From Hydrogenophilales bacterium 16-64-46 (lineage in GTDB: Bacteria; Pseudomonadota; Gammaproteobacteria; Burkholderiales; Thiobacillaceae), in contig NCGY01000011.1 of assembly GCA_002281775.1 (NCBI GenBank), forward strand, positions 1-64,000: 64,000 nt of DNA. Direction: 5' to 3'. The notes beneath the pieces are model-generated. The model was given only the letters and a program-made list of their open reading frames with translations, searched no databases and was not told the DNA's origin. Shown here in pieces: positions 1 to 64,000 of the stretch. Within the stretch, counting starts at the first letter, position 1; each line of letters begins with the position of its first letter. Made by a program: the position numbers and the translations under genes.

Positions 1-1215
1 GTGGTCACCCGCGTCCGCGCCGGGTCCTGCCGAAATGCGATAGAGGCCTTCAAGCATCATTTTTCCAGCCACCACCACTTTTTCTCCTGCCTCCACCCCT
101 TTCACCTGGAGCAACTCGGCGGTTTCATTCAGCACTGCCACCGGCTTGCGTAGGTAACGGCCGGGAGCGATCTGCACATACACCACCGGACTGATGGCCT
201 GGCCCAACACGGCCTGACGCGGAACCCAGGTACCCATGGGGCTGCTCAACTGCAAGCTCAAATTCACGGTCTGTCCCACCACCAATCCCGCTGGGGTCTG
301 GCCCAGATCCAGCAGAAAGCGCGCGCGCTGGGTGGCCGGGTCCACAACGGGCAACACCTGGGTAATGGGGCGGTCCAACTGGCGGCCGTCAGGCAAGCTG
401 ATGCGCACTGGCAAACCTGGCCGCAGAAGCGTCCGTTGGTCCGGGAAAAAATAGCCCTCTACCCAGTGAGAGGCATTAGCAGCCACCATCCGCGCCATCG
501 CCTTGCCCACCACCACGAACTGCTTCATGGTTCGGTCGCCGGCGTTGACCAAGGAGCCAGGCTGTACAAACAGGTCAGTGACAAAACCGTCGGTGGGGGC
601 ATCGAGCATGATGTGCTCGACGACTTGGCCATGCTCAATGAGGTCAGCAATTTGCTTGTCATTCATGCCCCACCAGCGCAGGTTTTCCTTGGCATCCTTG
701 AGGTAGTTCGGCAACCTTCCCTCTTCACGCAGCTCCTGCAGCTTGGCTTCATTCTTGAGGAACTCGAGGTATCCCCTTTGGGTGGTGATGAACTCCGGAT
801 TGAATATGGAGGCGATGGGCTGGCCTTTGCGCACGTTGTCCCCCACCCGTACGAATACGTCCACCACCTGGCCACTGACGGAGATGTTCACATCGAACAT
901 GGCCTGGCTATTGGGCACAACCAGACCGTAAGTCTTGATCATGGAAGCCTGCTGGCCGGCGCGAGCCTCGGCCAGGCTGAACAGATTATCCTGGCCCTTC
1001 ACATTGGGCGGCAACTTCACTTCCCTGGCTGTTGCCGATGTTGAGGTTGTCGTCGCAGGGGCAGCCTGGCCGAACATGCGCGGGTCGCTATGCCCCCGCG
1101 CCAGGGGCACCAGTGCGACGCCGATGTTGCACAGGGCCAGCAGACCAATGCCCTGCCGCCATTGTTTCCGCCATGCAAATGGCTTGGAAATACGTCCAGC
1201 CGACTCAGTGCGCAT
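1..1215 (-). CDS. RND efflux periplasmic adaptor subunit, CusB/HlyD type (C-terminus cut by window edge)
   Basis: Membrane-fusion adaptor that would link an inner-membrane RND pump to an outer-membrane channel, probably for metal export. Starting at ATG 1215 an open frame of 405 codons runs to the window edge without a stop, so the gene is partial. The N-terminus has a hydrophobic segment followed by HSDPRMFG. Around residues 85-120 a biotinyl/lipoyl-like strand region (VSGQVVDVFVRVGDNV) is visible. Further on comes the helical hairpin with the GMNDKQI signature typical of CusB-like adaptors, then a beta-barrel region. The start overlaps the stop of the upstream adaptor by 11 bases, so the two are co-transcribed and perhaps translationally coupled. 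Substrate is inferred only from family and His/Met content. Confidence 0.85.
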   Translation of the reverse strand, partial: MRTESAGRISKPFAWRKQWRQGIGLLALCNIGVALVPLARGHSDPRMFGQAAPATTTSTSATAREVKLPPNVKGQDNLFSLAEARAGQQASMIKTYGLVVPNSQAMFDVNISVSGQVVDVFVRVGDNVRKGQPIASIFNPEFITTQRGYLEFLKNEAKLQELREEGRLPNYLKDAKENLRWWGMNDKQIADLIEHGQVVEHIMLDAPTDGFVTDLFVQPGSLVNAGDRTMKQFVVVGKAMARMVAANASHWVEGYFFPDQRTLLRPGLPVRISLPDGRQLDRPITQVLPVVDPATQRARFLLDLGQTPAGLVVGQTVNLSLQLSSPMGTWVPRQAVLGQAISPVVYVQIAPGRYLRKPVAVLNETAELLQVKGVEAGEKVVVAGKMMLEGLYRISAGPGADAGDH

Positions 1216-2062
1216 GATCAGGCTCTCCCAGGCTTACACTTGTTTGCAGTCCGGTAGGCAAAGCCATCCCGCTTGGTGGTTGGGCAGTCAACTTGAGTCG
1301 AACACGCTGGCGCTGATTGACCGGATTGGCGAAGGCGAAGACCTGCTGCACGACTGCCGGGACTTCCACCTGACCACGGCGGATATCGGCCAGGTACACC
1401 GTCGCACGCTGCCCCGGTTTGAGTTTGCTCGCCTCCCGGATCGGCAGGCTGGCCTCCACCTGGATCGCCGATGGGCGCGCGATCGTCAGGATCGTGGTGC
1501 CGGTGGCGGTGTACTGGCCAACCTGCCCGCCGGTGTTGAGAATCTGGTTGTTGACCACATTCAGGCCATAGATGAAGCCGGCTGCCGGAGATTTGATACG
1601 GATGTCTTTCAAGGGCTCGCGGCGGTTTTCCAGCAGCTTGATGTCATCCTCCGACATGCCGCGCCATTGCAGGCCCATGCGTGCGTCGATGAGCTTTTCG
1701 TTGCCTGTAATGGAGATCCCCCGCACCGCCTCCATGTTGGAATACAGGCCCAGATAGGTGCTCTGGATTGTCTCCAACTCGGCACTTTCCATTTCGCCCA
1801 ATATTTCATTGCGGGCAACCCGCTTGCCCACGAAGAGGTTGTTCAGCTTGGTGATGCGCGCATTGATCTTGATCACCACATTGGTCAGCTGGCGCGGATC
1901 AAAGGTCAGCGTGGCCGGGTAACGAACAGCCGCTTCTACAGGATGATCGTGGTGCTCACCCCCTGCAGAAGGCGCGCCGAACATTGACGCATCGGAATGA
2001 GCATGCACAGTCGCCTGTAAGCCGAAAAACAAGGGCAACGCCAAAACCAGCTTGCGCAGCAT
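1205..2062 (-). CDS. RND efflux periplasmic adaptor subunit (short form), first of a tandem pair
   Basis: Second adaptor-like protein, 285 aa from ATG 2062 (a TTG at 2071 is in frame). It opens with a signal peptide ending near VHA, then HSDASMFG, resembling the HSDPRMFG of the following gene, and a His-rich EHHDHP stretch. A lipoyl-like half (INARITKLNNLFVGKRV), a helical hairpin with GMSEDDIKLL, and a second barrel half (SPAAGFIYGLNV) follow. The C-terminus is also His-containing (EPDHAH). At 285 aa it is shorter than usual adaptors (350-450 aa) and seems to lack the membrane-proximal domain. It is the upstream gene of the pair, with an 11-base overlap with the next gene. A role in heavy-metal (Cu/Ag/Co/Zn) efflux is plausible but unproven. 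Confidence 0.8.
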   Translation of the reverse strand: MLRKLVLALPLFFGLQATVHAHSDASMFGAPSAGGEHHDHPVEAAVRYPATLTFDPRQLTNVVIKINARITKLNNLFVGKRVARNEILGEMESAELETIQSTYLGLYSNMEAVRGISITGNEKLIDARMGLQWRGMSEDDIKLLENRREPLKDIRIKSPAAGFIYGLNVVNNQILNTGGQVGQYTATGTTILTIARPSAIQVEASLPIREASKLKPGQRATVYLADIRRGQVEVPAVVQQVFAFANPVNQRQRVRLKLTAQPPSGMALPTGLQTSVSLGEPDHAH

Positions 2063-2679
2063 TTCTTTCAATCAAGAATATTGATGAATAGCGCTAAGCA
2101 AGCCCTGTTCCAGACATTACGTTTTCATCTCAGGGGTCGCAATTTCCGGCTTCTTACACCGTGTGCCCTGCTGTCATTCGGCCTCTTCAGGGCTGTGGCA
2201 TTGAGGGAGACCTCCGGTCAGTCCGGAATCAGGTGCTTTGGCGCCCCGATACTCCAAAGGGTCGCCATGACAAAGATGTTTCATGCGTTCCGTAATGAAA
2301 CGAAATACGTTCTCCCATTTCGCCCAAATTCCTTTCCGCAGCATCCGGTCTTGGATGCACAGCGGTCAGAGTAGTTTTCAAGACCAGTGTCGCTTTTGGC
2401 CGACGACCCGTCGCCCAGGCATCCCAAGTGGCAGGCCGATATATACCCTACAGCCGACATCCACCATCTGAAGTTCCGCTTAGCACCGTACGCCTGCCGT
2501 TCACCAGGACGAGGTGGAGGTCGCGTCCTCGGCCAGAACGACCGTTCGGCGTGGAACGCTGAATGGGCTGGTGGGATGCAGCCTTCAGCGACGGTCTGCT
2601 TTCTGGATTGGCGAGATTACATTCCAATGGGCTCGTCCTAAGTCCGGCCCCAGTGCACCACGAATTTACCTGTCAGTTG
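2063..2679. other. gene-poor stretch upstream of the efflux pair
   Basis: No open frame here has a recognisable domain or good coding character; the short frames present look random. It should contain the promoter of the minus-strand adaptor operon, but I could not single out a convincing -35/-10 pair. It probably marks a junction between accessory modules. Confidence 0.5.
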
Positions 2680-2823
2680 TCAAGAAGCACCCTGTAGAAA
2701 ACGCGATGCTTGTTGCCGCCGAACTCCGCCCCAAGGCATGATTCTAGTCTCGGGGTAGCTAAGATAGAGCAGTCGCTTCGAACGAGTGGCTGCGACGAAA
2801 GCATTGTGGCTTTCCTCAGCGCT
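2680..2823 (-). pseudogene. C-terminal remnant of a UvrD/PcrA-like DNA helicase
   Basis: On the minus strand about 48 codons end in a stop at 2680. They contain EESHNAFVAATRSKRLLYLS followed by YPETR, GG and RQ.SRFL-type residues. This matches motif VI and the following segment of superfamily 1 helicases (family pattern EERRLxYVAxTRAKxxLYLSYP). The sequence upstream in the same frame does not continue the helicase, and no Walker motifs are found, so this looks like the tail of a deleted gene. The assignment rests on one motif only. Confidence 0.5.
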
Positions 2824-2922
2824 CGGCATTGCCCAAAACGCCAGTGTCAAAGATACTCCGGGGCAGGGGCAGTCATATGCCCACCCTTTGCATCGCTCGC
2901 CAATCGGTAATTGTTTCGACAC

Positions 2923-4665
2923 ATGTCCAACCCCAACCTGTCCTCCTTCATCTGGTCCGTCGCCGATCTTCTGCGCGGCGACTACAAGCAATCCGAATAC
3001 GGCAAGGTCATTCTCCCGTTCACCGTCCTGCGCCGTCTCGACTGCGTGCTGGAAGCCACCAAGCCCGCCGTGCTGGCCGAACTAGCCAAGCGCGAGAAGG
3101 CCGGGATCAATCCTGAGCCCTTCCTGCTGCGGGCGTCCAAGCAACTCTTCTACAACATTTCGCCGCTCGACTTGAAGAAGCTCATGGGCGACCAGGACCA
3201 CATTGGCGAAAACCTGCGCGCCTACATGCAGGCGTTCTCGCCCGAAGTGCGCGACATTTTCGAGCACTTCGAGTTTCATACCCAGATCGACAAGCTGTCC
3301 AAGTCCGGGCTGCTCTACCTCGTCACGGAAAAATTCGCCAAAATCGACCTCCACCCCAATGTCGTCAGCAATGATGAGATGGGCACCGTGTTCGAGGAGC
3401 TGATCCGAAAATTCGCCGAGCTGTCCAATGAGACTGCTGGCGAACACTTCACCCCGCGCGATGCCATCCGCCTCATGGTGAATCTCCTCTTCATCGAGGA
3501 CGACGCCGCGCTGACCAAGCCTGGCGTGGTGCGCTCGCTGTATGACCCCACCGCCGGCACCGGCGGCATGTTGAGCGTGGCCGGCGAGCACCTTGCCAGC
3601 CTCAACCCCGACGCCCGGCTGGTGATGTATGGGCAAGAGCTGAACCCCGAGTCCTACGCCATCTGCAAGGCCGACATGCTCATCAAGGGGCAGGACATTG
3701 CCAACATCATCTTCGGCAACACGCTCTCCGCCGACGGCCTGCTCGGCAAATTTTTCGACTACATGCTCTCCAATCCGCCCTTCGGCGTGGAGTGGAAGAA
3801 GATCGAAGCCATCATCCGCAAGGAATTCGAGCAACAGGGCTTCAATGGCCGCTTTGGCCCCGGCCTGCCGCGCGTCAGCGACGGCTCGCTGCTGTTCCTG
3901 CTGCACCTCGTTTCCAAGATGCGGCCCGCCGTCGATGGCGGCAGCCGCTTCGGCATCGTGCTCAATGGCTCGCCGCTGTTCACCGGCGGCGCAGGCTCGG
4001 GCGAGAGCGAGATTCGCCGCTACATGCTGGAGAACGACCTGGTCGAGGCCATCATCGGCCTGCCCACCGACATGTTCTACAACACCGGCATCAGCACCTA
4101 TATCTGGATCGTCAGCAACCGCAAGCCCGCCGCACGCAAGGGCAAGGTGCAGCTGATCGACGCCAGCAGCTTCTGGCAAAAGATGCGCAAGAGCCTGGGC
4201 AGCAAGCGCAAGGAACTCAGCCCGGAACACATCGACGACATTACCCACCTGTTTGGCCAGTTCGAGGAATCCACCCGCGACGGCGTGCCGATCAGCCGCA
4301 TTTTCAAGAACGAGGACTTCGGCTACCGCACCATCACCGTCGAGCGCCCCGAGCGTGACGCAGCGGGGCAGGTCGTACTGGGCACCAAGGGCAAAGGCAA
4401 GGGCAAGCCCGTGCCGGATTCCTCCCTGCGCGATACGGAAAATGTGCCCCTCAGCGAAGACATGGACACCTACTTCAAACGCGAAGTCCTGCCCCATGCG
4501 CCGGATGCGTGGATCGACCCCGACAAAACCAAGGTCGGCTATGAAATCCCCTTCAACCGCCACTTCTACGTCTTCAGGCCACCACGCCCCTTGAGTGAGA
4601 TTGATGCCGAGCTGAAAGGCGTGACCAACCGCATACTGACGATGATCGGCGGGCTGACGGCATGA
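2923..4665 (+). CDS. hsdM: Type I restriction-modification system methyltransferase subunit HsdM
   Basis: N6-adenine DNA methyltransferase subunit; with HsdS it methylates the recognition site and with HsdR it forms the restriction complex. The 580-aa protein has an N-terminal HsdM helical domain ([19 protein letters not shown]), then the Rossmann methylase. SAM-binding motif I is DPTAGTGGM starting at residue 208, and the catalytic NPPF motif lies at residues 284-287, both intact. I chose ATG 2923 (MSNPNLSSF) over an in-frame TTG at 2911 because family members begin this way. Its stop overlaps the hsdS start (ATGA). A KGKGKGKP stretch near residue 490 is a low-complexity insertion. Confidence 0.97.
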
Positions 4666-5990
4666 GCTTCCCGCGCTACCCGACCTACAAGGACAGCGGC
4701 GTCGAATGGCTGGGGGAGGTGCCGGAGCATTGGGAGGTGAAGCCGGTGAGGAATCTGGCTTCAATCGTCAACGGCTATCCATTCGACTCCGCACTCTTTG
4801 ACGCGGCCGAAGGGTTCCCGCTTATCCGAATCAGAGACCTTAACAAGATCGAAGCTGAAACCTTTTATAAAGGCGAGTTCGTTGAGAATGCGGCTATCAC
4901 TTCAGATGATGTTTTGATAGGCATGGACGGCGACTTTAACGTCGGTCGTTGGCGTGGTGCGGGACGAGCTTTGTTAAATCAGCGAATGTGCTGCGTTCGC
5001 GGGAAAAGCAACATTCTTACGAGACTACTTGAATACGCTCTCCCGATCCGTCTCAAAGCTATCAACGATGTCACATACGCCACGACCGTGAAGCATTTGG
5101 CTTCCAGTCAGGTTGAAAAGACGTTTGTTGCGATCCCGCCAGATACTGTCGAGCAAATCCAAATCGCCGCCTTCCTCGACCGCGAGACGGCGAAGATTGA
5201 TGGGCTGGTGGCAGAACAGCGGCGGCTGATGGAACTGCTGAAAGAAAAGCGCCAGGCCGTCATCTCCCACGCCGTCACCCAAGGTCTGAACCCCAACGCC
5301 CCCATGAAGACTTCCGGCATTGAATGGCTGGGGGATGTGCCGTCGCATTGGGAGGTAAAGCGGCTCAAGCATATATCGCCGTTCATCACGGTCGGGGTTG
5401 TCGTTAATCCCAGCTCGTTCGTGGCTGACGAGGGCTTTCCATTTATCTACGGCGGCGACATTCGGGAAGGCGTGATCGATTGGGAAAATTCACGTCGCAT
5501 TGGCGCGGAATCTAGCGAAGCAAATTCAAAGACACGCCTGAAAGCTGGCGATCTTCTAACGGTAAGGGTTGGTGCTCCAGGCATTACTGCTGTTGTTCCG
5601 CTTGAGTGTGAGGGCGGAAACTGCGCATCCGTGATGCTCGTTCGCCAAGGATCATTCAATTCGTACTGGCTGTGTTACGCGATGAATACCCGGATCGTTC
5701 GCTTCCAGGTCGAAGTCGTTCAATACGGTGCCGCCCAAGAGCAGTTCAACATTAGCCACGCGGTCAATTTCTGGGCTCCGACGCCGCCTCGCGCTGAACA
5801 GGATGCAATCGCCGAGTTCCTCGCTTGTGAGACCGCCAAATTCGACACCCTCACCGCCGAAGCCCAACGCGCCATCGACCTGCTGCAAGAGCGTCGCACC
5901 GCCCTTATTTCCGCCGCTGTCACCGGCCAGATTGACGTGCGCGGTCTCGTGGCCTCTGCACCGGCATTGCCCGAAGCGACCTGTGTTTAA
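4662..5990 (+). CDS. hsdS: Type I restriction-modification specificity subunit HsdS
   Basis: Determines the bipartite DNA target of the complex. The 442-aa protein has the usual two-fold architecture. Each half begins with a similar phrase ([18 protein letters not shown] near residue 8; [18 protein letters not shown] near residue 214), continues into a target-recognition domain and ends in a helical spacer ([38 protein letters not shown]). Both halves look intact, so a functional enzyme is expected. The target sequence cannot be read from the protein. The second-half recognition domain has fewer high-GC codons than neighbouring genes, as is common for exchanged HsdS domains. It overlaps hsdM by 4 bases. 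Confidence 0.95.
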
Positions 5991-5999
5991 ATACCCGCC

Positions 6000-7151
6000 A
6001 TGACCCGGATCGCCGTTAGTCCTGACATGCTCCGCTGGGCACGCGACCGTGCCCGGATGGACGTGCTCGCGCTGACGGCGCGCTTCCCCAAACTAGAAGC
6101 CTGGGAGGCCGGCGAAGCGTTGCCGACGCTCAAGCAGTTGGAGAACTACGCCCGGGCCACCCATGCGCCCATCGGTTACTTCTTCCTGCCTGCGCCGCCG
6201 GTCGAGCCGGTGCCAATCCCCGACTTCCGCACCATGGCGGATCGGGCTGTTGTGCATCCCAGCCCGGACCTGCTGGATACCGTCTATGCCTGCCAGGAAC
6301 GCCAGGCGTGGTATCGGGATTTCGCGCTGATAGATGGTCAGCCGCCACTGCCTTTCGTCGGCGCGCTGAATGCCAACATGGCGACCGTGCAAGCCGCAGA
6401 ACAAATCCGGCAAACTCTGGGTTTCGACGTGGATGCCCGCCGCAACTGCCGAACCTGGACCGAGGCTCTGCGACTGTTCATTGAGCAGGCCGAAAGCTTG
6501 GGCGTCATGGTGATGGTCAGCGGCGTGGTACTCAACAACAACTACCGCCATCTCGACCCGCAGGAGTTTCGTGGCTTCGCGCTGGCCGATGACCACGCGC
6601 CGCTGGTGTTCATCAATGGCGCCGACAGCAAGGCAGCGCAGATGTTTACGCTTGCTCATGAACTCGCCCACCTGTGGCTGGGTCAGTCCGCGCTCTCGGA
6701 CGTGAGTGCGGGCGAGACTTCCGACAATGCCATCGAAACCTGGTGCAATAAGGTCGCTGCGGAGCTACTGGTGCCGATGGACGTATTCCTTGGCGAACTG
6801 GTCGCCGACGAACCGGTGCATGACACGCTTTCCCGTCTCGCGCGCCGCTTCAAGGTCAGCACGCTGGTGGTGCTGCGCCGTCTGGCGGATGCCGGGCGTC
6901 TGGACAGGAATGCCTTCTTCCGTGCCTATCGCGATGAGCTGGCGCACCTACGCAATATTGCTGCTGCGGGTTCGGGCGGCGGCGATTTCTATCGTACGAC
7001 GGCATCCCGCGTCAGCAAACGCTTTGCGCGGGCACTGGTGGAAAGCACGCTGGAGGGTCGCACCCTTTACCGCGATGCTTTCCGCATGCTGGGCATTGCC
7101 AAGACGAGCACCTTCAACGAGTTCGGGCGTTCCCTGAACTACCCAATCTGA
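6000..7151 (+). CDS. ImmA/IrrE family metallo-endopeptidase with N-terminal XRE-like domain
   Basis: A predicted zinc peptidase of 383 aa. The first 65 residues resemble an XRE/Cro-type domain (LRWARDRARM ... WEAGEALPTLKQLENYA) followed by GYFFLP, a common linker in this family. The zinc-binding HELAH motif is at residues 220-224 (LAHELAHLWLG), with CNKVAAELLVP further on, the usual ImmA/IrrE signature. Such proteins often cleave a cognate repressor or act as the antitoxin/regulator of an adjacent toxin. It lies 9 bases after hsdS, and its stop overlaps the start of the PIN-like gene (TGATG). It is therefore embedded in the restriction operon and may regulate it or form a separate defence/toxin pair. 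Confidence 0.9.
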   Translation: MTRIAVSPDMLRWARDRARMDVLALTARFPKLEAWEAGEALPTLKQLENYARATHAPIGYFFLPAPPVEPVPIPDFRTMADRAVVHPSPDLLDTVYACQERQAWYRDFALIDGQPPLPFVGALNANMATVQAAEQIRQTLGFDVDARRNCRTWTEALRLFIEQAESLGVMVMVSGVVLNNNYRHLDPQEFRGFALADDHAPLVFINGADSKAAQMFTLAHELAHLWLGQSALSDVSAGETSDNAIETWCNKVAAELLVPMDVFLGELVADEPVHDTLSRLARRFKVSTLVVLRRLADAGRLDRNAFFRAYRDELAHLRNIAAAGSGGGDFYRTTASRVSKRFARALVESTLEGRTLYRDAFRMLGIAKTSTFNEFGRSLNYPI

Positions 7152-7648
7152 TGGCCTACCTGCTCGACGCCAATATCTTCATCCAGGCCAGAAACCTGCA
7201 ATACGGTTTCGATTTCTGCCCGGCCTTCTGGGATTGGCTGGTGCAGAATAATGCGGCAGGGTCGGTTTTCAGCATCCAGCAGGTGGGCGACGAGTTGCAG
7301 GCGGGCGGCGATGACTTGTCGGACTGGGCAGCGGCGCGAGGTGACAGTTTTTTTCTGCCGCCCGACAGCGCGGTGTTGCCGGTGCTACCGCGCGTCAGCG
7401 TCTGGGCTGCCGGCCAGAATTATGAACCGGCGGCGGTGAATACCTTCTTGCAGGTGGCGGACTATTGGCTGGTGGCATTCGCACTGGCGCACGGTCACAC
7501 GGTAGTGACGCACGAAGTTCCCGCTAACTCGACGCGCAAGATCAAGATTCCCAATGCGTGTGTTGGTCTGAATGTGCATTTCATGACGCCTTATCAGATG
7601 CTGCGCCATGAACGTGCCAGATTTGTTCTCGGCCCAGTTCCGGATTAA
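7151..7648 (+). CDS. DUF4411 family PIN-like protein (putative toxin partner)
   Basis: A 165-aa protein starting MAYLLDANIFIQARN. The LLDAN aspartate near the N-terminus, SIQQVGDEL in the middle and ADYWLVAFALAHGHTVVTHE towards the end match the acidic-residue layout of PIN-fold ribonucleases, and overall it resembles DUF4411. In this family DUF4411 genes commonly follow an ImmA/IrrE-XRE gene, as here with a TGATG overlap. The likely reaction is RNA cleavage, inferred from fold only. It lies 9 bases upstream of the hsdR start. Its position inside an hsd operon suggests a back-up or guard function. Confidence 0.85.
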   Translation: MAYLLDANIFIQARNLQYGFDFCPAFWDWLVQNNAAGSVFSIQQVGDELQAGGDDLSDWAAARGDSFFLPPDSAVLPVLPRVSVWAAGQNYEPAAVNTFLQVADYWLVAFALAHGHTVVTHEVPANSTRKIKIPNACVGLNVHFMTPYQMLRHERARFVLGPVPD

Positions 7649-7657
7649 AGATTGTTG

Positions 7658-10600
7658 ATGAGCCTGCACAAAGAAATCAGCTTCGAGACCGAGATTTGCC
7701 AACACCTCGCCGACCACGGCTGGCTGTATGCCGAAGGTGACGCGGCGGGCTATGACCGGGCGCGGGCGCTGTTCCCAGCCGATGTACTGGCGTGGGTGCA
7801 GGCCACCCAGCCGAAGGCTTGGGAAACCCTGACCAAGAACCACGGCGCGCAGGCTGGTGAAACCCTGCTGGCCCGTTTGCGCGATCAGCTCGATCAGCGC
7901 GGCACGCTGGACGTGCTGCGCCACGGCATAGAATTGCTGGGTCTCAAAGCGCCGCTGAAGCTGGCCGAGTTCAAACCGGCACTGGCGATCAACCCCGATA
8001 TCCTCGCCCGCCATGCTGCCAACCGGCTGCGCATCGTGCGGCAGCTTCGTTACTCTCTACACAACGAGAACAGCATCGACCTCGGCTTGTTCCTCAACGG
8101 CCTGCCGGTAGCCACGGCGGAACTGAAGACCGACTTCACCCAGAGCATTGGCGACGCCATCGACCAGTATCGGTTTGACCGCAATCCCAAGCCCAAGGGA
8201 CAGACTGCCGAGCCGCTACTGTCCTTCCCCAATGGGGCGCTGGTGCATTTCGCGGTAAGCAACAGCGAAGTTCACATGGTGACCAAGCTGGCTGGCCCCG
8301 CCACGGTGTTCCTGCCGTTTAACCTGGGCAGCGATGGCGCAGCGGGCAACCCGGTGAACCCGCAGGGCGGGCACCGCACGGCGTATCTGTGGGAACAGGT
8401 GTGGGCACGCGAAAGCTGGCTAGAAATCCTGGGCCGTTATCTCATCGCCCAGCGCGACGCGAAGAAGCAGATCAAACAGATCATCTTCCCCCGCTTTCAT
8501 CAGCTTGATGTGACACGCAAGTTGCAGGCAGCGGTGCTACACGATGGGCCGGGCGGCAAGTATCTCGTCCAGCACTCTGCCGGTTCGGGCAAGACGAATT
8601 CCATCGCGTGGACCGCGCACTTTCTCGCCGAACTGCACGACGCCCAGCACAAGAAGGTGTTCGATACCGTGCTGGTGGTCTCCGACCGCAACGTCATCGA
8701 TGCGCAGCTCCAGGAGGCGCTGTTCGACTTTCAGCGCACCAGCGGCGTAGTCGCCACGATCACGAATAAGGACGGCAGCAAGAGCGGCAAGCTCGCCGAG
8801 GCGCTATCGGGCGACAAGAAAATCGTGGTCTGTACCATCCAGACCTTCCCCTTTGCGCTGGAGTCTGTCCGCAAGCTGGCCGCCACACAGGGCAAACATT
8901 TTGCCGTGATCGCAGACGAAGCCCACAGCTCGCAGACTGGCGAGGCTGCAGCCAAGCTGAAAGAAGTGCTGAGCCCCGAGGAACTGGCAGAGCTGAACGA
9001 TGGTGGCGAAATCAGCACCGAGGACATTCTCGCGGCGCAGATGGCGACGCGAGCCGATGAGGGTGGCATCACCTTCGTCGCGTTCACGGCAACGCCAAAG
9101 AACAAGACGATGGAGCTGTTTGGCACGCGCCCCGATCCATCGCGCAAACCGGCGCCGGACAACGTGCCAACTCCGTTCCATGTCTATTCCATGCGCCAGG
9201 CGATTGAGGAAGGGTTCATCTTGGACGTGCTGAAGAACTACACGCCCTACAGCCTGGCCTTCAAGCTGGCCCACGAAGACCAAGAACTGGACAACAAGCA
9301 GGTCGAGCGTAGCGCGGCACTGAAGCGGATCATGGGTTGGGTAAAGCTCCACCCTTACAACATCGCCCAGAAAATTGAGGTCGTGGTGGAGCATTACCGC
9401 CAGTATGTGGTCCCGCTACTGAATGGCCAGGCCAAGGCGATGGTGGTGGTTAGTAGTCGATTGGAGGCTGTGCGCTGGCAATTGGCTATCGAGAAATACA
9501 TCAAGCAGCACGGCTACAAGATCGGTACGCTCGTAGCATTCTCGGGCGAGGTAAACGACAAGGTGTCCGGCCCGGATGGTTTCACCGAAAACAGCCCGGC
9601 ATTGAACCCGAACCTGAAGGGCCGCGACATCCGTGAAGCCTTCAAGGGCGACGAGTATCAGATCCTGCTGGTGGCAAACAAGTTTCAGACCGGCTTCGAC
9701 CAGCCGCTGCTGTGCGGCATGTATGTGGACAAGCGGCTGGCAGGCATTCAGGCGGTGCAAACCCTTTCACGCCTGAACCGCGCTTATCCCGGCAAGGACA
9801 CGACCTACGTGCTTGATTTCGTGAACGACACCGAGGAGGTGCTGGCTGCCTTCAAGACCTATCACACCACGGCAGAACTTTCGGCGACGACGGACCCGAA
9901 CCTGGTCTTCAACCTACGCGCCAAGCTGGATTCCGCTGGCCACTACGACGACTTCGAGGTGGATCGGGTGGTCGCTGTTGAGATGGACCCGAATGCTAAG
10001 CAGAGCGAACTGGTCGCCGCACTGGAGCCGGTGCAGGACCGCGTGATGAAACGCTACAAGGCCGCCCAGGCTGCACTGTGTGCCGCTCAGGAGAAGAAAG
10101 ATGACAAGGCCATTGAGTCCGCGCAAAACGAGCTGAATGCGCTGATCCTGTTCAAGGGCGACATGGGCGCATTCATCCGGCTCTACACCTTCCTCTCGCA
10201 AATCTTTGACTACGGCAACACCGCCATCGAGAAACGCGCCATCTTCTACAAACGCCTGCTGCCCTTGCTGGAGTTTGGTCGCGAACGGGAGGGCATCGAC
10301 CTCTCGAAAGTGGTGCTGACACACCATCATCTGAAGGATCTGGGCAGAAAGCCGATGCCGCTGAGCGATGGCGAGACGATCAAGCTTTATCCCATCACCG
10401 AAGCGGGCAGCGGCAGTGTGCAGGAACCGCAGAAGGCGTATATGGTCGAGATCATCGAGAAGGTGAACGACCTCTTTGAAGGGGTACTCACCGATCAGGA
10501 CAAGCTGGTCTACGTGAACAACGTGATCAAGGGCAAGCTGCTGGAGTCGGAAACGCTGCGCCAACAAGCGACCAACAACACGAAAGAGCAGTTCGCCAAT

Positions 10601-10771
10601 TCGCCTGACCTGAAAACCGAGCTTCTGAACGCCATCATGGGCGCCCTGGACGCGCACACGCTGATGAGTACGCAGGCGCTGAATTCATCTACCGTTCAGG
10701 GCGGTCTCAAAGATATTCTGCTCAACAACGCGGGACTCTACGAAACCCTCCGTGGGCAAACTGCTCCCTAA
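7658..10771 (+). CDS. hsdR: Type I restriction endonuclease subunit HsdR
   Basis: ATP-dependent translocase and nuclease of the type I system, 1037 aa. The N-terminal nuclease domain shows the PD-(D/E)xK-type element TAELKTDF (E155, K157) followed by a Q-x3-Y-like motif (IDQYRF). The SF2 helicase part has Walker A HSAGSGKT (K312), a DEAH box at 420-423 (IADEAHSS), SAT-like FTATP, and a C-terminal helicase lobe (NKFQTGFDQPLL; QTLSRLNRAYPGKD). A helical C-terminal domain follows. ATG 7658 is chosen over TTG 7652. The length is normal and no frame disruption is seen, so the operon appears functional. Confidence 0.96.
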   Translation: MSLHKEISFETEICQHLADHGWLYAEGDAAGYDRARALFPADVLAWVQATQPKAWETLTKNHGAQAGETLLARLRDQLDQRGTLDVLRHGIELLGLKAPLKLAEFKPALAINPDILARHAANRLRIVRQLRYSLHNENSIDLGLFLNGLPVATAELKTDFTQSIGDAIDQYRFDRNPKPKGQTAEPLLSFPNGALVHFAVSNSEVHMVTKLAGPATVFLPFNLGSDGAAGNPVNPQGGHRTAYLWEQVWARESWLEILGRYLIAQRDAKKQIKQIIFPRFHQLDVTRKLQAAVLHDGPGGKYLVQHSAGSGKTNSIAWTAHFLAELHDAQHKKVFDTVLVVSDRNVIDAQLQEALFDFQRTSGVVATITNKDGSKSGKLAEALSGDKKIVVCTIQTFPFALESVRKLAATQGKHFAVIADEAHSSQTGEAAAKLKEVLSPEELAELNDGGEISTEDILAAQMATRADEGGITFVAFTATPKNKTMELFGTRPDPSRKPAPDNVPTPFHVYSMRQAIEEGFILDVLKNYTPYSLAFKLAHEDQELDNKQVERSAALKRIMGWVKLHPYNIAQKIEVVVEHYRQYVVPLLNGQAKAMVVVSSRLEAVRWQLAIEKYIKQHGYKIGTLVAFSGEVNDKVSGPDGFTENSPALNPNLKGRDIREAFKGDEYQILLVANKFQTGFDQPLLCGMYVDKRLAGIQAVQTLSRLNRAYPGKDTTYVLDFVNDTEEVLAAFKTYHTTAELSATTDPNLVFNLRAKLDSAGHYDDFEVDRVVAVEMDPNAKQSELVAALEPVQDRVMKRYKAAQAALCAAQEKKDDKAIESAQNELNALILFKGDMGAFIRLYTFLSQIFDYGNTAIEKRAIFYKRLLPLLEFGREREGIDLSKVVLTHHHLKDLGRKPMPLSDGETIKLYPITEAGSGSVQEPQKAYMVEIIEKVNDLFEGVLTDQDKLVYVNNVIKGKLLESETLRQQATNNTKEQFANSPDLKTELLNAIMGALDAHTLMSTQALNSSTVQGGLKDILLNNAGLYETLRGQTAP

Positions 10772-11095
10772 TGGATGGACAGCGAACGTCCGCTTCCCCG
10801 GTTTTTTGTCCTTCATCCTCGCCTGAGTGACCGACCGTTCTGGCCGATTATGCCGTTCATGCCAACCCTAAGACCAGCAGATTTCTGGTCGACACCTGCC
10901 GCCTAGTAACATTTTCCCCCGCCTCGTCAGTACCCTTTCATGGCCAACAACCGCCCCAGGCAGTCGAAGCCACTTTGTGGCTGCATGGCTCATTTGGGAA
11001 TCACCGTGGGCCAGTCGATGGCAATCGATCACTCTATCGAAGGCCATGGTCCTGGCCCTCTCAACAACAGATTCCGTAACCCTGAAATTAAGGCA
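10772..11095. other. intergenic region after hsdR
   Basis: No supported gene. An in-frame upstream extension of the HU gene covers part of it but has no HU homology. A T-run (about 10801-10807) after the hsdR stop has no strong hairpin before it. Otherwise I see nothing definite. Confidence 0.5.
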
Positions 11096-11124
11096 TTGCC
11101 AGGAGCCCGGGGATTCACAATAAT
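11096..11124 (+). promoter_or_regulatory. sigma-70-type promoter of the HU gene
   Basis: TTGCCA at 11096-11101 and AATAAT at 11119-11124, separated by exactly 17 bases; each hexamer differs from consensus at one position. The start codon lies 40 bases downstream, preceded by GGAG (11152-11155). Confidence 0.65.
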
Positions 11125-11164
11125 CCGCAACGGACTTGTCCACTCACTAACGGAGATTTCAAAC

Positions 11165-11449
11165 ATGAACAGAAAAGAACTCATCGACGCCCTGGCCTCT
11201 CAGACCGATTCCACCAAGGCGGATGCTGAGCGTGCAGTCGCCGCGCTAATCGACATCATCTCGGGCACTCTCAAAAAAGGTGACTCCCTCACGCTGGTTG
11301 GCTTTGGCACGTTTGAAGTGCGCAAGCGCGCCGCGCGCATCGGCCGCAATCCCAAGACCGGCGAAGAACTGAAGATCAAGGCGTCCAAGGTTCCCGCGTT
11401 CAAGCCAGGCGCGACGCTGAAGGGCCTGGTAAACGGCGTCAAGAAGTAA
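11165..11449 (+). CDS. HU family DNA-binding protein
   Basis: Small nucleoid protein of 94 aa that binds and bends DNA. It begins MNRKELIDALASQT and has the complete DNABII family pattern: helical N-terminus, GFGTFEVRKRAARIGRNPKT (the beta-arm with RIGRNPKTGE) and the C-terminal PAFKPGATLKGLVN. A Shine-Dalgarno GGAG precedes ATG 11165. The frame is open further upstream, but that extension does not resemble HU. An HU gene inside accessory DNA may be the chromosomal copy next to which the island sits or an island-borne paralogue. Confidence 0.95.
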   Translation: MNRKELIDALASQTDSTKADAERAVAALIDIISGTLKKGDSLTLVGFGTFEVRKRAARIGRNPKTGEELKIKASKVPAFKPGATLKGLVNGVKK

Positions 11450-11513
11450 GCGCAGTTCCGCTTCCCTTGACAACGGAAAGTCTGACATCCACATTGAATA
11501 TTGATGGTTTGTT

Positions 11514-11819
11514 ATGGAGCTGGAGATGACTGAGGTGGTGGGCCTTGCGGGTTTCCAGTGCCCGGCTGGCAGCATGGCCATGCACCCCATGCATGGCATG
11601 GTTGAGGTCTATGCGCAGGACGGCTGGATGCGTGGCGTGCTCTACGAGCACCCTGTGCAACTGAGCCTTGCCGACGATGCCGAGGAAAGGGTTGTTTCCG
11701 AGAGCATCGAGATGCGCGAGACTTGGGTACACGTCCGCGAATTGGCCGAGGCCAGCCTTGCAAAAGACATCGAAACTCTTCGCAAGCGCGGGCAACTGCT
11801 GTTCGACACGATGGACTGA
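11514..11819 (+). CDS. small hypothetical protein, His/Met-rich N-terminus
   Basis: 101 aa from ATG 11514 (ATG 11526 is an alternative). I do not recognise a family. The N-terminal third has MAMHPMHGM, then EVYAQDGWMRGVLYEHPV, suggesting a small beta structure. The C-terminal half is helical and charged. There is no signal peptide or membrane segment. It is 64 bases downstream of HU on the same strand and could be co-transcribed. Overlapping minus-strand frames are longer but lack sensible composition. Confidence 0.45.
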   Translation: MELEMTEVVGLAGFQCPAGSMAMHPMHGMVEVYAQDGWMRGVLYEHPVQLSLADDAEERVVSESIEMRETWVHVRELAEASLAKDIETLRKRGQLLFDTMD

Positions 11820-12019
11820 CGCGAGGGATGGAGTGAATACGCAATGCGTATTGACACTCCCAAAACTTTTCGGCAATCTGAAGACTGATGTTTCACTGCT
11901 GGCTGTCAGTATCAGCCCGACCGATGCGCGTTACGCATTGCCCTTCAATGCCGTTCAGTTCCTGAAAACGGCGGGTCTTCGGATCTGGAATTCCATCGTG
12001 GTTTACCCCCTCAAAAGAT

Positions 12020-12055
12020 CCCACCAAGGGAGCGCCCCTCGCTCCTTTCAGTGGG
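12020..12055. repeat. nested inverted repeat (possible terminator or RNA structure)
   Basis: An outer pair CCCAC/GTGGG encloses an inner stem GGAGCG/CGCTCC with a CCCCT loop, followed by CGTTTTCC on the plus strand. It may end transcription coming from the small gene upstream. The T-run is short, so the role is uncertain. Confidence 0.45.
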
Positions 12056-12175
12056 CGTTTTCCATGCACCCCAACCGGGTGCACCCTACCCCACACGAAA
12101 TACTGTCCTCAGTTTTCGTGTGGCGGAGTAGCAATCAATAAACGCTTGTTTCAATCAAGCCCGGCTGATGCAGCA

Positions 12176-12209
12176 CGCCCGTCTCTGTGCCCCGGCACAG
12201 AGACGGGCG
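12176..12209. repeat. perfect 16-bp inverted repeat hairpin
   Basis: CGCCCGTCTCTGTGCC at 12176-12191 is followed by a CC loop and its exact complement at 12194-12209. This very stable hairpin has no T-run, so it is not a classical terminator. It lies about 420 bases upstream of the integrase start. Confidence 0.7.
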
Positions 12210-12223
12210 CCAACGGCACCCGG

Positions 12224-12246
12224 AATCGCCCGCCCAACGGGCGATT
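12224..12246. repeat. 9-bp inverted repeat hairpin
   Basis: AATCGCCCG (12224-12232), loop CCCAA, then CGGGCGATT (12238-12246), followed by TCAA. Fifteen bases after the larger hairpin, giving a tandem stem-loop arrangement. Confidence 0.6.
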
Positions 12247-12628
12247 TCAAGCAGTTAACCGCGCGTGAAAACGCGTGATCGGACGAACAGCCAACCTGCC
12301 CCTGATCGTGGACCTGGAGCCCGCCCGCATATTGCGCGGTCGGCGAGCCTGACCCGCACCAGCGAGATCAGCGAACTACGGCATATCAGGACTAGAGAGC
12401 GCCAGGCCGCGCTATAGAAACTGCCACCCCCCACGTTTGCCGCGAACGCATCGCGAGCGAGTAACACTCACCGTGCATCAAATGGTCTTGGGGTGAACCG
12501 GAATACCGCTGCAAGCCTGCGTTGCATGTGCCAATAGCCATTGCACTGCGGATGCGGGTTCCTATTGAAACAGGAATGCGGTCCATGCCACAGCTCAATG
12601 CTATGGAGATGGGCCGGGAGAAGAAAAT

Positions 12629-13570
12629 ATGTCCCGAAATTACGGGCTGGGTACACGCGACATGTCGAGCGCAGGCCGGATCGCGCTCGATCAGGCGGTA
12701 GGGCGCGGGGAACTGTCATTTGCGTCGGTCGATGCAATCGCGGATCGCTTCTCGAAGTTTGCCAGCTACGCGAAAGAAAAAGGAATTGGGCGCATGGAGC
12801 GTATCGACGCCGAGCAGGTGCGCGAGTACGGACGCAATCTGGCCGATCTTGTGCAACAGGGCGATATGGCCGCCAGCTACGCCCAGAACCTGGTCAGCGC
12901 AGTGAACACAGTCATGACGCAAGCCACGCGTGGTGAGTGGCAAAGCGTGTCGCCGACCAGGGAATGCGGCATCGAGCAGCGATCGGCCATCCGCGAGGAC
13001 GCGCCTGCCGGATCTGATCGGCAAACATTCAGCCGGGCGGTGGAAGCAATTCGCGAGTCCGGGATGGCACGCCAGGCGTGCATTGCGGAACTCGCTCGGG
13101 AGTTCGGGCTGCGTTCCAAAGAGGCAAGCCTGCTGGATACCCGCAGCGCCCTCGCGGAAGCCAGACAAGCCGGTGCCGTGACAATCAGCGAGGGGACCAA
13201 AGGCGGCAGGACACGCGAGATTCCGCTCTCGTCTGCTACGCAGCTTGAAGTGCTGTCGCGCGCTGCCGAGGTACAAGGAAACAGCCGAAACCTGGTCCCG
13301 ACCGAGGCTTCATGGCGGGAATGGCGCGAGGGCGGGTTGCGCGATGGCCGTGAGGCGATCCAGGCGCACGGGATCAATGGCTACCACGATCTGCGTGCTG
13401 CCTATGCCTGCGAACGCTACGAGACGCTGACCGGCCACCCCGCCCCGGTGATGGGTGGCCTTGTCGAGGATCGTCAGGTCGACCACGATGCCCGCGAGCA
13501 GATTAGCCATGAGCTTGGGCACGACCGCATCGAGGTGGTTGCCGAATACATAGGGGGTCGGGGAACATGA
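12629..13570 (+). CDS. Tyrosine recombinase / integrase (Integrase_1-like)
   Basis: Site-specific recombinase of 313 aa, probably responsible for integration of the accessory segment. The N-terminal ~100 residues form a helical SAM-like DNA-binding domain (VDAIADRFSKFASYAKEKGI). The C-terminal catalytic domain has all expected residues: R162 (GLRSKEASLL), K191 (GTKGGRTREIPL), H253 and R256 (YHDLR), H298 (LGHDR) and the nucleophile Y307 (AEYIG). So the enzyme looks active. ATG 12629 has GGGAG upstream. Its last codons overlap the next gene (ATGA). It resembles integrases of genomic islands with PF12834/PF12835-type domains more than classical phage integrases; that family call is from memory of motifs. 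Confidence 0.85.
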   Translation: MSRNYGLGTRDMSSAGRIALDQAVGRGELSFASVDAIADRFSKFASYAKEKGIGRMERIDAEQVREYGRNLADLVQQGDMAASYAQNLVSAVNTVMTQATRGEWQSVSPTRECGIEQRSAIREDAPAGSDRQTFSRAVEAIRESGMARQACIAELAREFGLRSKEASLLDTRSALAEARQAGAVTISEGTKGGRTREIPLSSATQLEVLSRAAEVQGNSRNLVPTEASWREWREGGLRDGREAIQAHGINGYHDLRAAYACERYETLTGHPAPVMGGLVEDRQVDHDAREQISHELGHDRIEVVAEYIGGRGT

Positions 13571-13869
13571 AGCTGATCAAGGAGGCCGAGTTCCTGACCC
13601 GTGGTTACGGCCGCACGGGTGGCAAGGACAACCGCCGCCAGCAGCGGGCACGCATGCTCGCTTTTGCCGAGCATTGCGCCTCGCTGGGTGCACACTCATT
13701 CGGCCAGGTGGGCAGAAACCACGTCATCAGCTACTGGAAAGTCCACCGGGCACTCTCACCAGCAACCGCATACTCGCACTGGCTCGCCATCCGCGAATTA
13801 TGGCGGCTGGCGGGCAAGCCTGGCGTGCCGCCTGAGCCTATGACTGCTCGGACAATGGTGCCCGATTGA
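13567..13869 (+). CDS. solitary integrase core-binding (SAM-like) domain protein
   Basis: 100 aa, translationally coupled to the integrase by a 4-base overlap. The sequence (RMLAFAEHCASLGAHSFGQV, RNHVISYWKVHRALSPATA, HWLAIRELWRLAGKPGVPPE) resembles the N-terminal DNA-binding domain of tyrosine recombinases, without any catalytic domain. It could be an accessory DNA-binding factor, for example a directionality or core-site factor, or the remnant of a second integrase. The clean start, good coding character and overlap argue for a functional gene. Confidence 0.65.
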   Translation: MKLIKEAEFLTRGYGRTGGKDNRRQQRARMLAFAEHCASLGAHSFGQVGRNHVISYWKVHRALSPATAYSHWLAIRELWRLAGKPGVPPEPMTARTMVPD

Positions 13870-13939
13870 AGGTCACCCATCCGTTACATCCTTGCGGTCA
13901 AATCCTCAGGGAGTTTTTTTGGCATGCGTCACCTTCTTT

Positions 13940-14008
13940 TGGCGCGTATTTGGTCAATTCGCGCCAAATAAATGGCCTTATTGGCACGAATTGACCAAAT
14001 ACGCGCCA
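13940..14008. repeat. 27-bp near-perfect inverted repeat, each arm itself palindromic
   Basis: Arm 1 (13940-13966) and arm 2 (13982-14008, inverted) differ at one base; 22 consecutive bases match exactly. Each arm begins with TGGCGCG or TGGCACG and ends with CGCGCCA, so arm 1 is a smaller palindrome around a 13-base centre (TATTTGGTCAATT). The arms are 15 bases apart. It lies between the integrase pair and the convergent HTH gene. It may be a recombinase or replication-protein binding site, or a bidirectional terminator. Confidence 0.85.
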
Positions 14009-14124
14009 TTGCGATAAGTGAGTATCACGCCACAAAGTCATGTTCCTTGTTCTTTCCAAAATGATGGACCATGCGGTCAGCATGCGAAGCAGGGATCAGA
14101 CTTGAGCCCCTGCACCGTGGGGTT

Positions 14125-14970
14125 TCACTCATGGGTATCATGCGCGCGTCCTCCCGAACGCACGCTGGAAAGCAACTTCTCACCATTCGCCACAATATCG
14201 GCACTGGCTTCGATCCGATCCTGCATATCCTGAATGATTCGTGCGCGTAGCTCGGTTTGACGGCCCGATCCAGCCTTCGCCTCTATCAATCGTTGGATGT
14301 TCTCCTCAACGATGCCAGGCAACGGCTGCCGACCGTCTTTTTTGGCTGAATCGATTCCTGACGCAACCAGTTCGGACGAATAGGCAAGCTCGATGCGCTG
14401 CGCTTCGGCTTCATCGTCAGCTGTCCAGGTAACAATCCCTGTAGATCGGCGTCTTCTCCGCTTTTGAGACGATCCGCCAGGCGCAGCAGAATCTCCAGCC
14501 TGCCGCAGGCTGCCTGCTGCTTCCTTTGCAGAATCTTGCGTAGCAGTACCTTGAGCTTGCTGAACCTTAGCTGCTACCAATCCGTGGTTCGGAAAACCCG
14601 AACTACGGGAAACCCGATCTTCGGTTTCCATGTTCGACGGTTGGCTTTTCAGGGGTGCTTCGTTTGCCCATTGCTCTGGCGTGTAAAGAACCCATCGACG
14701 CCCGGCAAAAGTGCCATCGTGCGTCTTGATCGACTCCATACGCATTGCACCGACGCGTTCCAGCTCCCGTATCAAGGAGAGCACAGCTTCTCGCCCTTTT
14801 GGGTTCATCGTGACCAGATGGGCCAGATTCGGCTTCCAGCCTTTCGGCAAATCCCACAAAAAGGCAAAGAGTCCACGCGCACCGAAACTTAACCTGACAT
14901 CGCGCAACAATGCTCGAGCCATCGGCTTGGAATAATGAACCTCCCCTATCCGGACCAGCTCGTCGCTCAT
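14125..14970 (-). CDS. HTH-domain protein of mobile-element type (replication initiator-like)
   Basis: 281 aa from ATG 14970 (MSDELVRIGEVHYSKPMA), overlapping the stop of the AlpA-like gene by ATGA. The first ~110 residues form a winged-helix-like domain (FGARGLFAFLWDLPKGWKPN, EAVLSLIRELERVGAMRM, GRRWVLYTPEQWANE) seen in phage and island replication or regulatory proteins. The middle is low-complexity with a basic QKRRRRRS stretch. The C-terminal part is helical. It has no Walker motif, so any helicase function is excluded. Function is inferred from context: island replication or control. Confidence 0.65.
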   Translation of the reverse strand: MSDELVRIGEVHYSKPMARALLRDVRLSFGARGLFAFLWDLPKGWKPNLAHLVTMNPKGREAVLSLIRELERVGAMRMESIKTHDGTFAGRRWVLYTPEQWANEAPLKSQPSNMETEDRVSRSSGFPNHGLVAAKVQQAQGTATQDSAKEAAGSLRQAGDSAAPGGSSQKRRRRRSTGIVTWTADDEAEAQRIELAYSSELVASGIDSAKKDGRQPLPGIVEENIQRLIEAKAGSGRQTELRARIIQDMQDRIEASADIVANGEKLLSSVRSGGRAHDTHE

Positions 14971-15251
14971 AGCGCAGCCTCCATCTTGCGAGGACGGCCA
15001 CGGAGCCGTTTTGGCTTGGATCGTAACAAGGGGGCCACTGCACCGCTTGGGACAGGAGTACTTGGTGTGCCAAGTCCGCCAATCCAAACCTCGATGTCTG
15101 CGCGGCGATAACGGAGCAACCGTCCAACTTTGATAGGAGCGGGGAATCCTGCTGGTGCAGGTTTGCGGCCATAGGCCCAGTTTTCGATGGTTGCCGGGCT
15201 AAGCTTGATTAATTTTGCGACATCATCGATGTCGAGCAATAGTGAGAGCAT
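14967..15251 (-). CDS. AlpA/MerR-type helix-turn-helix protein (putative excisionase)
   Basis: 94 aa from ATG 15251 (an upstream ATG at 15281 is in frame). It has a typical helix-turn-helix: IDDVAKLIKLSPATIENWAY, followed by the wing VGRLLRYRRADIEVWIG. This is the classical layout of AlpA/excisionase proteins. The C-terminal tail is basic (KPKRLRGRPRK), resembling an AT-hook. It lies between the tRNA and the HTH gene and is translationally coupled to the latter. It likely controls excision of the element or transcription of integration genes. Confidence 0.8.
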   Translation of the reverse strand: MLSLLLDIDDVAKLIKLSPATIENWAYGRKPAPAGFPAPIKVGRLLRYRRADIEVWIGGLGTPSTPVPSGAVAPLLRSKPKRLRGRPRKMEAAL

Positions 15252-15354
15252 CTGCGTGCCTCCATTGAGGACGCAGCCCATGCTATGAAAATACTGGATT
15301 GTTTGCGCGCGCCAGTGGATGCGCCGAGGGTGGGCTGCTACGCCCTAAGCCGCA

Positions 15355-15774
15355 TCACGCGCGGCAAAACCTATTGGGGCGGAAGAGCTTGTTGGCCAGA
15401 GTGTCCCTGGAAATCCCCAGTTTGCCGTAAGCGATGCTAAGCGAGCGAGCGGTATAGCGGTTTGTCTTCTGGCCAAGCTGGCGGAACATACTGATAGAAG
15501 CTTGCATCAACGACCGGCCTTCCATGCCTCCCCGTCGGAGCAGCCAATTGAGCGCATGGGTTGATGCACAGATTTTTTTCGCGGCGCGTCTAGCCATCCA
15601 TATAAGGGCAAACGCGACCAGCATCCCTGCCGCTCCAGCAAAAGCAATCGCGCCAAAAAAATAAGCACAAAGAGTCAAGCTGACAACGTTGCACGCCCAG
15701 ACTCTCCGGACTTTTTTGAGTCCGGAATCGCCAACAAAATCTAGCGCCAGATGGTCTATGTCGTAGCTAAGCAT
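15355..15774 (-). CDS. hypothetical membrane protein
   Basis: 139 aa from ATG 15774 (an in-frame GTG at 15837 would add 21 residues). A long hydrophobic stretch (from VWACNVVSLTLCAYFFGAIA to MLVAFALIWMA) could form two membrane helices, followed by a basic C-terminal region (RRAAKKICAS, RRGGMEGRSLM). I do not recognise a family. It sits between the AlpA-like gene and the tRNA, so it is probably island cargo. No clear Shine-Dalgarno is present at either start, which lowers confidence. Confidence 0.5.
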   Translation of the reverse strand: MLSYDIDHLALDFVGDSGLKKVRRVWACNVVSLTLCAYFFGAIAFAGAAGMLVAFALIWMARRAAKKICASTHALNWLLRRGGMEGRSLMQASISMFRQLGQKTNRYTARSLSIAYGKLGISRDTLANKLFRPNRFCRA

Positions 15775-15963
15775 GGTTCGACTATGTCTGCTGTCGCCAG
15801 CGTCTGTCAAGCGATCATAAGCACAAATTTTTCGCACAAATCCGTCACATCAAGTGAGGACAACAACAGGACAACTCCGGCACAATTCGGGCACACTTCA
15901 ACTCAGGAATGTCCTGTTTTCGGCTTTCCCTCAGTCACACTCAATCAAGTTGCCCTGCAAAAT

Positions 15964-16001
15964 AAAAACCCCGTAAATCATTGAAATTTACGGGGTTTTT
16001 T
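15964..16001 (-). terminator. Rho-independent terminator downstream of tRNA-Ser
   Basis: Perfect stem CCCCGTAAAT/ATTTACGGGG with a 7-base loop, flanked by A5 and T6, so it can act on both strands. It lies directly after the 3' end of the tRNA gene on the minus strand. Confidence 0.85.
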
Positions 16002-16007
16002 GCATAA

Positions 16008-16098
16008 TGGCGGAGAGGGCGGGATTCGAACCCGCGTTAGGGTATTACCCTAAACACGCTTTCCAGGCGTGCGACTTAAACCGCTCATCCACCTCTCC
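16008..16098 (-). tRNA. tRNA-Ser (anticodon GGA)
   Basis: 91 nt including an encoded CCA (TGG at 16008-16010 on the plus strand). The acceptor stem GGAGAGG pairs with CCTCTCC. The anticodon stem CACGC/GCGTG encloses the loop CTGGAAA (anticodon GGA at 16062-16064, decoding UCC/UCU). A long variable arm (TAGGGTAATACCCTA) is typical of serine tRNA. GGTTCGAATCC is the T-arm. Its 3' end faces the accessory segment, consistent with its use as an integration site. Confidence 0.97.
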
Positions 16099-16110
16099 GC
16101 GAAGCGGCGC

Positions 16111-16139
16111 ATCATACCGGAAGGCCCTGCGAGCGGCAA
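16111..16139 (-). promoter_or_regulatory. sigma-70 promoter of tRNA-Ser
   Basis: Reading the minus strand: TTGCCG (16139-16134), a 17-base spacer, TATGAT (16116-16111). The tRNA begins 12 bases downstream of the -10 box. Confidence 0.7.
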
Positions 16140-16185
16140 TTCACACTGCGGTGAGCGTTCATGCTGCAAATATTTTCGCCCGGTC

Positions 16186-16213
16186 CTTGAAACCGGGTTT
16201 TGCGGCCCCATCT
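16186..16213 (+). promoter_or_regulatory. heat-shock (sigma-32) promoter of grpE
   Basis: CTTGAAA at 16186-16192 and CCCCATCT at 16206-16213 with a 13-base spacer match the RpoH consensus (CTTGAAA - N13-17 - CCCCATnT) fully. It is 27 bases upstream of the chosen grpE start. Confidence 0.85.
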
Positions 16214-16240
16214 GCGCGCGAGTAACGAATGGGAGCCCAC

Positions 16241-16762
16241 ATGCAGGACGATATCAAACCCGACACACAGGCGGAGACCCCGCCGGAAGTTGACACCCTA
16301 CCCAGCCTCGAAGAGGCGCTGAAAGCCGCTGAGCTTCAGGCTGCGGAGCATCATGACGCCTGGCTGCGCGCCAAGGCTGAAACGGAAAACATGCGCCGCC
16401 GCGCGGCGGAAGAAGCCGACAAGGCCCGCAAGTTTGCAGTCGAAGGCTTTGCCGGCGAACTGCTGGCGGTGAAGGACAGCCTGGAAGCCGCGCTGGCTTC
16501 GGACGCGGCGTCTCCGGAGAAAATGCGCGAAGGCGTGGAACTGACGTTGAAGCAGCTTAACGCCGCGTTCGCCAAATACCAGCTGGTGGAGGAACAGCCG
16601 CTGGGCGCGAAGTTTGACCCACATCTGCACCAGGCCATCGGCATGGTCGACTCGGATCAACCGGCCAATACCGTGGTGACGGTGCTGCAAAAAGGCTACC
16701 GCCTCGCGGAACGCACGCTGCGCCCCGCGCTGGTGATGGTCGCCAAGGGCAAGGACAACTGA
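16241..16762 (+). CDS. grpE: Nucleotide exchange factor GrpE
   Basis: Co-chaperone that releases ADP from DnaK. 173 aa from ATG 16241; I prefer this start to ATG 16229 because GGGAG lies 6 bases before it. The N-terminus is acidic. A long coiled-coil helix follows ([27 protein letters not shown]), then the beta-wing domain ending [25 protein letters not shown], the GrpE signature. It heads the heat-shock genes and is transcribed from a sigma-32 promoter. dnaK follows 70 bases downstream. Confidence 0.97.
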
Positions 16763-16768
16763 CACACC

Positions 16769-16796
16769 CTTGAAATAAGCCCACCCTCCCCCACAT
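16769..16796 (+). promoter_or_regulatory. second heat-shock (sigma-32) promoter, upstream of dnaK
   Basis: CTTGAAA at 16769-16775, a 13-base spacer and CCCCACAT at 16789-16796 (one mismatch to CCCCATnT). It begins just after the grpE stop, giving dnaK its own heat-shock start. Confidence 0.7.
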
Positions 16797-16832
16797 TCGA
16801 CTCAATCCAAACACATTCAGAAGGACGCAATC

Positions 16833-18752
<1,920 letters not shown>

Positions 18753-18870
18753 GGGGTTAGGGGTCAGGAGCTAGGGACTAGGGGAGGTCGCGCTGCGCGC
18801 GGCCTTCTCTATTTCTGACTCCACCCCCACGTTCCCTAGCCCCTAAATCCTAGCCCCTAGCCCCTAAGCC
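18753..18870. repeat. composite intergenic repeat (copy 1) between dnaK and dnaJ
   Basis: Outer arms made of TAGGGG-type units (left) and CCCTAGCCCCTAAATCC-type units (right) are partly complementary. In the middle is GGTCGCGC-TGC-GCGCGGCC followed by TTCTC, a terminator-like hairpin. Copies with the same plan lie at 26978-27111 and 50684-50799. It may reduce dnaJ expression relative to dnaK. Confidence 0.7.
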
Positions 18871-18871
18871 C

Positions 18872-19996
18872 ATGAGCAAACGCGATTACTACGAAATCCT
18901 CGGCCTCGCCAAAAACGCCAGCGACGAGGAAATCAAGAAGGCCTACCGCAAGCTGGCCATGAAGTTCCATCCCGACCGCAACCCGGACGACAAGGGCGCG
19001 GAGGAGAAATTCAAGGAAGCGAAGCTGGCCTACGAAATCCTCTCCGACGCCGACAAGCGTTCGGCCTACGACCAGTTCGGCCACGCCGGCGTGGACCAGC
19101 AGGCTGGTATGGGCGGCGGCTTTGGCGGCGGCGGCAGCGGGTTTGCCGATGCCTTCTCCGACATCTTCGGCGATATCTTCGGCGGCGGTGGCGGCGGCAA
19201 CCGGCGCGACCGCGTGTATCGCGGGGCCGACCTGCGCTACAACCTCGAAATCGGTCTGGAAGAAGCCGCGCGCGGCACCGAAACAAAAATCCGCATCCCC
19301 ACGCTGGAGGAATGTGGCACCTGCCACGGCAGCGGGGCCAAGCCCGGCAGCCAGCCCACCACCTGCACCACCTGCGGCGGGCACGGCCAGGTACGTATCC
19401 AGCAGGGCTTTTTCTCGGTACAGCAGACCTGTCCGCGTTGCGGCGGCACCGGCAAGATGGTGACCGACCCCTGCCCCACCTGTCACGGTGAAGGCCGGGT
19501 GAAAAAGCACAAGACGCTGTCGGTGAAAATCCCGGCCGGGGTCGACAGCGGCGACCGCATCCGCCTCGCGGGCGAGGGCGAAGCCGGCGTCAACGGCGGC
19601 CCGGCGGGCGATCTGTACGTGGTGATCAACCTCAAGGAGCACCCGGTCTTCAAGCGCGACGGCGACGACCTGCATTGCGAAATGCCGATCTCCTTCGCTA
19701 GCGCCGCGCTGGGTGGCGAGGTCGAAATCCCCACGCTCGATGGCCACGCCAAGGTGAAGATTCCACCCGAAACCCAGACCGGCAAGGTCTTCCGCCTGCG
19801 CGGCAAGGGCATCAAGGGGGTGCGCAGCGCCGCCCCCGGCGACCTGCTCTGCCACATGCTGGTGGAAACACCGGTCAACCTATCGGAGCGCCAGCGCGAA
19901 CTGCTGCGCGAATTCGAATCGCTGGCACCGGGGCGCAACAACAACCCGCGCGCGCAGTCGTTCATGGACAAGGTGAAGGCCTTTTTCAGCCAGTAA
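18872..19996 (+). CDS. dnaJ: Chaperone protein DnaJ
   Basis: Hsp40 co-chaperone that delivers substrates to DnaK and stimulates its ATPase. 374 aa. J-domain with HPD (MKFHPDRNP, residues ~28-36), G/F-rich linker ([13 protein letters not shown]), four CxxCxGxG zinc repeats ([32 protein letters not shown]) and the C-terminal substrate-binding domain. Full length and intact. It is separated from dnaK by the composite repeat and lacks its own sigma-32 motif, so it depends on read-through. Confidence 0.99.
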
Positions 19997-20177
19997 TTCC
20001 GTCGCACGCCGCGTTCAACTGCGGTTGCAGGTTCAAGGCCTGCCCGTCCTGTCCGTTATGTTAATGGATGGCTGACTCTCCGTGTCCGGGATGACCGGAG
20101 GGGACGCCCACCCATAACAGCCGCCTGCGTCCGCCCTGCCGGACAACAGGCGCAGCGACAAGGATGGAGCGAGACGC

Positions 20178-21830
20178 ATGCGTCGTCTGAAACTGGATAC
20201 GCTGTCCGGGCGCATCTTCGCGTTCTTTTTCGCGTTGATGCTCGTCGCCCAGCTGGGCAGCATCTGGATCAGCAGCACCCTCGGCGACTCGATCGCCCGC
20301 CAGACCCTGCGCGAAGAACTCGATACCGCCGAACGCGTGGTGCGCCAGCAGCTCGCGCAGAACACCGACTATCTGGCCCTGGGTGCACGCGTACTGGCGG
20401 CCGACTATGGTTTTCGCGAAGCTATGATGAGCCGCGACGTGCCCACGATCGTCTCCGCACTCGACAACCACAGCGCCCGCATCGATGCGGGCTGGATGCT
20501 GCTGGCCGATGCCCACGCCATGCCCCTGGCCACCAGCAGCAGGGCGGCGGCTCTGCTACGGCACGAACCCCTCGTTCGCTGGCTGCGCGGCCTGCCCAGT
20601 CACGGCGAGGCCACCACCCTGGCCAGCGTGGACGGGACGCTCTACCAGGTGATTGCCGTGAGCATTGCCGCGCCCAGACACGCGGGCACCATCGTCGTCG
20701 GCTTTCGCCTGGATGACCCGGTGGCGCAGGAACTGGGTGCCATCGCCGGCGCGCGCTTCAGCCTGGTCAGAATGAACGCCCGACAACACTGGGAAGTGGT
20801 GGCAAGCAATCTCGATACCCAGCCCCGCCGTCTGCTCGTCGACGCCCTGAACCAGCCCGACGCCCGTCAGGACACGGCATGGCTGGGCCAGCCGCCCCAC
20901 AGGATGCTCAGCGTACGGGGGCCGCTCGATGCGGTGCCCGGGCATCGAGTCGAACTGGTGGTACAGAAATCACTCGACGACGCGCTGGCACCTTTTGCGG
21001 CACTGCGCGACCGGCTGCTCTGGGTCACGCTGGCAGGGCTGGCACTGGCTGGCCTGTTCAGCTTTCGCATCGCGCGCGGCGTCACCCGGCCGCTGGTTGC
21101 GCTGGCGGACACTGCCGACAGGATCGCCCGGGGTGACTACTCGCGCAGCCGGGGAATCCACGCACCACGGGAAATCGCGGTGCTGTCTCGCGCGCTCGAC
21201 ACCATGCGCGAGCGCATCGCCCAGCGCGAAACCCGCATCGTCGAGCTGGCCACGCGTGAGGCACAAATACTCGATATGGCCTACCGCGACAGCCTGACCG
21301 GCCTGCCCAACCGCGCACTCTTCAACGAGCGGCTGGAACAGTCGCTCGCCGTCACGCTAAGGGCAGGGGCACCGCTCACCATCATGCTGCTCGACCTGGA
21401 TCGTTTCAAAGAGGTGAACGACAGCCATGGCCATCTGGTCGGTGACCAGCTGCTGGTGGCCGTGGCGCAGCGGCTACGCGCCCACCTCCAGCGCGGGTCC
21501 GATCTGGTCGCACGTCTGGGCGGCGATGAATTCGCGTTCCTGCTCCCCACCGAAACCCCCGAATCCGCAGGCCGTACCGCGCGCGCCCTGCTCGACGATC
21601 TCGCCCGCCCCTTCCCCATCGGCGACCACGAATTCGAAATCGGCGGCAGCCTGGGCCTGGCCGGCGCACCCGACAGCGGCCGCGATGCGCAGACCCTGAT
21701 GCACGAGGCGGACGTGGCGATGTATTACGCCAAGCGCATGCGCATCGGGATGGCGTTCGCGCAACCGGCAGACGTGCGGGCCCCGGAACGTGAAGCGGTC
21801 AGACCGGTGCCGTCGCTGGCCAATCAATAG
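20178..21830 (+). CDS. Membrane diguanylate cyclase (dCache-like sensor, HAMP, GGDEF)
   Basis: 550-aa protein predicted to make cyclic-di-GMP. A transmembrane helix (IFAFFFALMLVAQLGSIWI) precedes a periplasmic sensor of about 230 residues containing LAADYGFREAMMSRDV, resembling dCache_3. A second helix and HAMP follow (RGVTRPLVALADTADRIARG), then GGDEF. The active site GGDEF is at 448-452, with an upstream RxxD (RGSD) giving an inhibitory I-site, so the enzyme should be active and product-inhibited. The C-terminal tail is short. The sensor region is paralogous to the GGDEF-EAL protein about 3.6 kb downstream. It ends in a 7-base overlap with the convergent DUF3034 gene. Confidence 0.93.
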   Translation: MRRLKLDTLSGRIFAFFFALMLVAQLGSIWISSTLGDSIARQTLREELDTAERVVRQQLAQNTDYLALGARVLAADYGFREAMMSRDVPTIVSALDNHSARIDAGWMLLADAHAMPLATSSRAAALLRHEPLVRWLRGLPSHGEATTLASVDGTLYQVIAVSIAAPRHAGTIVVGFRLDDPVAQELGAIAGARFSLVRMNARQHWEVVASNLDTQPRRLLVDALNQPDARQDTAWLGQPPHRMLSVRGPLDAVPGHRVELVVQKSLDDALAPFAALRDRLLWVTLAGLALAGLFSFRIARGVTRPLVALADTADRIARGDYSRSRGIHAPREIAVLSRALDTMRERIAQRETRIVELATREAQILDMAYRDSLTGLPNRALFNERLEQSLAVTLRAGAPLTIMLLDLDRFKEVNDSHGHLVGDQLLVAVAQRLRAHLQRGSDLVARLGGDEFAFLLPTETPESAGRTARALLDDLARPFPIGDHEFEIGGSLGLAGAPDSGRDAQTLMHEADVAMYYAKRMRIGMAFAQPADVRAPEREAVRPVPSLANQ

Positions 21831-22675
21831 GCGAACTGCACCGAAAGATAGCTTGCCCGCTGGTCGGCCTTGTCGGCGACCGTGCCCAGCCAGGCGTGGG
21901 CGAGCGTGAACGAGACGTGCTTGTTGGGCCACCAGGCCAGGAACACGTCGCGGTAGTCGTCTTCGGGAAACACGCTGAGATTGCTGGGCTTCTGCCGGTA
22001 CTCGGCCCCCACGGCCAGGTTGTCCCGCAGCAGCCAGGCGGCACTGGCTTCGACCTGTAACTCCATCCGGTCGCCCAGATCGCCACCGAAGCCCAAGAGG
22101 CCCATCTGGTTGGCGCGCGTGCCGCGCAATGTGCCGTTCAACAGCAGGCTCCGTCCCAGTGGCCCGTCGATGAAGAGCTTGGTCGCGCTCACGTAGAGAT
22201 CGGTATCGCTGTCCCGCCGTGCGCCCAGCGCAGCAGGCACCGCAGCGAAATCGCGGTTGTGCTTGTACTGCGCCCCGATTGCCAGCTGCGGCAGCCAGCG
22301 ATCCTGATCGTAGACCGCATCGCCTGCCAGCCTGAGCTTGACGCCGACGATATCCTGTTCGATAGATGCACCCGGCACCGTCGTACCCAGGCCCAGACGT
22401 TGCCGCGCGAACGAGAGTTCGAACCGGTCGTAAATGCCGACCCCGACGCCCGCTGCCGTGAGCCGGAAATCGCTGATGTCGAGATGCGTGACGAATGCCG
22501 TCGCGCCGATTTCCCGGCTCGTGCCGGTGCCGGCAATGAGCGCCCAGGGCGACAGCCCGCCGCCCGCCGCGCCCTCGATCTGCGACACGCCGCCCGTGGC
22601 CACGAGCCGCCCGCCGCCCAGCGCAGGCGTACTCAGCAGCAGCAGCGCACACGCCATCGTCCAGCCTGTTTTCAT
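21824..22675 (-). CDS. DUF3034 family outer-membrane-type protein
   Basis: 283 aa from ATG 22675 with GGAGC upstream. A signal peptide (MACALLLLSTPALGGG) is followed by a beta-rich protein with alternating strands (GVGVGIYDRFELSFARQRLG, MELQVEASAAWLLRDNLAVG) ending YLSVQFAY; a C-terminal aromatic residue is typical of outer-membrane barrels. It resembles DUF3034 proteins, which have no defined function. It is divergent from the haemoglobin-cupredoxin operon and shares its promoter region, hinting at common regulation. Confidence 0.75.
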   Translation of the reverse strand: MKTGWTMACALLLLSTPALGGGRLVATGGVSQIEGAAGGGLSPWALIAGTGTSREIGATAFVTHLDISDFRLTAAGVGVGIYDRFELSFARQRLGLGTTVPGASIEQDIVGVKLRLAGDAVYDQDRWLPQLAIGAQYKHNRDFAAVPAALGARRDSDTDLYVSATKLFIDGPLGRSLLLNGTLRGTRANQMGLLGFGGDLGDRMELQVEASAAWLLRDNLAVGAEYRQKPSNLSVFPEDDYRDVFLAWWPNKHVSFTLAHAWLGTVADKADQRASYLSVQFAY

Positions 22676-22818
22676 GTTTGCTCCGCGTTGTCGGTTGATT
22701 CGGGTACAACAACGACGCAATCCGGCCTGACTTGAACCCTCGCCCGCGAAACGGCATCAAGTAATGGCGGCCGCCTGCCGTTAGTAGCCATGCGGATTTG
22801 TAATTTCAGGACAAGAAC

Positions 22819-23235
22819 ATGCGGAATATAGCAATCGGCCTGCTCGGGCTTGCGCTGGCCACGGGCGCTGCCCGGGCCGAGGGAACGCTCTACGAGCGAC
22901 TCGGCGGCGAGGCCGGCGTGGCGCAGATCACCTCGGAATACATCGACGCCGTGGCGAACGACCCGGCCGTCAACCAGTCATTCGAGAAGGTCAACCTCAA
23001 GCGCCTGAAAAAGATGCTCGCCGAGTTCACCTGTTCGCTCACCGGCGGCGGCTGCGTCTATAGCGGCGACGACATGAAGATCGTGCACAAGAACCTGAAG
23101 ATCACCGAGCGCGAGTTCAACGCGCTGGTCGAGGCGCTGCGTGTTTCACTGGATCGCCACGGCGTGTCGCAGCGCGACAAGAACGCGCTGCTGGCCATCT
23201 TCGCCCCGATGCAACGGGACATCGTCGAAAAATGA
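22819..23235 (+). CDS. Secreted group 1 truncated haemoglobin
   Basis: 138 aa. A signal peptide (MRNIAIGLLGLALATGAARA) suggests export; most truncated haemoglobins are cytoplasmic, so this is unusual though known for similar periplasmic family members. The domain begins LYERLGGEAGVAQITSEYID, and the proximal haem ligand is likely H90 (DMKIVHKNLKIT). The family binds O2 or NO and may detoxify or sense them. It also has two cysteines (TCSLTGGGC) near the haem pocket. It overlaps the cupredoxin gene by ATGA. Confidence 0.85.
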   Translation: MRNIAIGLLGLALATGAARAEGTLYERLGGEAGVAQITSEYIDAVANDPAVNQSFEKVNLKRLKKMLAEFTCSLTGGGCVYSGDDMKIVHKNLKITEREFNALVEALRVSLDRHGVSQRDKNALLAIFAPMQRDIVEK

Positions 23236-23822
23236 AATCCGTCCTGCTGCTCGCCCTGATCCTGCCCGCTCTCGCCCACGCGGCCACGCTCACGCTCAAC
23301 CTCCGCGACGAACGTGGCAACCCCGCCGAAGATACGGTGGTGTATCTGATGTCGGAGAAAACCCCCGGCCTGCCGATCAGGCAGGCACAGACCCGCATCG
23401 ACCAGGTCAACAAGACCTTCGTGCCGCTGGTGTCCGCCATCCAGCGCGGCACCCGCGTGCAGTTCCCCAACAAGGACAATATCCGGCATCACGTCTATTC
23501 GTTCTCGAAGGCCAAGAAATTCGAGATCAAGCTGTATGCCGACACGCCGGCCAAGCCCATCCTGTTCGACCAGCCCGGCTACGTCGCTATGGGCTGCAAC
23601 ATCCACGACAACATGATCGCCCACCTGCTGGTCGTCGAAACGCCCTACTTCGCGGTGGCCGACAGGACAGGACGTGCCGTGATCAGCGATGTGCCGCCGG
23701 GCAACTATTCGCTCATCGCCTGGCATTACCTGCGCCCCGACAGGGACGCGCTGGTGATGCCGGTCAAACTCGCCAACGACACGACCCTCGGCGCAAGCGT
23801 GCGCACCCGGGGCGGGGACTAG
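23232..23822 (+). CDS. Secreted cupredoxin-like protein (methylamine-utilization-like family)
   Basis: 196 aa with a signal peptide (MKSVLLLALILPALAHAA). The cupredoxin part shows a plausible type-1 copper site: H86/H87 (RHHVYSF), C122, H125 and M128 (GCNIHDNM). The N-terminal half is Ig/carboxypeptidase-regulatory-like (LTLNLRDERGNPAEDTVVYLM). NCBI-type annotations call such proteins methylamine utilization proteins, but no methylamine genes are here. It is translationally coupled to the haemoglobin (ATGA) and 2 bases upstream of the GGDEF-EAL gene. Role in electron transfer or copper/redox sensing is inferred. Confidence 0.75.
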   Translation: MKSVLLLALILPALAHAATLTLNLRDERGNPAEDTVVYLMSEKTPGLPIRQAQTRIDQVNKTFVPLVSAIQRGTRVQFPNKDNIRHHVYSFSKAKKFEIKLYADTPAKPILFDQPGYVAMGCNIHDNMIAHLLVVETPYFAVADRTGRAVISDVPPGNYSLIAWHYLRPDRDALVMPVKLANDTTLGASVRTRGGD

Positions 23823-23824
23823 GC

Positions 23825-26206
23825 GTGAGGCTGCCGCGTTTCAGGACCCTGCAGGGCCGCATCTTTGCGTTTTTCTTCGGCCTGCTGCTGCTGACGCAAG
23901 TTGCGGGTTATACCCTCACCAGCACGATAGGCTGGTCGATCATGAAGGACATGCTCGCCCAGGACCTGCGCGGCGGGCAGCAGGTATTCGAACGGCTGTC
24001 GCAGCAGAACACCCAGTTCCTGACGCAGGCCGCACGGGTGCTGGCTGCGGATTATGGCTTCCGCGAAGCCATCGCCAGCGACGATACCGACACCATCGCC
24101 TCGGCACTGGAAAACCACGGTTCGCGCATCCGCGCCGACTTGATGATGTTCGTCGATGCGAACGGCACGGCCTATCTGGGTAGCGGCAAGCCCTCGTCCC
24201 TGCAAGACTCCGGGCGCATCGCCACCCTGCTGCAAGCCCTCTCGCCGCAGGGCGAATCCACCGGCTATGTCCGGCTGGGAAACCAGCTCTACCAGGTGAT
24301 CGTGGCACCGGTGAGAACGCCGCTGCCCATCGGCAGGGTCATCGCCGGCTTTCGCATCAAGGCCGAGACAGCGCGTGACTTCGGCCGGATCACGAATACC
24401 GACATCAGCTTCCTGAGCCGCTCCCGCGATGGCGACTGGCAGATTCATGCCAGCACCCTGCCCGTAGCCGTGCAGGAGGAGATCGCCGGCGAACTCGGCC
24501 GTGCGCCCGACCAGGTCATGTCGCCGCACAGGATCGACACCGCCGGGGCGAGCTATCTCACGCTCGACGTGCCGCTGGCTGCGCTCAACGTGCTGAAGGC
24601 ACGCGTCATCCTGCAGTCGAATATCGACCGGGCCGCCGCGCCCTTCTACGAACTGCTCGGCAGCCTGACGATCCTGGGCCTGATCGGGCTCTTGCTGTCG
24701 AGCCTGGCAAGTTTCATGATGTCGCGCGGCATCGCCGCGCCCTTGCGCACCTTGTCCGGTTACGCCCGCAGCATCGCCAGCGGCGACTACCGTACCCCGC
24801 CGCCGCTCGACCGCAAAGACGAACTCGCCGACCTGGCCCACGCCTTCGGCGACATGAGCGGCGCGATCGCCGAACGCGAAAAACGCATACTCGAACTCGC
24901 TTACACCGACCCGCTCACGGGCTTGTCCAACCGCGCGCATTTCATCGAACAGCTGGCCACGGCGCTTGCTGCCACGGGGCGCGCGGGTGCGCCGCTCGCG
25001 GTGGTGCTGCTCGATCTCGACCGTTTCCGCTATGTCAACGACTCGCTGGGCCATCCCATCGGCGACCAGGTCTTGCGCGAAGTGGCGCGCCGCCTGGTCG
25101 CCGAGTTACGACAAACCGATACGGTGGCCCGTCTGGGCGGCGACGAATTCGCCATTCTGCTGCCCACCGCCACGCCTGCCGCCGCACGCAAGGTAGTCAA
25201 CAAGCTGCTGCTTGCACTGGAAGCCCCCATGGACATCGAAGGCCAGCTGGTCGATATCCACGGCAGCTTCGGCATCGCCACTTCGCCCGAGCACAGCGCC
25301 GACCCGACCACCCTGCTGCGCTGCGCCGACGTCGCCATGTACAAGGCCAAGCACGACAACCTGGGCTACGCCGAATACGATACCCGCTACGACGAAAACA
25401 CGCTCGACCGGCTCTCGCTGATGAGCGAACTGCGCGAAGCGGTCGAGCTGAACCAGCTGGTACTCTTCTATCAGCCCAAGATCGACCTCAAGCACAGCGA
25501 CAGCTTCGCCGTGGAGGCGCTGGTGCGCTGGGTGCATCCGCGTCGCGGCTTCGTGCCGCCGGATCGTTTCATTCCCTTTGCTGAGCACACCGGCTATATC
25601 CGCGAAATCACCCAGTGGGTGCTGCGCGAAGGCGTCAGGCAGTGCAGCGTCTGGCAACACGCCGGGCTCGACGTGAGTATCTCGATCAATCTCTCGGCAC
25701 GCGACCTGATGAATGCGGAATTGCCGGTCTTTTTTGCCGCGCTGCTGAAGACGCACGGCTGCCGGCCGGATCGTATCTGCCTGGAAATCACCGAAAGCGC
25801 GGTGCTGGACGACCCCCGCCATGCGCTGGAAAACCTGAAGCGTCTGGAAGCCACGGGCTGCAAGCTGGCGCTCGACGATTACGGCACCGGCTATTCCTCG
25901 CTGTCCTACCTCAAGCGGATGCCGGTGTGCGAGCTGAAGATCGACCGTTCCTTCGTACAGAACATGGTCAACGATCCCAACGACACGGTGATCGTGCGCT
26001 CCACCATCGATCTCGCGCACAACCTCGGCTTGCGGGTGGTGGCGGAAGGTGTGGAGAACGAAGCCATCCTGAACCAGCTGTGTCTATTGGGATGCGACCA
26101 GGCGCAGGGCTACTTTTTTTCCAAACCGGTGTCGGCGGCGGATTTTGAAATCTGGGTACAGTCGCAGGGCTGGCGTGACCAGGTCCAGGTTGCGCGTCGC
26201 GCCTGA
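23825..26206 (+). CDS. GGDEF-EAL protein with dCache-like periplasmic sensor
   Basis: 793 aa from GTG 23825, just after the previous stop; the frame is open to 23141 but the extension overlaps two real genes. Order: transmembrane helix (IFAFFFGLLLLTQVAGYTL), sensor similar to that of the protein encoded at 20178-21830 (RVLAADYGFREAIASDDTDT), second helix, HAMP, GGDEF (438-442, with I-site RQTD) and EAL (E564). The EAL part keeps residues NLSARDL, EITES, DDYGTGYSSL, KIDRSF and AEGVEN needed for phosphodiesterase activity, so both activities are possible. Being the last gene of the haemoglobin-cupredoxin operon suggests redox or gas control of c-di-GMP. Confidence 0.93.
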   Translation: MRLPRFRTLQGRIFAFFFGLLLLTQVAGYTLTSTIGWSIMKDMLAQDLRGGQQVFERLSQQNTQFLTQAARVLAADYGFREAIASDDTDTIASALENHGSRIRADLMMFVDANGTAYLGSGKPSSLQDSGRIATLLQALSPQGESTGYVRLGNQLYQVIVAPVRTPLPIGRVIAGFRIKAETARDFGRITNTDISFLSRSRDGDWQIHASTLPVAVQEEIAGELGRAPDQVMSPHRIDTAGASYLTLDVPLAALNVLKARVILQSNIDRAAAPFYELLGSLTILGLIGLLLSSLASFMMSRGIAAPLRTLSGYARSIASGDYRTPPPLDRKDELADLAHAFGDMSGAIAEREKRILELAYTDPLTGLSNRAHFIEQLATALAATGRAGAPLAVVLLDLDRFRYVNDSLGHPIGDQVLREVARRLVAELRQTDTVARLGGDEFAILLPTATPAAARKVVNKLLLALEAPMDIEGQLVDIHGSFGIATSPEHSADPTTLLRCADVAMYKAKHDNLGYAEYDTRYDENTLDRLSLMSELREAVELNQLVLFYQPKIDLKHSDSFAVEALVRWVHPRRGFVPPDRFIPFAEHTGYIREITQWVLREGVRQCSVWQHAGLDVSISINLSARDLMNAELPVFFAALLKTHGCRPDRICLEITESAVLDDPRHALENLKRLEATGCKLALDDYGTGYSSLSYLKRMPVCELKIDRSFVQNMVNDPNDTVIVRSTIDLAHNLGLRVVAEGVENEAILNQLCLLGCDQAQGYFFSKPVSAADFEIWVQSQGWRDQVQVARRA

Positions 26207-26977
26207 TCAGGCACGCGCAGCGGCAAACAGCCGGAAAAAGTTCTCGGTCGTGGCCGCCCCGATGATTTCGGGTGTGGTGCCGCGCAGCCGCGCGATCTCT
26301 TCCGCCACATGCTTCACAAAACCCGGCTCGTTGGTCTGGCCGCGATGCGGCACCGGCGCGAGATAGGGCGAGTCGGTCTCGATCAGCATCCGCTCCAGCG
26401 GAACGGCGGCGGCCACCTCGCGCAGCGACGCTGCGTTCTTGAACGTGACGATGCCAGAAAACGAGATGTAGAACCCGAGTTCGATGGCCGCTTCGGCCAC
26501 GGCGAGGCTCTCGGTGAAGCAGTGCATCACCCCGCCCGCCTCGCCGGCGTTTTCCTCACGCATGATCGCCAGCGTGTCGTCCGCCGCGGCGCGGGTGTGG
26601 ATGATCAGCGGCTTGCCGCTGGCGCGTGCCGCACGGATGTGGGTACGAAAGCGCTCGCGCTGCCATTCCAGATCGCCGCTCAGGCGAAAGTAATCGAGGC
26701 CGGTCTCGCCGATGGCCACCACCCGGGGGTGATCGGCCAGCGCGACGAGTTCGTCCACACTCGGCTCGGTGCAGTCTTCATGATCGGGATGCACGCCCAC
26801 CGACGCAAAGACATTCGGATGCGCCTCGGCCAGCGCGCGCACCTCGGGGAATTTCTCCAGTTCCACACTGATGCACAGCGCATGGCTCACCTGGCTGGCG
26901 GCCATGCGCTCGAAAAGCGCGGGCAGCTTGTCGGCGAAGTCGGGAAAATTGATGTGGCAGTGTGAGTCGACGAACAT
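26207..26977 (-). CDS. tatD: TatD family metal-dependent hydrolase
   Basis: 256-aa TIM-barrel hydrolase. The family is linked to 3'-5' DNase or D-aminoacyl hydrolysis. The metal-binding HxH is in the first residues (DSHCHINFP), with IGETGLDYF (Glu), IIHTRAA (His), VMHCFTE (His) and the final IETDSPYL (Asp), which together form the binuclear site. It ends immediately next to the convergent GGDEF-EAL gene. PilZ and holB lie upstream on the same strand, an arrangement common in proteobacteria. Confidence 0.95.
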   Translation of the reverse strand: MFVDSHCHINFPDFADKLPALFERMAASQVSHALCISVELEKFPEVRALAEAHPNVFASVGVHPDHEDCTEPSVDELVALADHPRVVAIGETGLDYFRLSGDLEWQRERFRTHIRAARASGKPLIIHTRAAADDTLAIMREENAGEAGGVMHCFTESLAVAEAAIELGFYISFSGIVTFKNAASLREVAAAVPLERMLIETDSPYLAPVPHRGQTNEPGFVKHVAEEIARLRGTTPEIIGAATTENFFRLFAAARA

Positions 26978-27111
26978 GGGAGTTGAGGATTCGGGGGCCA
27001 GGGGCTGGGGAAATCGCGCGGCGGCTGCGCGGTTTCATGAATTTGTGGGTACGTCGGAGCCGCTCAAAGCCCCCTGCTCCCTAAATCCTAATCCCTGGTG
27101 CCGAAGTTTGC
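26978..27111. repeat. composite intergenic repeat (copy 2)
   Basis: Left GAGGATTCGGGGGCCAGGG and right CCCTGCTCCCTAAATCC arms flank a central GC-rich stem around AAATCGCGCGGCGGCTGCGC followed by GGTTT. Same plan as the copies near dnaK and guaA. It lies between pilZ and tatD. Confidence 0.65.
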
Positions 27112-27486
27112 CTACATGGTATGAGTGGGACGGGTGGATTTTAGCGAACCGCCGAGCAAGCCTTCAATCTTGTTCAGGGCCATCTTGCCGCTTTCATTGG
27201 CGGCAAACTGCACGCCCACGCCCTGGGTGCGCCCGCCGTGTGCCCCGGCTGGCGAAATCCACACCACCTTGCCGGACACCGGCAGCTTGGCCGGATCTTC
27301 CATCAGGGTGAGCAGCATGAAGACTTCCTCGCCCATCTTGTAGGACTTGTTGGTGGGAATGAACAGCCCGCCGCCCTTAACGAAAGGCATGTAGGCCGCG
27401 AACAGCGCCGATTTTTCCTTGATCGACAGCGACAGCACGCCCGGGCGGGCCCCGCCATCGGCCGGGAGATTCACGTTCGCATTCAT
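27112..27486 (-). CDS. PilZ domain protein (type IV pilus/c-di-GMP-related)
   Basis: 124 aa from ATG 27486; an ATG at 27495 is also possible, but its Shine-Dalgarno (AAGGG) would be too close, whereas it is about 10 bases from 27486. The PilZ-like core has ALFAAYMPFVKGGGLFIPTN, GEEVFMLLTLME and SGKVVWISPAG ending GVGVQF. The RxxxR and (D/N)xSxxG c-di-GMP ligands are not clear, as in the PilZ proteins of type IV pilus assembly encoded beside holB. It lies 30 bases downstream of holB on the same strand. Confidence 0.85.
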   Translation of the reverse strand: MNANVNLPADGGARPGVLSLSIKEKSALFAAYMPFVKGGGLFIPTNKSYKMGEEVFMLLTLMEDPAKLPVSGKVVWISPAGAHGGRTQGVGVQFAANESGKMALNKIEGLLGGSLKSTRPTHTM

Positions 27487-27516
27487 GTCGCGCATTCCCT
27501 TTCCAAGCAGTCGTTC

Positions 27517-29972
<2,456 letters not shown>

Positions 29973-29989
<17 letters not shown>

Positions 29990-30782
29990 GCACAAGCTCG
30001 TCGAGGCGGGTGCGCCAGCCGGCGTCGGACAATATCGCGTCATCGATCCGGGCCAGGCGGCGAATGCCGATCAGGCTGTTGCCAATCAGCACTTCGTCTG
30101 CCGCGAGTATAGCGGCTGGTTGACACCGCTCGTAACGGATTCCCAGCCCCAGTCGGGCGGCCCGGCGCAACAGGCGCGCCCGCGTCACGCCGGTGATGCC
30201 GCAATCATCCAGCGGCGGCGTGCAGAGCGTGTTGCCCGCCAGCCAGAACAGGTTGCTCTGCGTGCCGCCGACCAGTTGCCCGCCGGCGTCGCAGAGCAGG
30301 CCTTCGAAGCAGCCTGGGTCGTTCCATTCCGCCCGCGCCAGCACGTTTTCGAGGCGGTTGAGATGCTTGATGCCGGCAAGACGCGGCTGCGCCGCCAGAC
30401 GCAAGCTGCACAGCCGGGCGGTCACGTCGGTCGGCGTACCGGCTTGCGCCATCGGCGGCAGGGCCGACGCCATGACGATGCGCGTCGCCGGGTTACCGAC
30501 GGGCGGCGCGTAGCCGCGCACGCCACTGCCCCGGGTGACGAGTATCTTGACTGCGCAATCGGCACCGTCAGCCACCCGGCCGACCTCGTCGCGCAGGGTA
30601 TCACCATCAGGGACGGGCAAGGCCAGCGCGATGCAGTCACGCCGCAGCGTGTCGAACTGGTCGCACCACCATAGCGGCACACCGGCCCGGCATTTGAGGG
30701 TGCGGAAGACGCCGTCGCCGTAGGCGAGGCCTCGATCACGCGCATCGATGGCTGTGGCCGACTCGCCGTTGACGAGGATCAT
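29973..30782 (-). CDS. pabC: Aminodeoxychorismate lyase
   Basis: PLP-dependent enzyme that converts aminodeoxychorismate to p-aminobenzoate and pyruvate in folate synthesis. 269 aa, fold type IV. MILVNGESATAIDARDRGLAYGDGVFRTL is the typical opening, IKHLNRLENVLA contains the PLP lysine, and VGGTQSNLFWL and TGVTRARLL follow. Its start overlaps pabB by ATGA, so synthesis of p-aminobenzoate is coupled in one operon. Confidence 0.95.
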
Positions 30783-32092
30783 GGGGCCACCAGCGTACGC
30801 AGCAGGCCCTGTGCCTTGGCCCGGGTTTCATCGAGTTCGCGGGTGGCCACCGAATCGGCGACGATGCCCGCGCCGGCACGGAACTGCCAGTCGCGGCCGC
30901 GCAGGAGGAAACTGCGGATGAGGATGTTGAAGTCGAAGCTGCCGTCGTGGTTGATATAGCCCACGCTGCCGGTATAGCTGCGTCGGGGCTGGTCCTCGAG
31001 TTCACGGATGATCTGCAGGGTGCGCACCTTGGGGCAGCCGGTGATGGTGCCGCCCGGAAACGTGGCGCGCAGGGCATCGAACACCGTCACTCCCGGCCGC
31101 AGGCGACCGCGCACGGTCGATTCGATGTGGTGGACGTGACGATAGCTGGCGATCTCCATCAACGCCGGTACTTCCACGCTGCCGGGTTCGCACACGCGAC
31201 CGAGGTCGTTACGCTCCAGGTCGACCAGCATGATGTGCTCGGCGCGCTCCTTGGGGTGCGCCGCCAGCCGGGCGCGCAGCGCGGCGTCTTCGGTCGCGTC
31301 CTCGCTGCGCGGATGGGTGCCGGCGATGGGGCGGGTTTCCAGCATGCCGTCCTGCCCTAGCCGAACCAGCCGCTCTGGCGAGGAACTCACGATGGCCCAG
31401 TCGTCCAGTTGCAGCAGCGCCGAAAACGGCGCAGGGTTCTTGTGCATCAACGCATTGAAAAGCGCAGCCGGTGCCGGCGCTTCGGCAAACTCGCCCTGCC
31501 AGCCGCGCGACAGGTTGACCTGGAACACGTCACCGGCGCGGATGTAGCCCTGGATGCGCGCCACGCCGTCGAGAAAGCGTTGCGCGGGCTCCTCCCGGAT
31601 CGAAGCCGTGGCGGGCATGGCCGGGAGCTCAGGCAACTCGGATTCCAGATCGGCCTGCATCGCGTCGAGCCAGTCCGTCCCTACGGCTTCTGCGACCAGC
31701 AGGCAACGTGCGCTCGCGCGCTCGACCAGGATGGCCGCAGGAATGCGCGTGAGCCAGGCCAGGGGATAGCCATCCGGATCACTAGCCTGCCCCGCAGTGG
31801 GCTCGAACGCCCCGCCCAGTTCATAGGCCAGCGCCACCAGCCAGCCACCGCGAAACGGCAGATCGGATGTCACGACCTGGGATAGCCTCGGAGCCTGCAT
31901 GGCGGGATGGGCAGCGAGAGCGTCCAGCTCGCCACTGCCAAAACGAACGGTATCGTGGGGAAAGGCAAAGAGCACGTCCCAGCCGCTGTCGCCAGCACTG
32001 ACGAACAGTGCCGGATAACGCCGGGGATGGGCGGCCTGCAGCCGGATCAGGTCAGGCCGGCCTTGCCATGCCCGAATGTCCGGCTCAGTCAC
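30779..32092 (-). CDS. pabB: Aminodeoxychorismate synthase component I
   Basis: Adds an amino group to chorismate in p-aminobenzoate synthesis. 437 aa with an N-terminal anthranilate-synthase-like domain and a C-terminal chorismate-binding domain; PIAGTHPRSED, LVDLERNDLGRV, TFPGGTITGCPKVR are characteristic. PIAGT rather than PIAGS/PLAGT favours PabB over TrpE. Followed by pabC. A glutaminase partner (pabA) is not in the window. Confidence 0.93.
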   Translation of the reverse strand: MTEPDIRAWQGRPDLIRLQAAHPRRYPALFVSAGDSGWDVLFAFPHDTVRFGSGELDALAAHPAMQAPRLSQVVTSDLPFRGGWLVALAYELGGAFEPTAGQASDPDGYPLAWLTRIPAAILVERASARCLLVAEAVGTDWLDAMQADLESELPELPAMPATASIREEPAQRFLDGVARIQGYIRAGDVFQVNLSRGWQGEFAEAPAPAALFNALMHKNPAPFSALLQLDDWAIVSSSPERLVRLGQDGMLETRPIAGTHPRSEDATEDAALRARLAAHPKERAEHIMLVDLERNDLGRVCEPGSVEVPALMEIASYRHVHHIESTVRGRLRPGVTVFDALRATFPGGTITGCPKVRTLQIIRELEDQPRRSYTGSVGYINHDGSFDFNILIRSFLLRGRDWQFRAGAGIVADSVATRELDETRAKAQGLLRTLVAP

Positions 32093-32110
32093 GCGAATCC
32101 AGCGAGGGGT

Positions 32111-33343
32111 TCAGACGCGCCGGAACACCAGCGAGCCGTTGGTGCCGCCAAAGCCGAAGTTGTTTTTCAGGGCGGCCTCGATCTTCATCTCGCGTGCGGT
32201 GTTGGCGCAGTAGTCGAGATCACACTCCGGGTCCTGATTGAAGAGGTTGATGGTGGGCGGCGACACCTGGTGATGCACCGCCAGCACGCTGAACACCGAT
32301 TCCACGCCCCCGGCACCGCCCAGCAGGTGGCCGGTCATCGATTTGGTCGAATTGACCACGGCCTGGTAGGCCGCGTCACCCAGCGCGAGCTTGATCGCCT
32401 CGGTCTCGTTCTTGTCGCCCAGCGGGGTGGAGGTGCCGTGTGCGTTGATGTACTGGATCTGGTCGGCGTTGAGGCCGGCATCGCGCAGGGCATTCTGCAT
32501 CGAGCGCTTCGGGCCGTCGGTGGACGGCGCGGTCATGTGATAGGCATCCCCGCTCATGCCGAAACCGGCGACTTCGGCGTAGATTTTCGCGCCGCGCGCT
32601 TTCGCGTGTTCGTACTCTTCCAGCACCATCACACCCGCGCCTTCGCCCAGCACGAAGCCGTCGCGATCCTTATCCCACGGGCGGCTGGCCGTGGCCGGGT
32701 CGTCATTGCGGGTAGACAGTGCTCGGGCGGCAGCAAAGCCCCCCACGCCCAGCGGCGAGATCGCCGACTCGGCCCCGCCGGCGATCATCACGTCGGCGTC
32801 ACCGTGTTCGATCATGCGGGCCGACAGGCCGATGGCATGCAGGCCGGTGGTGCAGGCCGTGACCACGGCCAGGTTCGGCCCCTTGATCCCGTAGTGGATG
32901 GAGAGGTTGCCCGAGATCATGTTGATGATCGACCCCGGAATGAAGAAGGGGGAAATCTTGCGGGCTCCACCTTCCAGCAAGGCCGAATGCGTATTCTCGA
33001 TCAGCGGCAGGCCGCCGATGCCGGAACCGATATTGACGCCAATGCGCTCTGCATTGGCTTCGGTCACTTCCAGCCCCGAATCGCGCATCGCCTGGATGCC
33101 CGCCGCCATGCCGTACTGGATGAAGACATCCATGCGGCGCGCATCCTTGGCGGCGAGATACTGCTCAACGTCAAAGGCCTTGACCTCGCCCGCCATGTGC
33201 GAGGCGAAGGGCGCGGGATCAAAATGGGTGATGCGAGCGATCCCGCTTTTGCCGGCAAGCAGGTTACCCCAGGCTTCCGCAATGGCATTGCCGACGGGAG
33301 AGATGATCCCCAGGCCGGTGACGACTACACGACGCTTGGACAA
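32111..33343 (-). CDS. fabF: 3-oxoacyl-[acyl-carrier-protein] synthase II
   Basis: Condensing enzyme for chain elongation of fatty acids. 410 aa. The active-site Cys is in [12 protein letters not shown], and the two His in [14 protein letters not shown] and [11 protein letters not shown]. Full length. It follows acpP by 28 bases, as in E. coli, and precedes pabB. Confidence 0.98.
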
Positions 33344-33371
33344 ATGTCAGTCCTTCTCGTAACGAAAGCGA

Positions 33372-33605
33372 TCAGTTCGAATGGCTGTTGACGTAATCAA
33401 TCGCCTGCTGGACGTTGGTGATCTTTTCGGCTTCCTCGTCGGGGATTTCGCAACCGAATTCCTCTTCCAGCGCCATCACCAGTTCCACCGTGTCGAGCGA
33501 GTCTGCGCCCAGATCGCCGACGAAGGAAGACTCGTTCTTGATGTCAGCCTCGTTCACGCCCAATTGCTCGGCGACGACCTTGATTACACGCTGCACGTTA
33601 TCCAT
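33372..33605 (-). CDS. acpP: Acyl carrier protein
   Basis: Carries growing acyl chains on 4'-phosphopantetheine. 77 aa, strongly acidic. The phosphopantetheine site is S36 in DSLD ([17 protein letters not shown]). Between fabG and fabF, separated from fabG by 89 bases and likely with its own ribosome site. Confidence 0.99.
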
Positions 33606-33694
33606 TGCTGTTCCTCTCTGTGAATGTGGCTTCGTTCATGCGAAGAAGCCGCTGAAAATAAAACCCGGCGATTCTACCAAAATTTACCGGTGGC

Positions 33695-34465
33695 TCATGC
33701 CATGTACATGCCGCCGTTGACGTGCAGGGTGGTACCCGACACATAGCCGGCTGCCGGCGAGGCCAGAAACAGCACGGCCTGCGCGATGTCGTTTGCCGAG
33801 CCCAGTCGCCCCAGCGGAATGTGGCCCAGCAGGGCCTGGCGCTGCGCGTCCGGCAGCGCACGCGTCATGTCGGTATCGATAAAGCCCGGCGCGACGCAGT
33901 TGACCGTGATGTTGCGGCTCCCCACCTCGCGCGCCAGCGACTTGGTGAAACCCATGATGCCGGCCTTGGCCGCGCTGTAGTTGGTCTGCCCGGCGTTGCC
34001 CATCGCACCCACCACCGAGGCGATGGAAATGATGCGCCCGGCACGCGCTTTCATCATCGCGCGCAGCACTGCACGCGACAGGCGGAACACGGAGGTCAGG
34101 TTGGTCGCCATGATGTCGTCCCATTCCTCGTCCTTCATGCGCATCAGCAGGTTGTCGCGGGTGATGCCGGCGTTGTTGACGAGAATGCCGATGCTGCCGG
34201 CATCCTTTTCGATGGTGGCAATGACACTGTCGACTTCGGCGGCGTCCGTCACGTCGAGCTTCATGCCGCGCCCCTTGATGCCGGCGGCCACGAGGTAATC
34301 GCTGATCGCCTGCGCGCCCGTGTCGCTGGTGGCGGTGCCGATCACGGTTGCACCCGCTTGGCCCAGGGTCAGCGCGATGGCCTGACCGATGCCTCGGCTT
34401 GCGCCTGTAACCAGCGCCACCTGTCCTTCAAGACCGTAGCCCGAGGCAATGTGTGCGTCCTGCAT
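33695..34465 (-). CDS. fabG: 3-oxoacyl-[acyl-carrier-protein] reductase
   Basis: NADPH-dependent short-chain reductase of fatty acid synthesis. 256 aa from ATG 34465, which has GGAGA upstream; the open frame extends into fabD without support. TGASRGIGQAIA is the cofactor motif and the S-Y-K triad is in SIASVVG and NYSAAKAGI. The start gives a short extra N-terminus (MQDAHIASGYGLEGQ) compared with E. coli. Confidence 0.96.
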   Translation of the reverse strand: MQDAHIASGYGLEGQVALVTGASRGIGQAIALTLGQAGATVIGTATSDTGAQAISDYLVAAGIKGRGMKLDVTDAAEVDSVIATIEKDAGSIGILVNNAGITRDNLLMRMKDEEWDDIMATNLTSVFRLSRAVLRAMMKARAGRIISIASVVGAMGNAGQTNYSAAKAGIMGFTKSLAREVGSRNITVNCVAPGFIDTDMTRALPDAQRQALLGHIPLGRLGSANDIAQAVLFLASPAAGYVSGTTLHVNGGMYMA

Positions 34466-34476
34466 GATGTCTCCTG

Positions 34477-35400
34477 TCAGTTGTTCAGTGCGGCGGCGAG
34501 GCTGGCTTCGTCGAACACGGCAACCGCCGGCAGGCTGTCGTCTATGCGCTTGGCGAGCCCCGCCAGCACCTTGCCGGGACCGCATTCGACCACGCGTTCC
34601 ACACCGGCCGCCTTCAGCGCCTGCACGGTTTCCACCCAGCGCACAGGGGTGTGCAGCTGCTTGGCCAGCGCCACACGGATGGCGGCGGGTTCGGGGTGCG
34701 TTTTCACGTCGGTGTTGTGGAGCACCGGGATCGCCGGCGTGGCAATCGAAATATGCACCAGATGCTTCAGCAGTTGATCGGCAGCGGGCCGCATCAAGGA
34801 AGAATGCGACGGCACCGAGACGGGCAGCGGCAACGCGCGCTTGGCACCTCTTTCCTTCGCCAGAACCATGGCACGCTCGACGGCGGCCTGGTTGCCGGCG
34901 ATCACCACCTGTCCCGGTGAATTAAGGTTCACGGCCTCGACCACATCACCCGCAGAGGCTTCGCTGCACACCGCGCGCACCGTGGCGTCATCCAGGCCGA
35001 GTATCGCCGCCATCGCGCCCACGCCTTCGGGCACGGCGGCCTGCATGGCCTCGGCGCGGAAACGCACCAGTTTGACGGCGTCGGCAAACGCCAGCGACCC
35101 GGCGGCGACCAGCGCGGCGTATTCGCCCAGGCTGTGGCCTGCCAGCACGGCAGGGGTGGCACCGCCCGTCGCCTGCCAGGCACGCCAGGCGGCAATGTCG
35201 GCCGCCAGCATGGCGGGCTGGGTGTTGACGGTCTGGTTCAGAAGTTCGGCCGGTCCGGCGGCGACCATGTGCCACAGATCGACCCCCAGCGCATCCGAAG
35301 CCTCCTGGAACGTGGCGCGCACCTCGGCGCGCTCACCCCAGCCTGCCATCATGCCGACCGATTGTGACCCCTGCCCGGGGAATACGAATGCAAGTTTCAC
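34477..35400 (-). CDS. fabD: Malonyl-CoA:ACP transacylase
   Basis: Loads malonate onto acyl carrier protein. 307 aa. I use GTG 35400 (giving KLAFVFPGQGSQ after the start) because AAGGA lies 7 bases before it; an ATG at 35418 adds six residues. Catalytic Ser in LAGHSLGEYAAL and the arginine in LVRFRAEAM fit. 11 bases upstream of fabG, 114 bases downstream of fabH. Confidence 0.95.
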   Translation of the reverse strand: MKLAFVFPGQGSQSVGMMAGWGERAEVRATFQEASDALGVDLWHMVAAGPAELLNQTVNTQPAMLAADIAAWRAWQATGGATPAVLAGHSLGEYAALVAAGSLAFADAVKLVRFRAEAMQAAVPEGVGAMAAILGLDDATVRAVCSEASAGDVVEAVNLNSPGQVVIAGNQAAVERAMVLAKERGAKRALPLPVSVPSHSSLMRPAADQLLKHLVHISIATPAIPVLHNTDVKTHPEPAAIRVALAKQLHTPVRWVETVQALKAAGVERVVECGPGKVLAGLAKRIDDSLPAVAVFDEASLAAALNN

Positions 35401-35514
35401 GACAAAGTCCTTTTCCATGGCGCATTCGAAACGAGACGCGAAGATGCGCCGCAGACAGTCCTGGCGCACGGCAAGGCACAATCGACAAAGTATGGTTTCG
35501 AATTCGGCATGGAA

Positions 35515-36474
35515 TCAGTATTTGAGGAGCACGGAGCCCCAGGTAAATCCGCCGCCAAAGGCTTCCATCAGCACGGTCTGGCCGCGCTGGATGCGGCCGT
35601 CGCGCACCGCCACGTCAAATGCCAGCGGCACCGAGGCGGCCGAGGTGTTGCCGTGTCCGGCGACCGTGGTGACGACGTTGTCCATGCTCATGCCGAGCTT
35701 CTTCGCCGTAGCGGAAATGATGCGGATGTTGGCCTGGTGTGGCACCAGCCAGTCGATGTCGGATTTTGAGAGGCCGTTGGCTTCCAGCGTCTCGTCGACG
35801 ATGCGGTCGAGCGTGTTGACCGCCATCTTGAACACGGCATTGCCTTCCATGCGCATCACGGCGGGCTCGGTCAGCCCGCACGACGTGCCGGTGGTGGTGC
35901 GCAGCAATTCCTTGTGGCGGCCGTCGGCGTGAATGTGCGTGGCAAGTATGCCGGGCTGATCGGACGCGCCGAGCACCACCGCCCCTGCACCGTCGCCCCA
36001 GAGGATGCAGTTGCCGCGATCGCTCCAGTCGGTGATGCGCGACAGCGTCTCCGCGCCGATCACCAGCACGCGTTTCGCCGCCCCGGTCTTGATGAACTGG
36101 TCGGCCACCGAAAGCGCGTAAACAAAGCCGCTGCAGACGGCCTGGATGTCGAAGGCCGGTTTGCCATTACTCATGCCGAGCTTGGACTGGACGATGCACG
36201 CGGTGCTGGGGAACACCAGATCCGGCGTGGTGGTGGCCAGCACCAGCAGGTCGATGTCATTCGCGTCCACTGCAGCGGCAGCAAGGGCGGCTCGCGCGGC
36301 GGCAGTGGCCAGGTCGCTGGTGAATTCGCCCTCGGCGGCAATGTGCCGCTCGCGGATGCCGGTGCGCTCGACGATCCATTGGTCATTGGTGTCGACCATT
36401 TTTTCCAGATCGGCGTTGGTCAGGATGCGCGCAGGCAGATAACTGCCGGTGCCGAGTATGCGGGAATGGGTCAA
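35515..36474 (-). CDS. fabH: 3-oxoacyl-[acyl-carrier-protein] synthase III
   Basis: Starts fatty acid synthesis by joining acetyl-CoA and malonyl-ACP. 319 aa. Catalytic Cys in [13 protein letters not shown], His in [11 protein letters not shown], Asn in [11 protein letters not shown]. Its start overlaps plsX by ATGA. Confidence 0.98.
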
Positions 36475-37490
36475 GCGGTCACCCGTTGGCTGAGCTGAAT
36501 CTGGTCAGCGATGCGTTTGAGTACGTTGTTGCGGACTTCGTCCGCCGCAGTGTCGATGGCATGTTCAAAGGAAAACCGGTCGGCCGAGCCGTGGCTCTTG
36601 ATCACCACCCCACGCAAGCCGAGCAGAGTAGCCCCATTGAAGCGGCGGGGATCGAGCCGGCGCTTGAAGGTATTTAGCACCGGCAGGGCCAGCAGGCCGG
36701 CCAGCCGGGTGCGCCAGTTGCGCTTGAATTCGGCACGCAGGATGGTGGAAATCATCTTGGCCAGCCCTTCGGAGGCCTTCAGTGTGACGTTGCCGACGAA
36801 GCCATCGCACACCACGACATCCGTGGTGCCCTTGAAGATATCGTTGCCTTCGACGTTGCCGTAGAAATTGAGGTGGCTGTCGCGCAGCAGCTCGGCTGCG
36901 CGCTTCACCATTTCGTTGCCCTTGATATCTTCCTCGCCGATGTTGAGCAAACCCACACTCGGGTTCGGATTGTGCTCCACGGCCGAGACGAGCATGGCGC
37001 CCATGATGCCGAACTGAAGCAGATGCTCAGCGGTGCAATCGACGTTGGCCCCCAGATCCAGCACCAGCGCGTGTCCCTTGATCGTGGGCATGACGGTGGC
37101 AATGGCGGGCCGGTCGATGCCCGGCAGGGTCTTCAAGACGAAGCGGGCGGTGGCCATGAGCGCGCCGGTATTGCCGGCAGACACACAGGCATCGGCCTCG
37201 CCGGATTTGACGAGGTCGACGGACACGCGCATCGAGGAATCCTTCTTGCCGCGCAAGGCCAGCGCCGGCGGCTCATCCATCGCCACCACCTGGCTCGCGT
37301 GGCGCACGATCAGGCGCGGCGTGGGCTTGGCCCGACACGCCTTCAGTTCGGCCGCGACGACGTCCTGCGGCCCGACCAGAATCACGTTCAGATCAGGACT
37401 GCGCGACAGGCAGCGTAGCGCCGCCGGAACCGTGACATGGGGGCCGTGGTCACCTCCCATGACATCAATGGCGACAGTGATGTTTCTCAT
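36471..37490 (-). CDS. plsX: Phosphate acyltransferase PlsX
   Basis: Makes acyl-phosphate from acyl-ACP for phospholipid synthesis. 339 aa. Begins [38 protein letters not shown] and [18 protein letters not shown] are signature segments. It overlaps fabH by 4 bases and follows rpmF by 55 bases, matching the yceD-rpmF-plsX-fabH order of many bacteria. Confidence 0.98.
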
Positions 37491-37545
37491 TCAGCCGGAA
37501 CGCTAGCCGGACAGCCGACGCCATGTGTAACAGCGTCAGTGAGTC

Positions 37546-37725
37546 TTACTCGCCCCGGGCCTTGACGACCTTGCGGCCGCGGTAAAAACCGTTGGGGCTG
37601 ATGTGGTGACGCAGGTGCGTCTCGCCGGTGGTGGGCTCGACGGCCAGCGGCGGGTTGGTCAGGAAGTCGTGCGAGCGATGCATACCGCGCTTGGACGGGG
37701 ACTTCTTGTTCTGTTGGACTGCCAT
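37546..37725 (-). CDS. rpmF: 50S ribosomal protein L32
   Basis: 59 aa, too short for many gene finders. Read from ATG 37723-37725 it begins [20 protein letters not shown], continues with [20 protein letters not shown] and ends [12 protein letters not shown]. This matches bacterial L32; the zinc-binding Cys found in some L32 proteins are absent. AGGAGC lies upstream. Located between yceD and plsX as usual. Confidence 0.97.
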
Positions 37726-37743
37726 TTCTTGCTCCTAAAAAAA

Positions 37744-38172
37744 TCATGCGTCCCCGGGGGAACATTCACCTTCGGCGTGCATGGCCGCCAGCGGCAGGCC
37801 CAGCAACACCTCGTCTTCAATCAGCGCGACCAGGTCGAGCCTGTTTTCCAGCGGAATCACGTCGCAATCCGGGTCGGCTTCCAGCCGCGCCAGTTCTGCC
37901 GCGTCACGCGCGAGCACCACCAGATGGTCGATCGCCAGCGTGTGCGGCAGATCGCCCAAGCAACGCTGACAGCGCAGCATCGACGCGCCTTCGACCCGCA
38001 CACGCAGGCGCATCGCTCCGCGCGCATCCATGCTACCGTCGACTCGACAGAACAGCTCGCCTTGCGTAAATTCCCGGGCAAGCCTTGGAAACGCGGACAC
38101 TGCTGCCCGGATTTCCCACGACTGACTGCCCGTGCAAAACCGCTTCGGTTCGACTTCAACAGCCTGCATCAT
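37744..38172 (-). CDS. YceD/DUF177 family protein (23S rRNA accumulation)
   Basis: 142 aa from the first of two consecutive ATG codons (38172). It has the paired cysteines of the family (MLRCQRCLGDL) and the acidic C-terminal part NRLDLVALIEDEVLLGLPL. YceD proteins are linked with 23S rRNA accumulation and sit upstream of rpmF, as here (18-base gap). Confidence 0.9.
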   Translation of the reverse strand: MMQAVEVEPKRFCTGSQSWEIRAAVSAFPRLAREFTQGELFCRVDGSMDARGAMRLRVRVEGASMLRCQRCLGDLPHTLAIDHLVVLARDAAELARLEADPDCDVIPLENRLDLVALIEDEVLLGLPLAAMHAEGECSPGDA

Positions 38173-38309
38173 CACGGTTTTGCCTCGCAAAGGCGGGCCT
38201 CGAACAACCCCGTACGATCCGGCCGACAGCCAAAAAGCCGGCCGTCCCGGTTAAACATTAGCCCGCAATAATATGATTTCTTGTTATTTTTGTCAAAGCA
38301 CAGGCAGCC

Positions 38310-39728
38310 ATGATTAAGAAGATTCTGGTCGCCAACCGCGGCGAAATCGCCGTTCGCATCGTGCGGGCCTGCGCCGAACTGGGCATCAAGTCGGTTGCCA
38401 TCTATTCCGACGCCGACCGTCACGCGCTGCATGTGAAAAAGGCGGACGAAGCCTACCGCATCGGCAAGGATCCCATCCAGGGCTATCTCAACGCCCACAC
38501 CCTGGTCAATCTGGCGGCGGCCAGCGGCTGCGACGCCCTTCATCCGGGCTACGGCTTCTTGTCTGAAAACCCGGATCTGGCGACGATTTGCGCTCGGCGC
38601 GGCATCCGCTTCATCGGCCCGTCACCCGACGTGATCCGCCGCATGGGCGACAAGATCCAGGCGCGCAACGCCATGATCGCGGCAGGCATCCCGGTGGTAC
38701 CCGGTGCCGACCACAGTCTGGCAAACGTGGAGGAAGCGCGTGCGCTCTCGAGGAAAATCGGCTACCCAGTCATGCTCAAGGCCACCAACGGCGGCGGCGG
38801 ACGCGGCATCCGCCGCTGTGATTCAGAAGAAGACCTGCTGAAGAATTACGACCGCGTCGTCTCCGAAGCCAGCAAGGCCTTCGGCAAACCCGAGGTCTTC
38901 GTCGAAAAATGCGTCGTCGATCCGCGCCATATCGAAGTGCAGATTCTGGGCGACACGCAGGGCAATGTGATCCACCTGTTCGAGCGTGACTGTTCGATCC
39001 AGCGGCGCAACCAGAAGCTGATCGAGATCGCCCCCAGCCCTCAGCTCACCGAGGCGCAGCGCCAGTACATCGGCAAGCTGGCCGTGCGCGCGGCCAAGGC
39101 TGTCGGCTACGTCAACGCCGGCACGGTGGAATTCCTGCTCGATGCGGACAACCAGTTCTATTTCATGGAGATGAACACCCGGCTCCAGGTCGAACACCCC
39201 ATCACCGAGACCATCACCGGGGTGGACATCGTGCAGGAGCAAATTCGCATTGCCTCCGACCTGACCCTGCAATACCGGCAGGAAGACATCAAATATCGCG
39301 GCTACGCCATCGAATTCCGCATCAATGCAGAAGACCCGAAGAAGGATTTCCTGCCCAGCCTGGGGCGCATCACCCGCTATTACTCCCCCGGCGGCCCCGG
39401 CGTGCGGGTCGACGCGGCAATCTACACCGACTATGTGATCCCGCCCTACTTCGACTCCATGTGCGCCAAGCTCACGGTGTGGAACCTCACCTGGGAGTCC
39501 GCAGTGGCGCGAGGCCAGCGCGCACTCGCCGACATGCTGGTCTACGGTGTGAAAACGACCATTCCCTATTATCAGCAGATCCTCCAGCACCCCGATTTCC
39601 GGCGCGGCCAGTTCAACACCGGCTTCGTCGAAGCCCACCCCGAACTCACGCAGTACACCGAGAAAAAACCGCCGGAGGTACTGGCTGCCGCCATTGCCGC
39701 CGCTATCGCCGCACATCAAGGGTTGTAA
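38310..39728 (+). CDS. pycA: Pyruvate carboxylase subunit A (biotin carboxylase type)
   Basis: ATP-dependent carboxylation of biotin. 472 aa ATP-grasp enzyme: starts MIKKILVANRGEIAVRIVRA, glycine-rich KATNGGGGRGIRR, and EMNTRLQVEHPITE near residue 290. It could be read as accC, but it is immediately followed (2-base gap) by the carboxyltransferase-biotin carrier subunit rather than accB, so a two-subunit pyruvate carboxylase is the better call. Divergent from yceD. Confidence 0.88.
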   Translation: MIKKILVANRGEIAVRIVRACAELGIKSVAIYSDADRHALHVKKADEAYRIGKDPIQGYLNAHTLVNLAAASGCDALHPGYGFLSENPDLATICARRGIRFIGPSPDVIRRMGDKIQARNAMIAAGIPVVPGADHSLANVEEARALSRKIGYPVMLKATNGGGGRGIRRCDSEEDLLKNYDRVVSEASKAFGKPEVFVEKCVVDPRHIEVQILGDTQGNVIHLFERDCSIQRRNQKLIEIAPSPQLTEAQRQYIGKLAVRAAKAVGYVNAGTVEFLLDADNQFYFMEMNTRLQVEHPITETITGVDIVQEQIRIASDLTLQYRQEDIKYRGYAIEFRINAEDPKKDFLPSLGRITRYYSPGGPGVRVDAAIYTDYVIPPYFDSMCAKLTVWNLTWESAVARGQRALADMLVYGVKTTIPYYQQILQHPDFRRGQFNTGFVEAHPELTQYTEKKPPEVLAAAIAAAIAAHQGL

Positions 39729-39730
39729 CC

Positions 39731-41575
39731 ATGGCCAAAGTTTTCGTCACCGATCTTGTCCTGCGCGACGGCCACCAGTCGCTCATCGCCACCCGCATGC
39801 AAACCGCCGACATGCTGCCGATCTGCAGCAAGCTCGATTCCGTCGGCTTCTGGTCGCTGGAAGCCTGGGGCGGTGCCACCTTCGATGCCTGTGTGCGCTT
39901 CCTGCGCGAAGACCCGTGGGAGCGCCTGCGCAAACTCAGGAAGGCGCTGCCCAACACCCGCATCCAGATGCTGCTACGCGGGCAGAACCTGCTCGGCTAC
40001 CGCAACTACCCCGACGATGTCGTGCGCGCCTTCGTACAGAAATCGGCCGACAACGGCGTCGACGTCTTCCGCGTCTTCGACGCCATGAACGACCTCAGGA
40101 ACCTGCGTGTCTCGATCGAAGCCGTGAAGGCGGCCGGCAAGCACGCCGAAGGCGCGATCAGCTACACCACCAGCCCGGTGCACGACATTCCGCATTTCGT
40201 CGAACTGGCGAAAGGCATGGCCGAGATGGGCTGCGACACCCTCGCCATCAAGGACATGGCCGCGCTGCTCACGCCCTACACCGCGTTCGAACTGGTGCGC
40301 GCGATCCGTGAAGCCACCCATCTGCCGGTGCACACACACAGCCACGCCACCTCGGGGCTGGCGGCGATGACCCACCTGAAAGCCGTGGAAGCCGGCGCGA
40401 CCATCATCGACACCTGCATCGGCGCGTTTGCCGAAGGTGCGTCGCACCCCACCACGCAGAGTCTGGTTGCCGCGCTCGCCGGCACCGAATACGACACCGG
40501 CCTGTCGCTGCCGCTGCTGGAGGAAATTTCTGCCTATTTCAAGGAGGTGCGCAGGAAATACTGGCAGTTCGAATCCGAATTCACCGGCACCGACACCCGC
40601 TCGCTGGTCAACCAGGTACCGGGCGGCATGATTTCCAACCTCGCCAACCAGCTCAAGGAACAGGGCGCCATCGACAAGATGGACGCCGTGCTCGAGGAAA
40701 TCCCGCGGGTGCGCGAGGACCTCGGCTATCCGCCGCTCGTCACCCCCACCTCGCAGATCGTCGGCACCCAGGCCGCGCTCAACGTGCTCACCGGCGCACG
40801 CTACAAATCGGTCACCAACGAAGTGAAACTGTATCTGCAGGGCCGCTACGGCGCGGCCCCCGGCCAGGTCAGCGAGGCGATACGCAAACTTGCCATCGGC
40901 GACGCCGAAGTCATCACCTGCCGCCCTGCCGATCTGCTCGTCGACGAACTCGACAAGCTGCGCGGCGAAATCGAGCATCTCGCCAAAACCGACGAGGACG
41001 TGCTGACCTACGCCATGTTCCCCGAGATCGCCAAGACCTGGCTGCAGGAGCGCGCCGCCGGCAGCCTCAAGCCCGAACCACTGAAACCCAAGGGAGCTGC
41101 TGCGCAGGAAGCCGCGCCCAGAACCGCAGCCGACGAATTCAAGATCACCCTGCACGGCGAGACCTATCTCATCAAGCTGGCGGGCAGTGGCCGGCAGGAC
41201 GGAGGCCCACGCCCCTACTTCGTCTCGATCGACGGGGTATCGGAGGAAGTGCTGGTCGAGGCACTCCACGAGGTGGTGCTCGCAGACACCGGCAGCGGCG
41301 CGCCGCGCACCAGCAAACCCGTTGCCGCCGCCGACCAGAAGCCGCGCGCCAGCCACCCCGGCCACGTCACGGCCGCCATGCCTGGCAGCATCGTCGAGGT
41401 GCTGGTCCAAGTCGGCCAGACCGTGAAAGCGGGCGACGGCGTGCTGGTGATCGAGGCGATGAAAATGGAAAACGAAGTGCAGGCCCCCATCGCCGGCGTG
41501 GTCATCAGCATCTTCACCCAGAAGGGCGACGCCGTGACACCCGACATGGCACTGGTGGAAATCCAGCCGGAGTGA
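39731..41575 (+). CDS. pycB: Pyruvate carboxylase subunit B (carboxyltransferase plus biotinyl domain)
   Basis: Transfers CO2 from biotin to pyruvate to give oxaloacetate, filling the TCA cycle. 614 aa. HMG-CoA-lyase-like TIM barrel with LRDGHQSLIATRM and the metal-binding THSHATSGLA, the PYC/OADA conserved region, then a linker and C-terminal biotinyl domain with the modified lysine in VIEAMKMENEV. No beta or gamma membrane subunits of Na+-pumping decarboxylase are next to it, so carboxylase is favoured over oxaloacetate decarboxylase alpha. Confidence 0.9.
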   Translation: MAKVFVTDLVLRDGHQSLIATRMQTADMLPICSKLDSVGFWSLEAWGGATFDACVRFLREDPWERLRKLRKALPNTRIQMLLRGQNLLGYRNYPDDVVRAFVQKSADNGVDVFRVFDAMNDLRNLRVSIEAVKAAGKHAEGAISYTTSPVHDIPHFVELAKGMAEMGCDTLAIKDMAALLTPYTAFELVRAIREATHLPVHTHSHATSGLAAMTHLKAVEAGATIIDTCIGAFAEGASHPTTQSLVAALAGTEYDTGLSLPLLEEISAYFKEVRRKYWQFESEFTGTDTRSLVNQVPGGMISNLANQLKEQGAIDKMDAVLEEIPRVREDLGYPPLVTPTSQIVGTQAALNVLTGARYKSVTNEVKLYLQGRYGAAPGQVSEAIRKLAIGDAEVITCRPADLLVDELDKLRGEIEHLAKTDEDVLTYAMFPEIAKTWLQERAAGSLKPEPLKPKGAAAQEAAPRTAADEFKITLHGETYLIKLAGSGRQDGGPRPYFVSIDGVSEEVLVEALHEVVLADTGSGAPRTSKPVAAADQKPRASHPGHVTAAMPGSIVEVLVQVGQTVKAGDGVLVIEAMKMENEVQAPIAGVVISIFTQKGDAVTPDMALVEIQPE

Positions 41576-41667
41576 ATAGCCACTGAATCGAACCAAGAGG
41601 TCAGGCAGACAAGCGGAAGATGATTTCCTGTCCTCTAGTCTTACGTACCCAGCAATGTGATTGCCCG

Positions 41668-42258
41668 ATGAAACTCGTCCTTGCCTCCACCTCGCGCTAC
41701 CGGCGTGAGCTGCTGTCGCGCCTGCACATCCCGTTCGACGTGCTGTCGCCCAACGTCGACGAAACCCCGCTCCCCGGCGAGACACCCTCGACCACTGCTC
41801 TGCGCCTGTCGGTGCTAAAGGCGCAGGCGGCTGCGTTGACCTATCCCGATGCGCTCATCATCGGTTCCGATCAGGTGCTGATGCTCGATTCCGAACAGCT
41901 CGGCAAACCGGGCAATTTCGAGAACGCCTCCGCCCAGTTGAAGAAAATGCAGGGCCGGGCCATGGTCTTCCACACCGCGCTCACCCTGCTGAACAGCCGC
42001 ACCGGCCATATCCAGACTCGCGACGTGCCCACCGTCGTCCACCTCCGCCCGCTCAGTGATGCGCAGATCGAAGCCTACCTGCGCAAGGAACAGCCCTACG
42101 ACTGCGCCGGCTCGGCCAAGAGTGAATCGCTGGGTATCGCCTTGATGTCGCGCATGGACAGCCCCGACCCCACCGCGCTCATCGGCCTGCCGCTGATGGC
42201 ATTGACCGACATGCTGGCCAATGAAGGCGTCGACGTCCTGAGCTGGCAAGCGGCCTGA
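41668..42258 (+). CDS. Maf family nucleotide pyrophosphatase
   Basis: House-cleaning NTP pyrophosphatase, 196 aa from ATG 41668 (MKLVLASTSRYRRELLSRL). LPGETPS, IIGSDQVL and GSAKSESLGIAL are family motifs. By its sequence it is nearest the YceF type, which acts on 7-methyl-GTP. Followed after 4 bases by a methyltransferase gene. Confidence 0.93.
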   Translation: MKLVLASTSRYRRELLSRLHIPFDVLSPNVDETPLPGETPSTTALRLSVLKAQAAALTYPDALIIGSDQVLMLDSEQLGKPGNFENASAQLKKMQGRAMVFHTALTLLNSRTGHIQTRDVPTVVHLRPLSDAQIEAYLRKEQPYDCAGSAKSESLGIALMSRMDSPDPTALIGLPLMALTDMLANEGVDVLSWQAA

Positions 42259-42262
42259 CCCC

Positions 42263-42967
42263 ATGCCCGGCATCCTTTATCTGATCCCGGTGCCGCTCGG
42301 CCCGGTTGCGCCCGAAACCTGCCTGCCGCCCGACACCCTCGCCGTCGCCCACCGGCTCGACCATTTCGTCGTCGAACGCGCCAAGACCGCGCGTGCGCAC
42401 CTCAAGGCCATGGGGCATCCCCTGCCGATGCAAAGCCTGGTCATGCAGGAGCTCAACGAACACACACCGGCCGCCGCAGTCGCCGACCTGCTGGCCCCGC
42501 TGCTTGCGGGACACGATCTGGGTTTGCTGTCGGAAGCCGGCTGCCCGGCCGTGGCCGACCCCGGCGCAAATCTCGTCCGTGCCGCGCATGCCGCCGGTAT
42601 CGCCTTAGTGCCGCTGGTCGGGCCGTCATCCATCCTGCTGGCGCTGATGGCCTCCGGCCTCGGCGGCCAGCGCTTCTCCTTCCACGGCTATCTGCCGGCA
42701 AAGGAGCCCGAGCGCAGCCGCAGCCTCCAGGCGCTCGAAAAAGCCGCGCGCCGAGACCATGCCACCCAGCTTTTCATCGAGACGCCCTACCGCGCCGCCG
42801 CCCTGCTCGACGCTCTGGCCGCGACCCTGTCGCCTGCCGTACTGGTTAGCGTGGGCGCGGATCTCGGCCTGCCGGGGCAATTCATTCGTACGCAGCGCGC
42901 GTCAGACTGGCGCGGGCAGGGCAATCTCGTCAAGGACAGGCTGGTGGTGTTCGGGATCGGCGTGTAG
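42263..42967 (+). CDS. SAM-dependent methyltransferase, RsmI-like tetrapyrrole methylase fold
   Basis: 234 aa. Begins MPGILYLIPVPLGP; LLSEAGCPAVADPGANLVR and LVGPSSILLALMASGL match the RsmI group, and FIETPYRAAALLDAL fits the C-terminal part. It is shorter than RsmI (about 280 aa) and lacks the usual VATPIGN start, so it is a paralogue with uncertain substrate rather than RsmI itself. Likely co-transcribed with maf. Convergent with the rof-sppA operon. Confidence 0.85.
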   Translation: MPGILYLIPVPLGPVAPETCLPPDTLAVAHRLDHFVVERAKTARAHLKAMGHPLPMQSLVMQELNEHTPAAAVADLLAPLLAGHDLGLLSEAGCPAVADPGANLVRAAHAAGIALVPLVGPSSILLALMASGLGGQRFSFHGYLPAKEPERSRSLQALEKAARRDHATQLFIETPYRAAALLDALAATLSPAVLVSVGADLGLPGQFIRTQRASDWRGQGNLVKDRLVVFGIGV

Positions 42968-42973
42968 CCGGAT

Positions 42974-43189
42974 TCAGAATTGCAGGCGATCGAGCCGGAT
43001 CACCCGGATATCGCCCGTCGCGTATTGCGCCCGCAGCCATTCTTCGCCATCGCGGGTGTACACATCCAGCGGCAGGAGCGACTGCACGACGCCGTCCACA
43101 GTCAATTCCAGCCATTGCCTGGTCAGCGCGGCAAACTCCAGCCGTTCATGGTCGGCGCAGGCAATGGGCTGATAGGCTGGTGCACTCAA
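42974..43189 (-). CDS. rof: Rho-binding antiterminator (Rof family)
   Basis: 71 aa, not flagged by a simple ATG search. The sequence YQPIACADHERLEFAALTRQ, then LELTVDGVV and RDGEEWLRAQ ending IRVIRLDRLQF resembles E. coli Rof (YQPINCDDYDNLELACQHHL). Rof binds Rho and blocks termination. The best start is TTG 43189; its TTGA overlaps the sppA stop, analogous to the ATGA overlaps elsewhere here. No ATG or GTG in frame gives a better start. Confidence 0.75.
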   Translation of the reverse strand: MSAPAYQPIACADHERLEFAALTRQWLELTVDGVVQSLLPLDVYTRDGEEWLRAQYATGDIRVIRLDRLQF

Positions 43190-44133
43190 CGCAACGTGAC
43201 GCCGGTTTTCTCGAAGGGGGTCAGCGCCGACGCCATGGCTGCACCGAGCCGACCCGCAAGCCGTTCGGCGAAACTTTCCTGCTGGGTGTAGTCGACGATG
43301 TCTTCGGCCTTGATCACGTCGCGGGCGACGGAGTCCACACTGCCCAGCGCATCGGCCAGGCCCAGCTCGATGCTCTTCTCGCCGCTCCACACCAGGCCAC
43401 TGAACATCTCCGGGGTTTCCTTCAGGCGCTTGCCGCGGCCTTCGCGCACCACACCGATGAACTGACCGTGGATTTCCTCCAGCATCTGCTTCGCAAACGC
43501 CTGCTGGGTGGGGTCGACCGGCGAGAAGGGATCGAGGAAACCCTTGTTTTCACCGGCCGTGAGCAGCCGCCGCTCGACACCGAGTTTTTCCATGGTCTGG
43601 GTGAAGCCGAAGCCGTCCATGAGCACGCCGATGGAGCCGACGATGCTGGCCTTGTCGACAAAAATCCGGTCAGCACCGGCGGCGACGTAATAGCCGCCCG
43701 AAGCGCAGATGTCGTCGACCACAGCGTACAGCGGCGTTTTCGGATGCAGCTTGCGCAGCCGCTTGATCTCGTCGTAGATCTGCCCGGCCTGCACCGGGCT
43801 GCCGCCGGGGCTGTTGATGCGCAGGATCACGCCCTTGGTTTTTTCGTCCTCGAAGGCCCCCTGCAGACTGGCGATGATGGCGTCGGCGCTAGCTTCCTCG
43901 GAGGCGATCACGCCCTGAAGGTCGACCAGTGCCGTGTGTTCCCGGGGGATCGACACACTGTCGCCGCCGAACCAGCCGGCGGCGAGAAACAACACAACAA
44001 AAAGGTACAGGAACCCCAGGGTCTTGAACAGAATGCCCCAGTGACGGGTACGACGTTGTTCCTGGATGGCCGACATCGCCAGTTTTTCGAGTACCTGGCG
44101 TTCCCAGTTGGGGTCTTTTTGCGCTTCGCTCAT
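43186..44133 (-). CDS. sppA: Signal peptide peptidase SppA (S49 family)
   Basis: Inner-membrane serine protease that degrades signal peptides. 315 aa from ATG 44133. One transmembrane helix (FLYLFVVLFLAAGWFGG) near residue 45. The catalytic Ser is in ICASGGYYVAAGAD, and the lysine of the Ser-Lys dyad is likely in AGENKGFLDPF. This is the short, single-domain form. It overlaps the Rieske gene by ATGA upstream and rof by 4 bases downstream. Confidence 0.93.
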   Translation of the reverse strand: MSEAQKDPNWERQVLEKLAMSAIQEQRRTRHWGILFKTLGFLYLFVVLFLAAGWFGGDSVSIPREHTALVDLQGVIASEEASADAIIASLQGAFEDEKTKGVILRINSPGGSPVQAGQIYDEIKRLRKLHPKTPLYAVVDDICASGGYYVAAGADRIFVDKASIVGSIGVLMDGFGFTQTMEKLGVERRLLTAGENKGFLDPFSPVDPTQQAFAKQMLEEIHGQFIGVVREGRGKRLKETPEMFSGLVWSGEKSIELGLADALGSVDSVARDVIKAEDIVDYTQQESFAERLAGRLGAAMASALTPFEKTGVTLR

Positions 44134-44480
44134 TGTGTTCCCACGAGATAGACATGGCCGTCGCGTTCGACGACGGGAAGAGAAATCAGGCCGCGTCCGG
44201 CGCAACGTCCGCCCACGCAGGCACCGCTGGCGGGATGGTACAGCGCACCGTGCGTGGCGCAGATCAAGTATAGCCGCGAGTCGTCGAAGAACTCGCCTTC
44301 CTGCCAGTCGAGTTCCACCGGCACATGGCCGCACTGGTTGAGAAAAGCACGCGGCCGGCCATCGTAGCGCACGACGAAGGCGGGCTGCACCTTGCCGAAG
44401 CGCGTGAGTTCAAACCGCACGCCGCGCCCGCCTTCGGTCAATTCGCCCGCTGCGCAGATCAGGCGTTCGCCATCAGCCAT
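44130..44480 (-). CDS. Rieske [2Fe-2S] protein
   Basis: 116 aa. Rieske ligands C50-x-H52 (NQCGHVPVELD) and C74-x2-H77 (ICATHGALYHPASG) are complete, so it should carry a cluster. No signal peptide or membrane helix; resembles small Rieske ferredoxins found between sppA and gph in many betaproteobacteria. Redox partner unknown. Overlaps the HAD gene by 22 bases and sppA by 4. Confidence 0.9.
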   Translation of the reverse strand: MADGERLICAAGELTEGGRGVRFELTRFGKVQPAFVVRYDGRPRAFLNQCGHVPVELDWQEGEFFDDSRLYLICATHGALYHPASGACVGGRCAGRGLISLPVVERDGHVYLVGTQ

Positions 44481-45115
44481 GCATGCACCTCAGCAAAACT
44501 GTCCATCAGCGCCAACGGCGCGTGTGGATGCAGGTCGCCTGCCTCGTGCGCGCCATAGGTCACGCCCAGGCTGGCCACCCCCGCGTTGGACGCCATCAGG
44601 AGATCGTGGCTGGTATCGCCGATCACCAGCGTGCGCGCCGGATCGGCGGCGAGTTCATCGACGAGTTCCAGAACCATCGCCGGATGCGGCTTGGAGTGCG
44701 TCTGGTCGGCGCAGCGGGTGGCAGCAAAGTGCGCGCCCAGCCCGCTCGTCTCCAGCGCACGCGTCAGTCCCACTCGGCTCTTGCCGGTGGCGACCGCCAG
44801 CGTGAACCCGCTGTCCTGCAGGGCACGGATGCCTTCCGGCACGTCGGCAAACAAGGGAATATCGGCATCACGCCCCAGATAGTGGTGGCGATAGCGCTCG
44901 ACCAGTCGCGGATACTCACCCTCTGGCAGATCGGGCAGCAAAGTTTGCAGCGCCTGGATCAGGCCCAAGCCGATGATCTGGCGCGCATTCCGCTCGCTCG
45001 GCACAGCCAGGCCGATGTCCTCGCAGGCGCGCTGGATGGAATCGACGATCACCCCGGCTGAATCCATCAGGGTGCCGTCCCAGTCGAAGATCAACAAATC
45101 AAATTGCTTGGGCAT
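44459..45115 (-). CDS. HAD-IA hydrolase, phosphoglycolate phosphatase-like
   Basis: 218 aa. Motif I DWDGTLMDSAGVIVDSIQ (nucleophile Asp), motif II TGKSRVGL, motif III KPHPAMV and motif IV VIGDTSHDLLMASNAGV are all present. Family members hydrolyse small phosphates such as phosphoglycolate; the substrate is not set by sequence. Overlaps rluC by 17 bases. Confidence 0.9.
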   Translation of the reverse strand: MPKQFDLLIFDWDGTLMDSAGVIVDSIQRACEDIGLAVPSERNARQIIGLGLIQALQTLLPDLPEGEYPRLVERYRHHYLGRDADIPLFADVPEGIRALQDSGFTLAVATGKSRVGLTRALETSGLGAHFAATRCADQTHSKPHPAMVLELVDELAADPARTLVIGDTSHDLLMASNAGVASLGVTYGAHEAGDLHPHAPLALMDSFAEVHAWLMANA

Positions 45116-46067
45116 GGTTCAGGCTTTCCAGAAAAACGGCCAGGTCGTCGGGCAGCGGCGCGTCTATTTCGAGTGACTCGCCGCTGATGGGATGGGCAAA
45201 TTCCAGATGCGCGGCGTGCAGGAACATGCGTTTCAAGCCCTGCTTGCCCAGCGCCTTGTTCAGTTCAAAGTCGCCGTATTTGTCGTCGCCGGCGATGGGA
45301 AAGCCCAGATGCGAGGTGTGCACGCGTATCTGGTGCGTGCGTCCGGTTTTCAGTTCCGCTTCCAGCAGGGTGAAATCATCGAACTGCTGCAGGCGGCGGA
45401 AAATGGTATGCGCGGTCTGGCCATCGTCGCGTACGGTCACGCGCTTTTCGCCGTTGTCGTCGACGCGCTTGAAAAGCGGCAGCTTCACGTGCTGCACCGG
45501 ATTGGGCCAGCGCCCGGCGACCAGCGTGAGATAACGCTTGCGGATCTGGCCCTCGCGCATCGCAGCGTGCAGGTTGACCAGTGCCCGACGCTTCAGCGCA
45601 ATCAGCAGCACGCCCGAGGTTTCGCGGTCGAGCCGGTGCACCAGCTCCATATAGCGGCATTCCGGTAGTTCCAGCCGCATCTGCTCGATCACCCCGCGCG
45701 AGATGCCGCTGCCGCCGTGCACCGCCATGCCGGGTGGTTTGTTCAATGCGATCAGTGCTTCGTCGCGAAAGAGAATACGGGGCAGCAGACGATTTACCGA
45801 CGGTGGCAGTTTCGCCATGGCAGACACGGCTGGCGCGGCCGTGCGCACGGGCGGAATGCGCACCTCGTCGCCCAGTTGCAGGCGGTAGCCTGCATCGACC
45901 CGACCGCCGTTGACGCGCACCTCGCCGCCTCGCACCAGCTTGTAGATGCGACTTTTCGGCACCCCCTTCAACTGGGTCAGCAGGAAGTTGTCGAGCCGCT
46001 GCGTGTCGGCCCCTTCGTCGATCCTGAGACGCCGGACAGAATCTTTCTCTAAGTCCTTCATTTTCAT
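45099..46067 (-). CDS. rluC: 23S rRNA pseudouridine synthase RluC
   Basis: Makes pseudouridine in 23S rRNA. 322 aa from ATG 46067; GTG 46073 and ATG 46061 are alternatives. N-terminal S4-like domain (RLDNFLLTQLKGVPKSRIYK) and the catalytic Asp in HRLDRETSGVLL. Divergent from rne, with rne leader between; rne-rluC divergence is conserved in proteobacteria. Confidence 0.94.
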   Translation of the reverse strand: MKMKDLEKDSVRRLRIDEGADTQRLDNFLLTQLKGVPKSRIYKLVRGGEVRVNGGRVDAGYRLQLGDEVRIPPVRTAAPAVSAMAKLPPSVNRLLPRILFRDEALIALNKPPGMAVHGGSGISRGVIEQMRLELPECRYMELVHRLDRETSGVLLIALKRRALVNLHAAMREGQIRKRYLTLVAGRWPNPVQHVKLPLFKRVDDNGEKRVTVRDDGQTAHTIFRRLQQFDDFTLLEAELKTGRTHQIRVHTSHLGFPIAGDDKYGDFELNKALGKQGLKRMFLHAAHLEFAHPISGESLEIDAPLPDDLAVFLESLNHAQAI

Positions 46068-46451
46068 ATACACTACATCCGGTTCAGGCCTGAAACCGGC
46101 CTGTCCTCATGAATCCCCGCCGGTTAAAACGCTCACCGGCTGCCGCACGCCCGGCCCGTCTGGATTCCTGCCGCCCGGCCACGTCTGGGCGAACAGTCGA
46201 AGCCACCCGCCCCGCCAGTCGGCAAAGCAGCGATGTTATCAACGACGCGACACCACGCATACGAAAACAGCGTTCACGCCCGGAAGATTCACTCCGGCGG
46301 GAATCGGAAAGACCGCCCCGGCCCTGCCGGCGACACTCTCCAGGAACAGGACATTTTCTCCATGCCCCATCACATCTTCACACCCGTGATCGCATGAGCC
46401 GCCCAAGCTAGGCGGCAGTCTGGCCTGTCCCGTATGCGCGCGGGAGAAGAA
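46068..46451 (+). promoter_or_regulatory. long rne leader/promoter region
   Basis: 384 bases without a gene. RNase E genes generally have a long 5' leader through which the enzyme autoregulates. Two hairpins are visible: an almost perfect palindrome CCGGTTCAGGCCTGAAACCGG region near 46079-46099 and GCCGCC/GGCGGC (46398-46403 with 46411-46416), the latter 35 bases before the start. GGGAG precedes the start codon. Any regulatory role is inferred. Confidence 0.5.
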
Positions 46452-49043
46452 ATGAAGCGCATGCTATTTAACGCAACCCAGGCGGAAGAACTCCGGGTTG
46501 CCATCGTCGACGGGCAAAAACTCGTCGATCTTGACATCGAGTCCGCCAGCAAGGAACAACGCAAGGGCAACATCTACAAGGGGGTTGTCACCCGCGTCGA
46601 GCCCAGCCTCGAAGCCGCTTTTGTCGATTACGGTTGCGAACGCCACGGCTTCCTGCCGTTCAAGGAAATCGCCCGGTCCTGCCTGCCCGGCAACGGCAAG
46701 GTCCCGGAAAACCTGAAAGAAGGCCAGGAGCTCCTGGTGCAGGTGGAAAAGGACGAGCGCGGCAACAAGGGTGCGGCGCTGACCACCTACATCTCACTGG
46801 CTGGCCGCTACGTCGTGCTGATGCCGACCAACCCCCGCGGCGGCGGCGTCTCGCGCCGCATCGAGGGCGAGGAACGCAACGAACTGCGCGACACCCTGGC
46901 GCAGCTCGACATTCCCGAAGGCATGAGCCTGATCGCCCGCACCGCCGGCATCGGCCGCAGTGCCGAGGAATTCCAGTGGGACCTCAGCTATCTGCTGCGC
47001 ATCTGGGAAGCGATCGACGGCGCGGCCAAGCAGATTCGCGCGCCAGAACTTATCTACCTCGAATCCAACCTGATCACCCGCGCCATCCGCGATCACTTCT
47101 CGGCTGACATCGGCGAAATCCTCATCGACACCGAAGACGTGTACGAACAGGCCCGCGCGTTCATGGAAAACGTGATGCCGGCCAATGTCGGCAAGGTGAA
47201 GTTGTACCGCGACGACGTGCCGCTGTTCTCGCGCTTCCAGATCGAACACCAGATCGAATCGGCGTTCTCGCGCCAGGTCAACCTGCCCTCGGGCGGGGCC
47301 ATCGTCATCGACCACACCGAGGCGCTGGTCTCGGTCGACGTCAACTCGGCGCGCGCCACCAAGGGCAGCGACGTCGAGCAGACCGCCTACCACACCAACC
47401 TCGAAGCGGCCGATGAAGTCGCCCGCCAGATGCGCCTGCGCGACCTCGGCGGCCTGATCGTCATCGACTTCATCGACATGGAGAATCCCAAGCACCAGCG
47501 CGAAGTGGAAAACCGCCTGCGCGATGCCTTGCATCACGACCGCGCCCGCGTGCAGACCGGCAAGATCTCGCGCTTCGGCCTGCTGGAAATGTCGCGCCAG
47601 CGCCTGCAGCCCTCGCTCGGTGAAACCAGCCACACCGCCTGCCCGCGCTGCCACGGCACCGGCCACATCCGCGGCACCGAATCGTCGGCCTTGCACATCC
47701 TGCGCATCCTGCAGGAAGAAGCCATGAAGGAAAACACCGGTGCCATCCACGTGCAACTGCCCGTGGATGTGGCCACCTTCCTGCTCAACGAAAAGCGCGT
47801 CGACATCCACACCCTGGAGTCGCGCCTCAAGGTCAATGTGGTGATGATTCCCAACATCCACATGGAGACGCCGAACTACACGCTCACGCGCCTGCGCCAC
47901 GACGAGTTGAACCAGAACGGCGCGGCCGAACCCAGCTACAAGATGACGGCCGTGCCGGAAACTGAAACGGTCTACCAGACCGCGCAGGCCGCGGCGCCTG
48001 CACGCCAGGAAGCAGCCGTCAAATCGATCGCCCCGCCGCCGCAACCGGCACCGGTTGCCGTGGCCCAGCCAGTCGTCCCGGTCGCCGTGCCAGCCCAGGG
48101 TGGCCTGTTCGAACGCATTTTCGGCTGGTTCAAGAAACGCGGCGACGAGGCCTACAGCGAAACCGCAGCGGAAGTGGTTGCCTCCCCGACAGCCCCGGCT
48201 CGCAGCGAACGCAACGGCGAACGCCGCGAGCGCAAATCCGGCCAGCGTCGCGGCCGGGGCGAAGGACGCTCGTCCGAAGCCCGAGGCGAGACCCGCAGCG
48301 TGGACACACGCGATGGCGACAAACGGGAAACCCGTGCCAGCGAAGGCCGGAACGAAACGCGTCCGACCGAGGTGCGTGAACCGAAGCAGCCGCGCCCGCC
48401 GCGCCAGCCCAAACAATCTCGTCCCGAGGCTGATGCCGCCCAACCCGCCCTGGAAGTGGTCTCCGCGCCGCCTGAAACCGCAGGCGAGGAAAAGCGCGAG
48501 CCGCGCAATCGCCGGGGACGCGGCCGTCGCGGCCGCGGCGAGGGCCGCAGCGAAAATGGGAATGGCACGGTCACGCCGCACGCCATCATCGAAACCGCCG
48601 GCTATCGCGCGGTGATCGAAATCGCCCGCCCGGCCAGACCAGCTGTCGAGCAGGCTGCGCCAGCACAACAGGCACTGCAGCTCGAAGCCGCAACGCCAGC
48701 GCCGCTGACCGGTGCGGTAACCGCCACCCCAGCCAGTGTGCTGGCCCAGCTTGCCGCGGGCAGCAGTGACTTGCAGCAGGTGGAAACCCAGGATGCGGCA
48801 ACCGCATCGGCTGCGAGCAGCGACACCGAGCCCGGCCGCCCGCGCCGCCGCCGTCGGCCATCGGTCAAGAGCGAAACCGAGCCTGTCAGCTTGCAACAGG
48901 TGGAAACCAGCACCCCGGTCAGCGCAGCCGCAGCCGAAGCACCAGCCACAAGCCCTGCGCCTCACCCCACCCGCCGGCGTACCCGCCCGCAGGTGGCTGT
49001 GGCGCAGGAGCCACTCGTTCAGGTGGAAACCCACTCGAATTAA
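46452..49043 (+). CDS. rne: Ribonuclease E
   Basis: Central endoribonuclease for mRNA decay and rRNA/tRNA processing. 863 aa from ATG 46452 ([20 protein letters not shown]). S1 domain near residues 35-120 ([19 protein letters not shown]), 5'-sensor, DNase-like domain with [23 protein letters not shown] (catalytic Asp), then the zinc-link CPRCHGTG. From about residue 520 the tail is disordered and rich in Arg/Ala/Pro. It has three L(Q/V)QVET motifs at 774, 814 and 855, the last at the extreme C-terminus. Confidence 0.97.
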
Positions 49044-49120
49044 GCGGGTACGCACCCGTACGCACCCTGCAGGACATACCCGCCGATGCGCCGGTATGCC
49101 CTGTAGCTGTCAGAGGGGGA

Positions 49121-50683
<1,563 letters not shown>

Positions 50684-50799
50684 GTCAGGGATCAAGATTC
50701 AGGGGTCAGGATTCAGGGATTGGGGACGAATCCGGAAATCAAAAGAAAAAGCCACGCGCAGCGTGACTTTCCCTGATCCCTGAATCCTGCCCCTGCTCC
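50684..50799. repeat. composite intergenic repeat (copy 3) with nested terminator-like hairpin
   Basis: The left arm contains AGGGGTCAGGATTCAGGGAT and the right arm CCCTGAATCCTGCCCCT, complementary over about 20 bases with one extra base. Between them, on the minus strand, TCACGCTGCGCGTGGC forms a hairpin followed by TTTTTC, like a terminator between guaB and guaA. Same plan as copies at 18753-18870 and 26978-27111. Confidence 0.75.
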
Positions 50800-52269
<1,470 letters not shown>

Positions 52270-52284
52270 TTAACGCAAAGCCGG

Positions 52285-52313
52285 ATTATACGCGGGCACC
52301 CCGAGCCGTACAA
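52285..52313 (-). promoter_or_regulatory. sigma-70 promoter of guaB
   Basis: On the minus strand a perfect TATAAT (52290-52285) is preceded at 17 bases by TTGTAC (52313-52308). The start codon is 24 bases further on. The -35 is weak, the -10 ideal. Confidence 0.6.
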
Positions 52314-52328
52314 ACCGCAGTCCGACGC

Positions 52329-52350
52329 CCTTGGTTGGAAACTACCAAGG
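52329..52350. repeat. small hairpin between guaB and the lipoprotein gene
   Basis: CCTTGGT / ACCAAGG with an 8-base loop (TGGAAACT). Possible operator of the divergent promoters or leader structure; no T-run. Confidence 0.4.
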
Positions 52351-52491
52351 CAAAAGCCGCGCCGGGCGGTTGACTCGCGCGGATGATGCGGCTAACTTTG
52401 CGATAGCATTGCAACTGCTAGAGGAACGCAAGGCAGGACCGAAATGGCCTTGCGTCCGTTGAACGCCATAAAATCCGAGGAGACCCCGCCC

Positions 52492-52848
52492 ATGTCCAAA
52501 GTTCTGTTTGCCCTGACCTCCGCCGCCCTGTTGGGCCTGTCCGGTTGCGCCGATCTCTACATCAACCAGCCCGCCAAACCGGCTGCCGCTGCCACGCCCG
52601 CGGCCTCAGTCAAGGCTGAAATCAGCGCTGAAGCCAAGGCCGCGCTTGCCAGTGCCCAGGCTGTCGCAAAGGACGCGCAATCCAAGAATGCACTCTGGAC
52701 AACTGCCCAGAATGCGCTTAAAGCAGCTGAAGCTGCTGCTGCCAAGGGGGATAGCGACACCGTCATGAAGCAGGCCAAAATCGTCAACGACCACGTGCAA
52801 AAAGGTCTGGCCCAACTCAACTACCCGGTGCTGAAAGTCGGTGACTGA
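52492..52848 (+). CDS. small alanine-rich lipoprotein
   Basis: 118 aa from ATG 52492. Signal peptide with lipobox LSGC (ALLGLSGCADLY), so it should be lipid-anchored. The mature part is Ala/Lys-rich and helical (AEAKAALASAQAVAKDAQSK), probably a coiled coil, resembling small Lpp-like proteins but not Lpp itself. I do not know a function. A TTGACT box at 52370-52375 with TAACTT 17 bases later may be its promoter. It overlaps the next gene by 8 bases. Confidence 0.75.
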   Translation: MSKVLFALTSAALLGLSGCADLYINQPAKPAAAATPAASVKAEISAEAKAALASAQAVAKDAQSKNALWTTAQNALKAAEAAAAKGDSDTVMKQAKIVNDHVQKGLAQLNYPVLKVGD

Positions 52849-53329
52849 TCTGCCGCAAACCGTTCGCAAGCAGGCCTTCCGGTGTCGCGCCGGAAGGCTT
52901 TTGTTTTTTGCCTGTACGGCGCTTGCCCTGCCTGCGCACGCCGAGGTCTACAAATGGGTCGACGGCTCGGGCAAGGTGCACTACTCCGACCAGCCGCCCA
53001 CCGTGGACGCACAGACCGTGCGTGGCTCTTCGGCGGCCGAGGCGGCGATCACCGAGCAGGCGAGCCAGGCGCTCAACGCGCGTGAGCAGGACTACCAGAA
53101 GCGTATGAAAGAATCCGCTGAAGCCCAGGCCAAGGCGGACAAGGAGGCCGAGCAAGCCCGCATCAAGCGGGAAAACTGCGACAAGGCCCGCAACAACCTC
53201 ACTACGCTGCAAAACAAGCCGCGCGTCTACTCGACCGATACCGCAGGCCAGCGCGTCTACCTCGACGACCAGGCAAGGGCGGAGGCACTGGCGAGCAGCC
53301 AGAAAGCCGTTTCAGAAAACTGCAAGTAG
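52841..53329 (+). CDS. DUF4124 domain protein, secreted
   Basis: 162 aa from GTG 52841, overlapping the lipoprotein gene. Signal peptide (RLLFFACTALALPAHA), then the DUF4124 core EVYKWVDGSGKVHYSDQPP, then a long charged helix (QDYQKRMKESAEAQAKADKE) and a C-terminal segment with VYSTDTAGQRVYLDD. DUF4124 proteins are periplasmic with no defined role. Convergent with rnfH. Confidence 0.8.
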   Translation: MTDLPQTVRKQAFRCRAGRLLFFACTALALPAHAEVYKWVDGSGKVHYSDQPPTVDAQTVRGSSAAEAAITEQASQALNAREQDYQKRMKESAEAQAKADKEAEQARIKRENCDKARNNLTTLQNKPRVYSTDTAGQRVYLDDQARAEALASSQKAVSENCK

Positions 53330-53336
53330 GTTCGCG

Positions 53337-53678
53337 TCAGGCTGACGCTGCCGGCTCACCGGCCGGGGCATCGCCACCGCCCTTCTTGGTGACCTTGCCC
53401 TCCTCCGCGCGCTTGCGGCGCACCTCCTTGGGGTCTGCAATCAAGGAGCGGTAGATTTCCACCCGGTCGCGGTCGCGTACCTTCTCATCCAGCTTGACCA
53501 GTTTGCTAAAGATGCCGACCTTGTTTTTGGCGAGATCGATGTCGGGACAGGCTTCCAGCAGGCCCGCAGCACGGATCGCATCCTCGACCGTGGCCCCGTC
53601 AGCCAACGCGACGCGCCTAAGGGTCTGAACCGCAGGCAGCGCATAGACTACCTCGACCTGGATCGCGCCACCGCTCAT
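53337..53678 (-). CDS. rnfH: RnfH family ubiquitin-like protein
   Basis: 113 aa from ATG 53678, overlapping the ratA stop (ATGA). The beta-grasp fold reads [73 protein letters not shown], clearly RnfH. C-terminal tail basic then low-complexity. Function poorly known; gene pair ratA-rnfH next to smpB is typical of proteobacteria. Confidence 0.93.
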
Positions 53679-54109
53679 GCCGCGTAGACCCTGTCCGCGC
53701 GCTTCACGAATGCGTCGACAAACGTACTGGTGATGTGGCTGAACACCGGTGCCAGCACGGTTTCCAGCACCCGGCTGGAAAACACGTAATGCAGGCGGAA
53801 TTCGATCTTGCAGGCATCCTGACCCAGCGGTGTGAACAGCCAGTCGCCCTCCAGTTCGGCAAACGGGCCATCCCGCAACTGGATCCGCATCTCGTTCGGA
53901 TAGGTCTTGGTGTTCTCGGTGGTGAAACTCTGGCGGATACCCAGATAGGCAATGTGGATGGTCGCCACCGTCAGGTGCGTGTCGCGCTGCTTCAGTTCGG
54001 TCCCGCCGCACCAGGGCAGGAAAGCCGGATAATCTTCCACCCGGTCGACCAGTTCAAACATGCGTTCCGGGGTATGTGCCACCAGCACGCTCTTTTCCAC
54101 CCGCGCCAT
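53675..54109 (-). CDS. ratA: RatA family ribosome-association/coenzyme Q-binding (START-like) protein
   Basis: 144 aa from ATG 54109 ([20 protein letters not shown]). START/polyketide-cyclase fold: [47 protein letters not shown]. The family is named RatA in E. coli; homologues bind ubiquinone (Coq10-like). Coupled with rnfH and divergent from smpB with a 50-base gap. Confidence 0.92.
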
Positions 54110-54159
54110 CTCGACCCAAAGGCTTGTAAAATCGAGAATTGTACGCAAGCCGGTCAGAT

Positions 54160-54609
54160 ATGAGCATCGTCGATAACAAAAAAGCCTTCCACGATTACTT
54201 CATCGAGGAAAAATACGAGGCGGGTCTCGTGCTCGAAGGCTGGGAAGTCAAATCGATACGCGCCGGCCGGGTGCAGCTGAAAGAGGCCTACGTCGTCGTG
54301 AAGAACGGGGCCATCTGGCTGATCGGCTGCCACATCAGCCCGCTGGCCGCAGCCTCGACCCACGTTCTGCCTGACCCAACCCGCTCGCGCAAGCTGCTCC
54401 TGCACGCCGGAGAAATCGACAAATTGATCGGCCGCACCGAGCGCTCAGGCTACACCCTTATGCCCCTGGACCTGCATTACACCCGGGGGCGCATCAAGCT
54501 GACCGTGGGTCTGGCCAAGGGCAAGAAGCAGCATGACAAGCGCGCTGCCGAGAAAGATCGCGAATGGCAGCGCGAGAAGCAGCGCCTGGTGCGCACGGCC
54601 CAGCATTGA
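54160..54609 (+). CDS. smpB: SsrA-binding protein SmpB
   Basis: Binds tmRNA for trans-translation at stalled ribosomes. 149 aa from ATG 54160 ([20 protein letters not shown]). [20 protein letters not shown], then the basic C-terminal tail with [20 protein letters not shown]. The frame is open to 54139 but this start is standard. tmRNA itself is not in the window. Confidence 0.98.
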
Positions 54610-54730
54610 CCCATTTGCTGATTCATTCTGACGAACGGTGGAATTTTTCACCCAGCCGGCTGTCGAGACAATTGTAAATTTGTCGAAATCCCGACTAAAC
54701 TGCTCAACAACTCGACATGGGGGTAACCAC

Positions 54731-54907
54731 ATGACTGCCCTGCCCGTTTATCAGGTTGAATTCATACCGCTCGAACGCCGTCTTGGCGACCGGCGCGTCG
54801 CGCCGCGTGGTGCCGCCCTCCCCGAGGGCGTCACGGTTGACCGCCGCGTGTCGCCCAGCGGGTGCCGCAACGAAGATCGCAAACCTGCCAGCCTGAAGGT
54901 CGTCTAA
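54731..54907 (+). CDS. 58-aa hypothetical protein with repeated (E/D)RR motifs
   Basis: From ATG 54731 with a GGGGGT stretch upstream. The sequence has LERRLGDRRVAPRG and VDRRVSPSG and NEDRKPAS, a periodic arginine pattern, and no hydrophobic segment. I do not recognise the family; basic character may suggest nucleic-acid or nucleotide binding. It ends in a 4-base convergent overlap with selD. The upstream 100 bases are AT-richer and hold a possible promoter (TTGTAA, 18 bases, TAAACT). Confidence 0.5.
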   Translation: MTALPVYQVEFIPLERRLGDRRVAPRGAALPEGVTVDRRVSPSGCRNEDRKPASLKVV

Positions 54908-55944
54908 ATTACGCTGACGCTCGGTGTGCCTGCGCCGAGTTCTCCAATAGGCTCTGCCTCGGCAAAGCCTGCTTGGCGGAATGCTTCCATGGCACGTGCA
55001 ACAGCGCCGGGGGCGCACGCTACCAGCAAGCCGCCACTGGTTTGTGGATCGCACAAAAACTTGCGCTGCCATTCGGCCACCCCGGGGCCGGTGTCCACCT
55101 CGTGGCTGTAGCTTGTCCAGTTGCGATCCGCCGCGCCGGTCCCCACCCCAGACTCGGCCAGGGCCAGCGCCTCGGCAATCTTCGGCACGCGTGACCATTC
55201 GACGCGGGCCCTGAGCCCCGCCCCCCGGGCGATTTCCAGCAAATGTCCCAGCAGGGCAAATCCGGTCACATCGGTCATCGCATGAACCCCGTCGATTTCC
55301 CCCAGGGTCACACCCACGGCATTGAGCTGCGTGGTGGTATCGACCATCTTGCGATAGCCCGCATCCGAGAGGGTGCCTTTTTTCAGCGCGGCCGACAGGA
55401 TGCCGACTCCCAGCGGTTTGCCTAGGATCAACACGTCGCCCGCCTGTGCGGCGCTGTTACGCTTGATCCGGTCGGGATGCACCACCCCGATCCCCACCAG
55501 CCCATAGATAGGCTCGGGGGCATCGATCGAATGCCCGCCTGCCACCGGAATCCCGGCAGCACGGCACACCGCCTCGCCGCCCGCGAGAATGCCGCGTATG
55601 GTTTCAACCGGCAGCTTGCCGACCGGCATCCCGACGATGGCCAGCGCAAACAACGGCCGGCCGCCCATGGCATAGATGTCCGACAGGGCGTTGGTCGCGG
55701 CGATGCGGCCAAAATCGAAGGCATCGTCGACGATGGGCATGAAGAAATCGGTGGTGGCGACGATGGCCTGCGTGTCGTTGAGCCGGTATACCGCAGCGTC
55801 ATCCGAAGTTTCGGTGCCCACCAGCAGGTCGGCAAACCCGCTCATGGGGGCTGATTGCGAAAGAATATCCTTCAGGACGGCCGGAGCGATTTTGCAGCCG
55901 CATCCGCCGCCGTGTGAGAATTGCGTGAGTTTGATTGTGTCCAT
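54904..55944 (-). CDS. selD: Selenide, water dikinase
   Basis: Makes selenophosphate. 346 aa from ATG 55944. The catalytic pair is in HGGGCGCKIAPAVL: C15 (position of E. coli C17) and K18, so this is a Cys, not selenocysteine, form. DFFMPIVDDAFDFG and AGGHSIDAPEPIYG are family motifs. Divergent from mnmH with 18 bases between start codons. Confidence 0.97.
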   Translation of the reverse strand: MDTIKLTQFSHGGGCGCKIAPAVLKDILSQSAPMSGFADLLVGTETSDDAAVYRLNDTQAIVATTDFFMPIVDDAFDFGRIAATNALSDIYAMGGRPLFALAIVGMPVGKLPVETIRGILAGGEAVCRAAGIPVAGGHSIDAPEPIYGLVGIGVVHPDRIKRNSAAQAGDVLILGKPLGVGILSAALKKGTLSDAGYRKMVDTTTQLNAVGVTLGEIDGVHAMTDVTGFALLGHLLEIARGAGLRARVEWSRVPKIAEALALAESGVGTGAADRNWTSYSHEVDTGPGVAEWQRKFLCDPQTSGGLLVACAPGAVARAMEAFRQAGFAEAEPIGELGAGTPSVSVI

Positions 55945-55962
55945 GAATGGGGAATCCCGATT

Positions 55963-57000
55963 TTGCGCGCCGCCACCGTAGCAGACTTGACCCGCTTTGA
56001 CGAGGTGATCGACGTCCGCTCGCCCGGCGAATTCGTCGAAGACCACGCCCCGGGCGCGATCAACCTGCCGGTGCTCGACAACGACGAGCGCGCCCGCGTC
56101 GGCACGCTCTACCAGCAGGTGTCGCCCTTCGAAGCCAAGAAGGCGGGGGCCATCCTGATCTCGCGCAACATCGCGCGGCATCTCGAAACCTGGTTTGCAG
56201 ACAAGCCAAGAACCTATCGCCCGCTGGTGTATTGCTGGCGGGGCGGTAACCGCAGCGGTGCGATGACGCACATCCTGCAGAAGATAGGATTTGCGGCGGC
56301 GCAACTCGAAGGCGGCTACAAGGCCTACCGCCGCCACGTTGTCACCGAACTCGCGTCCTTGCCTGCCACGCTGCGCTATCGCGTGGTCAGCGGCCCGACC
56401 GGAAGCGGCAAAAGCCGCTTGCTCGCCGCGCTGGCACAGGCGGGGGCACAGGCGCTCGACCTGGAGGGCCTGGCCGCACACCGTGGCTCCCTGCTCGGCG
56501 CGCTGCCGGATGCGCCGCAGCCGGCCCAAAAAGGCTTCGAGAGCGCCATCTGGTCAGCACTCAGCCGCTTCGATCCGGCCCAACCGGTGTATGTGGAATC
56601 TGAAAGCAAACGCATCGGCGCATTGACGGTCCCCGACGCCCTGATCGCCGCCATGCGCAGCAGCCCCTGCATCCGCATCGAAGCCCCGCTGTCAGCACGG
56701 GTGCAATTGCTGATCGAGGATTACGCGCATTTTCTGGCCGCACCCGACCTGCTCAATACACGCCTGGCACATCTGGTCGAACTCCGGGGCCGCGAGGCCG
56801 TTGCCGCCTGGCAGAGCCAGGCACAGGCGGGCGCATGGCCCGAACTGGTCGCCGCCCTGCTCGCGCAGCACTACGATCCCGCTTACCTGAAGTCACTATC
56901 CCGCAACTACGCACCCAGGCCGGACGATCTCACCCTGAACACGCCTGACTTGACACCTGCCAGCCTGCAGGCAATCACGGCCAGAATCCTGGCGCAATGA
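55963..57000 (+). CDS. mnmH: tRNA 2-selenouridine(34) synthase MnmH
   Basis: Replaces sulphur with selenium at the wobble uridine of certain tRNAs. 345 aa from TTG 55963 (GGGGA 9 bases upstream); no ATG fits. Rhodanese domain with catalytic Cys about residue 91 (YCWRGGNRSGA), then P-loop GPTGSGKSRLLAAL, then a helical C-terminal region. It needs selenophosphate from selD, divergently encoded. Presence of mnmH but absence of selA/selB in view indicates selenium use in tRNA. Confidence 0.93.
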   Translation: MRAATVADLTRFDEVIDVRSPGEFVEDHAPGAINLPVLDNDERARVGTLYQQVSPFEAKKAGAILISRNIARHLETWFADKPRTYRPLVYCWRGGNRSGAMTHILQKIGFAAAQLEGGYKAYRRHVVTELASLPATLRYRVVSGPTGSGKSRLLAALAQAGAQALDLEGLAAHRGSLLGALPDAPQPAQKGFESAIWSALSRFDPAQPVYVESESKRIGALTVPDALIAAMRSSPCIRIEAPLSARVQLLIEDYAHFLAAPDLLNTRLAHLVELRGREAVAAWQSQAQAGAWPELVAALLAQHYDPAYLKSLSRNYAPRPDDLTLNTPDLTPASLQAITARILAQ

Positions 57001-57021
57001 GCGCAAGCGTTTCGGCTCTGG

Positions 57022-57381
57022 CTACTCGCGATCCTCGCCCGCCTGAACATGCTGCTGATAGTGCCGGGCAAAGATGCGTTCGAGTTCGTCGATCGCCTCG
57101 CTGGCCGACACGCCATGGATGAGATGGCGCGTCATCTGCGCCGAGGCTTCGTGAAAGATCTGATTGCGTTCCAGCATCGGGTAGGTCTGCATCAGCCGTT
57201 GGATCGCCTTCACCACGTTTTCCTGCTCGGGGCGAGGGATGGGCAGGGGCTCGGCTGGCGGAGCCTCGGCAAGATCGACCGCCTCCTTGCCGGCAAGGAA
57301 TTCGGCGTACTCGAGCAAGGCCTGTTGCCGGGCTTCGGACAGGGCCCGGAACACGGTCAGCAGCCGCTTGCTGTCGCGCAT
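57022..57381 (-). CDS. conserved hypothetical protein downstream of the LysR regulator
   Basis: 119 aa from ATG 57381, overlapping the LysR stop (TGATG). Helical N-terminus (LLTVFRALSEARQQALLEYA), a Pro/Glu-rich linker (APPAEPLPIPRPEQ) and a helical C-terminus (EAIDELERIFARHYQQH). No domain recognised; cytoplasmic. The coupling suggests a partner for the regulator or simply read-through. Confidence 0.7.
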   Translation of the reverse strand: MRDSKRLLTVFRALSEARQQALLEYAEFLAGKEAVDLAEAPPAEPLPIPRPEQENVVKAIQRLMQTYPMLERNQIFHEASAQMTRHLIHGVSASEAIDELERIFARHYQQHVQAGEDRE

Positions 57382-58325
57382 CAGCGACCGCGCCCCTTGG
57401 CGGGCCGCTTCAACGGCACAACATCGACGTTGCATTGCTGGAACTTGTTCTCGACAAAGCCGATGAAGGCGTCGAGCAGCTTGCTGCGGAATTTTTCCGG
57501 CGCGTAGACCAGCGAGAGTTCGCGCGTGAGGCGCGGGCTCAAGGGCACTGCCACCAGCGTACCCAGCTGGATTTCCTTGGTGACGGTAGACGCCGACATG
57601 ATCGCCACACCCAGACCCGCCTCGACCGCGCCCTTGATCGCTTCCCGGCTGCCCAGCTCCATCTCGATGTGCAGGTCGTCCGGGTTGACGCCGTTGTGCT
57701 TGAAGAAGTCGTCAACCACCTCGCGGGTGCCCGAGCCGTGTTCGCGCGAAACATAGGGCTGATCGGCGATTTCACGCGCTCCGACGTTGGGACGATTGGA
57801 TAACGGGTGATTCGGCGAGCAGATCATCACCAGCTCGTCCTCGCAACAGGCCAGTGTGGTGAGATTGGGATTGTGCGAGGGCGCTTCGATCAGACCCACA
57901 TCAAGCGAATGGTCGGCAATCTTCAACGCAATGGTCTCGGAGTTCGCCACCGTCAGCCTTGCCTGAACTTGGGGGAAGCGTTCCTTGAATTCGCCGAGGA
58001 TGCGCGGCAACTGATACTCCGCAATCGTGGTGGACGCGCCGATCATCAGTGGACCGGTCACCTGTCCGGTGAGTTCGCCGACACGCGCTTCCATTTCGCC
58101 GGTCATTGCGAGGATGCGTTCGGCATAGCCCAAAACCAGTTCTCCCGCCGGCGTGAGCGAAATCTTGCCGTGACTGCGTTCGAACAGGCGGGTATTGAAA
58201 TGCTCTTCCAGCTGCTTGACCTGAAAGGTCACCGCAGGCTGGGTCATGTAGAGGATATCGGCGGCTTTGGTGAAACTCAGCTGTTTGGCGACGGTGTAGA
58301 ATACTTGGAGTCTGCGGTCGGCCAT
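57381..58325 (-). CDS. LysR family transcriptional regulator (possibly selenium/sulphur-associated)
   Basis: 314 aa from ATG 58325. N-terminal winged HTH (FYTVAKQLSFTKAADILYMT, QPAVTFQVKQLEEHF) and a substrate-binding domain (GPLMIGASTTIAEYQLPRIL; PYVSREHGSGTREVVDDF). It is near the CysB/CbbR part of the LysR family. Proximity to mnmH and selD fits the group called selenium-metabolism-associated LysR, but the link is not proven. Divergent from lplT. Confidence 0.88.
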   Translation of the reverse strand: MADRRLQVFYTVAKQLSFTKAADILYMTQPAVTFQVKQLEEHFNTRLFERSHGKISLTPAGELVLGYAERILAMTGEMEARVGELTGQVTGPLMIGASTTIAEYQLPRILGEFKERFPQVQARLTVANSETIALKIADHSLDVGLIEAPSHNPNLTTLACCEDELVMICSPNHPLSNRPNVGAREIADQPYVSREHGSGTREVVDDFFKHNGVNPDDLHIEMELGSREAIKGAVEAGLGVAIMSASTVTKEIQLGTLVAVPLSPRLTRELSLVYAPEKFRSKLLDAFIGFVENKFQQCNVDVVPLKRPAKGRGR

Positions 58326-58484
58326 AAAATCATGCCCCCGGGTCAATAAAGAATTTTATTCAACCACAAACCCGCCCGTGTTGAAAACACCTGTCAGACA
58401 AATCCCCCCGCCGCCGACCGCCAGCGGCACGGAAAATGCCCTGTCCGCCCCGGTTGCCCGGGCAGCGCGTCGGGTCCTCCAGCC

Positions 58485-59702
58485 TTGAATCGCGGCTTCT
58501 ACACCATCCTGCTGGCGCAATTTCTGTCTGCACTAGCCGACAACGCGCTGCTCTTTGCCGCCATCGGCCTGCTGATCTTTCTGGCCGCGCCAGAATGGCA
58601 TTCGCCGCTGCTGCAGACAGTTTTTGTCATCGCCTACATCGTGCTCGCGCCGCTGGTCGGTCCCTTTGCCGACGCCCTGCCGAAAGGCCGCGTGATGTTC
58701 ATCGCCAACACCGTGAAATTCATCGGCTGCCTGGCGATGCTGCTGGGTCTGGGCCCGCTGTGGGCCTATGCGCTGGTGGGGATCGGCGCGGCGATGTATT
58801 CGCCTGCCAAGTACGGCATCCTCACCGAACTGTTGCCGCCGGAAAAACTGGTCGTCGCCAACAGCTGGGTGGAGGGTGCCACGGTGATGGCCATCGTACT
58901 CGGTGCCATCATCGGCGGCGCGCTGATCAATCCGCAACTGGCCGAGAATACGCTGACCAGCCTCGGCATGGCGGGCGTGCTCATCGCCCCAAAATTCGCC
59001 ATCGTCGCCATCACCAGCCTGTATTTCGCGGCCGCCTTGGTGAACCTGTTCATACCGCGCCTGCCGATCGACCATCGCCTGCCGAGCAAATCGCCACGCT
59101 ACATCCTGCATGATTTCTGGCACAGCTTCGCGCTGCTGTGGCGCGATCCGCTCGGCCAGGTCTCGCTTGCCGTCACCACCCTGTTCTGGGGCGTGGGCGC
59201 GACGCTGCGCCTGCTGATCATCGCCTGGGCCGCGCTCAACCTGAAATACGGTCTCGACCAGGCCACCCAGCTCACGGCGGCGACGGCGTTCGGCATTGCC
59301 ATCGGCTCCGTGCTGGCTGGCAAATTCGTCCAGCTCAGGAACGCCGTGAGCGTGCTGCCTGCAGGCATCATTCTGGGTTTCGTCCCGATTGCGCTGATCT
59401 GGGTGGAAAGCCTCATACCGGCCGTGCTGCTGCTCACCCTGGCGGGCGTGCTGGCCGGCTATTTCGTGGTGCCGATGAACGCCCTGCTCCAGCATCGGGG
59501 CCATTTGCTGATGGGAGCCGGGCATTCCATCGCGCAACAGAACTTCAACGAGAACATCAGCATCCTCGTCCTCTCAGGTGCCTACGCGTTGATGGTGCGC
59601 TCGGACTGGCACATCCACACCATCATCTGGGTGTTCGGCCTCTTCATCAGCACGGTGATGACGGCCATCTGGCTCAAGCACCGCAACGACGTGGTGCATT
59701 AA
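58485..59702 (+). CDS. lplT: Lysophospholipid transporter LplT-like (MFS)
   Basis: 405 aa from TTG 58485, with no upstream ATG in frame. Twelve-helix MFS transporter: LSALADNALLFAAIGLLIFL, MYSPAKYGILTELLPPEKLV (family hallmark), NSWVEGATVMAIVLGAIIGG, NFNENISILVLSGAYAL. It flips lysophospholipids to the inner leaflet for re-acylation. The acyltransferase Aas usually encoded beside it is absent here. Confidence 0.9.
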   Translation: MNRGFYTILLAQFLSALADNALLFAAIGLLIFLAAPEWHSPLLQTVFVIAYIVLAPLVGPFADALPKGRVMFIANTVKFIGCLAMLLGLGPLWAYALVGIGAAMYSPAKYGILTELLPPEKLVVANSWVEGATVMAIVLGAIIGGALINPQLAENTLTSLGMAGVLIAPKFAIVAITSLYFAAALVNLFIPRLPIDHRLPSKSPRYILHDFWHSFALLWRDPLGQVSLAVTTLFWGVGATLRLLIIAWAALNLKYGLDQATQLTAATAFGIAIGSVLAGKFVQLRNAVSVLPAGIILGFVPIALIWVESLIPAVLLLTLAGVLAGYFVVPMNALLQHRGHLLMGAGHSIAQQNFNENISILVLSGAYALMVRSDWHIHTIIWVFGLFISTVMTAIWLKHRNDVVH

Positions 59703-60631
59703 GCGCCCGCCGACCCGCTTCCCGGATTCTGCGACTTCACCACGCTCATCGCCCCCGCAATCAGGGTGGAGAGATCGGCCATGTTCGACGGCACGATCAG
59801 GGTGTTGCCGGTCTTCGCAATGCCGGAAAAAGCCTCGACGTATTTTTCCGCCACTTTCAGGTTCACGGCCTGCAAGCCCCCCGGTTTTTCGATGGCCATG
59901 GCCACGCGCGCGATGGCTTCGGCGTTGGCGATGGCAATGGCCTTGATCGCCTCGGCCTCACCCTGGGCGACGTTGATCGCCGCCTGCATCTCACCTTCGG
60001 ACTGCTGGATCGCGGCGTTGCGCTCGCCGGTGGCGATATTGATCTGCTCCTGCATGCGGCCTTCGGACGAGGCAATCAGCGCCCGTTTCTCGCGCTCGGC
60101 GGTGATCTGCCGCTGCATGGCGTGGAGGATTTCCTTCGGCGGGGTGAGGTCCTTGATTTCGTAACGCAGCACCTTCACGCCCCAGTTGGTCGACGCCTCG
60201 TTCAGCGCCATCACCACGCCCCGGTTGATGTCGTCGCGCTCTTCAAAGGTGCGGTCCATCTCCATGCGACCGATCAGTGAGCGCAGTGTGGTCTGCGCCA
60301 GCTGAGAAATGGCATCGATGTAGTTGCTTGACCCGTAGGACGCCATTTTCGGGTCGGTCACCTGGAAGTACAGGATGCCATCGACGGCCAACTGGGTGTT
60401 ATCGCGCGTGATGCAGACCTGGCTCGGCACGTCGAGCGGAATCTCCTTCAGCGAATGCTTGTAGGCGACGTTGTCGATGAAAGGAATGACGAGGTTGAGG
60501 CCGGGTACCAGCACGGCGTGGAACTTGCCGAGCCGCTCGACCACCCAGGCGTTCTGCTGCGGCACCACGCGCACGCCCTTGGCGACGACGATGGCGATGA
60601 CGATGAGAATGACGAGTGCGACGACGTCCAT
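59699..60631 (-). CDS. qmcA: SPFH/band 7 paraslipin (QmcA-like)
   Basis: 310 aa from ATG 60631. Single N-terminal membrane helix (MDVVALVILIVIAIVVAKGV), SPFH domain (VERLGKFHAVLVPGLNLVIP; ITRDNTQLAVDGILYFQVTD), and a coiled-coil region (GERNAAIQQSEGEMQAAIN). With nfeD 23 bases upstream it forms the classical SPFH-NfeD membrane-quality pair. Convergent overlap with lplT by 4 bases. Confidence 0.94.
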   Translation of the reverse strand: MDVVALVILIVIAIVVAKGVRVVPQQNAWVVERLGKFHAVLVPGLNLVIPFIDNVAYKHSLKEIPLDVPSQVCITRDNTQLAVDGILYFQVTDPKMASYGSSNYIDAISQLAQTTLRSLIGRMEMDRTFEERDDINRGVVMALNEASTNWGVKVLRYEIKDLTPPKEILHAMQRQITAEREKRALIASSEGRMQEQINIATGERNAAIQQSEGEMQAAINVAQGEAEAIKAIAIANAEAIARVAMAIEKPGGLQAVNLKVAEKYVEAFSGIAKTGNTLIVPSNMADLSTLIAGAMSVVKSQNPGSGSAGA

Positions 60632-60654
60632 GTGTATTCCTTGAAGTGAAAAGT

Positions 60655-61062
60655 TCAGTTTCCCAGCACCAGCCGGGTGCCTTTCACGGCGCGAATGCGC
60701 AGCGGCCGGCTCGCATCCGTGTCGGGCGACTCGGCTTCGGCGTCCCACAGCGCACCGCGATATTTCACCTGACCGCGCCCGTCGACCCAGGACTCGATCT
60801 GCACCGGCTGGCCGATGTCCATGTCCTGCACGGTCGATTCGGGATGGCCCGTATCGCGTTTCCAGTGCCGCAGCGCCAGCGTGCCGAGCGCTGCGATCAC
60901 CGCAGCGGCGATGAACTGCGCGCCCCAGCCCAAACCCATCCAGGCCGCAATGCCCGCCGCTACCGCCGCGACGCCGTAGACCAGCAGGTAGAACGTGCCG
61001 GTGGTGAGCTCCACGCCCACCAGCACCGCACCGACGATCCACCACCACACATATGCCTGCAT
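60655..61062 (-). CDS. NfeD family membrane protein
   Basis: 135 aa, short NfeD type (no protease domain). Membrane helices in the first 70 residues (WWWIVGAVLVGVELTTGTFY, FIAAAVIAALGTLAL), then an OB-like soluble domain (IGQPVQIESWVDGRGQVKYR, GALWDAEA). Partner of the downstream paraslipin. Confidence 0.92.
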   Translation of the reverse strand: MQAYVWWWIVGAVLVGVELTTGTFYLLVYGVAAVAAGIAAWMGLGWGAQFIAAAVIAALGTLALRHWKRDTGHPESTVQDMDIGQPVQIESWVDGRGQVKYRGALWDAEAESPDTDASRPLRIRAVKGTRLVLGN

Positions 61063-61063
61063 C

Positions 61064-61570
61064 TCATCTCCTCAGTATGGCGGGCCGGTTCGCGAGTTCA
61101 TTCGGGTTGTCGGCCCCAGGGGGAACATGCATTTCCAGCAGTTTACTCACCGCTTCGATTCCTGCCAGCGCGCCAATGCGGTAATCGTCCGCGCGAAAAT
61201 GCGCTTCCATCGTCCGCGCAACCTGCGCCCACGCTTCAGGCGACACGCGCTTGCTGATGCCCCGGTCGGCGACGATCTCGATGTCGCGGTCGGCCAGAAG
61301 CAGATAGATCAGCACGCCACTGTTGTGCTCGGTGTCCCACACCCTCAGTTCCGAAAAGATCTCGATTGCGCGTGCGCGCGCACTCAGCCCGCGCCAGACC
61401 TGGGCGGCGGGCAGGCTGTTTTCGATGGCGAAGCGGATCTCGCCGCCGTGCCGGGCTTCGGATGCGCGTATCGCTGCCTCGATGGCGTCGAGTGTCGCCC
61501 GGGGAAATGCGCGTCGCCACGCCCAGGGCAGGGTGAAGACATGCCGCAGCCAGCGTCGGATAGTCACCAT
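61064..61570 (-). CDS. TPM-domain protein (second copy)
   Basis: 168 aa from ATG 61570; start overlaps the previous gene by 7 bases. TPM core with GGEIRFAIENSL, IEIFSELRVWDTEHNSGVLI and DRDIEIVADRGISKRVSPEA. No signal peptide seen. Function unclear; TPM proteins are phosphatase-like in some plants and membrane-associated in bacteria. In operon with lemA and the longer TPM gene. Confidence 0.85.
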   Translation of the reverse strand: MVTIRRWLRHVFTLPWAWRRAFPRATLDAIEAAIRASEARHGGEIRFAIENSLPAAQVWRGLSARARAIEIFSELRVWDTEHNSGVLIYLLLADRDIEIVADRGISKRVSPEAWAQVARTMEAHFRADDYRIGALAGIEAVSKLLEMHVPPGADNPNELANRPAILRR

Positions 61571-62394
61571 GATCCGGACGCTCCACCGCCGCCAAACCCG
61601 CCGCCGCCACCGCCCCAGGAACCGCCACCGCCGCCTCCGAAGCCACCTCCGCCACTCGACCACCCACCTCCCCTGCCCCGGAATCCGCCTGCCACGGCAC
61701 CAAACACGAACAGCACGGCAAACAGCAGCAGCGGCGTCAAACCGATCCACCACGCGCCCATGGCACCGCTGCCGAGCGCGGCAATACCGGCCGCCGTCGG
61801 CCGGTTGATCATCATCGACAACGCGAAGCCCGCAACCACGCCACCCACGACCAGGAGACCGAACAGGTCGCCGTCGATTTCCTCGGCGTTGTCAGGCGGC
61901 GGCAGGGCCTCCCCCTGGATCAGTTTCATCAACTGCGCCACGCCGGCGTCGATGCCCCCGGCGAAATCCCCCGCCTGGAAATGCGGCACGATGGTCTCGG
62001 CGATCACCCGCTTTGCCACGGCGTCCGGAATCGCGCCTTCGAGGCCGTAGCCCACTTCGATACGCAGCGCGCGGTCGTCCTTCGCGACTATCAGGATGAC
62101 ACCGTCGTCCACCTTCTTGCGACCGACCTTCCAGGTATCGGCGACGCGGATGCCGAACTGCGCGATATCTTCCGGCTGCGTGGTGGGCACGATCAGCACC
62201 GCGATCTGGCTACCGGTCTTCGCCTCGAAGGCGGCGAGCCGGTTTTCCAGCGCGGCAGCCTGTTCGCCGGACAGCGTGGCACTCAGATCGGTGACACGAT
62301 GCAACAAGGCCGGGACCGGCACCTGCGCCCAGACCAGCGCCGCACCGAGTGCGAGCAGCAGGCCCAGTGCCGCGCGTGCCAGCAAGGCTGCCAT
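61564..62394 (-). CDS. TPM-domain protein with membrane helices and Gly-rich tail (YgcG-like)
   Basis: 276 aa. Signal peptide (ALGLLLALGAALVWAQVPV), TPM domain (LEAFEAKTGSQIAVLIV without exact quote beyond AFEAKTGSQIAVLIVPT), DDGVILIVAKDDRALRIEVG. Two membrane helices (FGLLVVGGVVAGFALSM; LTPLLLFAVLFVFGAVAGG) and a Gly/Ser-rich C-terminus ([14 protein letters not shown]), as in YgcG proteins. LemA and TPM genes are commonly adjacent. Confidence 0.92.
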   Translation of the reverse strand: MAALLARAALGLLLALGAALVWAQVPVPALLHRVTDLSATLSGEQAAALENRLAAFEAKTGSQIAVLIVPTTQPEDIAQFGIRVADTWKVGRKKVDDGVILIVAKDDRALRIEVGYGLEGAIPDAVAKRVIAETIVPHFQAGDFAGGIDAGVAQLMKLIQGEALPPPDNAEEIDGDLFGLLVVGGVVAGFALSMMINRPTAAGIAALGSGAMGAWWIGLTPLLLFAVLFVFGAVAGGFRGRGGGWSSGGGGFGGGGGGSWGGGGGGFGGGGASGSW

Positions 62395-62396
62395 CC

Positions 62397-63002
62397 TTAC
62401 TGGGTGGGTACCGGCGCGGGCGACTCGAAATCGACCCTTGGCGGCGTGGCGAGGGCTTTTTCGTTTTCCACCGTGAAGCTGGGCTTCACGGTGTAGCCGA
62501 ACAGCATCGCGGTAAGGTTGGACGGAAAGGATCGCACCGTGACGTTGTAGGTCTTCACCGCCTCGATATAGCGGTTGCGCGCCACGGTGATGCGGTTTTC
62601 CGTGCCTTCGAGCTGTGCCTGCAAATCGCGGAACAAGCCATCGGCCTTCAGCTGCGGGTAATTTTCCGCTACCAGCAGCAGGCGCGAGATCGCGCCGGTG
62701 AGTTCGCCCTGCGCGGCGATGAATTTCTGAAACGCCGCCTCGTCGTTGACGAGTTCGGGCGTGGCCTGGATTGCGCCGACGCGGGCACGCGCCTCGGTCA
62801 CGCTGGTGAACACGTCTTTTTCATGCGCGGCGTAGCCCTTCACCACGTTGACCAGGTTGGGCACGAGATCGGCGCGCCGCTGGTACTGGTTCAAGACCTC
62901 GGCCCAGCTCGCCTTGATGTCCTCGTCGGCGGTCTGGAAGGTGTTGTAACCGCAGCCCGACAGGGTCAGCGCCAGAAAGGAAATCCATAACCATCTCAGC
63001 AT
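62397..63002 (-). CDS. lemA: LemA family lipoprotein
   Basis: 201 aa from ATG 63002. Lipobox LSGCGYN after a signal peptide (WLWISFLALTLSGC). LemA fold: SWAEVLNQYQRRADLVPNLV, AATP-type helices, LLLVAENYPQLKADGLFRDL, ENRITVARNRYIEAVKTYNV, VKPSFTVENEKA. First gene of the lemA-TPM-TPM-nfeD-qmcA cluster. Confidence 0.96.
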   Translation of the reverse strand: MLRWLWISFLALTLSGCGYNTFQTADEDIKASWAEVLNQYQRRADLVPNLVNVVKGYAAHEKDVFTSVTEARARVGAIQATPELVNDEAAFQKFIAAQGELTGAISRLLLVAENYPQLKADGLFRDLQAQLEGTENRITVARNRYIEAVKTYNVTVRSFPSNLTAMLFGYTVKPSFTVENEKALATPPRVDFESPAPVPTQ

Positions 63003-63038
63003 GATGTACTCCTGATGAATCGCCAATGCAGGCGAACC

Positions 63039-63512
63039 TTAACCCAAAAGCGTGACCAGCTCCGCTTCGGCCCGGCCGGCTTCCACGTGCAGTCGCGCGA
63101 CCGTCACCGGCAGTTTGAAACGCCGCGGCCCTGCACTACCCGGATTGACATAAAGCACGCCGTTGCGAGTCTCGATGCACGGCTGGTGCGAGTGCCCCGA
63201 GATCACCACCCTGACGCCAGCGGCCACGGGGTCGAAGGCCAGATCGCCGAGGATATGCAGGACATGGATGCGCACACCCTCGAATTCAAGCGTTGCCGCC
63301 CAGGGAATGGACTCGGCCCAGCTGGCACGGTCGTTATTTCCCCGCACCACGGTGAGCGGGGCGAGTGTGCCGAGTCTGTCGAGTACGCCATTGTGCTGAT
63401 TCGAACGCGAACCGATGTCACCAGCATGGATGAGATGCTTGCAGCCCACCAGCGCAGCCAGTGCCTGCGGGCGCAGGAGACCGTGGGTGTCCGAAATCAG
63501 GCCAATCTGCAC
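63039..63512 (-). CDS. YfcE/MJ0936-like metallophosphoesterase
   Basis: 157 aa. Motifs: D-x-H (LISDTHG), GD (HAGDIGS), GNxD (VVRGNNDRASW), GH (VVISGHSHQP). Full metallophosphoesterase site; hydrolyses phosphodiesters or mononucleotides in characterised relatives. 40 bases downstream of the CopD-like gene. Confidence 0.92.
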   Translation of the reverse strand: MQIGLISDTHGLLRPQALAALVGCKHLIHAGDIGSRSNQHNGVLDRLGTLAPLTVVRGNNDRASWAESIPWAATLEFEGVRIHVLHILGDLAFDPVAAGVRVVISGHSHQPCIETRNGVLYVNPGSAGPRRFKLPVTVARLHVEAGRAEAELVTLLG

Positions 63513-63552
63513 ACTGCGCGACCGAACCTTCTGGACAGACGTTCCCTGACGT

Positions 63553-63996
63553 TCATCCAGCCAACCTGCCGACGAACACCACGATTATCGTCAGCAAGCC
63601 CAGCAGCAGGTTGATTCCGATGAGCAGCCTGATCTGGGCAAGCGCGGCCCCGCCGGCCGGCCAGTCCTGTGCGGCAACGGCACGCTTGAGCTTTTTGTAC
63701 GGGGCAAAGAAGACATGGGCGAAGATCAACATCATCACCACACCGAGCAGCAGCATGGTCAGCGCGTAGTGCGGTGCCTGGAAGCCGCCGAAGACCATCA
63801 ACATGTGCAGGCCGCTGGCGAGGATGAGGACGACCGAGAGCCAGACCCAGGGGAAAAACTTGCCGAACACACCGGCCCACAGCTTCAGCCGCTGCGGCGG
63901 TTCCAGCACGCCAGCGGCAACAGGCCGCAGCGCCATGTAGGCGAAGAACATGCCGCCGACCCAGACGACGACACCCAGCACGTGCAGCAGCGTCAT
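63553..63996 (-). CDS. CopD-like membrane protein (start possibly beyond window edge)
   Basis: 147 aa from ATG 63996. Four hydrophobic helices: LLHVLGVVVWVGGMFFAYMA, FFPWVWLSVVLILASGLHML, YALTMLLLGVVMMLIFAHVF, LLIGINLLLGLLTIIVVFVG. H-V-x-W in the first helix and the conserved HxxxW-type His fit the CopD superfamily (copper resistance or uncharacterised haem-binding). The true start may lie a few codons further right, outside the window. Confidence 0.75.
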   Translation of the reverse strand: MTLLHVLGVVVWVGGMFFAYMALRPVAAGVLEPPQRLKLWAGVFGKFFPWVWLSVVLILASGLHMLMVFGGFQAPHYALTMLLLGVVMMLIFAHVFFAPYKKLKRAVAAQDWPAGGAALAQIRLLIGINLLLGLLTIIVVFVGRLAG

Positions 63997-64000
63997 AATG

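Follow-up and report, generated by a model that had tools for sequence, protein, structure and literature searches.

A cupredoxin as candidate periplasmic input of dCache-HAMP receptors in a modular bacterial gene cassette

The pairing of a cupredoxin with a co-directional, adjacent receptor of the dCache-HAMP type is here reported as the constant core of a bacterial gene cassette, around which the receptor output, an outer-membrane barrel and a truncated haemoglobin (tHb) vary. Since the pairing is constant while output and front end are exchanged, the cupredoxin may be regarded as the input that the dCache receptor takes from the periplasm. We consider it rather probable that the genes encode a modular envelope-sensing cassette in which an exported blue-copper protein would inform the receptor, which would then switch its output. 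Occurrence of the pairing across several phyla hints at a widespread means of reading conditions in the cell envelope that has apparently gone undescribed. To our knowledge, the input of most Cache-type c-di-GMP receptors is not known. The cupredoxin is nominated as a candidate by a pairing conserved across phyla, and the natural output swaps make this candidate testable with several receptors in a single assay.

Results

The cassette is described from a window of 64,000 nucleotides (positions 1 to 64,000 of contig NCGY01000011.1, Hydrogenophilales bacterium 16-64-46) and from its relatives elsewhere. In the preliminary description of this DNA the genes for the tHb, the cupredoxin and the receptor were reported to be coupled by a 4-nt ATGA overlap and then a 2-nt gap, and both the coupling and the coordinates are upheld. 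The true unit exceeds these three genes. It comprises five, adding a divergent DUF3034 gene and a gene for a paralogous dCache-HAMP-GGDEF cyclase, both of which had been overlooked and lie in the same removable block, which adjoins ordinary housekeeping genes. The features are as follows.

19997..26206, no strand assigned: whole island, filling the dnaJ-tatD slot, which in sister genomes is empty or holds a 4- or 2-gene version
20178..21830, plus strand: paralogous receptor, a predicted dCache_3-HAMP-GGDEF diguanylate cyclase of 550 aa (Pfam; GGDEF motif and RxxD I-site intact)
21824..22675, minus strand: DUF3034 protein, a predicted 12-stranded outer-membrane beta-barrel with aromatic C-terminus (PF11231, 3e-104; AlphaFold2 model; Foldseek)
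22819..23235, plus strand: putatively exported group 1 truncated haemoglobin (Pfam Bac_globin, 1.7e-14; PDB relatives; alignments; H90, C72/C79)
23232..23822, plus strand: putatively exported type 1 copper protein, or cupredoxin (ligands H86, C122, H125 and M128; CxxHxxM amicyanin-type loop; C-terminal Ig-like/CarboxypepD_reg-like part)
23825..26206, plus strand: dCache_3-HAMP-GGDEF-EAL receptor (Pfam; motifs; hydropathy; GTG start)

The distance from dnaJ to tatD is 6.2 kb in the window. Among cassette-free Thiobacillus relatives it is about 30–130 bp (G026, G024, G011 and G013) or about 700 bp with an HbpS-like gene in between (G005, G015 and G016). The same slot holds a 5-gene version at L150, where the contig stops within the receptor gene. 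At L152 and L153 it holds four genes and lacks the cyclase, and at L151 only the cupredoxin and receptor of the five-gene set. The region 19997-26206 thus behaves as one island, with empty, 2-, 4- and 5-gene versions of the slot in relatives. The exported HbpS-like haem protein encoded 5' of the L151 cupredoxin was considered as a replacement for the tHb and ruled out; it is found at the same place in cassette-free genomes and is therefore a resident of the slot. Only two genes of the genome encode the sensor domain, that of the receptor and that of the paralogous cyclase; both lie within the island, and the two sensors are 34% identical. A promoter scan gave nothing exceeding chance.

The receptor is laid out as TM1, a periplasmic dCache_3 (about residues 33-270), TM2, HAMP, GGDEF and EAL, with Pfam E-values of 6.2e-15 for dCache_3, 3.8e-44 for GGDEF and 4.4e-77 for EAL, and a HAMP match as well. 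The location of dCache_3 between two TM segments agrees with the earlier placing of the sensor on the same side of the membrane as the exported pair. Its catalytic motifs are intact (GGDEF at 438, an RxxD I-site reading RQTD, EALVRW, DDYGTGYSS and AEGVE), and by this evidence it is classed as a putative bifunctional GGDEF-EAL c-di-GMP enzyme. As the GGDEF and EAL motifs are both intact, control of c-di-GMP would be the output in this genome.

The cupredoxin had no curated family match in Pfam or NCBIfam; its profile matches were to amicyanin and to the cupredoxin domain of NirK (copper nitrite reductase). The AlphaFold2 model (pLDDT 92) found as its best PDB match in Foldseek a pseudoazurin with an amicyanin ligand loop, and the top matches were pseudoazurin, amicyanin and plastocyanin. 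C122, H125 and M128 had been rightly named as copper ligands, but the fourth ligand is H86 and not H87 as proposed: in the alignment H87 is variable, while H86 and the other three are invariant in 39 cupredoxins. Ligand set and modelled fold both assign the protein to the type 1 cupredoxins, with a predicted amicyanin-like copper site. Export of the cupredoxin and of the tHb is inferred from N-terminal signals. In PLSDB the cupredoxin is annotated as 'methylamine utilization protein' and the gene group is unnamed as a system. This public name is doubtful; the methylamine dehydrogenase small chain (PF02975) had no match in the window's own genome, in a search that also gave no match in the control genomes and thus had no positive control.

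Public genomes, plasmids and genome surveys supplied relatives of the cupredoxin; the regions around them were scored in six frames with profiles made from the surveyed loci themselves, with gene calls by a simple script. The loci are related and the counts below are consequently non-independent. A strong cupredoxin match was found in 46 of 300 Burkholderiales genomes, representing 23 of 134 genera, and PLSDB plasmid records also carry relatives. A co-directional adjacent receptor of the dCache-HAMP type was present at 85 of 119 distinct cupredoxin loci, as scored with an iterated sensor profile that may take in generic dCache-HAMP domains. Within the window's cupredoxin clade such a receptor adjoined 74 of 91 distinct loci and was absent from the remaining 17. 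Conservation of the gene order, which had been proposed as a check, was borne out in beta-, gamma- and alphaproteobacteria, and the haem and copper ligands, whose loss would have counted against the preliminary description, are retained across homologues (21 tHbs and 39 cupredoxins). Order and ligands recur across classes, phyla and plasmids. The pairing also persists where both tHb and DUF3034 are missing, as at L151, L101, L104, L121 and others.

The output of the receptor was GGDEF-EAL at 60 loci, a class III nucleotide cyclase at 8, a Ser/Thr kinase at 6 and a histidine kinase at 5, with 6 cut or unassigned; output and barrel labels were assigned by the profiles and confirmed by Pfam for a sample of loci, those of L071-L074 being profile labels. 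A c-di-GMP output, as earlier proposed, would hold in the window and is in general one of four output types among the relatives. In Pfam, dCache_3-HAMP was joined to Guanylate_cyc in L020, L022 and L115 and to Pkinase in L070. L063 had HAMP and HisKA/HATPase with a weak dCache_3; for L039, HAMP and Pkinase were confirmed but dCache was not. The Ignavibacteria kinases match dCache_1 and not dCache_3. The distribution of outputs requires at least 6 changes when traced on the cupredoxin tree and at least 5 when traced on that of the sensor. The betaproteobacterial cyclase receptors L115 and L132 cluster with betaproteobacterial GGDEF-EAL receptors, apart from the Nitrospirota cyclase receptors, from which it follows that the output was exchanged while the cupredoxin-sensor pair stayed together. 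The pairwise distances among cupredoxins are correlated with those among sensors (r = 0.87, 79 pairs), which is weak evidence by itself given the shared ancestry of linked genes.

The DUF3034 barrel and the tHb form an accessory sub-module and are not part of the core. A tHb was encoded at 38 of the 39 cupredoxin loci that bear DUF3034 and at only 2 loci without DUF3034; at the 28 loci where the barrel was of another type it was always missing. The linkage table (38/1/2/78) gives a Fisher p of 1.6e-27, a value that overstates independence as its rows are related. Gain or loss of the tHb accounts for at least 17 changes on the cupredoxin tree. Of the earlier proposal that a haem-copper pair feeds a c-di-GMP switch, the gene order, the ligands and the side of the sensor stand, but the haem-copper pair as core does not: cupredoxin and receptor are constant instead, with the tHb as an accessory that accompanies the DUF3034 barrel.

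The AlphaFold2 model of the DUF3034 protein (pLDDT 81) has 12 strands, the last residue is Tyr, and Foldseek matches were to FapF, OmpG, NanC and KdgM. The even strand count and aromatic C-terminus are those of an outer-membrane barrel, which the protein is predicted to be. Its sequence is devoid of CxxCH, the motif that is fused to the barrel in cytochrome-porins of the Cyc2 type. Other loci have other front ends: a barrel of about 290-305 aa with a weak OMP_b-brl match, a barrel-like protein of about 360-430 aa, CxxCH-bearing barrel-like proteins (Ignavibacteria and Bacteroidota), an Alginate_exp barrel and an exported SnoaL-like protein; for types without a Pfam match the barrel label is drawn from sequence features alone. 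No homology was detectable between DUF3034 and the Nitrospirota-type barrel. In the Bacteroidota loci L041, L042 and L044 the cupredoxin is accompanied by a haem-barrel-like protein and by further genes with a predicted redox role. A CxxCH protein 3' of the L058 receptor was ruled out as a haem-barrel, being a HAMP-containing protein.

By its Bac_globin domain and proximal His the tHb is assigned to the group 1 truncated haemoglobins. H90, correctly named earlier as the proximal His, is invariant in the alignment of 21 cassette tHbs, as are C72 and C79, a Cys pair that fits an oxidising compartment. Several cassette tHbs have a lipobox. In the window tHb, positions B10 (I42), E7 (L63) and E11 (L67) are hydrophobic; the polar distal pocket of the MtHbN type (B10 Tyr, E11 Gln) is missing, with Ile and Leu instead, in a comparison whose MtHbN reference was checked against 1idr. 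Because these two residues are absent no particular gas is favoured, and a gas-binding role is less certain than had been put forward. The cassette tHbs of Caballeronia retain Tyr at B10. Two further, more typical truncated haemoglobins are encoded in the genome.

Discussion

The constancy of the pairing is most readily understood if the cupredoxin feeds the periplasmic dCache domain, on which it would probably dock to present its state, as oxidised or reduced copper or as a copper-loaded or empty site. The receptor would in turn switch its cytoplasmic output, which in the window would be GGDEF-EAL turnover of c-di-GMP, and the adjoining dCache-GGDEF paralogue probably supplies a second cyclase. 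The front end in this genome would consist of the DUF3034 outer-membrane barrel and the exported tHb, the latter exchanging electrons with the cupredoxin or reporting O2 or NO to it. Gene architecture is the basis on which docking, a coupling by redox and the signalling direction are proposed. The recurrence of haem proteins beside the cupredoxin suggests, as a further step, that the cupredoxin acts through its redox state.

The same genes could be explained in other ways. The tHb and the cupredoxin may be a periplasmic electron-transfer or NO/O2-detoxifying pair, with a receptor that shares no more than their regulation or responds to an unrelated small molecule bound directly to dCache. Direct binding of small ligands is common among dCache domains, some cupredoxin relatives adjoin haem-barrel-like and other redox genes, and the DUF3034-tHb-cupredoxin trio is found without a receptor at L135, L138, L140 and L075, so that it may have a job of its own apart from the receptor. 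However, no partner of the cupredoxin is commoner than the receptor, and their pairing outlasts both the loss of tHb and DUF3034 and the replacement of the output, swaps through which a bystander sharing only regulation is not expected to persist; as an account of the cassette this explanation is considered unlikely. Still less likely in our judgement is a sensor of copper availability, for which the barrel would admit copper, the cupredoxin would load it and the difference between apo- and holo-cupredoxin would gate the receptor, redox being irrelevant. The invariant type 1 ligands and the outer-membrane barrel that often adjoins are in keeping with such a sensor. Against it, an exported haem protein recurs with one barrel type and CxxCH-bearing barrel-like proteins in another branch, which indicates electron transfer over copper uptake, and an unsystematic look at the neighbourhoods examined noticed no copper-resistance genes. 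Chance neighbourhood or an annotation artefact could be suspected from the patchiness of the cassette, a match being present in 5 of 35 sampled congeners, but is scarcely credible when order and ligands recur so widely and the block occupies one slot as a discrete unit; chance adjacency is ruled out by the locus survey.

A wider and more tentative proposition, possible though short of probable, is that of a cross-phylum class of Cache receptors which, docked by a blue-copper protein, read the redox state of an electron path linked to the outer membrane. The plug-in parts would then be of two kinds: front ends made of DUF3034 with tHb, of other barrels or of barrel-like proteins bearing CxxCH, and outputs by c-di-GMP, by cyclic nucleotide or by phosphorylation of Ser/Thr or His. 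Should the copper protein carry redox information, second messengers would be coupled in a new way to redox chemistry at the outer membrane, and DUF3034 and a subfamily of exported truncated haemoglobins would gain a role. The findings also call the 'methylamine utilization protein' label into question.

In the open-access literature no description was found of a cupredoxin with GGDEF/EAL, of a methylamine utilization protein with GGDEF or a truncated haemoglobin, or of a blue copper protein with a chemoreceptor, and DUF3034 had two passing mentions. In cable bacteria, periplasmic fusions of cytochrome and truncated haemoglobin have a proposed role in periplasmic electron transfer to O2 (PMC11976967); the truncated haemoglobin is exported, as predicted for that of the cassette, but fused to a multihaem cytochrome, and a pairing with a cupredoxin or receptor is not described in the relevant passages of that article. 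The window tHb has the fold family and proximal His in common with HbN of Mycobacterium tuberculosis and of the 9yg7/7tt9 series. Unlike HbN, the cassette tHb is predicted to be exported, sometimes with a lipobox, and has an invariant Cys pair, and the window protein is without the MtHbN distal residues. The cupredoxin resembles amicyanin and pseudoazurin in its type 1 site with CxxHxxM loop and in its best structural matches, and differs from them in an extra Ig-like C-terminal part and in its partner.

In the Cyc2-rusticyanin route of iron oxidisers an outer-membrane cytochrome-porin leads to a cupredoxin. An outer-membrane barrel, haem and a periplasmic cupredoxin likewise come together in the cassette, some relatives of which adjoin CxxCH-bearing barrel-like proteins; in the window, by contrast, barrel and haem protein are separate genes, the c-type haem motif is missing and a receptor is joined. 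LuxP-LuxQ and TorT-TorS are systems in which a periplasmic partner protein is docked on a membrane receptor, and they share with the cassette an arrangement in which the gene for a soluble exported protein adjoins that for a membrane receptor whose periplasmic sensor is large. Their partner is a periplasmic binding protein, whereas that of the cassette is a blue-copper protein whose docking is proposed from gene pairing and swapping. The cassette differs further in the range of its outputs, among them GGDEF-EAL, class III cyclase and Ser/Thr kinase, and in that an outer-membrane barrel is usually near. With its periplasmic dCache domain, the cassette receptor may be viewed, by analogy, as a LuxPQ-like partner-gated Cache receptor.

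The dnaJ-tatD slot of Thiobacillus (window 18872-26977) is a variable site, which is found empty, with a gene for an HbpS-like haem protein, or with the cassette in a two-, four- or five-gene version. In L151, a relative that carries only the cupredoxin and the receptor of the cassette, the exported HbpS-like gene adjoins a ThiF-family gene within the slot, and such an exported protein was also found in relatives without the cassette (L159, L160, L162 and L166).

Exported proteins encoded in two of the compared loci
L151:2067-2570, HbpS-like protein, exported (Pfam, 9e-29)
L110:7463-7861, SnoaL-like protein, exported, upstream of the cupredoxin (Pfam-checked)

The exported SnoaL-like protein takes the place that the truncated haemoglobin (tHb) occupies at other loci relative to the cupredoxin, being encoded 5' of it in L122, L127, L133 and L154 as well as in L110, the one locus of the five with the Pfam check. 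Exported truncated haemoglobins akin to the cassette tHb, some of them with a lipobox, occur with neither cupredoxin nor DUF3034 genes nearby in L155, L156, L157 and L158. On a Caballeronia plasmid (L053), the DUF3034, tHb and cupredoxin genes still adjoin a receptor annotated as a short cache-domain protein only (L053:6494-6910).

A distant cupredoxin branch in gammaproteobacteria adjoins proteins of about 740-840 aa (L077, L080, L081, L085, L086 and L088), which in L077, L085 and L086 look like HEAT-repeat proteins when their sequences are read by eye. In Bacteroidota (L041:6556-10757, L042 and L044), the cupredoxin lies between a CxxCH-bearing barrel-like protein and the predicted redox genes that follow, an order that suggests a role in electron transfer there.
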